DNA from: Candidatus Gastranaerophilales bacterium
Lineage (GTDB): Bacteria > Cyanobacteriota > Vampirovibrionia > Gastranaerophilales > Gastranaerophilaceae
Direction of reading: 5' to 3'
Length of the DNA stretch: 43,197 bases
Assembly: GCA_905236205.1 (NCBI GenBank)
Contig: CAJOPF010000027.1
Coordinates: 1 to 43,197, forward strand
Below are positions 1-43,197 of the stretch, in pieces. How positions within the stretch are numbered: the first letter of the stretch is position 1; each line of letters starts with the position of its first letter. The translations under genes and the position numbers were made by a program. Under the pieces are notes generated by a model that was given only the letters and a program-made list of their open reading frames with translations, made no database searches and was not told the DNA's origin.

Positions 1-962
1 AAAACAGATGCGGGAATTAACAGTATTCCCGTATTTTTTACTAATTGTTCGCAAAAAATTTCTGATTTTTGATTTAGCTTATAATTAACACATCCGATTG
101 CACAGTCAACAGGTTCTTTCAGCCACGAAAAACCTGTTTTTTGAAGAAAATCCTCAACGACAATTTTATTTGTTCTTACAATATCCAAATTTCTTTTTAC
201 TATTTTTTCGTGATTATTAAGAGCAAGTGTTGCAACCTTATCATCCAACGCACTTATGCTTATCGTATTATATTCGCGGTTTAAATTTACCTTGTCAATA
301 AATGTTTTATCTGCCACTATCCAGCCCAGTCTTATACCTGCCAGAGAATAAGCTTTTGACATGCTGCCCGTTACTATTGATTTTTCGTATAAATCAGCAA
401 AAGACTTTGTATCGGGCAGTCCTCTATAAGCCTCATCAACAAAAATATATGAACCGTTTTTTCTTGCAATATTGATAAGAAGGTTAATTTCATTCTCAGA
501 TAAAACCGTACCGGTCGGATTATTCGGATTATTTACACAAATCAACTTTGCGTTTTCGGCATTTTTTTCAAGATTTTCAATATCCGTAAGAACAACCTCT
601 GCTCCGTAAAATCTTGGCAACGCATACATTTGTTGATAACAAGGAGTTATGCAAACAACCTTATCGCCTTTATTCACAACAGTTTTCAGCGCAAGCTCAT
701 TTGCGCCGATACCACCAAGAGTAACCGTAATATTTTCAGGATTTTCATTTTGATATAAATTACAAATAGCTTGTTTCAGTTCTTTTGAACCGTATAAATC
801 ACCGTAACCTAGCCTTATATTTTTTAAACATATTTTGCAATCGCAAATTTCTTCAAGTTCTTTTACTGTTAAATTTTGAACACAAGTTTGCGAAAGGTCG
901 TATTTTGTTATACTTTCATATTTTGCAATCCAATTTTCAAGCTTGAAATTTTCGATTAGCAT
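1..962 (-). CDS. Class I/II PLP-dependent aminotransferase, 3' end truncated by window start
   Basis: Not in the ORF track (open at the edge). Reverse-strand reading from ATG at 962 gives MLIENFKLENWIAKYESITKYDLSQT...LICVNNPNNPTGTVLSENEINLL...IFVDEAYRGL...VTGSMSKAYSLAGIRLGW, with NNPNNPTG, DEAY and SMSKAYSLAGIRLGW fold-type I aminotransferase motifs. The ATG overlaps the upstream stop (TAATG). Confidence 0.88.
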   Translation of the reverse strand, partial: MLIENFKLENWIAKYESITKYDLSQTCVQNLTVKELEEICDCKICLKNIRLGYGDLYGSKELKQAICNLYQNENPENITVTLGGIGANELALKTVVNKGDKVVCITPCYQQMYALPRFYGAEVVLTDIENLEKNAENAKLICVNNPNNPTGTVLSENEINLLINIARKNGSYIFVDEAYRGLPDTKSFADLYEKSIVTGSMSKAYSLAGIRLGWIVADKTFIDKVNLNREYNTISISALDDKVATLALNNHEKIVKRNLDIVRTNKIVVEDFLQKTGFSWLKEPVDCAIGCVNYKLNQKSEIFCEQLVKNTGILLIPASV

Positions 963-2599
963 TATTTTTTACCCGAAACTGCAAATTTGTTATACAATAA
1001 ATCGCGCCGTTTTTGAATATCAGGACTATTTAAGTAGTCTTCATATTTCATTTGGAAGTTTATGTAACCGTAAGGCGAAATTTCTACAATTCTGTCCGCA
1101 ACCGTTTGAATAAATTGATAATCCTGAGAAGTAAATAAAACTGTTCCCGTATAATCAATTAGTGCATTATTTAATGAAGTAATAGCCTCTAAATCCAAAT
1201 GGTTTGTAGGTTCATCAAAAATAAGAACATTACTTTCAGCTATCATCATTTTTGCAAGCATACAACGAACTTTTTCACCGCCCGAAAGAACATTTACGGA
1301 TTTTTCCGCATCCTCACCAGAAAATAACATTCTGCCCAAATATCCTCTTAGATAGCTAATATGCTGTTCTTGAGAAAATTGTCCAAGCCATTTGATTAAA
1401 TCCATATTTGATTCAAACAAGTGCCCATTTTCTTTAGGATAATATGAGCGAGTTGCGGTTACCCCCCAGTTAATTTCTCCGCTATCAGGTTCTAATTCAC
1501 CTGCAAGCATTTTAAATAACGTCGTAATAATTATCGGGTTTTTAGCGATAAACGCTATTTTTTCACCCTGAACAACATCAAGAGAAAAGTTTTTAATCAA
1601 TAATTCATCATTTAAAGATTTATTTAATCCCTGAATGTGCAATACATCTTTACCAGGAACTTTTGAATATTTAAAATTGATACTCGGATATTTTCTTGTT
1701 GAAGGTTTTATGTCTTCAAGCGTAAGTTTTTCTAACATATTTTTACGGGATGTTGCTTGTTTTGCTTTTGAAGCATTAGCACTGAACCTTGCAATAAATT
1801 TTCTGAATTCTTCGGCTTTTTCTTCAATTTTTTTGTTGCGTTCTTCTTTTTGTTTCATAATCAAAGCACTTGCCTGAGTCCAGAAAGCGTAATTACCTGT
1901 ATATAGTGTAATATTTCTGAAATCAATGTCCGCAATATGAGTACAAACTCTATCCAAGAATTTTCTGTCGTGCGAAACAACGATTACGAGGTTTGGAAAA
2001 TCGATTAAAAAATCTTCCAACCAAGTTATAGTTTTTAAATCCAAGTGATTTGTAGGTTCGTCCATAAGCAATATATCAGGAGTTCCGAAAAGTGCCTGAG
2101 CAAGTAATACACGTACTTTTTCACTTCCTGACAAGTCTTTCATTAAGCTGTAATGCAACTCATCAGGAATACCCAAATCGGATAATAAAGATGCTGCATT
2201 AGCCTCTGCCTGCCAACCGTCAAGCTCTGCAAATTCTGTTTCCAAATCTGCAACTCTCAACCCGTCCTCATCATTAAAATCTTCTTTTGCGTACAAAGCC
2301 TCTCGCTCTTTCATAACATCATAAAGATGTCTATGCCCCATAATTACGGTATCAAGAACGGTATATTCATCAAATTCAAAGTGGTTTTGCTTTAAAACCG
2401 CAATACGTTGTCCTTTTTTTACATGAACTTCTCCTGATGTAGGTTCTAATTCACCTGACAAAACCTTCAAGAATGTAGATTTACCTGCGCCGTTTGCACC
2501 GATTAGACCATAACAATTTCCTGATGAGAATTTTATATTAACATTTTCAAAAAGAGGTTCAGAACCGAATTTTACAGTAACATTTTCTGTCGTAATCAT
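962..2599 (-). CDS. ybiT: ABC-F family ATP-binding protein (YbiT-like)
   Basis: Two ABC domains, Walker A GANGAGKST, LSGSEKVR and LSGGEKVR signatures, DEPTNHLD twice. Confidence 0.9.
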   Translation of the reverse strand: MITTENVTVKFGSEPLFENVNIKFSSGNCYGLIGANGAGKSTFLKVLSGELEPTSGEVHVKKGQRIAVLKQNHFEFDEYTVLDTVIMGHRHLYDVMKEREALYAKEDFNDEDGLRVADLETEFAELDGWQAEANAASLLSDLGIPDELHYSLMKDLSGSEKVRVLLAQALFGTPDILLMDEPTNHLDLKTITWLEDFLIDFPNLVIVVSHDRKFLDRVCTHIADIDFRNITLYTGNYAFWTQASALIMKQKEERNKKIEEKAEEFRKFIARFSANASKAKQATSRKNMLEKLTLEDIKPSTRKYPSINFKYSKVPGKDVLHIQGLNKSLNDELLIKNFSLDVVQGEKIAFIAKNPIIITTLFKMLAGELEPDSGEINWGVTATRSYYPKENGHLFESNMDLIKWLGQFSQEQHISYLRGYLGRMLFSGEDAEKSVNVLSGGEKVRCMLAKMMIAESNVLIFDEPTNHLDLEAITSLNNALIDYTGTVLFTSQDYQFIQTVADRIVEISPYGYINFQMKYEDYLNSPDIQKRRDLLYNKFAVSGKK

Positions 2600-2612
2600 T
2601 TTGTGTACCTTT

Positions 2613-3944
2613 TTAATGTGCTAAGAATCTGAAATAAATATATATTGTTGATGCCACAAGCGAAATAAACACTGTTATTGAGCCGTAGAATAAAAACTGC
2701 ATAAATGTAATTTTATGATTTTTAGCGGCAGCATTTTCAGACACAATAACATTTGCGGCAGCACCGATAATTGTTAAATTTCCGCCTAAACAAGCACCCA
2801 AAGATAAGCACCACCACAGAGGATGAGCATATTCTGCACCCATAACAGACTGAATATTAGCAATCATAGGAGCCATCGTAACCGTGTAAGGTATGTTGTC
2901 AATTATACCTGACAAAATACCTGAGCCCCATAAAATTACCATAGCAGTAGCAGTTTCGGAGCCGTTTGTAACATCTAAAAGCCATTTTGCCATTAACGCA
3001 ATTCCGCCCGAAGCTTCTAAACCGCCAATAATAACAAATAAACCAATAAAGAAAAATATTGTATTCCACTCAACATCTTTTATGATATTTGTAGGTTTTT
3101 CAAACAATAACAAGAAACTTGCCCCTGCCATAGCGGATAAACTTGCAGGAATGTGTGTCATATCGTGAGTTACAAACCCAAAAATTACAAGTCCCAAAAC
3201 AATTATACTTCTAATCATTCCTGCCTTATCTTTTATTGTATGGCTGTTATCAAGCTTTGCGATTTCTGCCATTTTTTCGGGGGCAGCTTTAAGTTGTTTT
3301 CTGAAAAACAAAATCATAACAGCAATAACAAGTGCTAAAATTAAACATACAATATCAGTAAGTTCAAGTATAAAATCCATAAAAGATAAACCTGCGGCAC
3401 TGCCGATAATGATATTTGGCGGATCACCGATTAACGTTGCTGTACCGCCGATATTTGATGATAAAATTTCAGTAATCAAATATGGAGCAGGATTGATTTC
3501 CAATTTATCGGCAATATAGAAGGTTATAGGCATAATTAAAATTACCGTTGTAACGTTATCCAAAAATGCGGATGCAACAGCAGTAAATAGTGCCAATACA
3601 ATCAAAACCAAAACAGGATGTCCTTTTGTGAACTTTAACAACTCATTTGCAATCCAGTTAAAAACCCCCGTTTCTGTTGAAATATTAACAATAATCATCA
3701 TTGAAACAAGTAAGAAAATTACGTTAAAATCAACAAAGTTAATAAAATAATGAGGGTCTAAAGAACCGTTAGGAAGCGTTTTATGAACGCTTACAAGTCC
3801 CAAGAACATAGTACAAGCCGCACCTATCAACGCGATTGTAACTTTTGGTATTTTTTCCGTAGCAATAAAAATATATGCAAGAATTAAAATAACGGCAGAA
3901 ATGATAACCGCATTGTTGCCTACTAATCCGCTTAAAAATTCCAT
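2613..3944 (-). CDS. ArsB/NhaD (SLC13-like) family ion transporter
   Basis: Multi-TM protein with FLDNVTTVILIMPIT, SSNIGGTATLIGDPPNIIIGSAAGLSF and GGNLTIIGAAANVI motifs typical of the ArsB/NhaD family. Confidence 0.85.
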   Translation of the reverse strand: MEFLSGLVGNNAVIISAVILILAYIFIATEKIPKVTIALIGAACTMFLGLVSVHKTLPNGSLDPHYFINFVDFNVIFLLVSMMIIVNISTETGVFNWIANELLKFTKGHPVLVLIVLALFTAVASAFLDNVTTVILIMPITFYIADKLEINPAPYLITEILSSNIGGTATLIGDPPNIIIGSAAGLSFMDFILELTDIVCLILALVIAVMILFFRKQLKAAPEKMAEIAKLDNSHTIKDKAGMIRSIIVLGLVIFGFVTHDMTHIPASLSAMAGASFLLLFEKPTNIIKDVEWNTIFFFIGLFVIIGGLEASGGIALMAKWLLDVTNGSETATAMVILWGSGILSGIIDNIPYTVTMAPMIANIQSVMGAEYAHPLWWCLSLGACLGGNLTIIGAAANVIVSENAAAKNHKITFMQFLFYGSITVFISLVASTIYIYFRFLAH

Positions 3945-4043
3945 TTTTAAATCCTTTTCTATTTATATTTCCTATATCAAGAAAATAATAACATAAACAG
4001 GAATAAAGTTAAATGCTTATAACCAATAAGGTTTGGTTTTCTC

Positions 4044-6164
4044 TTAATTAAAATTAAAACCCATATGTCCTCTTAATTCTTCGGATTCCTTCAGCGATAC
4101 TGTTTCTTCCAACATTTTAGCTATCATATTTACATCTTTAACTTCTAAAATATCACATTCTCTTTTTATGCTCACAAAATCGCTTACAGTAAGTCCTTGC
4201 ATATTTAGGATTTCTGTATTTGGTTTCATATTAAATACATACTTAAAAGCAGTTTCTATTTTTTCGGGTTTTAAAAATCCAAATTTCATTTTAAAAGTAA
4301 AACGTCTTAAAGAAGCTTGGTCTAATGTATCTATATAATTTGTTGTACAAATAAAAGGATATTCAAAATCTTCCATACAAGTAAGCATTTGATTTACCAA
4401 TGTTACTTCCCAATTACGTTCGGCAAATCCTCTTGAACGCAAGAAAGAATCAACTTCGTCAATTATAAGCATAGCCTCTTTATCTTTTGCTTCTTCAAAT
4501 GCTTCGGCAACTAATTTTTCACTGTTACCGACGTATTTATCTAAAATATCTGATGCCGATTTGTGAATAACATTAAGTCCTAATTCATTAGCTAAATATA
4601 TTGCATAAGCAGATTTTCCGGTACCTGAATCACCATAAATACACATTGAAAAGTTTAATTTTTTATTTTTTACTATTTTTTCTGTTAAAAATTCTAAATC
4701 TCTTGAACAATTAACTAAATCAACTCTGTATTTTTTATTTTTCCCCTTTTTCGATAAATTTAATTCTGAAATAAATTTTGATGATTTACTTATTTTTGCT
4801 TGCTCAAAACATTGTTCAAAATTTTCAGATTGTTTTATTTTTTCTCTTTCGTAACAATATGCCATAATTTCTGCAACCTCCTGATATAAAGTTTTAGGTA
4901 TCATTTCTTTAATTTCTAAATCAAATAATTTTTTGGTTAATCTGTAATTTGTATATATAAAGGTATTGTTCTTTTTACCATTTTGTATAATTTTATCTGC
5001 ATCTTCTTTACTTTTTTTTGAAACGAAAGGTGCTGGTTTTTGCTTTCTACAGTATTTCAACTCAAGAGCCATTGAACAATCCTCATCTGTCAGGATAAAT
5101 GTTGTAACCTTATTTTTTTGCATTTCTTCCAAATTTGCTACAATATCTTTTGTTGTTAATATTCCATATTCATCGTTCAATTTGCATTGAATACCTTCTT
5201 TATATTTAATTTTTGATTTTATACGACCTTTTTTATCATAAGTAATAGAATAGCCATGCCTTAAATCTTTTTTAAATGTATGTTCTTCCATTAAATTTCC
5301 ATTTTGATAGTATAATCTATATTTTCCATCACGCTTGCCTTTTTTTAAATTTAGCTCAAATGCAATTTTTTTGTTTTCATAAAAGCCAATAAATAAGCCC
5401 TCTTGTTTATCATTTACATATTGTCCGATTTCTTTAATTAAACCATTTTCACGGTAAACAGTGAATTTGCCGTTTCTTACATTATTTACTACTTCTATTT
5501 CAAATCGCACATTACCATTTTCGAAATAATGTGTTTCTATTTCTTTTGTTTTAAAATATAGAGTTTTAATTTTTACTTTACCGTTTTTATAATAACTTGT
5601 ACCCCAACCGACAGGAACGTTATTTTTATATGTAATTTCATATTCTATTTCGCCAGTTTCATAATATCCACGCATAATACCTTCAAGTTTATTATTGACA
5701 AAATTTGTAGATTGCTCAATCTGTCCATTATAATAGTATTTTCGTGCATAACCATTTCTTAAGTTTCTCGCATAAGATATTTCTTCTTTTAGTTTGCCAT
5801 CCTCATAATAATATCTTTCAATGCCTTCTTTAACTCCATTGATAAAACTTTCTTCACTTTTTAAAGAACCATCTTCTCTAAAATTTTGACATATACCATC
5901 TAATTTGTTGTTTGTATAGTAGTTAATAGTACTAATATTGCCATTATTATTAAAATAAAGTTTGGTTATACCATTTAATTGTTTATTTACATAACTCATT
6001 TCTATTGATAATTTTTTATTTGGTAAATATACTCTAAAAATACCATCCTCAGGATATATTATATTGTCTTTTTTTATCAATTTGCCATCTTCATAATATA
6101 ATTTTGGTTCATCTACTAAAATCTCTCCAAAATTATAACAATTGTTAAAATCAAATTTTGACAT
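4044..6164 (-). CDS. Composite protein: MORN-variant (YwqK-like) repeats + FlhB C-terminal-like domain + AAA+ ATPase
   Basis: About residues 20-325: ~23-aa repeats of G-x-x-x-x-Y-Y-x-x-G-x-[IL]-[KE]. About 352-444: aligns to FlhB_C (MALELKYCRKQKPAPFV...IPKTLYQEVAEIMAYCYEREK). About 480-690: Walker A GDSGTGKS, Walker B LIIDEVDS, WEVTLVNQMLTCMEDF, CTTNYIDTLDQASLRRF. Confidence 0.85.
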   Translation of the reverse strand: MSKFDFNNCYNFGEILVDEPKLYYEDGKLIKKDNIIYPEDGIFRVYLPNKKLSIEMSYVNKQLNGITKLYFNNNGNISTINYYTNNKLDGICQNFREDGSLKSEESFINGVKEGIERYYYEDGKLKEEISYARNLRNGYARKYYYNGQIEQSTNFVNNKLEGIMRGYYETGEIEYEITYKNNVPVGWGTSYYKNGKVKIKTLYFKTKEIETHYFENGNVRFEIEVVNNVRNGKFTVYRENGLIKEIGQYVNDKQEGLFIGFYENKKIAFELNLKKGKRDGKYRLYYQNGNLMEEHTFKKDLRHGYSITYDKKGRIKSKIKYKEGIQCKLNDEYGILTTKDIVANLEEMQKNKVTTFILTDEDCSMALELKYCRKQKPAPFVSKKSKEDADKIIQNGKKNNTFIYTNYRLTKKLFDLEIKEMIPKTLYQEVAEIMAYCYEREKIKQSENFEQCFEQAKISKSSKFISELNLSKKGKNKKYRVDLVNCSRDLEFLTEKIVKNKKLNFSMCIYGDSGTGKSAYAIYLANELGLNVIHKSASDILDKYVGNSEKLVAEAFEEAKDKEAMLIIDEVDSFLRSRGFAERNWEVTLVNQMLTCMEDFEYPFICTTNYIDTLDQASLRRFTFKMKFGFLKPEKIETAFKYVFNMKPNTEILNMQGLTVSDFVSIKRECDILEVKDVNMIAKMLEETVSLKESEELRGHMGFNFN

Positions 6165-6191
6165 AATTATCTCCTTGCTATTTGCTGAATT

Positions 6192-6407
6192 TTATTCTTT
6201 ACATTTACCTAACTTTGCATCTAATATAGCTTTTATATCGTTATCAAATTTTTCTGAATAAGGATAATGTTTTTCAAACTTTTCATCTAAATAATCATCG
6301 TCATAAACCTTTAAATATAATGCTTTTTGTTCTTCTTCTGTTCTTGGTGTGTCCAAAAATTTTGATTCACACTTGTTTTCTTGAGTTTTATCTTTGTTCT
6401 CAGGCAT
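6192..6407 (-). CDS. Small acidic hypothetical protein (71 aa)
   Basis: ORF with AAAGAGG-type RBS upstream of ATG; 27-nt gap to the downstream composite gene, co-directional. Confidence 0.6.
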   Translation of the reverse strand: MPENKDKTQENKCESKFLDTPRTEEEQKALYLKVYDDDYLDEKFEKHYPYSEKFDNDIKAILDAKLGKCKE

Positions 6408-6433
6408 ATTTACCTCTTTTTTTGATTACAATT

Positions 6434-7069
6434 TTATTCAATAAATGTTAAAGTAGTTGCTTCCTCTAAATGAGCATAAAATCTAGTACCTGCTGGGATT
6501 TTTACACTATTTCCTTTCTCAGCTGCGTATGCAAGACCTGTGGAACCTGACATTAAAGCAAAATATCCAATAGCAACAGGAGTTGTTAAACCTGCACTCA
6601 TAATAGTCATACCAACAATAGCAGCACCAACAATGCAGCCGCATATAAATTTAGCAATAATTTTTCCACCTCGTTTTGCATTAGAGGTTATTTTTATAGG
6701 TTTTGTTTTAATATTAATTTTTCCTGTAGGTGTTACCAATTCATTAAATTCTACTGTAAAACTTCCAGATTTTTGGTATTTATCAGGCTTTTCAATATCA
6801 ATAATTTTGCCATATAAAATACTTCCTTTGGGAGCAATCAAAGCATCATTTTCTTTCCAATTTTTATTTATCACAGCAGATATTACATCACCATTAGTAA
6901 GTAATTCCAAATCTAGAGAAGATTGCATTACTGCTTCAAAACTAGAATTTTCAGGTAAATAAACAACGTGTCCTTTTAAACTATCTGATGCCCATACAAT
7001 TTGGTTCATTTGAAAAAATAATACAACTGCAATTGCAATAATTTTTTTTATTGAAAAATTTTTAATCAT
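6434..7069 (-). CDS. Hypothetical exported protein with Gly/Ala-rich hydrophobic segment
   Basis: N-terminal signal-like MIKNFSIKKIIAIAVVLFFQMNQIVWA; hydrophobic stretch FICGCIVGAAIVGMTIMSAGLTTPVAIGYFALM. Confidence 0.7.
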   Translation of the reverse strand: MIKNFSIKKIIAIAVVLFFQMNQIVWASDSLKGHVVYLPENSSFEAVMQSSLDLELLTNGDVISAVINKNWKENDALIAPKGSILYGKIIDIEKPDKYQKSGSFTVEFNELVTPTGKINIKTKPIKITSNAKRGGKIIAKFICGCIVGAAIVGMTIMSAGLTTPVAIGYFALMSGSTGLAYAAEKGNSVKIPAGTRFYAHLEEATTLTFIE

Positions 7070-7081
7070 ACGAATATCCCT

Positions 7082-7810
7082 TTATTTGAACATAAATTTT
7101 AAGTCATCTTCGTAATCATATGTTACGTAACCAACAGCAAGTTTTGTTTTATAGTCAGATGTTTTAAAGTAGACATTAAAATGACCAAATATACCGGTTT
7201 CTTCACAATTTGCATTTCTTTTTAAATCTTTTAAATCAATATATAAAATGTTATTCAGGTTATAATCTTTTTGTTTTTGATTAACAAGCAAAGTTCCTTG
7301 TTTATCCATTTGAACCATACGGATATTCGCCTTTTGTATTTCTTGTGGTGTAACTTTTAAATCTTTATTTGTATCGAGCGATATAAGAGATTTAAAACGA
7401 TTAGTTTTTGAATCATAAATACCAAATAAATCATTATGAGTCCAATTTTTAGAAGGTTTATCTATAACTAATACATAATAATTTCCATCAATTGGAATTA
7501 CGTATGGATCATTAACATTAACAGGAATTTGTCGTTTTGGTTGTGGTGGAGGTGGCGGAGCTATTTGAGCAACATATGCACTAGTTCCATTTGTTGTTGA
7601 AAATTTGGTTTTTTGGTTTTCATTTTGAATTTCTTTAGAGTTAAAATTTTTTACTTCTGGCAAATAAAGTGTATCAACATTTGATTTTTGAATTTGTTTT
7701 GTATTAGTATTTATTTTTGTTGTTTTATACAGGAACATATCCTCTTCTTGCGCATAAGAAGGTATTACTAATACCAATAATAATGTCATTAAAGTGAAAA
7801 TTTTTTTCAT
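7082..7810 (-). CDS. Hypothetical exported protein with a proline run and an EF-hand-like loop
   Basis: Signal peptide MKKIFTLMTLLLVLVIPSYA; APPPPPQP; DTNKDLKVTPQE matches DxNxDxx[hydrophobic]xxxE. Confidence 0.7.
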   Translation of the reverse strand: MKKIFTLMTLLLVLVIPSYAQEEDMFLYKTTKINTNTKQIQKSNVDTLYLPEVKNFNSKEIQNENQKTKFSTTNGTSAYVAQIAPPPPPQPKRQIPVNVNDPYVIPIDGNYYVLVIDKPSKNWTHNDLFGIYDSKTNRFKSLISLDTNKDLKVTPQEIQKANIRMVQMDKQGTLLVNQKQKDYNLNNILYIDLKDLKRNANCEETGIFGHFNVYFKTSDYKTKLAVGYVTYDYEDDLKFMFK

Positions 7811-8023
7811 AAAGTACCTCCTTGTCTGTTTAAATAACGATTAATAAGCATTTTTGTTCATTTTTATTATAATTTTGTTACTTATTAATCATAAAATATA
7901 GGTACGTCAAAAACGGACATAACTTTTTGTGTAATATTTATGTAATTTTATAGCGATTTATTTTTTTTAATAATCTGGCTAAAAGTTAATTATAATAAGA
8001 ATGTACAAAATTCTTTTTACATC

Positions 8024-8052
8024 TTGAAAAATTTTATAAAATACGTTACAAT
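8024..8052 (+). promoter_or_regulatory. Sigma70-like promoter upstream of tandem hairpins
   Basis: TTGAAA (8024-8029), 17-nt spacer, TACAAT (8047-8052). Confidence 0.5.
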
Positions 8053-8093
8053 GTGTTTATAAGATGCATTTAATTTTGTAAATATTATACTCG

Positions 8094-8138
8094 CTATAGA
8101 TTTATTCTATAGTTCAGATGACAGGCTTTATGCCTGTC
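8094..8138 (+). repeat. Two adjacent inverted repeats (structured leader or sRNA-like)
   Basis: CTATAGA-TTTAT-TCTATAG (8094-8112) and GACAGGC-TTTAT-GCCTGTC (8120-8138), both perfect with the same TTTAT loop. Confidence 0.6.
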
Positions 8139-8140
8139 GT

Positions 8141-8169
8141 TTGCGTTTTATAAAATGTATGTGTATAAT
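8141..8169 (+). promoter_or_regulatory. Sigma70-like promoter with predicted start at or next to the NYN-gene ATG
   Basis: TTGCGT (8141-8146), 17-nt spacer, TATAAT (8164-8169); 6 nt to ATG at 8176. Confidence 0.55.
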
Positions 8170-8175
8170 TAGATT

Positions 8176-8816
8176 ATGAAAATTTTAGCACTAATAGATG
8201 GTTTTAATTATTACCATAAATTAGATAAATACCAAAATAACAAAATACTTGCGTTAAATGGCTAGATTATATGTCATTATTAAAGGCATCTGTAAAAAGC
8301 CATTTGAGAAATGATAATTTCGATTTAGAAATTTACTTTTTTACCGCTATTGCAAAGCATAGAAATATAGATTCACAAAATAGACATAAGACATACATAA
8401 ACGCTTTAAAAAAGTCTGGTGTAAAACTTGTATTAGGTGAATTTAAAGAAAAATATATTGCACCTTGCATTGATTGCAAGCAAAAATTACCTTCTGAAAA
8501 AATTTTAAAACACGAAGAAAAACATACAGATGTGAATATAGCAATAACATTACTAGAAAAAGCAATGACTAATAATTTTGATAGAGCATATTTATTAAGT
8601 GGTGATAGTGATTATGTGCCTGTTGTAAAACGTGTAAAGGAACTTTATCCACAAAAAGAAATCATAATTTGTCCACCGCCACAAAAGAATTATTGTGTTC
8701 ATAGTTTAGTACAAGCAAGTGGCGAAAATGACTTTTTTAGATTTAGATGGAATACAATAAAACATTTTCAATTTCCTAATGAATATGAAGATTATAAAAA
8801 TCCTTGGTTATTGTAG
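8176..8816 (+). pseudogene. NYN (PIN-like, LabA/DUF88-type) domain protein interrupted by a -1 frame change
   Basis: Frame 1 from ATG 8176: MKILALIDGFNYYHKLDKYQNNKILALNG* (stop 8263-8265). The -1 frame continues WLDYMSLLKASVKSHLRNDNFDLEIYFFTAIAK...DVNIAITLLEKAMTNNFDRAYLLSGDSDYVPVVKRV. The two parts together form one NYN domain. Confidence 0.75.
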
Positions 8817-8885
8817 AATTTAACTATCAATCTACTCTTTACATGCCAGCATATTTTTTGTACGATTAAGAAAAAAGAGGAAGAT

Positions 8886-9227
8886 ATGGCAGATAAAGAC
8901 GATAAAGTTATAGATTTGTTTTCTAAAGTAAACAAAAATTTCACTCACGAAGAATTAGAACAAATAAAATTCTTTGAAGGGTTTCATTACGTAAAAATAA
9001 ATAAAGACAAAAACAACAAAAAATTTAACGCATCTCATTTAAAAAAATATGCTGAAGGCTGTCATTACATAGTTCGCGTAATGAGAGAGGTTGACGGTGA
9101 AGTTTGGATGTATAACTATGATGTTCGTAATGACGAATTATTCAAGTTTATGGAAAAATTTAACGAAAACAAACTTAACGGCACTATTATTGAAATAGAC
9201 AAGTATTTTCCGGAAGGATTAGCTTAA
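8886..9227 (+). CDS. Hypothetical protein (113 aa)
   Basis: ORF with AAGAGGAAG RBS, immediately upstream of the radical SAM gene. Confidence 0.65.
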   Translation: MADKDDKVIDLFSKVNKNFTHEELEQIKFFEGFHYVKINKDKNNKKFNASHLKKYAEGCHYIVRVMREVDGEVWMYNYDVRNDELFKFMEKFNENKLNGTIIEIDKYFPEGLA

Positions 9228-9229
9228 AA

Positions 9230-11734
9230 TTGGATTTTTTTGAACAATATCACGAAAGTTTGCACAAATGTTCAAAACCTTATCAATATGTTGGCGGAGA
9301 AGTATTTTCTGCCAATAAAGATTTTGATAAGGCTTCCGTTCGCTTTGCAATGTGTTTTCCCGACAAATATGAAATCGGTATAAGCAATTTAGGGGCAAGG
9401 ATTTTATATAACCAAATAAACAAACAAGAACATTTTATGGCAGACCGCGCTTACGCGCCCGAACCTGACTTTAAACCCGAAATATTATACGGGGTTGAAT
9501 CAAAAAGACCGCTGAATGAATTTGATATTGTAGGTTTTTCAATTCAGTACGAATTGTCTTATCCGACAATTTTGAAAATGTTGGAAATGTCAAAAATTTC
9601 TATCAGAAACAAAGACCGAAAAGAAAACGAACCTATTATAATAGCTGGCGGACCTTGCTGTTTTAACCCGTTGCCGATGTCGGAATTTATAGATATTTTC
9701 GTTGTCGGAGACGGAGAACAAGCAGTAGTAGAGCTGTGTGAAGTATTAGAAAAAACTAAAAACTTACCAAGACAGGAACGAATTAAAAAACTATGCGAAT
9801 TAAAGGGCTTTTGGTCTGCAAGTGTTGGCGGAGAAGTTGAAAAAAGAGTAGAACCGCTAACTTACGAAACAGCTCTGACAAAACACCCAATAGCATTTTC
9901 AGCCTCAATTCACGACAGAGCCATAGTTGAAATCCGCCGCGGCTGCGGAAGAATGTGCCGTTTTTGTCAACCTGGGCACGTAACACTACCAATCAGAGAA
10001 AGAAATGCCGAAGATATTATTAAAATCACAAAAGAACTCGTAAATAATACAGGATACGACGAATACTCTCTTTTATCACTATCTTCAAACGATTATTCAA
10101 ATATAAAAGAGGTAATTAAAGAATTAAGTTGTGACTTTGACAGAAAAAAAGTCGGAGTATCACTTCCAAGCCAGCGTATCGACGAATTTAACCTTGAACT
10201 TGCGCAACTTACGCAATCTGTCAGAAAATCAACAATGACACTCGCTCCTGAGGCTGGAAGTCAAAGGCTTAGAAATGTTATAAAGAAAAACATCTCCGAA
10301 GAACAAATCTTAAGTGCGGTTTTGCAGCTATACGAAAATGGCTGGAGCAGGATAAAGTTTTATTTTATTGTCGGACTACCAACAGAAACTCTTGAAGATA
10401 TGGATGAAATGGCAGCCTTAATGGAAAAAATCAGATACCGCTGCCGAGGGTTAAAACAAGAAAAAGGGCTTAAACATGGACTTGATGTAACCTGTACCCT
10501 TTCAATTTTTGTACCAAAACCCTTTACACCATTCCAATTCTGTCCGCAAATGGATTTGGACGAAGTAATGCATCATATCAACTATTTGAAAGAAAAAACA
10601 AAACACATAAAAGGATTAAAATTAAATTATCACGAACGTTTTGTATCTCAAATAGAAGCGGTATTAACCCGAGGAGACAAAACCTTGTGTAATTTTATTG
10701 AAAGTCTTTACAAAAAAGGCTGTTATTTAGACGCTTGGGGCGAATATTTTGACAAAAAAGTCTGGGAAGAAACGGCAACAGAATGTGGTCTAAACTTAAA
10801 AACTCTTGCTATGAGAGAATTTTCAACAGATGAAGATTTACCTTGGAATTTTATAAATGTCGGAATAGATAAACAGTGGCTTATTGATGAATATAAAAGA
10901 GCCTTTGAACAGCCTTTAGATTTTAATTTACAGCCAACTTGCGAACACAAATGCGTTAATTGCGGAGTATGCAAGACATTAAAAGTACACAAAATACTTG
11001 ATAGGCCTTACGTCGCGCAAGATTATAAAAAATCAGAACACACTCAAATTAACCCAAAAACAGCTCCTCATATAGAAACGTTCCGTTACAGGTTAAAAGT
11101 AACGAAACTCAGTATTTTAAGATATTTTTCACATCTTGACTGGCAAAATACCTTCTTAAAATCACTTTTAAGAACCAATTTAAAAGTGGCGTTCACACAA
11201 GGTTTTAACCCGACACCAAAAGTTTCAATGGGTATAGCCCTGCCATTATTTGTTGAGAGCGACTCTGAACTGGTTGATATTGAATTACTAAATGAAATAA
11301 CAACAGATGAATTTGAAAGAGAACTAAGTAAATTTTTACCTGACGGCTGCAAAATAATTTCAATAACTCAAACGGATAAAACTGCACCCGCCATTGATCA
11401 TACCGCACAATGGGCAGAATACAAAGTATCACTGATAAAAAAAGATGATTGTAATTTAAAATCTTTTATGTATAATTGTGATATGGTTTTATCTCGTGAA
11501 GAAATTTTACTCACGAAGAAAAACAAAAAAGGTTTACTAAAAACTTCAAATATCAAATCGTCAATTAAATCGTACACATTCAAAGACGATTGTTTGTATC
11601 TGACACTAAAAACAGGACAAGGTAGTGATATACCTGCTGTTAGAGCTGATGATGTTATGAAACTTATATCAGAAGATACTATTTTTAACATAAAACGTCT
11701 CCGATTTTTTGACGACAATGATATTGAACTGTGA
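9230..11734 (+). CDS. TIGR03960-type B12-binding/radical SAM protein fused to a DUF2344 (TIGR03936) domain; TTG start
   Basis: RRGCGRMCRFCQPGHV (radical SAM CxxxCxxC); C-terminal YRLKVTKLSILRYFSHLDWQNTFLKSLLRTNLKVAFTQGFNPTPKVSMGIALPLFVES is DUF2344-like. Confidence 0.9.
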   Translation: MDFFEQYHESLHKCSKPYQYVGGEVFSANKDFDKASVRFAMCFPDKYEIGISNLGARILYNQINKQEHFMADRAYAPEPDFKPEILYGVESKRPLNEFDIVGFSIQYELSYPTILKMLEMSKISIRNKDRKENEPIIIAGGPCCFNPLPMSEFIDIFVVGDGEQAVVELCEVLEKTKNLPRQERIKKLCELKGFWSASVGGEVEKRVEPLTYETALTKHPIAFSASIHDRAIVEIRRGCGRMCRFCQPGHVTLPIRERNAEDIIKITKELVNNTGYDEYSLLSLSSNDYSNIKEVIKELSCDFDRKKVGVSLPSQRIDEFNLELAQLTQSVRKSTMTLAPEAGSQRLRNVIKKNISEEQILSAVLQLYENGWSRIKFYFIVGLPTETLEDMDEMAALMEKIRYRCRGLKQEKGLKHGLDVTCTLSIFVPKPFTPFQFCPQMDLDEVMHHINYLKEKTKHIKGLKLNYHERFVSQIEAVLTRGDKTLCNFIESLYKKGCYLDAWGEYFDKKVWEETATECGLNLKTLAMREFSTDEDLPWNFINVGIDKQWLIDEYKRAFEQPLDFNLQPTCEHKCVNCGVCKTLKVHKILDRPYVAQDYKKSEHTQINPKTAPHIETFRYRLKVTKLSILRYFSHLDWQNTFLKSLLRTNLKVAFTQGFNPTPKVSMGIALPLFVESDSELVDIELLNEITTDEFERELSKFLPDGCKIISITQTDKTAPAIDHTAQWAEYKVSLIKKDDCNLKSFMYNCDMVLSREEILLTKKNKKGLLKTSNIKSSIKSYTFKDDCLYLTLKTGQGSDIPAVRADDVMKLISEDTIFNIKRLRFFDDNDIEL

Positions 11735-11752
11735 AAAGAAAAGGAATTATAA

Positions 11753-13480
11753 ATGAAAGAGAAAAAAAATTACGTATCAAACAATCACCCTGAAACAAAA
11801 AAAATTGTAATTGCGGAGCGTGACAATATCGGAGCTTTAATGCAAGGCGATAAAGTTTTAGACCTTTATATAAACAGAGGTGAAGTTCTTTTAGGTGATG
11901 TATATTTAGCAACGGTACAAAACGTTTTACCAAGTATTGATGCGGCATTTGTTGATGTAGGCGTTGATAAAATGGGATTTTTGCACGCACAAGACGTAAT
12001 GGGCAAGGGTGCATTAAAAGATAAGTTACAACCTAACCAAAAACTGGTTGTTCAGGTTGTTAAAGAACCTACAGGACACAAAGGTCCGAGAGTTACAACA
12101 GAAATTAGTTTACCGGGAAGATTTTTGGTTCTTATGCCAAGCGAACCAGGAATTAACGTAAGCCGCAAAATTGAATCTTCAAAAGAGCGTGCAAGACTAA
12201 AATCTATCGTAAGTCTTATGAAACCCGTAGGTGTCGGTGTAATTATAAGAACCGAAGCCGAAAACCAATCTGAAGCTGATATTCAAGAAGATTTGGAAAT
12301 TCTTTTGGAAAAATGGAATAACATAGTAACAGCTGCGGAATCGTTAACTCCACCAAATTTGTTATATCGTGACCAAGATTTATTATACAGAGTAATAAGA
12401 GAAGCCTGCTCTGAAGATGTAACAGAAATCATTGTAGATACGGCATTTGCACTAAACAGAGTTCAATCATTATTACAAAACTGGCACATGAACAAAAATA
12501 TTCAGGTTTCATTATACAAAGGTAATGAGCCGTTGTTAATTGCAACTAATGTTCATAAAGAAATCCGCGCAGCACTTAATATGAAAGTTAATATGCCGTC
12601 TGGTGGATATTTATTTATTCAGCAAACAGAAGCTCTTACCGTTATCGACGTTAACTCAGGTAAATTTGTAAGCTCTGCAACACAAGACGAAACCATTTTA
12701 AAAACAAATATCGAAGCGGTACACGAAATCGCACGTCAGTTACGCTTACGTAATATTGGCGGTATGATTATCATAGACTTTATTGATATGACATCACGTG
12801 TAGACAAGTTGGCTATTATGGAAGAACTTGAACTTGCAATAGAAGACGACAAAGCAAAACCTCAAGTAGGTCAACTGTCAGATTTAGGTCTTGTAGAAAT
12901 GACACGTCACAGACAAGGTCAGGCAATAGCGGAAGTCTTTGCTAAAAAATGTCCTCACTGTCATGGAGAAGGAATTTTAGTAGATGACTTTAAATTTGCA
13001 TCTCCGATAGCAGAAGGCGAATACAGAGCAAAAGCCGCTAAAATGAAATTACCTATCAGCGGATTTAAGAAAAATAATAATAAAAAACAAAACAATAACA
13101 ACAATAATCAACAACCTCAACAACAAGAGGTTATGGAGCAATCTCAACCAATTGAAATGACTTCCGAACAACCTTCAAATATTGCTCAGGAAGAAACACA
13201 AAAAAGAGATAACAAAAAAGGTAAAAAAACAAACAAACGTAATCTTAACAAACAACAACTAAACGAAGATGCAAACGTTAAAATTGCAGATACAATGATT
13301 ACGGCAGAAGAAGAAATAAAACCCGTAATCGCAGAACCTCAAGCTCAAGAAACCGTTCAGGTTGAAGCTGAAACACAAAATGAAGAAACTCCTAAAAAAA
13401 GCAAAAGACCAAACAGAGGCGGAGCAAAAACCAAACGTCAGCCAAGAAAAAGAAAAAGTGAGGAAACTGTTGCAGAATAA
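11753..13480 (+). CDS. rng: Ribonuclease E/G family protein
   Basis: S1 region, GPRVTTEISLPGRFLVLMP, TVIDVNSGKFVSS, RNIGGMIIIDFIDM, CPHCHGEG; Asn/Gln-rich then basic C-terminal tail. Confidence 0.92.
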   Translation: MKEKKNYVSNNHPETKKIVIAERDNIGALMQGDKVLDLYINRGEVLLGDVYLATVQNVLPSIDAAFVDVGVDKMGFLHAQDVMGKGALKDKLQPNQKLVVQVVKEPTGHKGPRVTTEISLPGRFLVLMPSEPGINVSRKIESSKERARLKSIVSLMKPVGVGVIIRTEAENQSEADIQEDLEILLEKWNNIVTAAESLTPPNLLYRDQDLLYRVIREACSEDVTEIIVDTAFALNRVQSLLQNWHMNKNIQVSLYKGNEPLLIATNVHKEIRAALNMKVNMPSGGYLFIQQTEALTVIDVNSGKFVSSATQDETILKTNIEAVHEIARQLRLRNIGGMIIIDFIDMTSRVDKLAIMEELELAIEDDKAKPQVGQLSDLGLVEMTRHRQGQAIAEVFAKKCPHCHGEGILVDDFKFASPIAEGEYRAKAAKMKLPISGFKKNNNKKQNNNNNNQQPQQQEVMEQSQPIEMTSEQPSNIAQEETQKRDNKKGKKTNKRNLNKQQLNEDANVKIADTMITAEEEIKPVIAEPQAQETVQVEAETQNEETPKKSKRPNRGGAKTKRQPRKRKSEETVAE

Positions 13481-13991
13481 AATTTTAACCGTAATATTTT
13501 CGATAATATGCTGTTTTATTATCAGTCAGCCTTCGTTTGCGGTTGATGAAGTTTCTGTTGTTCCAGTATCCCAATCCTATACGGAAGCGGTACAATCTGC
13601 GGCAAATCAAATAAATACTCAACAACAAACACAAGCAACCGAAAATAAAAACGAAACTCTTGCACATCAAGCTGTAACGGGAAGTATTGATGAAGCGGCT
13701 AATGCAATAAAAAATCAAACAGAGCAAAAAAGTGTTGTCGGTAACGAAATAAAAAAACAAACAAAAACAAAAAGAAGTTACGTAAATATTGTTTTTAAAT
13801 TTATACTTGCAATGATATGGGTTTGCATATCATCAGTCATCATCTTCATAATTTTAATTTCATACAAAAAACTTATTTTAAAGGGTAAACCTATAACTCC
13901 TACATACGAAAGTTTGGAAGGTTCTCTCGAAACCCCTAAAAATTTCAAAGAGGCAATTAAACTGTTTTTAGATAAAACTAAATGGAATTAA
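13458..13991 (+). CDS. Hypothetical exported/membrane protein; GTG start overlapping the end of rng
   Basis: The track ORF starts at 13362 inside rng. From GTG 13458: MRKLLQNKILTVIFSIICCFIISQPSFAVDE, a clear signal peptide; C-terminal TM FKFILAMIWVCISSVIIFIILISY. Confidence 0.65.
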   Translation: MRKLLQNKILTVIFSIICCFIISQPSFAVDEVSVVPVSQSYTEAVQSAANQINTQQQTQATENKNETLAHQAVTGSIDEAANAIKNQTEQKSVVGNEIKKQTKTKRSYVNIVFKFILAMIWVCISSVIIFIILISYKKLILKGKPITPTYESLEGSLETPKNFKEAIKLFLDKTKWN

Positions 13992-14019
13992 ATTAGTGAG
14001 TAGTGAGTTGTAAATAGAG
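13992..14019 (+). repeat. Short intergenic repeat, copy 1
   Basis: ATTAGTGAGTAGTGAGTTGTAAATAGAG; near-match to the reverse complement of 17241-17280. Confidence 0.55.
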
Positions 14020-14022
14020 TAT

Positions 14023-14955
14023 TTACAACAGTATTTGCAGAATAATTCCTGCAATAAATGCGGCAAATAAAAGAATGCCGACTATTTTTAAACATTCCTT
14101 CTTATCTTCATTATTTTGGAACAACACCAATAACCCCAAACCCGCATTTGAAGTAAGTCCTGCTATCAAAGCACCAAAAGCGATTACATGCTTTAAGTAA
14201 AGCATTACAATTAAAACTGAGGTTGCACAATTAGGAATTAAGCCGACAAAAGAAGCAACTATAACCTGTAATAAATGATTTACATTAAAAATATTCTGCA
14301 TTGTGTTTTGCGCATAAATAAGTACAAAATCCAAAAAACAATTAACGATTAAAATAAACACAAATACGTTCAAACAATGCTTTAAAGGGTGAATAAACAA
14401 ATTTGTAACCTGTGAATGTATTTCATTATGACAGCAACCACATTCGCAAACTTCAATTTTATCGGGAGTTTTTTTCAAATCTGTTTTAAAAATAAAATCT
14501 ACCGTATACCCTGCAAAAATACCAATACATACCTTTGTCGCAATCACAGGCAAAATTACGGAAAAGCTTTCGGGGTGCACAAGCAAAATCGGTACCGCTT
14601 CATCACTTGTTGAAATATATATTGCAACTAAAGTTCCCAAAGTAATAAACCGTTTTACATAAAGCATAGTAGCAATAACAGAAAAACCGCATTGAGGAAT
14701 TGAAGCAATAACACTACCGACAAAAGGTCCCCATATACGAGAACTTAGAGATAATTTTTCAATTTTTTCGGAAAAATAATTTTCAAAAATTTCTATAAAA
14801 AGAAAGATTATAAATAAAAACGGTATTAGGTTAATACTTTCGGCAACAGCTTCCTGCAAAAAAACAGGCACATGAACAAACTGCACAAACTTCATAATCA
14901 AGTCTATACAATGTTCATTAAAATTAGATATATGCTGTAAAAGTTGTATAATCAT
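14023..14955 (-). CDS. Putative 10-TM metal exporter/permease (ArsP_2-like)
   Basis: Two-fold repeated TM architecture with GSVIASIPQCGFSVIATMLYVKRFITLGTLVAIYISTSDEAVPILL and GLIPNCATSVLIVMLYLKHVIAFGALIAGLTSNAGLGLLVLF. Confidence 0.75.
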   Translation of the reverse strand: MIIQLLQHISNFNEHCIDLIMKFVQFVHVPVFLQEAVAESINLIPFLFIIFLFIEIFENYFSEKIEKLSLSSRIWGPFVGSVIASIPQCGFSVIATMLYVKRFITLGTLVAIYISTSDEAVPILLVHPESFSVILPVIATKVCIGIFAGYTVDFIFKTDLKKTPDKIEVCECGCCHNEIHSQVTNLFIHPLKHCLNVFVFILIVNCFLDFVLIYAQNTMQNIFNVNHLLQVIVASFVGLIPNCATSVLIVMLYLKHVIAFGALIAGLTSNAGLGLLVLFQNNEDKKECLKIVGILLFAAFIAGIILQILL

Positions 14956-14986
14956 ACAACTTGATTATAACACAAAACATAAATCA

Positions 14987-15718
14987 TTATTTGCAAGTTG
15001 TATTTGTTGTCCAATCAAGAGTAATACTTGAATTATTTTTGCATTTTCCTGAGCCATTTGCTTTTAAATAATCCATATTTCCTTGATTTATTACCCAGCC
15101 TGTACACCAATATCCTTCAGGAAAACAATCCCTTGTCAATGTAAAACCAGAATCATTATCATCTTGTGTCATAGCAGGGTAAACACCTTTTGAAGTAATG
15201 TAAAAAGCAAAATAATCTTTTCCAAAAGTGTTTGCACCCTTTTTGCCATCTAAATCAATATAAATATAACCGCATGTATAATACGCAGGACTTGATTCCG
15301 AATTTGAATTTGAAGTGGAACAACTTGGATTAAAACTAAAACTTACAGCTGTGCCATCCGCCAAAAGAACTGCATTATTTCCCAAAACATCATTCGTTTC
15401 ACTATTAAGAGCAGTATATTTTGAAGAAAAACAATCCGTCACTGCACTGCAAACTTTAGACGCTTTTAAAAAATCCTGTAATCGTTCTGAAAAATGCGCC
15501 GTTGCATTGTCACTCGGCCAGTCACTAACAGGTCCGTATACTCCTTCTGCGCGACCTAGAGCATCTGTGAGATTTTGATATATTTTTTTTACTTTTGCAA
15601 CTTTTTCTTTATCACCTGTTGAACTGTTTAAATTGGGCAGTGTTAAAGCGGATACTATACCAATTACACCCATTACAATAAGTGTTTCAGCTAATGTAAA
15701 TGCAATAAATTTTTTCAT
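14987..15718 (-). CDS. Type II/IV pilin-like protein (prepilin N-terminal methylation motif)
   Basis: MKKFIAFTLAETLIVMGVIGIVSALTLPNLNS: class III prepilin-like N-terminus (FTLAE). Confidence 0.85.
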   Translation of the reverse strand: MKKFIAFTLAETLIVMGVIGIVSALTLPNLNSSTGDKEKVAKVKKIYQNLTDALGRAEGVYGPVSDWPSDNATAHFSERLQDFLKASKVCSAVTDCFSSKYTALNSETNDVLGNNAVLLADGTAVSFSFNPSCSTSNSNSESSPAYYTCGYIYIDLDGKKGANTFGKDYFAFYITSKGVYPAMTQDDNDSGFTLTRDCFPEGYWCTGWVINQGNMDYLKANGSGKCKNNSSITLDWTTNTTCK

Positions 15719-15847
15719 ACTATAAAATTATCCTGTTTTCTACTTTGTATATAATCACTTTAACTTATAATATATAAATTATAAATTATATTATAAAATT
15801 TATAGCATTATTCAACAAATAAGTCAATATTTATATACTTATAAATT

Positions 15848-16066
15848 ATGAACAAAAAACAATTGCTTAAAAGATTTGGCAAAAATGTAAAAATTGAACG
15901 TATAAAACAAGATTTAACACAAGAAAAATTTGCGGAAAAAATGAATGTTTCACAAAATTATATTGCCAACATCGAATGTGGTAAAGCAAACATGTCGCTG
16001 GCGAAAGTTTTGGAATTATCAGAATTTTTGCAGGTTGATATAGGGGTTTTGCTAAAATTTGACTAG
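15848..16066 (+). CDS. XRE-family helix-turn-helix regulator
   Basis: LTQEKFAEKMNVSQNYIANIECGKANMSLAKVLELSEFL. Confidence 0.85.
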   Translation: MNKKQLLKRFGKNVKIERIKQDLTQEKFAEKMNVSQNYIANIECGKANMSLAKVLELSEFLQVDIGVLLKFD

Positions 16067-16558
16067 TTATTTCCCTAAGTATTTTTGTTCAATCAATTTT
16101 TTCAAGGCTCTTGAGTAAGGAGCTTTCGGTTCAATTTCAAGAACCTTATCCAGCAATTCTATTGCCCCCTCATAGTCTTCCAATTTTTTCTTTACTGTTG
16201 CCGCATAATAATAGGCATCAATAAACTTTTCATCCAATTCAACAGCCTTTAATAAATCCGAAAGAGCCTCTCTCAACTCATCTTCCGTCTTTGTCTCAAA
16301 GGCAAGAATTGTTTGAGCTCTGTTATAATACGCATCAATCATTTTTTCATCTATTTTTATAGCGTTTGAATAATTTTCATAAGCAGCTCTTAATTGGTTC
16401 AAATTATGGTAAACAACCGCCTTTGAAAAATGTATTAAGGCATTATCGCTATTCAGGTCAAGAGCTTTTTCAAGTGATTTTAAAGCATCCTGAAATTGTC
16501 CCTGATTTGTCAGTTTAATTCCTTCATCCAAATAAAATTTATAATCTTGTTCTGTCAT
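16067..16558 (-). CDS. TPR repeat protein
   Basis: Tandem TPRs (GQFQDALKSLEKALDLNSDNALIHFSKAVVY...). Confidence 0.85.
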   Translation of the reverse strand: MTEQDYKFYLDEGIKLTNQGQFQDALKSLEKALDLNSDNALIHFSKAVVYHNLNQLRAAYENYSNAIKIDEKMIDAYYNRAQTILAFETKTEDELREALSDLLKAVELDEKFIDAYYYAATVKKKLEDYEGAIELLDKVLEIEPKAPYSRALKKLIEQKYLGK

Positions 16559-16628
16559 TTTTGTATCCTCTTGTAAATATTAGTATGCTTATCCCGTCTT
16601 GTCAATTGCACATATCTTAACATAGGGG

Positions 16629-16657
16629 TTTACAATTTAATCATTTTATTATAGAAT
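16629..16657 (+). promoter_or_regulatory. Putative rimP-nusA promoter
   Basis: TTTACA (16629-16634), 17-nt spacer, TAGAAT (16652-16657). Confidence 0.4.
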
Positions 16658-16675
16658 TTAGTCAAGGTTTCTTTT

Positions 16676-16707
16676 AAAAGAGAACGGGCAAATCCCGTTC
16701 TCTTTTT
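16676..16707 (+). terminator. Intrinsic terminator-like hairpin in the rimP leader (putative attenuator)
   Basis: AAAAGAGAACGGG-CAAAT-CCCGTTCTCTTTT followed by T; 13-bp perfect stem ending 18 nt before the rimP ATG. Confidence 0.7.
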
Positions 16708-16725
16708 ATCATAAGGGATAGCATA

Positions 16726-17208
16726 ATGAAAGAAGAAATTAACAGACACGAAATTCTTGAAAAAATTACTCCTCTAATTGAAAATACGGCAATGAGATTT
16801 AATCTTATTCCTGTTGAAATAGAATTTGTAAAAGAAAATCATCGCTGGTATTTGAGAGTTTATTTGTTCTCATACGACCATCCTGTTACTCTGGAAGACT
16901 GTGAAAATGTTACACGCAGTATGGAAGACTTTTTGGACGAACTTATCCCTTGCAAATATTATCTTGAAGTTTCTTCTCCAGGGCTGGAAAGAAAATTCAA
17001 ATCAGAAAAAGAATATATAATATTCAGAGGCAGAAATGTAAGCATAAAGCTGAAAGAACCACCTCAAGACGGTTCGGAACAAATTTTCAAAGCAAAACTT
17101 GTTGACTATGATGAAAACGAAGGAATAACGGTTATCCGCCTTGAAGACGAAAAAGAAATGATTATTCCTATGGATAAGATTAAAAATACAAGATTATATT
17201 ACGAGTAA
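16726..17208 (+). CDS. rimP: Ribosome maturation factor RimP
   Basis: YYLEVSSPGLERKFKSEKEYIIFRGRNVSIKLKEP motif; followed by nusA. Confidence 0.92.
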   Translation: MKEEINRHEILEKITPLIENTAMRFNLIPVEIEFVKENHRWYLRVYLFSYDHPVTLEDCENVTRSMEDFLDELIPCKYYLEVSSPGLERKFKSEKEYIIFRGRNVSIKLKEPPQDGSEQIFKAKLVDYDENEGITVIRLEDEKEMIIPMDKIKNTRLYYE

Positions 17209-17240
17209 ATCGTAAATTGTGAACAGCCGGAAAATTAAAT

Positions 17241-17280
17241 TCTCTATTCACAACTCACAATTCACTACTCACGACTAACT
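17241..17280 (-). repeat. Short intergenic repeat, copy 2
   Basis: Reverse complement AGTTAGTCGTGAGTAGTGAATTGTGAGTTGTGAATAGAGA matches 13992-14019 with an 8-nt gap. Confidence 0.55.
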
Positions 17281-17301
17281 AATAAACGAAAGGAAGATAG
17301 A

Positions 17302-18543
17302 ATGATTAAAATCGGAACAGCATTGTTTGAAGCATGCGAAGAATTGGAAAGAGACAGAGGAATACCAAAAGACGTATTGATTAACTCATTATGTGATGCA
17401 ATGGTTGCAGCTTACAAAAAATCTATGAGATGCAAAGAAGCAGCAAACATTGAAGCCATTTTAGATGAACAATCAGGAGAAATCGGTGTTTTCTGCACAA
17501 AAGTCGTTGTTCAAAGCGTTGAAGACGGTATGGAAGACGAACAAATTTCTTTAGCTGAAGCAAAAGAAATTGATGAAGACGTAGAAATCGATGACGAAGT
17601 AAAAATCGAAGTTACTCCTGAACAATTCGGTCGTATCGCAGCTCAAGCAGCTAAGCAAGTTATAACTCAAAGAATCAGAGAAGCTGAAAGAAACCTTGTA
17701 TTAAATGAATTTATGGACAAAAAGGGAACTCTTATTACAGGTATAATTCAAAGAGTTGACGGCAGAAACGTTATTGTAAATATCGGAAAATCAGATGCAA
17801 TTATGCCAGCAAAAGAACAAATTCCCGGGGAATACTACAAACCGGGTAACAGAATCAGAGTTTTTGTCGTTAACGTAAAAGAAACAACAAGATTACCTCA
17901 AGTAATCGTTTCCCATGCACACGCAGAAATCGTAAGAGAATTATTTGAACTTGAAGTTCCTGAAATTGAAGATAACATTGTAGAAATCAAATCTAGTTCT
18001 CGTGAAGCAGGATACAGAACAAAAATTGCAGTTTGGTCAAATGACCCTGAAGTTGATTCGGTTGGTGCTTGTATCGGACCAAGAGGTTCAAGAATTCAAA
18101 CTATTGTTAATGAATTGAAAAACGAAAAAATTGATATCGTAAGATATTCCGAAGACCCTGTTGAATACATTGTTAACGCTTTATCTCCTGCAAGAGTTGT
18201 ATCCGTTGATATCCTTGCAAATGACGAAAACGCTCAGGAAGCTATGGTAGTTGTTCCTGATGACCAATTATCACTGGCTATAGGTCGTGAAGGTCAAAAC
18301 GTAAGATTAGCACACAAATTAACAGGCTGGAAAATTGATATCAAATCAGTTTCTCAAATGGAAAGAGCAGAACAAGAAGCTCAAAGAAATTATGAATATC
18401 AAGACGAACCTCAAGAAGAAGAACCTAACTACGACGAAGCAGAAATAAACGAAGAAATTGCGGAAGAAATGAATCAACAAGCAATTGACGAAGAAGATAT
18501 GGTTCAAGAAGAATTTGAAGAAACAACTAAAGAAGAAGAATAA
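17302..18543 (+). CDS. nusA: Transcription termination/antitermination factor NusA
   Basis: S1 and KH regions: SREAGYRTKIAVWSNDPEVDSVGACIGPRGSRIQTIVNELKNEKIDIV; LSLAIGREGQNVRLAHKLTGWKIDIKS; acidic C-terminus. Confidence 0.96.
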   Translation: MIKIGTALFEACEELERDRGIPKDVLINSLCDAMVAAYKKSMRCKEAANIEAILDEQSGEIGVFCTKVVVQSVEDGMEDEQISLAEAKEIDEDVEIDDEVKIEVTPEQFGRIAAQAAKQVITQRIREAERNLVLNEFMDKKGTLITGIIQRVDGRNVIVNIGKSDAIMPAKEQIPGEYYKPGNRIRVFVVNVKETTRLPQVIVSHAHAEIVRELFELEVPEIEDNIVEIKSSSREAGYRTKIAVWSNDPEVDSVGACIGPRGSRIQTIVNELKNEKIDIVRYSEDPVEYIVNALSPARVVSVDILANDENAQEAMVVVPDDQLSLAIGREGQNVRLAHKLTGWKIDIKSVSQMERAEQEAQRNYEYQDEPQEEEPNYDEAEINEEIAEEMNQQAIDEEDMVQEEFEETTKEEE

Positions 18544-18553
18544 AAATTAAGCT

Positions 18554-18589
18554 AAAATGTTGACAGATAAAAAATCTGTCAACATTTTT
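18554..18589 (+). terminator. Intrinsic terminator after nusA
   Basis: AAAATGTTGACAGAT-AAAAA-ATCTGTCAACATTTT T; 15-bp perfect stem. Confidence 0.8.
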
Positions 18590-18606
18590 AAAAAAGGAGA
18601 AAATTT

Positions 18607-19461
18607 ATGAAAAAGATTTTAATTGCAATATTTGCACTATTTTTAGGATTACAGGTTAACGCTGCAACAACGGAAAATTGGGATTCTGCAGCAGCACAAA
18701 AAAAATTAAACAATATCGCATACAAACTAATCAAATCAAACAGTTTGCCTGACGGTATTTCAATAAAAGTCTCAAGTGAAGATGAAGCAAACGCATACGC
18801 AAGTATAAACAAAGAAATTTATGTATACAAAGGTTTATTAAACTATGCCACAACAGAAGAAGAAATAGCCTCAGTTATAGCACACGAAATGGGACACATA
18901 ATTAACGGTCACAACGCAAAACAATCTATTCTAAATACATTGATAGCAAATGTAACGGGTGATTCTTCAAAATCGGTAGGAGCAGCTGCCGTTCAGGAAT
19001 TATCAAGCACTAAATTAAGCAGAAAAGACGAGTTTGAAGCTGATTTATCAGGTGTAGATTTAATGGTTAAGGCTGGATACAACCCGCTTGCAATGATTTC
19101 CGTTTTAAACAAAATCTGCGGAAATTACATTGATATAATTTCTACTCATCCGTCAGGAGAAAAAAGACTAATGAACATCTACGACTATGTTTCTTACAAT
19201 TATCCTGAATGGATTAAAAAAGGCTATACAACGGATTCATACAAAAAAGCAAGTACTCTTATCAGCTTGAATATTGAAGAAAGAAATGCAAGCAAAAGAT
19301 TAACAAAAAAATACGAAAAACAACAAGAAAAACTTAAAAAAGAAAAAATCAAAAGAGCTAAAAAAATGTTAAAATCAAACAATGGCTGGGACAGCGCTTA
19401 TAACACTTTATTGTTGTTAAATTCCGAAACTTCATCTACAGAAAACAGCTCAAGTAAATAA
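18607..19461 (+). CDS. M48 family metalloprotease, exported
   Basis: Signal peptide MKKILIAIFALFLGLQVNA; HEMGHIINGH zinc motif; DEFEADLSGVDLM. Confidence 0.9.
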   Translation: MKKILIAIFALFLGLQVNAATTENWDSAAAQKKLNNIAYKLIKSNSLPDGISIKVSSEDEANAYASINKEIYVYKGLLNYATTEEEIASVIAHEMGHIINGHNAKQSILNTLIANVTGDSSKSVGAAAVQELSSTKLSRKDEFEADLSGVDLMVKAGYNPLAMISVLNKICGNYIDIISTHPSGEKRLMNIYDYVSYNYPEWIKKGYTTDSYKKASTLISLNIEERNASKRLTKKYEKQQEKLKKEKIKRAKKMLKSNNGWDSAYNTLLLLNSETSSTENSSSK

Positions 19462-19484
19462 TATAATTAGAATATCTAAACATT

Positions 19485-19519
19485 CAAAGAAGCCGACATT
19501 AAAAAGGTCGGCTTCTTTG
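19485..19519 (+). terminator. Intrinsic terminator after the M48 gene
   Basis: CAAAGAAGCCGAC-ATTAAAAAG-GTCGGCTTCTTTG. Confidence 0.7.
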
Positions 19520-19605
19520 TTACAAATGAACCTATCATTATGCCTAATTGTTTGCCAATAAAAAATTTGCAATAATAAATGCGGTAAACATCATCACCTG
19601 ATGAG

Positions 19606-19884
19606 TTAATCAAAATCAGAAAGTTTGAAATTTGAACCTAATTTTTCTGCAAGTTCATCCAAAATAACACTTGCAGGAACATTAAGCCCCTCGGCAACTT
19701 TCCACAGAGACTTTAGTTTTATGTCTTTACACAAACCGAGTTCTATTTCACGCCAAGTTGATTTTGAAATTGAAGATTCTGCAGAAATTTCATAAATAGA
19801 TTTATTGAGATTATTTCTGTGCGATTTTATAATCTCACCTAAAGTTTTCATAAAATCATTGTTAATTTCTACATTTTCTTGCAT
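19606..19884 (-). CDS. Helix-turn-helix (XRE-like) regulator
   Basis: LNKSIYEISAESSISKSTWREIELGLCKDIKLKSLWKVAEGLNVPASVIL. Confidence 0.75.
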   Translation of the reverse strand: MQENVEINNDFMKTLGEIIKSHRNNLNKSIYEISAESSISKSTWREIELGLCKDIKLKSLWKVAEGLNVPASVILDELAEKLGSNFKLSDFD

Positions 19885-19949
19885 AAAACAATTCTAGTGC
19901 TAAAATAAATTTAATAGGTTGCCACAGCAGCCTATAAGAAAGGATTTTT

Positions 19950-20417
19950 TTGAGAACTATATTTTTAATCCTTACAATTACGTTTTTTTCGTTGAGAGCC
20001 TGTGCTTTTGAATACGGTTATACAAGTGACGGCACAAAATATGTAAAACACAAGCACAACGAAAGCTCTTATCAGCACGCATGGTGTATGGCAAACGGCG
20101 GTATCGAAGAATATCAAAATAAAGATTTTACAAGAGTAGACTGTCTCACATCAACACACGCCGTCGAATTTGATTTTTCAAATAAATGGGCGGAAAGTAT
20201 CGGGCAAGCGTTGCATTATCAGTATATGACAGGCAAAAAGGCAAAAGTTGTTTTAATTTTGGAAGAACCCCAAAAAGAAATGGTATATTTTAACAGAGTA
20301 AAAAACTTAAGTGAAATTTATAATTTTGACGCAGAATGTATAACACCTAAAATACTATGTTTAAAAAACGGAAAATGCCCTTATCTTGACTGCAAATGCA
20401 ACAAACAAAAGCATTAA
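19950..20417 (+). CDS. Hypothetical exported Cys-containing protein, TTG start
   Basis: Signal-like MRTIFLILTITFFSLRACAFEYG; AAGGA RBS upstream of TTG; C-terminal CITPKILCLKNGKCPYLDCKC. Confidence 0.6.
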   Translation: MRTIFLILTITFFSLRACAFEYGYTSDGTKYVKHKHNESSYQHAWCMANGGIEEYQNKDFTRVDCLTSTHAVEFDFSNKWAESIGQALHYQYMTGKKAKVVLILEEPQKEMVYFNRVKNLSEIYNFDAECITPKILCLKNGKCPYLDCKCNKQKH

Positions 20418-20947
20418 AACAAGTATATTTTTTTTAAGACGTATATATCATTTTCACTTGGAATTGCAATATTTTTTTTGTGAGGAACAAACATAGCATC
20501 ATCTACCTCAACACCATGACCAAGTCCCAGAGAATGTCCTAATTCATGCAATATTGTTGCAAAAATACTTTCGTTTGTAGTGTTTTTACCTGAAAATTCA
20601 TTAGGCAAACCAATATCAATTGATATTTTTTTAAAAATACCGTTAATAATACTCGGATATTTACACATACCTTCAAAAACACGTCCAACCTTTGTCCAAT
20701 GAATTACGACATCTGCATTTAAGGGAGTGCTGATTTTGTTGAATAAAATCGGAATATTATTTTCTGTTAAAGCTTTGTTCCAAACAGATATTGCTCTTTC
20801 AACTTCCGAATACAAAAAATTTTTATCTGAAATAGCAGCAGTGATAGGAGTTACAAAAACATTAACGGTTGATTTATTCCACCTGCAAAGTTTACCGTTA
20901 ATTTTTGAATCTTCTATGTAATTATTTATATTTGAAGATAAAGCCAT
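20414..20947 (-). CDS. Matrixin/M10-like zinc metalloprotease
   Basis: HELGHSLGLGH (HExxHxxGxxH) followed by DDAMF Met-turn-like segment. Confidence 0.85.
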   Translation of the reverse strand: MALSSNINNYIEDSKINGKLCRWNKSTVNVFVTPITAAISDKNFLYSEVERAISVWNKALTENNIPILFNKISTPLNADVVIHWTKVGRVFEGMCKYPSIINGIFKKISIDIGLPNEFSGKNTTNESIFATILHELGHSLGLGHGVEVDDAMFVPHKKNIAIPSENDIYVLKKIYLF

Positions 20948-20950
20948 AAT

Positions 20951-21988
20951 TTATATCTTTTTCAAAACCTTTTCAAGTCTTTTTAACTTCTTCTTTGATG
21001 TTCCTATACCGCACAGTAATAAAGTAGATTTTTCGTTAGTTCTTTCATCTTCTATCCCGTTTTGATATAGTTTTTCTGACAGTTCAAACCCGCTTAAGCC
21101 TTGTTTTTTTATAAGAATTTTTGTAATATCGGCATCAAAAAATTCGATATTTTTACAATTCTCTTTCAAATTTTCAATATTTTTAATTAAATCTTCAAGA
21201 TTTTCTCTGCCTTTTTGCGAATTTAAGTAATGAATATTTTTTTCAACAGATATAAGCAATGGATAACTTGGAGATGTTGTACTAATTTTCGCCAAAGCCT
21301 TGTCTATATCTATATCAGTATTTGTATGCAACAAAGCGGTAGGATTAAGCCCGCCTGCGGTTTTATGCAGTGATTGCACAGTAAAATCAGCTATATTAAC
21401 AGCACTTTGAGGGAGTTTATCAGAAAACGGATACAATGCTCCATGAGCCTCATCTGCAATTAAATATGCCCCGTATTTTTCACATACTTCTTTTATTGAT
21501 TTTACATCAGATACAACACCCTCATAACTAGGGGATGTTATAATAACTGCCTTTATATTATTGTTTTTTAAAATTATTTCCAAATCTTTAGAACTTAAAG
21601 CATTGTAAATACCCCAATCCTCATTTTTACTTAGAGAGTAAAACACAAGATTTGCCCCTGCAAGTTCAACAGAATTTTTGTGGCAAATGTGAGCATTATC
21701 CCAAATCAAAACATTTTCACCTTTGTTAACACAAGCCAAAACCGAAGCTATAACTCCACTTGTAGAACCATTTGTAAGGAATAAAGTTTTTTTTGTTTTA
21801 TAGATTTCAGCAGCTCTGTACTGAGCTTTTTCCAAAGCTTCCTGAGGATTATGAGTATCCGTTTCTGATATATCAAATTTATAAAATTGACTGAATTTTG
21901 AAATTATGAAAAATTTTTGAGAATGACTTGGTGTTGTAAAGCAAACAATGTTCTTTTTTATTTTAATTTTATTAAACAGATTCATCAA
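20951..21988 (-). CDS. Orn/Lys/Arg decarboxylase-like PLP-dependent protein (major domain only)
   Basis: FLTNGSTSGVIASVLACVNKGENVLIWDNAHICHKNSVELAGA; SPSYEGVVSD; ADEAHGALYPF; VQSLHKTAGGLNPTALLH. Confidence 0.82.
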   Translation of the reverse strand: MMNLFNKIKIKKNIVCFTTPSHSQKFFIISKFSQFYKFDISETDTHNPQEALEKAQYRAAEIYKTKKTLFLTNGSTSGVIASVLACVNKGENVLIWDNAHICHKNSVELAGANLVFYSLSKNEDWGIYNALSSKDLEIILKNNNIKAVIITSPSYEGVVSDVKSIKEVCEKYGAYLIADEAHGALYPFSDKLPQSAVNIADFTVQSLHKTAGGLNPTALLHTNTDIDIDKALAKISTTSPSYPLLISVEKNIHYLNSQKGRENLEDLIKNIENLKENCKNIEFFDADITKILIKKQGLSGFELSEKLYQNGIEDERTNEKSTLLLCGIGTSKKKLKRLEKVLKKI

Positions 21989-22326
21989 TCCTTACTTTCA
22001 AGTTCAGTGTTTTCATCATCAATCTTAAAATCTTCATCATCCAAATCATCCAAACCTTCTTCTTTCAAAATTTCTTCAAGCAAAGAATTTGCATACCCCA
22101 AATTAGCTTTTTTAACACTTTTTGAAGATTCCATAACAAGTCCTGTAAGCCAGCCGAGAGCGTACATAATAAGAACGTACGGCACAACTCTTACACTTGA
22201 AGCGATGATTGAATTATAAGTAATTCCGCCGTTTTGATACAACGCACAGCCGCCAAAAACAAGCAGCGACAAACAAGCCATAAACAACGCTAATGAATTC
22301 TTATATTGTACTTTTTTTATAGCCAT
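21985..22326 (-). CDS. Small membrane protein with acidic C-terminal tail
   Basis: Two hydrophobic segments; 4-nt overlap with the downstream decarboxylase-like gene. Confidence 0.65.
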   Translation of the reverse strand: MAIKKVQYKNSLALFMACLSLLVFGGCALYQNGGITYNSIIASSVRVVPYVLIMYALGWLTGLVMESSKSVKKANLGYANSLLEEILKEEGLDDLDDEDFKIDDENTELESKD

Positions 22327-22360
22327 TGTAACATCCGTTTTTGGAAAGAATTAGTATCGA

Positions 22361-22954
22361 TTATTGATTTTTTTCTTCAACATTTTTATTCATACAATAT
22401 TGAATTAGTATCATTTTATCAACATTTGATTGTTTAACAAATCTTCCTGACAAAACATATTCACCTGAATCACGTTTTTCCATTCTTATTGGTTGTAACC
22501 GGCAATTGATTGTTTGTTCTTCATCCAAATCAATTTTTACATTATATTCTTTATCCAAATTAACAGATTTGTCAGTATTGAATTTTAAACCGCCTGCTGA
22601 AATATCAATAGTGGAAATAGAATAAGTATTGCCTTCTTCGTCAGTCATTGTTGTATCAGTAAGTAATTGAACACGTGTAAATTGTCGTCTTTGCAAGAAT
22701 TTATGTGAAATAGGATTTGCAATAAACAATTCATCATTTTCAACTTCCATGGCATGAGATTTAAAATATAAAGTTCCATGCGGAGTTTTTGAATAAAAAT
22801 CACAAATATAATTTACTTTAACTCCTGTTGTCGGATATTTCATTTTCATTCTGAAACCCTTGTCAGAAACTTCCGTTACAGAGCCTTTGTTTGTAAAATT
22901 AAAATCGTTTGGAATAATAGTTACATCTTGTTCAAGTTTTACTAATGTGTTCAT
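22361..22954 (-). CDS. PilZ domain (YcgR/FlgZ-like) protein
   Basis: RRQFTRVQL and DISAGGLKF match the c-di-GMP-binding RxxxR and [DN]xSxxG motifs; directly downstream of flhA. Confidence 0.85.
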   Translation of the reverse strand: MNTLVKLEQDVTIIPNDFNFTNKGSVTEVSDKGFRMKMKYPTTGVKVNYICDFYSKTPHGTLYFKSHAMEVENDELFIANPISHKFLQRRQFTRVQLLTDTTMTDEEGNTYSISTIDISAGGLKFNTDKSVNLDKEYNVKIDLDEEQTINCRLQPIRMEKRDSGEYVLSGRFVKQSNVDKMILIQYCMNKNVEEKNQ

Positions 22955-22976
22955 GCTTTACCTTTCTATATTGCGT

Positions 22977-25079
22977 CTATACTGAATTTCTCATAACTTT
23001 TACTGTACCAACTGCTTTTGTTTTTATATTGGAACTAATTTCATTATACGACATAATTGAAAATTGTGGGTAATAATTTTCAATTAGTTTTCTAAACAGT
23101 AATCTTATTGCTGCAGAACATAAAATTACAGGCTGACAACCGTAAGTTGTAATTGCCTTTTTAATTTCATCGTTTAAGCTACCCATAAGCTGTTTTGAGT
23201 ATGAAGGGTCAATTGTTAAATTTTGACCGTCAGGACTTATACCCTGTGCAAGAGTTCGCTCTACCTCAGGAGAAATCATTATAGCCATAAGTTCACCGTT
23301 TGGAGCAAGATTTTGTTTACAAATACTTCTTGCTAAAGATTCTCTTACTCTTTCTGTTAAGAAATTGTAATCTTTACTAAATCGAGCTTGCAAGCTAATT
23401 GTTTCTAAAATAGTTGTCAAATCTCGAACAGGCACTCTTTCTTTAAGTAAATTTTTAAGAATTTGCTGAATGTCGCCCATGTTAATATCTTTTAACAAAT
23501 CATCAACAGCAGTATCACCAAGTTCTTTTCTTAAATTATCAACAAGCTGCTGAACATCGTCTCTTGTCAAAATATCCGCAGCATTTTTCTTGATAACTTC
23601 CGTCAGGTGAGTGGAAATAACTGCAGAAGGGCTTACAACAGTGTAACCGTAAGCCTCAGCCAAGTCTTTTTGTTCTTCATCTATCCACAAAGCAGGAATA
23701 CCAAAAGCAGGATCTCTTGTACTTATACCCTTAATATTAGGATTATCTTCCACTCCTGACGCATTCATGGCAAGGCTTCTATCAGGATATATCTCACCTG
23801 CTTCAATAGCTACGCCTTTTAATTTTATTTGATATGTATTAGGAGCAAGTTGTAAATTATCTTTTACTTTTACCGAAGGAACAATAATTCCCATATCCAA
23901 AGCGGTTTGTCTTCTTATTTGAGCAATACGTTCAAGTAAATCTCCGCCCATTTCGACATTGATAAGAGGAACCAGCATATAACCGAATTCAATAGCAATT
24001 TTATCAACGGAAAGAAGTGCCATCACACTTTCTCTGCCGCCTTTATTAGTCTTTTTACCCATTTTTTCTGCTTTTTCGGCAGCTTCTTTAGCTTTATTTT
24101 CCTCAAGTTGAATTTTCTTTTGCGTATTATATTTATAATAAGCCCATCCTCCTGCGCTCAGACCTATTATAAAAAACGGTATTGTAGGAAGTCCGGGTAT
24201 AATACCCATAAATAATAACAGACCTGATACAACGCCTAAAACACGCGGGTCGGAAAACATTTCTTTTCCTATATCTTGAGATAAAGATTCATCTTTGCCG
24301 CTTGCACGTGAAACTATCAAACCTGTTGCAACAGAAATCAGTAAAGCAGGTATTTGCGAAACCAAACCGTCACCTACGGTCAATATTGTGTATGTCGTAA
24401 GTGCGGTTTGAAAACTCATTTTCATCATTACAAGTCCGATAATAAACCCACCGACGATATTTATAACCGTAATTAAAATACCTGCGGTAGCATCACCCTT
24501 TACGAACTTAGAAGCACCATCCATTGTACCGTAAAAATCAGTTTCTCTTTCTAAAGCTCTTCTTCTTCGCTTTGCCTCTTCATCATCAATAATTCCTGCG
24601 TTCAAGTCCGCATCAATACTCAATTGTTTACCTGGCATCTTATCCAATGTAAAACGTGCTGTTACTTCAGCTACACGTGTTGCACCACCCGTAATAACCA
24701 TAAAGTTAATTAAAACTAAAATTACGAAAATAACAAAACCTACAACGTAATTACCGCCGACAACGAATTCACCGAAAGAGTTGATTACACTACCGGCCTC
24801 ACCTGTTAACAGAATAAGCCTTGTTGAACTAACGTTTAAACCCAATCTGAATAATGTTGCAATAAGCAAAACAGTCGGAAAACTTGAATAATCCAAAGGT
24901 TCTTTTGTGTATAGACAAACTAAAAGAATAATTACGGAAAGAGAAATATTTACAGTCAGCAAAATATCCAATAAAGCAGGCGGTAAAGGAATTACCATCA
25001 TGCCAACAATAAACACAAGCCCTACGGCAAGTGAAATATCGCTGTTTTTTAATAATTCCGCTACTTTACCGAAATTCAT
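22977..25079 (-). CDS. flhA: Flagellar export-gate protein FlhA
   Basis: PTVLLIATLFRLGLNVSSTRLIL, VAEVTARFTLDKMPGKQLSIDADLNAGIIDDEEAKRRR, FGIPALWIDEEQK. Confidence 0.96.
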   Translation of the reverse strand: MNFGKVAELLKNSDISLAVGLVFIVGMMVIPLPPALLDILLTVNISLSVIILLVCLYTKEPLDYSSFPTVLLIATLFRLGLNVSSTRLILLTGEAGSVINSFGEFVVGGNYVVGFVIFVILVLINFMVITGGATRVAEVTARFTLDKMPGKQLSIDADLNAGIIDDEEAKRRRRALERETDFYGTMDGASKFVKGDATAGILITVINIVGGFIIGLVMMKMSFQTALTTYTILTVGDGLVSQIPALLISVATGLIVSRASGKDESLSQDIGKEMFSDPRVLGVVSGLLLFMGIIPGLPTIPFFIIGLSAGGWAYYKYNTQKKIQLEENKAKEAAEKAEKMGKKTNKGGRESVMALLSVDKIAIEFGYMLVPLINVEMGGDLLERIAQIRRQTALDMGIIVPSVKVKDNLQLAPNTYQIKLKGVAIEAGEIYPDRSLAMNASGVEDNPNIKGISTRDPAFGIPALWIDEEQKDLAEAYGYTVVSPSAVISTHLTEVIKKNAADILTRDDVQQLVDNLRKELGDTAVDDLLKDINMGDIQQILKNLLKERVPVRDLTTILETISLQARFSKDYNFLTERVRESLARSICKQNLAPNGELMAIMISPEVERTLAQGISPDGQNLTIDPSYSKQLMGSLNDEIKKAITTYGCQPVILCSAAIRLLFRKLIENYYPQFSIMSYNEISSNIKTKAVGTVKVMRNSV

Positions 25080-25091
25080 TTTACCCCAAGA

Positions 25092-26171
25092 TTATATTCT
25101 TTTATTTCTATTGTATACGTATGCAAGAATTTCTGCAACTGCTTGAAACATTTCTGATGGTATTATATCACCAATTTCAACTAAATTGTAGAGGGTTCTT
25201 GCAACAAGTCTGTTTTCTACTATCGGAACGTTGTTATTTTGAGCAACTTCTCTTATCTTAAACGCAATAAAATCAACCCCTTTCGCCACAACATAAGGAG
25301 CATGTTTTACTGTTTTATCGTATTTTAATGCAACAGCATAATGTGTCGGATTTGTTACAACTACATCCGCAGTCGGAACAGCCGACATCATTTTTTGCTG
25401 CATAAGCTGATATCCCATTGAACGGATTTTACTCTTAATTTTTGGATCACCCTCAGTATCCTTCATTTCATCTTTTACTTCTTGTTTTGTCATTTTTATG
25501 GATTTTTCAAACATATAAGTTTGGAATTTCAAATCCAAAAAGCCTATAATAAGCATAGCCAAACACATATTTAAAAACATTTGCGCAAGAATAGAGCCTA
25601 AAACGTGGAAAACAATATTCGGATCCGCCCCCAACAACGCGTAAAGCTCATCTAATCTTGCATGAACAACAGAATATCCGCAGGCACCTACAATAATAAC
25701 TTTTAACAAAGATTTTGCCAATTCCATTAGTTTATTCGGTTCAAAAGGATTTAATAAACGCTTAATTCCGTCAACCCACTTTTTTGGAGAAACGTTACTG
25801 AATTTTGGTTTTATTTTTTCAATTGCAAACATATGACCTATTTGCAATCTTAAAGAAAGAATTGTTAAAATAAACACAGAACAAAGAAAAGGTAAAAGAG
25901 CCTGCGCAGAAAGTTTAACGTATGGCGCAAATATTCCCATAACTTCAGAAGTATCATAACTTTTCGGATTCAAATTGGTAAAAGCAAAATGCAAAGCAAC
26001 CAACATTCTGTTCATCATCCAGCCTGACAGCGCAAATAACATAACAATACCTATTGTTATTGTTACGGCAGACATTAAGTCTTTGCTTTTCGCTATATTA
26101 CCTTTATCCCTCTCCTTATTTCGTTTTCGGGGAGTCGCGGGTTCGGTTCTTTCTGCTCCGTCACTTGCCAT
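25092..26171 (-). CDS. flhB: Flagellar export-gate protein FlhB
   Basis: GAERTEPATPRKRNKERDKGNIAKSKDL; VVVTNPTHYAVALKYD with intact NPTH autocleavage site. Confidence 0.96.
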   Translation of the reverse strand: MASDGAERTEPATPRKRNKERDKGNIAKSKDLMSAVTITIGIVMLFALSGWMMNRMLVALHFAFTNLNPKSYDTSEVMGIFAPYVKLSAQALLPFLCSVFILTILSLRLQIGHMFAIEKIKPKFSNVSPKKWVDGIKRLLNPFEPNKLMELAKSLLKVIIVGACGYSVVHARLDELYALLGADPNIVFHVLGSILAQMFLNMCLAMLIIGFLDLKFQTYMFEKSIKMTKQEVKDEMKDTEGDPKIKSKIRSMGYQLMQQKMMSAVPTADVVVTNPTHYAVALKYDKTVKHAPYVVAKGVDFIAFKIREVAQNNNVPIVENRLVARTLYNLVEIGDIIPSEMFQAVAEILAYVYNRNKRI

Positions 26172-26198
26172 TTATGTTAAATTAAATCCTTCCCTTTG

Positions 26199-26981
26199 TT
26201 AAAATATAGCTGAAACATTGACTAAAACCTTTTCTAATACAACTCGTATGTATTCCGACATTGGCCGCATAAAAATCATACATAGCAACAAACCTACATA
26301 AACTTTTAATGGCATAGCAACCATAAAAATATTCATTGTAGGCATAAGTTTTGAAACAAAACCCAACAATATGTCTTTTATTAAAAGAACACTAAATATC
26401 GGCATTGAAATACCGATTGAAATAGCAAACATTTGACCTGTCATATGCAAAACTTTTTGCACTAATGCTCCATCAAAAATAAAAGAATATCCGATAGGAA
26501 CATGTGCAAAACTGCCATATAAGGCAGATAACAGCCATTGATGAGCATTTAAACTTATGAAAACTATCGTTACAAGCAAAGTAAACGCTTGTGAAATTAT
26601 AGGAGAAGTTGTTCCCGATGCAGGGTTTAAAGCCTGACTTATAGACAAACCCATTTGAATAGAAAACATATTTGCTCCCAACTCAGCAGCCAAAAAAACC
26701 AAATTTGCACAAAATCCTATTATATAACCGATAGCAAATTCTTTAACCATAACACAGGTCAACCCGATAGTGTCATGCGGAACAGCGAAATGAGAATGAG
26801 CCTGAACCATAGGATATAAAATAAAAGCAATAAAAGCGGTTAACCAAATTTTTACCTGAGCAGGAATTGGATAAGTTGAATAAAGCGGTGCAGAAGTCAT
26901 TAAACCGCTAATTCTTACAACTATTGCCATAAAAACAATTAAATTTGCAGGTGAAAATATTTGTAAAAGCGTAAAATCCAC
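26199..26981 (-). CDS. fliR: Flagellar export-gate protein FliR
   Basis: Multi-TM protein with FliR-type MGLSISQALNPASGTTSPIISQ; in fliP-fliQ-fliR-flhB order. Confidence 0.94.
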   Translation of the reverse strand: MDFTLLQIFSPANLIVFMAIVVRISGLMTSAPLYSTYPIPAQVKIWLTAFIAFILYPMVQAHSHFAVPHDTIGLTCVMVKEFAIGYIIGFCANLVFLAAELGANMFSIQMGLSISQALNPASGTTSPIISQAFTLLVTIVFISLNAHQWLLSALYGSFAHVPIGYSFIFDGALVQKVLHMTGQMFAISIGISMPIFSVLLIKDILLGFVSKLMPTMNIFMVAMPLKVYVGLLLCMIFMRPMSEYIRVVLEKVLVNVSAIF

Positions 26982-26989
26982 TGCTTACC

Positions 26990-27259
26990 TCACCTGATTA
27001 GCCCTGGAATCATATTAAAAAAGTCATTTACATTTGAAATCATCAAATTTATCATCCAAGGCATTAACAATATAATAGTCAAAACTCCGATAATTATTTT
27101 AGGAACAATAGTTAATGTTGACTCTTGTATTTGAGTTATCGCCTGAAAAATACTTACGGCCAAACCTACAACAACTCCGACAACAAGTATGGGAGTTGCA
27201 AGTTCTAAAACGAGAACAAACATTTTTTGCAATAATGTTAAAAACAAATCCTGATTCAT
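26990..27259 (-). CDS. fliQ: Flagellar export-gate protein FliQ
   Basis: 89 aa, VVGVVVGLAVSIFQAITQIQESTLTIVPKI. Confidence 0.95.
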   Translation of the reverse strand: MNQDLFLTLLQKMFVLVLELATPILVVGVVVGLAVSIFQAITQIQESTLTIVPKIIIGVLTIILLMPWMINLMISNVNDFFNMIPGLIR

Positions 27260-27273
27260 TTCTACCCTCTATT

Positions 27274-28038
27274 CTAAGATGCCGCGACAAACCCTTCAAC
27301 AAGCGATTTTATAATTAAATACCAGCCGTCAACCATTACAAACATAATCAGCTTAAACGGTAATGCAATAGTTGTCGGTGGTAAAAACATCATACCCATT
27401 GATACCAGTACACTTGAAATAACTATATCTATTACCAAAAACGGTAAAAATATTACAAAACCTATCTTAAACGCTGTATTCAATTCGCTTACTATAAACG
27501 ACGGTATTAAAACGTAAGTAGGAACATCATCAATGTTTTTAGGTTTTTCAATTTTCGCCATTTTTATAAATAATGCCAATTGTTTTTCGTCTGTTTGAGC
27601 AAACATAAATGCTCTTACAGGCTTTAAGCCTAAATCCAACGCTCTTTGTTGAGTAATTTGATTATTCATATAAGGTTGCAAGGCAGTTGTGTTAATTTTG
27701 TTTATTGTCGGAGCCATTACAAAAAACGTCAAAATCAACGCCAAGCTTATTAAAACCTGATTCGGAGGTAAACTTCCCGCACCCAACGCCTGACGTGTTA
27801 AAGCCAAAACAATAACAATTCTTATAAATGCCGTTGTCATTATGATAATACTTGGAGCCAAAGTAAGAATTGTCAACCAAATAAGGATTTGAATACCATT
27901 TGAAAAATCTTGAGGTGTATTTGCCTGCTGCATACCTATATTGATATTAGGAAAAGATAATGCCGCACTTGCACTTTGTGTAGAAATAAATATTGCAAAA
28001 AAAGCAAAAACAATTTTACTGAATATATTTTTAAACAT
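27274..28038 (-). CDS. fliP: Flagellar export-gate protein FliP
   Basis: Signal peptide; LALTRQALGAGSLPPNQVLISLALILTFFVM; LPFLVIDIVISSVLVSMGMMFLPPTTIALPFKLIMFVMVDGW. Confidence 0.96.
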   Translation of the reverse strand: MFKNIFSKIVFAFFAIFISTQSASAALSFPNINIGMQQANTPQDFSNGIQILIWLTILTLAPSIIIMTTAFIRIVIVLALTRQALGAGSLPPNQVLISLALILTFFVMAPTINKINTTALQPYMNNQITQQRALDLGLKPVRAFMFAQTDEKQLALFIKMAKIEKPKNIDDVPTYVLIPSFIVSELNTAFKIGFVIFLPFLVIDIVISSVLVSMGMMFLPPTTIALPFKLIMFVMVDGWYLIIKSLVEGFVAAS

Positions 28039-28147
28039 TTTATCCTGCTCTTTGTGATAGTCTTCCTCTTATATTGTAATGTACCTTTTAAAACAAGGCT
28101 AATTCTTAACTTTTTTTAATATCAATATTTTGTGATAAAATTTTTTT

Positions 28148-29203
28148 ATGAAAATTCTTTTTGTAACAGATTTATACCCTATTTCCGACAAAGAAACAAA
28201 AACCCCGAAAACTCTTTTGTCCTTTGTTGAAGAATGGCAAAAAGAAGGACATGAGGTGGATGTAATTAAACCGAATTTTTTATTAAATTCTTTTTTAAGA
28301 AACAAACCATTTTATAAAACAGGGCAATACAAAAATATTTTTAACGTAAACTATATCACACCGTTTTTATTTAATACAACAAAAAAACTGCCCTCTTTTG
28401 AATATGACGTAATCGTTTCACATATGCCGTCAGGAATAATTTTTTCTAACAAATTAGAAGGCAAAAAAATATGTGCGGTACACGTTTCTGATTTGGAAGT
28501 TCTCACAAAACCTTTATACTCAATATATTTTAAACAACAAATAGAAACCGCCTACAAAAACTGTAACGGAATAGCTTGCAGAAGCCAAGTTTTAATGAAT
28601 AAATTTCTAAAACTGTATCCGCAATACGAAAACAAAACTTTTTTATGCGAAAGCGGCATAAATTTTGAACCTGAACTAAAACTTCGAAATGAAAGAAAAA
28701 ACATAATAACCTGCGCAAACTTAATAGAACGCAAAAATATCGATAAATTGATTTCGGCAGTAAACGAAATGCCCGAATTTAAACTTACAATAATTGGCAG
28801 CGGAAAAGAATTTAAAAGATTAAAAAAAATGTCAAAAAACAACATTTGTTTTGCAGGACAATTAGAGCATAATGAAGTTCTGAACAGAATGCGAAATGCG
28901 GACATTTTTATTTTACCGAGCGTTAATGAAACCTTTGGAATGGTTTATCTTGAAGCTATGGCGTGCGGATGTCTTACTATTGGAGTTAAAAATGAAGGTA
29001 TTGACGGAATAATTAAAAATATGGAAAACGGATTTTTAATCGAACCTTCTAAGGAAAACATAAAATCTGTATTACAAAATATAACATCAATGGATAATGA
29101 AAGAATAAATTTGATATTACAAAATTGTTACAATACCGTTTGCCGCTATAAAATGGCAGATTGTGCCGACAAATATCTTAAAAACATTTTAAAGATTATA
29201 TAA
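28148..29203 (+). CDS. Glycosyltransferase family 4-like protein
   Basis: ERKNIDKLISAVNEMPEFKLTIIGSGKE; DIFILPSVNETFGMVYLEAMACGCLTIG. Confidence 0.9.
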   Translation: MKILFVTDLYPISDKETKTPKTLLSFVEEWQKEGHEVDVIKPNFLLNSFLRNKPFYKTGQYKNIFNVNYITPFLFNTTKKLPSFEYDVIVSHMPSGIIFSNKLEGKKICAVHVSDLEVLTKPLYSIYFKQQIETAYKNCNGIACRSQVLMNKFLKLYPQYENKTFLCESGINFEPELKLRNERKNIITCANLIERKNIDKLISAVNEMPEFKLTIIGSGKEFKRLKKMSKNNICFAGQLEHNEVLNRMRNADIFILPSVNETFGMVYLEAMACGCLTIGVKNEGIDGIIKNMENGFLIEPSKENIKSVLQNITSMDNERINLILQNCYNTVCRYKMADCADKYLKNILKII

Positions 29204-29286
29204 AGGATTAAAAGAACTGCCATCTTTTTGCTATAATTATTGCAGGCAGACTATTTTGCTTATTATTTACAGGAAGTTAGGATTTA

Positions 29287-30819
29287 ATGTATAAATTTTT
29301 ACTATCAATAATTGTGTTGTTTGCAGCATTACAACAACAATGTTATGCTTATAATCTTGATGCAACTCTTGATAAGTATGTAGCTCCTGTTGCAGATAAA
29401 ATAGCAAGCTGGATATTTTTTCCAATCTCAATTTGCGGCACTGATGTACCGATAATCATATTTTGGATTTTGTTTGCTGGAATATTTTTTACTTTATATT
29501 TACGCGGAATAGCAATTTGGGGCTTTAAGCACGCGATAGATATATTAAGAAAACCTGTTGAAAGCGGAGACCACAACGGAGAAGTATCTTCTTTTCAGGC
29601 ACTGGCAACAGCACTTTCAGGAACAATAGGTCTTGGAAGTATCGCAGGTGTAGCAATAGCAATTTCTCTTGGAGGTCCCGGTGCAGCTTTTTGGATTTTT
29701 ATAGGCTCAATATTCGGAATGTCTTTGAAATTTGTAGAGGCATCTCTTGCTGTAAAATACAGACGATTTAATCTTGACGGCTCAATATCAGGCGGTCCGA
29801 TGCATTATATGGCACATGGATTAACAAGAAAGAAACTACGTTGGTTAGGTCAACCTTTATCAATTATTTTTGCTTGGCTTTGCATTTGCGGAGGTATTAC
29901 AGGCGGAAATATGATACAAATAAATCAGGCAACTCAGCAAATTGTAAACATAACAGGCGGAGAAAACAGCATACTGTATCATCATAACTGGATTATCGGA
30001 GTTACGGTTTCTGCAATTGTTGCATTGATTATTGTCGGAGGAATTAAGGGAATAGCAAAGGTTACAGAAAAAGTTGTTCCTTTTATGTGCGGATTATACA
30101 TAATTTCAGGTTTAATAGTTATTGCAGCAAACTTTCTTTTAATACCTCATGCCTTAGCTGTTATAGTAAAACAGGCATTCTTCCCTGAAGCAGTTGCGGG
30201 CGGTATTTTCGGAACAATAATCATGGGCTTAAGACGTTCGGTACAATGTAATGAGGCAGGTACAGGTTCTGCCCCTATTGCTTATGCTACGGTAAAAACA
30301 AATGAACCGTTATCTCAAGGATTTGTTTCTTTAATTGAACCTTTCTTGACTGGTTTATTATGCTTATTAACAGCTTTTGTTATAACAATTACAAATAACT
30401 ACCATGTTGACGGAATTAGCGGAATACAAATGACTTCAGCAGCATTTTCTTCTGTAATATCGTTCTTCCCTTACATTTTGGCTATTGTAGTAGTATTATT
30501 TGGTTTATCCACGCTTATATCATGGGCTTATTACGGTCAAAAAGCTTGGAATTTCTTATTTGGAGAAGGTTACAAAAGAACTCTGATATTTCAACTTATG
30601 TATTGCGGATTTATCATTATCGGTTCCGTTATGAACTTACGTTCGGTAATAAATATTACTGACGCAATGATGATTTCAATGTCAGTACCGAATATTATAA
30701 CAATGTATATACTGGCTCCCGAAATAAAAAGAGATTTGTGTATGTATGCAAAACGCCACAATATCGCCTTTGCATTTAATAAACGCTGGTTCAAGAAACT
30801 AGAGCAGGAAAATATTTAG
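29287..30819 (+). CDS. Sodium:alanine/amino-acid symporter (AGCS family)
   Basis: ALATALSGTIGLGSIAGVAIAISLGGPGAAFWIFIGSIFGMSLKFVEASLAVKYR; RRSVQCNEAGTGSAPIAYA. Confidence 0.93.
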   Translation: MYKFLLSIIVLFAALQQQCYAYNLDATLDKYVAPVADKIASWIFFPISICGTDVPIIIFWILFAGIFFTLYLRGIAIWGFKHAIDILRKPVESGDHNGEVSSFQALATALSGTIGLGSIAGVAIAISLGGPGAAFWIFIGSIFGMSLKFVEASLAVKYRRFNLDGSISGGPMHYMAHGLTRKKLRWLGQPLSIIFAWLCICGGITGGNMIQINQATQQIVNITGGENSILYHHNWIIGVTVSAIVALIIVGGIKGIAKVTEKVVPFMCGLYIISGLIVIAANFLLIPHALAVIVKQAFFPEAVAGGIFGTIIMGLRRSVQCNEAGTGSAPIAYATVKTNEPLSQGFVSLIEPFLTGLLCLLTAFVITITNNYHVDGISGIQMTSAAFSSVISFFPYILAIVVVLFGLSTLISWAYYGQKAWNFLFGEGYKRTLIFQLMYCGFIIIGSVMNLRSVINITDAMMISMSVPNIITMYILAPEIKRDLCMYAKRHNIAFAFNKRWFKKLEQENI

Positions 30820-31835
30820 TCAGGTAATTCGTTCCAAACTTTTTCAAATTCTCTGTGGACTTTTTTCAACGCTTTGACAATAAGATAGTCGAATTGTAAT
30901 TCTCGTCCGCCTTTTATAACTTCAAAACTTTTTTCATGAGACAGAGAATCGTGATAAGGCTTTTGACATCTCAGAGCATCATAAACATCTGCGACAGCCA
31001 TAATTCTTGCTTCTAACGGTATTTCCTGTTTTTTTAATCCGTCAGGATATCCAAGCCCGTCGTATCTTTCATGGTGGTATCTTGCAATATTCATTGCCAT
31101 TTTAATAAATTCGTTACCGTCGAATTGTTCATATACGTCTTTAAGCATATTGTAGCCGATTATTGTATGCTGCTTCATTTGCTCAAATTCTTCATCCGTT
31201 AATTTGTCGGGTTTTAAAACAATTTCATCGGAAATACCCACCTTGCCGATATCGTGTAAAGGCGCAGCAAGTTCAATATTTTTAATGAATTCTTTTGTAA
31301 TATTTTGTTTGTAAATTGGTTTTGTAAGTTCTTTTGCCAAAATAACACAATATTTTTTAATTCTTTCCAAATGTTTACCGGAATCATCATCTTTTGATTG
31401 AGCGGATTTTGCGAGTGAAAAAATATGTTCAATTTGAGAATCCGTAATTTTTTGAATTTGAGAATTATCTTGAAGATTTTTCAATTGTAATTGTGTTTTT
31501 ACATGATTTCTCACATCATCAGGTTTGAACGGAGCGGCGATATAATCATTTGCGCCTGCCGCAAAAGCTTTTACGATATCATCGGTTTTTGAATCTCTGG
31601 AAATAAGAATAATCGGAATATTTTGATATTCTTCGATATTTTTTATAGCTCTGCAAGTTTCGTAACCGCTTGAATCAGTTGTATCAATAACAACCAAATC
31701 AATATTTACGGACATTTTATCAATTGCACATTCTAAAGAATCTGCTGTTTTTGTTTCGTATCCGTCTTTTGCTAAAATCATTGATAATATTTTTAAATTA
31801 GTAGCATTATTGTCAACAACTAAAATCTTCATCAA
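30816..31835 (-). CDS. Response regulator with HD-GYP domain
   Basis: REC domain; APLHDIGKVGISDEI and YHHERYDGLGYPDGL (HD and GYP motifs intact). Confidence 0.94.
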   Translation of the reverse strand: MMKILVVDNNATNLKILSMILAKDGYETKTADSLECAIDKMSVNIDLVVIDTTDSSGYETCRAIKNIEEYQNIPIILISRDSKTDDIVKAFAAGANDYIAAPFKPDDVRNHVKTQLQLKNLQDNSQIQKITDSQIEHIFSLAKSAQSKDDDSGKHLERIKKYCVILAKELTKPIYKQNITKEFIKNIELAAPLHDIGKVGISDEIVLKPDKLTDEEFEQMKQHTIIGYNMLKDVYEQFDGNEFIKMAMNIARYHHERYDGLGYPDGLKKQEIPLEARIMAVADVYDALRCQKPYHDSLSHEKSFEVIKGGRELQFDYLIVKALKKVHREFEKVWNELPD

Positions 31836-31894
31836 AATCCCTTTATTTATGATATGATTTTAGCATAAGGCATATATTTAAACAAGGTGAAATT

Positions 31895-32173
31895 ATGGAT
31901 GAACAAAAAATAATAGTTACTCTGTCGGGAAAAGACCAAGTCGGAATTGTTATGAAAATAACAACGATTTTGGCTCAATATGGAGTTAACATTGAAGATA
32001 TAAAACAAACTCTTATGCAAGGTCAATTTGTAATGTTTTTGCTGGGAGATATTTCAAAATCTACAAATACCTTTAAAGAGATAAAACAAGCCTTACTGGA
32101 CAAAGCAACAGAAATGGGAATGGAAATTTGGATACAAAAGAAAGAAATTTTTGACAAAATGCATAATATATAA
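31895..32173 (+). CDS. ACT domain protein (UPF0237-like)
   Basis: IIVTLSGKDQVGIVMKITTILAQYGVNIEDIKQTLMQGQFVM. Confidence 0.88.
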   Translation: MDEQKIIVTLSGKDQVGIVMKITTILAQYGVNIEDIKQTLMQGQFVMFLLGDISKSTNTFKEIKQALLDKATEMGMEIWIQKKEIFDKMHNI

Positions 32174-32202
32174 AAAACTCGGCTTATAAAAGCCGAGTTT
32201 TT
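32174..32202. terminator. Bidirectional intrinsic terminator
   Basis: AAAACTCGGCTT-ATAA-AAGCCGAGTTTT T with A-run and T-run on the two sides, between convergent genes. Confidence 0.8.
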
Positions 32203-32216
32203 ATTTATTTTTTTAT

Positions 32217-33359
32217 TTACTTATTTAACCACTCAATTGCGGTTTTTGTTCCAATGCCGACATCAAATTTATACCCAAGTCTTGCAAGAACAGTTTCCAA
32301 CGACGAAACTGCAGTTAACAAGTCTCTGTCTGAAACAAAACCTAAGGTTCCCATTCTGAAAATTTTGTCCTTCAATTCATTTTGACCGTTTGCAACAACG
32401 ATATCAAAATCTTTTGTCATGTGGCTTCTTATATCAGGAACAGATATACCTTCAGGCGGCAATACGGAAGTTATTGAATAACTTGCGTTTTTATCATCTT
32501 TAACCAGCAATTCCAATCCCATAGCTCTTAAAGAATGTCTCAATCCGAGCGCTAATCTTTCATGGCGAGCAAAAATGTTTTCTAATCCTTCTTCTTTAAT
32601 TCTTCTCAAAGCCTCTTGTAAAGCAAAAATCAGATTTACAGCTGCCGTATAAGGTGTAGAATTTTCTCTTACTGATTTTCTGTGAGCATCCCAGCTAAAA
32701 TAAAAACTTGGATGTTTACATTCCTCATGCACTTTCCATGCTCTTTCATTTGCTGTCAAAAATGCAAGTCCCGGGGGTATCATAAATCCCTTTTGAGAAC
32801 CTGAAACCAAAACATCAATACCCCATTCATCAGGTTTTACATCCATTGCGCTAACACTTGTAACACCGTCAACAACTGAAATTGAACCTGCATCACGTAT
32901 AATTTGACAAATTGTTTTAACGTCATTTTTTGCACCCGTTGAAGTTTCGGAATGAGTTAAAGTAACGATTTTATATTTCTTTTCTGCCAATTTATTTTTT
33001 ACATCTTCAGGATTTATAACTTCGCCTGCATTAACGGTAATCTTATCAACATTTGCACCGTAACCCGCAGCTATTTTTGCCCAGCGGTTTCCAAAATTAC
33101 CCAAAACAAGCGATAATACATCATCACCTTCGTTTACAAGATTTGATATTGCCGCATCCATAGCTCCTGTTCCGCTTGATGCAAACATAAATACATCATT
33201 TTCTGTTTGAAATACATATTTTAAATTTGCATAAACTTCTTCCAAAATTTTTGAAAATTCTGAACTTCTGTGTCCTATCGGATGTTTTGCCATAGCAAGC
33301 AAAACGCTTTCAGGTACAGGAGTAGGTCCAGGTATCATTAAAAAGTTTTTATCTTTCAT
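32217..33359 (-). CDS. Class-V aminotransferase (serine-pyruvate/alanine-glyoxylate aminotransferase type)
   Basis: MIPGPTPVPESVLLAMAKHPIGHRSSEF; DGVTSVSAMDVKPDEWGIDVLVSGSQKGFMIPPGLAFL. Confidence 0.92.
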   Translation of the reverse strand: MKDKNFLMIPGPTPVPESVLLAMAKHPIGHRSSEFSKILEEVYANLKYVFQTENDVFMFASSGTGAMDAAISNLVNEGDDVLSLVLGNFGNRWAKIAAGYGANVDKITVNAGEVINPEDVKNKLAEKKYKIVTLTHSETSTGAKNDVKTICQIIRDAGSISVVDGVTSVSAMDVKPDEWGIDVLVSGSQKGFMIPPGLAFLTANERAWKVHEECKHPSFYFSWDAHRKSVRENSTPYTAAVNLIFALQEALRRIKEEGLENIFARHERLALGLRHSLRAMGLELLVKDDKNASYSITSVLPPEGISVPDIRSHMTKDFDIVVANGQNELKDKIFRMGTLGFVSDRDLLTAVSSLETVLARLGYKFDVGIGTKTAIEWLNK

Positions 33360-33431
33360 ATTTATTCCCCCACTAATACTATCCTCAAATAAATACTACA
33401 ACGGTTAAACGGTATTGTCAATTAAAGTAAC

Positions 33432-33456
33432 AAAAAAAAGGGCAGCCAAGCTGCCC
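33432..33456 (-). terminator. Intrinsic terminator for the minus-strand TPR gene
   Basis: Minus strand: GGGCAGC-TTG-GCTGCCC followed by TTTTTTTTG. Confidence 0.75.
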
Positions 33457-33476
33457 GAGATTTGAGAATTGAGAAT

Positions 33477-35129
33477 TTATAATTCAAATAGCGAGTGTAA
33501 TCTTTCCATTATATCTTCTGACGGCAAATCTTCCGTCAAAGTATTCATATCAAGCGCCATTTGATAATATTCGGCAGCTTGAGTTTTATCTCCAATCATT
33601 TCATTTGCTCTTGCCGCATTAAAGTAAGCAAGTGTATATGAAGGATTGATTTCTATAGCTCTCAGGAAAAATGGCAAAGCGTCGGAAGCACAACCTAAAC
33701 CGTCTAAGTAAATAACACCTAAATTGTTTTGAGCTATATCAAAATTAGGGTTCAAATCAATTGATTTGTGTAATGCAACCACAGCTTCTTCTATCAAATC
33801 ATTTTCCCATAAAGCAAGACCTGCTTTTGAATAAGCTCTGAAATTTTCAGGTTCGCAAGATATTGCATCACAATATGCTCGAATTGCATTTTCAACATCA
33901 CCTTTTGCCATAAATGCATCACCAAGCGATATTTTTATTTGATAATTTTTAGGGTCAGCCTCAACGCCTATATGATATTTTTCAATTGCAAGTTCAAAAT
34001 TACCGTAAATTTCAGCATATAATGAACCTAAAGCGTGGCAAACCATTGATGTCCACTCATTATCAGGATTTATACTTATTGCCATGTTGTAATGATTGAT
34101 TGCATCTTCGTACAATTCTGCTTTTAAATAAGCAAAAGCCAAAGAATTATGATAGAAAGGATTTGTCTTTTCTTGCTCCAAGGCAAGTTTGAAAGCACTT
34201 ACAGAATTGATTTTATCTCCTTTTTTAAGGTATAAATGCCCCAGTTCGTAATATATAAATCCGATTTTTTCAGGATTAAGTGCCAACAATTGTGTGTAAT
34301 AATCTATTGCTTCATCAACCATTTCAGGGAAATAGGTTTGAGTTAATGCCGCAATTTTCATTAAATTAACATCATTTTTAGGGTTTGAATCGTAAGATTT
34401 TTTGTAAGCTTCATACGCTTTTACATTATCTTTTTCTTTTACGAAAATATCACCTATTCGTGTGTAGAAAATATCTTTATGACCTGTTTTTTGAGCTGCA
34501 ATATTGTATAAATTGCAAGCAGCTTTCGACATTTTTATTTTTTCAAGAAAATCTCCGGCTTTTTTGTAAGCAATTACGCTTAAATCATCTTTTGCAGTAT
34601 GAATTAATATTTTTAAAGACGGAATATCATAAGATAACATTACCGAACCTGAAATAAAATAATATAAAAATCCTAAAACATCTTTGAAGGTGGATTTTTT
34701 ATTGCTTAATCTTTTTAAAATTGACAACGCAAGCATCATACGAGGTCTTGCAGAATTAAAACCGCTTAATTTTATAGCTTTTTTAAATTCATTTTCCGCA
34801 TCTTCATAATTATCGGCAATTTTATTGAAAAATCCTTTGTAAATACAAGCATTTGCACTTTCAGGCGAATGTTCAAGTGCAGTGTTGCATTGTTCTATTG
34901 CCGTATCAACATCTATCTCGCCTTTTTCCCACATTAAAAAAGCCAAACGGTAGTATGTTTCAGGCAATTCTGGATTATGTTTTGAAGCATTAACATAATT
35001 TTCAATAGCTTCTTTAAAATCTTCTTCTTGTTGTTTCATTAAATATCTTTGATGAGCTTTTCTTGCATTTTCTAAATTTACTAATGCCAATTCCATTTCG
35101 TCTTGCGATGCAGATAGTTGTTTAGACAT
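33477..35129 (-). CDS. TPR repeat protein
   Basis: Many tandem TPRs; start re-assigned from 35228 to ATG 35129 (MSKQLSASQDEME) because AAGGAG lies just upstream. Confidence 0.88.
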   Translation of the reverse strand: MSKQLSASQDEMELALVNLENARKAHQRYLMKQQEEDFKEAIENYVNASKHNPELPETYYRLAFLMWEKGEIDVDTAIEQCNTALEHSPESANACIYKGFFNKIADNYEDAENEFKKAIKLSGFNSARPRMMLALSILKRLSNKKSTFKDVLGFLYYFISGSVMLSYDIPSLKILIHTAKDDLSVIAYKKAGDFLEKIKMSKAACNLYNIAAQKTGHKDIFYTRIGDIFVKEKDNVKAYEAYKKSYDSNPKNDVNLMKIAALTQTYFPEMVDEAIDYYTQLLALNPEKIGFIYYELGHLYLKKGDKINSVSAFKLALEQEKTNPFYHNSLAFAYLKAELYEDAINHYNMAISINPDNEWTSMVCHALGSLYAEIYGNFELAIEKYHIGVEADPKNYQIKISLGDAFMAKGDVENAIRAYCDAISCEPENFRAYSKAGLALWENDLIEEAVVALHKSIDLNPNFDIAQNNLGVIYLDGLGCASDALPFFLRAIEINPSYTLAYFNAARANEMIGDKTQAAEYYQMALDMNTLTEDLPSEDIMERLHSLFEL

Positions 35130-35302
35130 TTTAAAATATTCTCCTTGTGTTCGTACTCTTGCGGTCGGCAATAAAAAAACAAAGTTTAACGATTTTTTAA
35201 AAAACTCCTCTGTATAGACTAATTTCAAATTTTAATCTTGTTTGTAAACTATTACTATGATAATATATAAGAGAAATAAGATATCAGACTTTAGAGGATA
35301 AT

Positions 35303-35866
35303 ATGAAAAGTTCAACTTTAAGACGAGCTAACTTGTCTAAGGAAAAAATCCAAGTATTGGAAAGATTAGCAAAATACAGAAGACAAAGTACAAACGACTC
35401 TTTAAATGCTCCTGCAAAGCAAATTCAGGAAAAAGAACTTGATTTGTTATGGAATAACTTAAAACAACATAACAAACAAGATAAATCACCGACAGTTTAC
35501 CTTATTACAGGATTTGTAGCAGGTGTTATTGTAACGGTTATCGTAACAATTATGATACAAATGTCTATGACAAGTATGAACGAAACAGCAAAAGATATTT
35601 CAACTTCTGTTCCGGAAACAAAAATTGAAGATACAGCAATAACATTCATACCTGCAGACAAAGAAACGGTTTCTGTCGGAACTGTGGCTACAAAGAACAA
35701 AGAGGAAACTTATAAAGTTCAACAAGGTGATAATCTGGAAAAAATTATAAGAAGATTTTATGGTTCATATAGCAAGAGCCACGAAAAAGCAATTAAAGAA
35801 GCTAACGGTCTAAAAGATATCAATGCCCTTTCGATAGGACAAGAATTGATTATTCCGCTTCATTAA
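35303..35866 (+). CDS. Single-TM protein with C-terminal LysM domain
   Basis: TM YLITGFVAGVIVTVIVTIMI; YKVQQGDNLEKIIRRFYG...NALSIGQELIIP. Confidence 0.85.
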   Translation: MKSSTLRRANLSKEKIQVLERLAKYRRQSTNDSLNAPAKQIQEKELDLLWNNLKQHNKQDKSPTVYLITGFVAGVIVTVIVTIMIQMSMTSMNETAKDISTSVPETKIEDTAITFIPADKETVSVGTVATKNKEETYKVQQGDNLEKIIRRFYGSYSKSHEKAIKEANGLKDINALSIGQELIIPLH

Positions 35867-35875
35867 AAAATTATC

Positions 35876-35920
35876 AACAGCGCGGGTATTTGCAATATTG
35901 CAAATCCCCGCGCTGTTTTT
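35876..35920 (+). terminator. Long-stem intrinsic terminator
   Basis: AACAGCGCGGG-T-ATTTGCAATATTGCAAAT-C-CCCGCGCTGTT then TTT; contains an 18-bp perfect palindrome (35888-35905). Confidence 0.8.
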
Positions 35921-35937
35921 GTGTTTATGTAAAAAAT

Positions 35938-35966
35938 TTGCAAACAAGTAATTTTTTACGTATAAT
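35938..35966 (+). promoter_or_regulatory. glyA promoter
   Basis: TTGCAA, 17-nt spacer, TATAAT. Confidence 0.6.
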
Positions 35967-35989
35967 CAAACAAGATTAAGGAGTGTGTA

Positions 35990-37228
35990 ATGGAAATTGA
36001 ATTGATAAGACAAACTGACCCTCAAGTCGCAGAACTTGTTGAAAAAGAATTAAAACGTCAGCAAGAAACAATAGAACTGATTGCAAGCGAAAATTTCACG
36101 TCAAAAGCGGTAATGGCAGCCTGCGGAACAGTTTTAACGAATAAATATGCGGAAGGAAAACCGCATAAAAGATTTTATAACGGATGTGATAACATAGATA
36201 TTATTGAAGAATTAGCTCAAAAAAGAGCTTGTGAATTATTTAAAGCAGACCATGCAAATGTTCAGCCTCACAGTGGCGCACAGGCAAATATGGCTGTATT
36301 TTTGTATGCACTTAAACATGGTGATACCGTTTTAGGCATGGATTTGTCTAATGGCGGACACTTATCGCATGGTTCTCCTGTAAATTTTTCAGGTTTGTAT
36401 TTTAACATTGTAAGTTATGGTGTAAATGAAGACGGTGTTATTGATTACGACAATGTTGAAAAGCTGGCAAAAGAAAATAAACCTAAAATGATTATTGCAG
36501 GAGCAAGCAATTACTCTAAAATTATTGATTTCAAACGTTTTAGAGAAATTGCAGATGAAGTCGGAGCATATCTGATGGTAGACATTGCGCATATTGCAGG
36601 ACTTGTTGCAGGCGGAGTTCACCCGTCACCAGTACCTTATGCGGATTTTGTAACAACAACAACACACAAAACGCTAAGAGGTCCAAGAGGCGGCATAATT
36701 ATGTGCAAAGAAGAACATGCCCTCGGTATTGATAAAGCAGTATTTCCTGGAATACAAGGCGGACCTTTAGAACACATTATTGCAGGAAAAGCGGTTGCTT
36801 TGCTTGAAGCTTCCAAGCCTGAGTTTAGAGCTTACGCAGAGCAAATTGTAAAAAATGCAAAAGCTCTTGCAAACGGTTTATTGAATGAGGGACTTGATAT
36901 TGTCGGCGGAATGACAGAAAATCATTTAATGACTCTTGATTTAAGACGACAAGGAAAAACGGGTAAAGATATAGCAAATATTCTTGAAGTCGTAGGTATT
37001 ACCGCTAATAAAAACACTGTTCCTAACGATCCTCAAAGTCCGTTTGTAACGAGCGGAATAAGACTTGGAACCCCTGCGGTTACAACAAGAGGCTTTAAGG
37101 AAGAAGATTTGGACGAAGTTGCAAAAATTATTGCAGGTGCGGTTTATGCTTCTGACAACGAAGTTGCTTTAAAAAATCTGCGTGAACGTTCTTTAAAATT
37201 ATGTCAAAAATATCCGTTATATAACTAA
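35990..37228 (+). CDS. glyA: Serine hydroxymethyltransferase
   Basis: [57 protein letters not shown]. Confidence 0.97.
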
Positions 37229-37246
37229 TAAATAGGAGAAACAACA

Positions 37247-38314
37247 ATTCTTACTTTAGGACAAGTACAGGTTCATATTATAGGTGCGATAATATCATTG
37301 ATATTAGGGGTTTTTATCGTTCCAATGGTAATCGCATATTCAAAAAAAGAGGGACTGGTGGATTTACCAAACGAGCGTAAAATACACAAAAAACCTGTAT
37401 CGAGGTTAGGTGGTGTTGCAATTTGGTCAAGCACAATGTTAACCTTCTTCCTTCTTGTTCTTTTAAGTTACTACCCTTACGGAAGTTTGCTTTCTGGTAT
37501 ACTTTTGGGCGGTTCGTTAATGTTTTTATTAGGACTTGTTGATGACGTATACAACTTAAGTGCAAAATTCAAATTATTTATTCAAATCGCAATTGTTACT
37601 ATTGTATATCTTTTGGGCGTAAAAATTGATACAATAATAAATCCTTTTGGCGGAGTTTTTGAACTGGGCTGGTTGTCATACCCGATAACACTACTTTGGA
37701 TTGTCGGAATTTGTAATGCCGTAAACTTTATTGACGGAGTAGACGGACTTGCAGGTTCGGTTATTACGGTTAATTCAATAACTCTTGCGATTGTTGCGGT
37801 TTCAATGACACCGTCAAATTCAATAAGTGCTTTAATTGCGTTCATATTGGCAGGTTCTATGCTTGCATTTTTGGCTTATAATTTTAATCCCGCAAAAATA
37901 TTTATGGGTGATTCGGGAGCTTTATTTGCAGGATTTTTACTGGCATCTCTTTCGATTACGGGAGTAATGAAAACAGCAACTTTAGCAATATTTTTGCCGT
38001 TTGTGGTTTTGGCAGTTCCAATTATGGACATAACATTTTCAAGTTTAAGAAGAATTTTAAAAGGAACATCACCTTTTGTTGCAGATGCAGAACATATACA
38101 TCATAAATTATTAAAAGCAGGATTTTCTCAAAATAAAACCGTTGCAATACTTACGCTTGTAGCCATTGTCGGTGGTGCGATAGCAACGGCACTTGTTGGT
38201 TCAATTGGGCACTACATTTTATATATGTTTGTTCTGTTATCCATAATGTTTGCGCTAAGTTTGATAAGTATTACAAGAAAACGTGATATAAATCCTGAAA
38301 ACAAGGATAAATAA
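37247..38314 (+). CDS. MraY/WecA-family UDP-sugar:undecaprenyl-phosphate transferase
   Basis: LVDLPNERKIHKKPVSRLGGVAI; GLVDDVYNLSAKFKL; NAVNFIDGVDGLAGS; DAEHIHHKLLKAGFS. Start extended from TTG 37298 to ATT 37247 (RBS TAGGAG) to complete TM1. Confidence 0.88.
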   Translation: MLTLGQVQVHIIGAIISLILGVFIVPMVIAYSKKEGLVDLPNERKIHKKPVSRLGGVAIWSSTMLTFFLLVLLSYYPYGSLLSGILLGGSLMFLLGLVDDVYNLSAKFKLFIQIAIVTIVYLLGVKIDTIINPFGGVFELGWLSYPITLLWIVGICNAVNFIDGVDGLAGSVITVNSITLAIVAVSMTPSNSISALIAFILAGSMLAFLAYNFNPAKIFMGDSGALFAGFLLASLSITGVMKTATLAIFLPFVVLAVPIMDITFSSLRRILKGTSPFVADAEHIHHKLLKAGFSQNKTVAILTLVAIVGGAIATALVGSIGHYILYMFVLLSIMFALSLISITRKRDINPENKDK

Positions 38315-38392
38315 ACAATAAAAGCTAAAAAAACATGTCAAAATTAGTCGTTGATTTTAAATATAATTACGATAGAGTAAATTATCAATGAC

Positions 38393-39424
38393 TTAAATAA
38401 ATTCCATAACGTTTGATGTAGGAGCAAAACCGTTTTCAACAATGCCCTGCATACGTTTTTTGCGATAAAGCATATCTACAAAAGCCTCAAGACGTGTGAT
38501 AAATCCTGCTTCACCAGTATGCTCATCAATTGTAAGATTTAAAAGAGGTTTATTAAATTGTTTTGAACGGCGTGTAATTCTTTCTATCATCAAAGAATCA
38601 GGACCGCAACCAAAAGCTGTTATGGAAATTAAACCGTCTATTTTATTATCTTTAAGATAATGTCCTGCGCAGCCAACCATTTCTGCTTCATTTGCCCAAT
38701 AAACTTTTTGCCCTAAAACAGCTACACCTTCCTGTAATTGTTCATCAGTTAATTGATATGCGGTATAAACTTTTACACCCATTTTATTAAGTTTGTCAAT
38801 CACTTTCATTGATGCTCGTTCGTCATAAATATTATAAGCGTGCGAAACAAGTGCAATAGAAATAGGATATTCTGTTTCGTCTTTTTCTATTAAAAGCTTG
38901 CCTGAAGTAGCATATTTCAAAGCTCTTTCATATTTCATGCCAGATTTCAGCATAACCTGAAAATTATTATAAACTCTCCAGCCTGACTTTGAAGCACTTT
39001 TAATTTGTTCCAAATCGAAAAAGCCAAAAGGTTTTACACATTCAAGCAAGAAATCATACAAACCATGGTGCGGAGCTGATTTATCAAATGTCGGGTCAAT
39101 TATAGTAAAATCTTTTTTTACAACATTTCTGATTAAATCAGGCAAACCTCTTATTTTTGAACAGTTATAAATTTTAGGAGCAATTGATTGTAAAGACGGT
39201 ATAAAAATTTTTGTAACACCTTTTTCAAGCAAATTAAGAACTTGACCTACAAAGATTTTTACAGGCAGACAAGTTTCCGTAACTACAAGGGCAGAACCGC
39301 TTGACAAAGTCTTTTTTGTCGTTTTATCAGACAAAATCATTTCAATGCCCATTGCCTTGAAAAAGCCATACATAAAAGGATATATACTATAAAAAGATAG
39401 ACCTCTCGGTATTCCTATTTTCAT
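38393..39424 (-). CDS. DUF2229/acyl-CoA dehydratase activase-related protein
   Basis: MKIGIPRGLSFYSIYPFMYGFFKAMGIEMILSDKTTKK; TETCLPVKIFVGQV; ITAFGCGPDSLM; TIDEHTGEAGFITRLEAFVDML. Confidence 0.85.
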   Translation of the reverse strand: MKIGIPRGLSFYSIYPFMYGFFKAMGIEMILSDKTTKKTLSSGSALVVTETCLPVKIFVGQVLNLLEKGVTKIFIPSLQSIAPKIYNCSKIRGLPDLIRNVVKKDFTIIDPTFDKSAPHHGLYDFLLECVKPFGFFDLEQIKSASKSGWRVYNNFQVMLKSGMKYERALKYATSGKLLIEKDETEYPISIALVSHAYNIYDERASMKVIDKLNKMGVKVYTAYQLTDEQLQEGVAVLGQKVYWANEAEMVGCAGHYLKDNKIDGLISITAFGCGPDSLMIERITRRSKQFNKPLLNLTIDEHTGEAGFITRLEAFVDMLYRKKRMQGIVENGFAPTSNVMEFI

Positions 39425-39563
39425 ACTGTACCTTATAAACTAATCATCCCTGTTAATAATAAAATAAAAACAAAATTTTTTCCAGTTAAGAAATATTTAT
39501 ATTTAAAGATTTTTATTGAAAGGTGGATTTTTTTTTTATAAAATTTTTTTAACGGAGGCTTGT

Positions 39564-40274
39564 ATGGATATAAGCAAAAAACGAATCTTAATCGTAGATG
39601 ATGATGATGCGATAAGAGAATTATTGGAATTTGATATAGGTCAAAGCGGATACGTTGTAGATACTGCAAAAGACGGCGTTGAGGGTTTAAATAAAGCCTT
39701 AAATAACACCTATGACTTAATTTTACTTGACGTAATGATGCCTAAAATGAACGGATTTGACGTTTGTAAAAATATTCGTCAGGCTCGTCTTGCAATTCCT
39801 ATACTTATGTTGACCGCAAAGGGAACTATTGAAGACAAAACAGACGGTTTTGACAGCGGAGCTGACGATTATATAGTAAAACCGTTTGATATACAAGAAG
39901 TTCTTTTAAGGATACGTGTACTCTTGAGACGTAACCATATAGAAGAAACAAACCCGATAACCGATGAAGTATTGCATGCGGGTGACATACAAATATTCCC
40001 TGAAACATTGGAATGTACAATTGTAAATAAGCGAGTAAAACTTACACCTACCGAATTTGAAATATTATACTCTCTAATGCAGCATTTTAATAATGCGGTA
40101 ACTCTTGCAACATTGTTGGATGAAGTTTGGGGATATGACAGTAATGAAGACGTTAGGATGTTGAGAGTTCACGTAGGCGGACTACGTAACAAGATAGAAG
40201 AAAACGTAAAAACGCCTAAATATCTTCACACTGTAACAAATGTCGGGTATAAATTAACACCTTTTGCGGAATAA
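39564..40274 (+). CDS. OmpR-family response regulator
   Basis: REC plus winged-helix output domain; ATG 39564 preceded by ACGGAGG, so the track start at 39516 is likely too long. Confidence 0.93.
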   Translation: MDISKKRILIVDDDDAIRELLEFDIGQSGYVVDTAKDGVEGLNKALNNTYDLILLDVMMPKMNGFDVCKNIRQARLAIPILMLTAKGTIEDKTDGFDSGADDYIVKPFDIQEVLLRIRVLLRRNHIEETNPITDEVLHAGDIQIFPETLECTIVNKRVKLTPTEFEILYSLMQHFNNAVTLATLLDEVWGYDSNEDVRMLRVHVGGLRNKIEENVKTPKYLHTVTNVGYKLTPFAE

Positions 40275-40275
40275 A

Positions 40276-42000
40276 ATGAATATACAAACACTAAGAAAAA
40301 TAAATAAAATAAAGAAAATTCTGCACCCGAAAAGGTTAAAAATTGCGGAACAAATTCTTATTGTGCTATTTATAGCACTGTTAATTCCAATGATTATAAG
40401 TGGTTTGATTATTAACAACATCAACCAGCAGGCTATGCGTCACCAGTTGAGGATTTCCGCAGAATTAATTGCAAATATGATTTCCGATGAAATTGATGTA
40501 TTCTATAAAATTGTTAACGGTGAACTAAAACAAATAAATACAACATTGCATTACTTGCCAAATCAAGAAACAAAGCAAGATTATTTAAAAAAAATTCAAA
40601 ATAATTTCTCATACTACGCAGATTTGAAACTGGTAAACACACTCAAAGATATTGAACAGTTGAAAAAACAAAAAATCAATGAGGAAAAATTTATTCTGTA
40701 CCAAAAAACTTCCAATAATAAATACTTAGTTGCAGTATTCAATAACAGCGATTTAAACAATCACATGTTCAAATCACTTAAAGACGATGCCCGTCAAATA
40801 TATATTATTGATACATCAAATAATTTAATCGCACAGCATAATTACACAGAAGATTTGTATAAACAGTCCGTAAAACTGCTTCCTAAAAAGTTAAAAGATA
40901 ATATTCCCATAATATACGGAAATAAGAAAAATCAACCTATTGCATATCTGCATAAAACAAATCCCGAATTAACCATTATCGTAAATACAACAGAAAAAAT
41001 AACAAAAAATACCATTAACGAAAACCGATTTAAACTGTTAATGGCAGTGTTTATATCTTCATTAAGTATCTTCATAATTGTAGCCCTTTACATATACTAC
41101 ATGTATATCAATATACGTCAGTTATTCAAAGGTATCATGGCGGTTTCCAAAGGTAGTTATGAACGCAGAATACATCTTTTAAAAAGTATCTTTACACCTT
41201 ATGAAATCGTATTTTTAGCATCAGAGTTTAACAAAATGGCATCTGAAATTCATAAATCTTACCTTCAGTTAAAAGAACAAAATATCAAATTGGAACAATT
41301 GAATGAATTTCGTTCAAATCTTATCGATACGGTAAGTCACGAATTAAGAACTCCATTGACAAGTATTCAGGGATACACTTCAAGATTATTAAGAACAGAT
41401 ATTCAAATAGATGAAGAAACAAGACAAAAATCACTGAGAATAATAAAAAAACAATCAGAAAGGTTAAAACGGCTTATTGAAGATTTGCTTGTAATCCCTG
41501 ATATTGAACGCGATAGAATAAGAGTTGCTCTGGAACCTGTTTGGATATCGGATTCTATTGAAACAGCAATGACTTTAGCAAAAAATCAGGAAGAAAAAGA
41601 AATTATAAACAACATATCGGAAGATTTTCCTCTTGTAATTGCAGATAAAGACAGAATTGAACAAGTTATTGTTAATTTAATCGAAAACGCAATAAAATAT
41701 TCAAAAGAGGGTACTCCAATAGTTATTTCAGGAGATTATAATGCACAAGAAGCGACAATAAATATTGCAAATCAATGCGATAAAATTCCTGAAGAAAAAT
41801 TAAAAACATTGTTTGAAAAATTTATAAGAATGGATGACAAAACAACAAGAACAACCAGAGGCACAGGCTTGGGTTTATTTATTGTAAAAGGTCTTGTAGA
41901 AGCAATGAACGGAAAAATAGCACTTTCTTCCGATGAAGAATACGGATTTAAGGTAGATATTGTATTTCCGTTATTCAAATCCGTAACACTAAAGCCATAG
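40276..42000 (+). CDS. Sensor histidine kinase
   Basis: TM segments, VSHELRTPLTSIQGY H-box, NLIENAIKYSKEG, GTGLGLFIVKGLVEAM. ATG 40276 immediately follows the regulator stop. Confidence 0.93.
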   Translation: MNIQTLRKINKIKKILHPKRLKIAEQILIVLFIALLIPMIISGLIINNINQQAMRHQLRISAELIANMISDEIDVFYKIVNGELKQINTTLHYLPNQETKQDYLKKIQNNFSYYADLKLVNTLKDIEQLKKQKINEEKFILYQKTSNNKYLVAVFNNSDLNNHMFKSLKDDARQIYIIDTSNNLIAQHNYTEDLYKQSVKLLPKKLKDNIPIIYGNKKNQPIAYLHKTNPELTIIVNTTEKITKNTINENRFKLLMAVFISSLSIFIIVALYIYYMYINIRQLFKGIMAVSKGSYERRIHLLKSIFTPYEIVFLASEFNKMASEIHKSYLQLKEQNIKLEQLNEFRSNLIDTVSHELRTPLTSIQGYTSRLLRTDIQIDEETRQKSLRIIKKQSERLKRLIEDLLVIPDIERDRIRVALEPVWISDSIETAMTLAKNQEEKEIINNISEDFPLVIADKDRIEQVIVNLIENAIKYSKEGTPIVISGDYNAQEATINIANQCDKIPEEKLKTLFEKFIRMDDKTTRTTRGTGLGLFIVKGLVEAMNGKIALSSDEEYGFKVDIVFPLFKSVTLKP

Positions 42001-42010
42001 GTAAAAACAC

Positions 42011-42433
42011 ATGTTCATGGAAGATGCAATAGAAGTAGCGCTGCAAACAAAGAATGAAATACCTGTCGGGGCGGTAATAGTAAAGAATAATGAAATAATT
42101 GCATTTGCTCATAATCAAAAAGAACAAAATCAGGATGTAACAGCACATGCGGAAATACTTGCTCTAAAATCCGCACAAACAGGCTTAAAACGCTGGAGAT
42201 TAAACGATTGCGATATGTATGTTACTCTTGAACCCTGTCCGATGTGCGCATCTGCTATAATTCAGGCAGGAATTAAAAATTTATACTTCGGCTCATACAA
42301 TACTCAATACGGCGCATTAGATTCTGCAATAGATTTGAGAAAATTACATAATTCAAAAATGAAAGTATACGGCGGAATACTTGAAGAAACTTGTGATAAA
42401 ATACTGGAAGATTTTTTTGAAAGGCTCAGATGA
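42011..42433 (+). CDS. tadA: tRNA(adenosine-34) deaminase
   Basis: HAEILAL and EPCPMCASAIIQAGI zinc motifs. Confidence 0.93.
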   Translation: MFMEDAIEVALQTKNEIPVGAVIVKNNEIIAFAHNQKEQNQDVTAHAEILALKSAQTGLKRWRLNDCDMYVTLEPCPMCASAIIQAGIKNLYFGSYNTQYGALDSAIDLRKLHNSKMKVYGGILEETCDKILEDFFERLR

Positions 42434-43170
42434 TTACAAAAAAAGAACTTGATGATTTGGTAAAAGAATACGAAACTATTGATTTTATAAAAGACGACCC
42501 GATACAAATTCCGCACAGATTTAAAACGGAAGAAGATATAACAATCTCGGCATTTATAACATCTTGTTTTGCATACGGAAACAGACAAGTTTTTATTAGA
42601 AAATTGAACGAACTTTTTGACAAAATTGATAATAAGCCTTATGAATACATAATGAAATTTAAACCTGATTTACTAAAAGATTTCAGTTATAGATTTTCAA
42701 AAGATGCTGATATAATTTGTTTTTTTAGTAAAATACACCAATTATACAAACAAGGCAATAGTTTAAAAGAATTATTCAAACAATATTTTGACGGTGATAT
42801 TCAAACAATGATGCAGGCTGTTTGCGATTATTTTTACTGCGATTGTAACTTAACTCAAGGATATTGTCATTTAATTCCAAATCCACAAAAGGGTTGCGCA
42901 ATGAAGCGAATGAGCATGTTTTTGCGCTGGATGATAAGAAAACCGCCAGTAGATTTTGGTATATGGGATTTTATACCTCAATCAGAACTAGTAATTCCTC
43001 TTGATACACATGTTGCCCGTATGTCACGAAGTTTAGGTTTGCTTAAAAGAAGTTCAAACGATTTCAAAGCAGTCAGAGAGTTGACTGACACCTTGAAACA
43101 ATTTGATGTTACTGACCCCGTAAAATACGACTTTGCGCTTTTTGGATATGGAGTTACGCATAAGAATTGA
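42430..43170 (+). CDS. TIGR02757/DUF2400 family protein
   Basis: ITSCFAYGNRQVFIRKLNELFD; GCAMKRMSMFLRWMIRKPPVDFGIWDFIPQSELVIPLDTHVARMSRSLGL. ATGA overlap with tadA. Confidence 0.88.
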   Translation: MITKKELDDLVKEYETIDFIKDDPIQIPHRFKTEEDITISAFITSCFAYGNRQVFIRKLNELFDKIDNKPYEYIMKFKPDLLKDFSYRFSKDADIICFFSKIHQLYKQGNSLKELFKQYFDGDIQTMMQAVCDYFYCDCNLTQGYCHLIPNPQKGCAMKRMSMFLRWMIRKPPVDFGIWDFIPQSELVIPLDTHVARMSRSLGLLKRSSNDFKAVRELTDTLKQFDVTDPVKYDFALFGYGVTHKN

Positions 43171-43197
43171 TAATATTTTCAAAACAAACAAAATCAG

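Follow-up and report, generated by a model that had tools for sequence, protein, structure and literature searches.

A single intact gene that joins MORN_2 repeats, an FlhB_C-type domain and an AAA+ module lies on a small, foreign-looking DNA insert of a gut bacterium, and the best explanation of its product is an accessory-genome protein with a borrowed recognition unit. In the window, i.e., the whole stretch of 43,197 nucleotides that we analyzed, the gene is read on the minus strand from 6164 to 4044 as an open reading frame of 706 amino acids, termed P0001 here.

4044..6164, minus strand: MORN_2 / FlhB_C / AAA+ composite protein P0001 (ORF, translation, Pfam, NCBIfam)
6171..6176, minus strand: likely ribosome-binding site AAGGAG preceding the ATG of P0001 (direct sequence reading)

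At the local base composition a run of 706 stop-free codons has a chance probability of about 2e-33. Pfam finds MORN_2 with 108.3 bits (cut-off 29.6 bits), Bac_export_2 with 41.5 bits (cut-off 24.4 bits) and AAA with 95.9 bits; both the coordinates and the three-domain architecture proposed in the initial annotation are correct. The literature that we searched holds no paper mentioning FlhB together with MORN, in line with the view expressed there that no described protein joins the three parts. The source genome is of draft quality, with 163 contigs, 88.6% completeness and 4.9% contamination. An assembly artefact, which the initial annotation had also considered, is unlikely as the origin of the gene, because the reading frame is intact, because both flanks align at 82-87% to congeners and because the genome contains no near-identical source pieces, neither for the FlhB_C part (31-37% identity to FlhB) nor for the AAA part (48-53%).

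The cytoplasmic domain of FlhB is normally a part of the export gate, where it docks early substrates and switches the export specificity. In P0001 the corresponding region lies in the middle of the protein.

4827..5147, minus strand: FlhB_C-like domain, aa 340-446 (Pfam 41.5 bits, lineage profile 48.6 bits, EscU-C-like predicted fold)
5073..5084, minus strand: position of the NPTH autocleavage motif, reading EDCS, aa 361-364 (gap-free alignment with 17 FlhB rows)

The Bac_export_2 profile (PF01312) matches aa 365-436 with its positions 261-334 of 335 (E 1.3e-10), a full-length FlhB profile matches with its last 85 positions only, and the NCBIfam model flhB_rel also matches (E 4e-10), under its own cut-off. 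A profile made only from the lineage, namely from the C-terminal parts of 17 FlhB proteins, scores 48.6 bits, compared with a maximum of 5.3 bits in 2,000 shuffles of residues 331-450. The resemblance to FlhB is far above chance. The 12 of 21 identities that had been counted by eye are right, and the alignment with the 17 FlhB rows is free of gaps through the NPTH position. A fold model computed from the single sequence, without FlhB rows, has a pLDDT of 48 and the order H-E-E-E-H-E-H-H; its top match among 350,542 PDB chains is the C-terminal domain of EscU (E 0.04), with Shewanella FlhB at rank 10. The alignment-based model reaches a pLDDT of 80-94 over residues of about 351-440 and matches EscU-C with a probability of 1.00 and a target-normalised TM of 0.72-0.82; it was built with the 17 FlhB rows and is therefore not independent evidence for the fold. 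Whether or not FlhB rows are used, EscU-C ranks among the best PDB matches of the predicted fold; the profile search and the fold prediction by which the initial annotation could have been refuted both came out in its favour. In the model of the whole protein, confidence is low for the MORN and AAA parts.

Genome-wide, PF01312 is matched in three places, which are two complete FlhBs (C27 and C75) and the P0001 frame.

25092-26171 of the window and L207:11829-12890: FlhB paralogues of the own genome

The second of these paralogues lies near ATP synthase genes and has NPIH for NPTH, as in several relatives. Recent copying of the P0001 domain from a host FlhB was rejected in view of the 31-37% identity. 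In the FlhB_C phylogeny the domain sits on a very long branch, with a placement that is not trustworthy, and its local scores are slightly highest against the FlhB of congeners.

Which residues of FlhB have been kept bears on what the domain could still do. Since NPTH has become EDCS in the alignment, the autocleavage chemistry of FlhB is not expected here. The N-terminal membrane domain of FlhB/SctU export-switch proteins is absent as well, and we conclude from both changes that P0001 is not an FlhB and not a switch protein, so that the role of specificity switch which had been named for this domain does not carry over. The AKG loop is altered, and 19 of the 43 columns conserved in FlhB are kept; in the predicted fold the helix ahead of the cleavage site and the fold itself are retained. 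In Salmonella a hydrophobic pocket of FlhB, formed by A286, P287, A341 and L344 (PMC9307174), docks early rod and hook substrates (PMC8983047). According to the alignment these four positions correspond to A378, P379, A431 and M434 of P0001. With only 19 of 43 conserved columns kept, the retention of the pocket is not statistically special, and as the four positions are conserved in FlhB anyway, it is suggestive of retained docking and supports it without proving it.

A soluble FlhB_C has a reported precedent in Helicobacter, and one could imagine that P0001, like FlhX/HP1575, is a spare for the export switch or regulates it, the FlhB_C domain binding the export gate and the AAA module only regulating. 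Wand et al. 2006 are said to have found that HP1575 is a soluble FlhB_C homologue which supports export after deletion of the FlhB_CC domain, and the kept fold and the kept helix before the cleavage site would suit such a role. P0001 has, however, about 600 extra residues, EDCS at the NPTH-equivalent position and a changed AKG loop, its gene has no linkage to export genes, and congeners which likewise possess two FlhBs do not have it; we regard this explanation as quite improbable.

The N-terminal part of the protein consists of repeats.

5190..6113, minus strand: MORN_2-type repeat array, aa ~18-325 (Pfam 108.3 bits; collinear match to transposon MORN_2 proteins)

About ten MORN-like units are visible, slightly fewer than the dozen first noted, and MORN_2 is matched nowhere else in the own genome. 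Five genomes, from five genera of the same family, encode a MORN_2 protein of about 490 aa that is collinear with aa 10-220 of P0001 at 36-37% identity. It is cargo of a transposon-like element with a Mu-type transposase and a TniB-like ATPase (L202-L206), and its gene adjoins those of an RlaP protein and a WYL regulator; on some copies of the element there are MmeI-type restriction-modification and AbiEii as well. As this collinear relative sits on a transposon-like element, the MORN array of P0001 is, judged by sequence, common to mobile cargo. The MORN operon of this Mu/Tn7-like element in five genera may in its own right be an undescribed defence module.

The C-terminal part is an AAA+ module (Pfam AAA, PF00004, aa 507-629).

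4047..4826, minus strand: aa 447-706, homologue of the second module in tandem-AAA proteins (48-53% identity; 88 loci)
4611..4634, minus strand: Walker A GDSGTGKS, aa 511-518 (motif reading)
4446..4469, minus strand: Walker B LIIDEVDS, aa 566-573 (motif reading)
4518..4541, minus strand: pore-loop-1 KYVG within DKYVGNSE, aa 542-549 (motif; conserved in the tandem-AAA family)
4299..4313, minus strand: SLRRF candidate arginine-finger segment, aa 618-622 (motif; invariant in the first family alignment)

Walker A, Walker B and SLRRF are intact, as had been read before, and together with a sensor-1-like segment (CTTN, aa 606-609) providing the Asn and the aromatic pore loop they make up the features of an AAA+ protein at the level of motifs. 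A hexameric ring and ATP hydrolysis, which belong to this class of ATPase, are putative for P0001. In relatives, proteins of about 650-700 aa have a C-terminal AAA module that is 48-53% identical to residues 447-706, and the identity to tandem-AAA proteins in other phyla is roughly 38-48%. Two alignment-based scans yielded 88 loci of this family in Gastranaerophilales, Alpha-, Beta- and Gammaproteobacteria, Planctomycetes and others. With few exceptions these loci encode double-AAA proteins of about 610-740 aa, with two modules per chain where P0001 has one, and none has an ORF matching MORN or FlhB_C; one member (L112) lost its first module by deletion. By this comparison the AAA part of P0001 is one module of a known and widespread tandem-AAA family and not as a new kind of ATPase. 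Of the earlier proposal of a new export-associated or remodelling ATPase the remodelling motifs thus stand, the novelty of the ATPase does not, and the link to export is one that we infer.

The best PADLOC model for the tandem-AAA family is IetA, and members occur also in IMG/VR and phage records. A subtilisin-like IetS partner was not seen by motif search in the ORFs of 89 related loci and Pfam reports no protease domain in the proteins of the insert, so that the IetAS pairing was not found by these searches. Near the tandem-AAA gene, 35 of the 89 loci encode a regulator that belongs to one homologous group; we call this group WYL-type because the similar regulator on the transposon with the MORN_2 protein has WYL and WCX domains. 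The two genes are often adjacent, among Gastranaerophilales as well as in at least one gammaproteobacterium (L100-L133, L146), and the pair is a candidate conserved two-gene module. In five loci (L101:6691-7365 and four others) the neighbourhood of the tandem-AAA gene encodes a small protein whose glycine-rich motif resembles that of FtsZ/tubulin.

The gene is located on an AT-rich insert which carries four further reading frames.

4020..8820 (boundaries approximate), no strand: AT-rich insert of ~4.8 kb (synteny, composition)
6192..6407, minus strand: 71-aa ORF immediately upstream of P0001 (ORF; no PHROGs match)
6434..7069, minus strand: 211-aa protein with a signal-peptide-like start, by eye (no significant Pfam/NCBIfam match)
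7082..7810, minus strand: 242-aa protein with a signal-peptide-like start, by eye (no match in six congeners)
8271..8816, plus strand: NYN-domain protein, PADLOC HEC-09-like (Pfam 42.2 bits; PADLOC 106 bits)

The insert has 25-29% G+C compared with 33-38% outside, and it is absent from the congeners G087, G147 and G060, where the flanking genes are adjacent and both flanks align at 82-87%. No clear transposition signature was found at the insert edges: repeats and tRNAs are unremarkable, and the search gave neither a clear flanking repeat nor a tRNA, nor an integrase in the insert. RNA families were not detected in the region, nor was a WYL regulator found in the insert. The two signal-peptide-like proteins without clear family (window 6434-7810) are encoded directly upstream of the composite gene.

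Such a setting could also produce a composite without selected function, either by chance from decaying accessory genes or as an assembly chimera. P0001 is unique in the roughly 1,000 genomes searched and sits in AT-rich inserted DNA, and the AAA family is structurally labile, as is seen from the deletion in L112. The intact frame of 706 codons with a ribosome-binding-like site speaks against this origin; the FlhB_C domain has diverged (~30% identity) and has yet kept its core and fold, hence it is no simple recent copy, and near-identical source pieces are absent from the genome while the flanks match congeners. We consider an origin of this kind improbable.

The main rival to our own reading is a defence protein, since the relatives of both other parts keep mobile or defence-like company. 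The FlhB_C domain would here be a bait that mimics a host part attacked by a phage or competitor, the MORN repeats would act as a scaffold for sensing, and engagement would activate the AAA module. This would fit the HEC-09-like NYN protein in the same small insert, the IetA match of the tandem-AAA family with its members in IMG/VR and phage records and its frequent WYL-type neighbour, and the transposon cargo related to the MORN array, which is accompanied by a WYL regulator and RlaP and on some copies also by MmeI-type restriction-modification and AbiEii. P0001 lacks a known effector domain, however, the IetS partner was not seen in the 89 loci searched by motif, the insert has no WYL regulator that we could find, and the IetA scores may be generic to AAA proteins. 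We know of no phage factor targeting FlhB. On balance we think a defence role rather unlikely.

No second copy of the whole fusion turned up in the family (383 genomes), the genus (all 7), the order (383) or the phylum (292), overlapping samples which comprise about 1,000 genomes, nor in whole-protein pattern scans of genome contigs and IMG/VR or in tblastn searches of phages and plasmids; the search for the same architecture in relatives that had been suggested thus came back empty. Two phage matches (H31, H32) were rejected as relatives of the fusion: both are full-length FlhB genes of the ordinary kind, and the fecal contigs that carry them are unverified. The congener G025 has three PF01312 matches, as have G036, G391, G402 and G403, and the piecewise reading of G025 (1.85 of ~2.0 Mb) revealed a second soluble FlhB_C protein.

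L288:10793-11812 (G025:C10:30793-31812), plus strand: TPR-FlhB_C soluble protein of 339 aa in congener G025 (piecewise reading of the genome)

This protein scores 23.7 bits with Pfam, just under the cut-off of 24.4, and 27.3 bits with the lineage profile (E 1.5e-6). NPTH and the membrane part are absent, FlhB_C is C-terminal, and at two of the four pocket positions other residues (L, Y) are found. Its gene directly follows genes which by eye resemble those of GDP-sugar synthesis. As two soluble repeat proteins of different build within one genus carry a cleavage-dead FlhB_C, the domain is reusable as a module outside the gate.

Our preferred reading, which we hold tentatively and at somewhat less than an even chance, is that P0001 is a cytosolic AAA+ remodeller which uses its cleavage-dead FlhB_C to dock export substrates or parts of the gate, the client being what we infer. 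Because the early-substrate pocket of FlhB is kept, the FlhB_C domain with its predicted FlhB-cytoplasmic-domain fold could dock early rod and hook substrates or partners of the export gate; the MORN array would serve as scaffold or second binding surface, and the AAA ring would pull on or dissociate the bound client via its pore loop. Flagellar-type export components would in this way be remodelled, sequestered or cleared, and in terms of FlhB the protein would be a permanently uncleaved gate decoy coupled to a motor. The link to export is reasonable, if not a result, because the docking pocket is kept, the host has flagellins (five flagellin-type matches) and two FlhBs, and a congener has the soluble TPR-FlhB_C protein. 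Several observations count against the remodeller: the complete fusion is a singleton and hence has no support from conservation or co-occurrence, the gene lies about 17-19 kb from the export genes, on an insert apart from them, no more than 19 of the 43 columns conserved in FlhB are retained, the TPR relative departs from the pocket at two of its four positions, and the closest AAA and MORN relatives are found in mobile or defence-like settings and not in flagellar operons. If the domain binds export cargo, an AAA+ motor would act on flagellar substrates ahead of the gate, a control layer absent from the literature searched; if it is a bait instead, this would suggest that something attacks FlhB. 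Going further, soluble cleavage-dead FlhB_C domains on repeat scaffolds (MORN-AAA here, TPR in the congener) might belong to a class of cytosolic receptors, as yet undescribed, that bind type III export substrates, the receptor being coupled here to an AAA+ motor which would unfold, clear or withhold cargo of flagellar export; we regard this generalization as rather unlikely.

Each part of P0001 has known counterparts from which the whole differs. The cytoplasmic domain of FlhB/SctU (C-terminal part of PF01312; EscU-C 3BZR/3C03, FlhB-C 6Z0W, 3B0Z) is similar in profile, predicted order of secondary structure and fold, whereas P0001 has no membrane part, has lost NPTH, has a changed AKG loop and carries the domain between MORN repeats and an AAA module. 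Stand-alone FlhB_C proteins of the FlhX/HP1575 type, likened here by description only, are soluble carriers of FlhB_C as well; they are small and consist of FlhB_C only, whereas P0001 with its 706 aa has two further domains including a motor. The TPR-FlhB_C protein of G025 is likewise a soluble repeat protein with a cleavage-dead FlhB_C, but has TPR instead of MORN, no AAA module and a weaker, C-terminal FlhB_C. The transposon MORN_2 protein shares the collinear array, but lacks FlhB_C and AAA and has a different N-terminal stretch of about 130 aa. In tandem-AAA proteins of about 650-740 aa (PHROG 10401 'ATPase'; IetA-like in PADLOC) a further AAA module takes the place of MORN and FlhB_C, i.e., the first AAA module and the N-terminal part are swapped in P0001 for these two domains. 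The best PDB matches of the AAA family are remodellers of the VCP/Cdc48 type (5VC7, 5G4G), which have the Walker motifs, the sensor-1-like segment and the KYVG pore loop in common with P0001; in contrast to these, P0001 has one AAA module, and its recognition parts are unrelated to the VCP N-domain.
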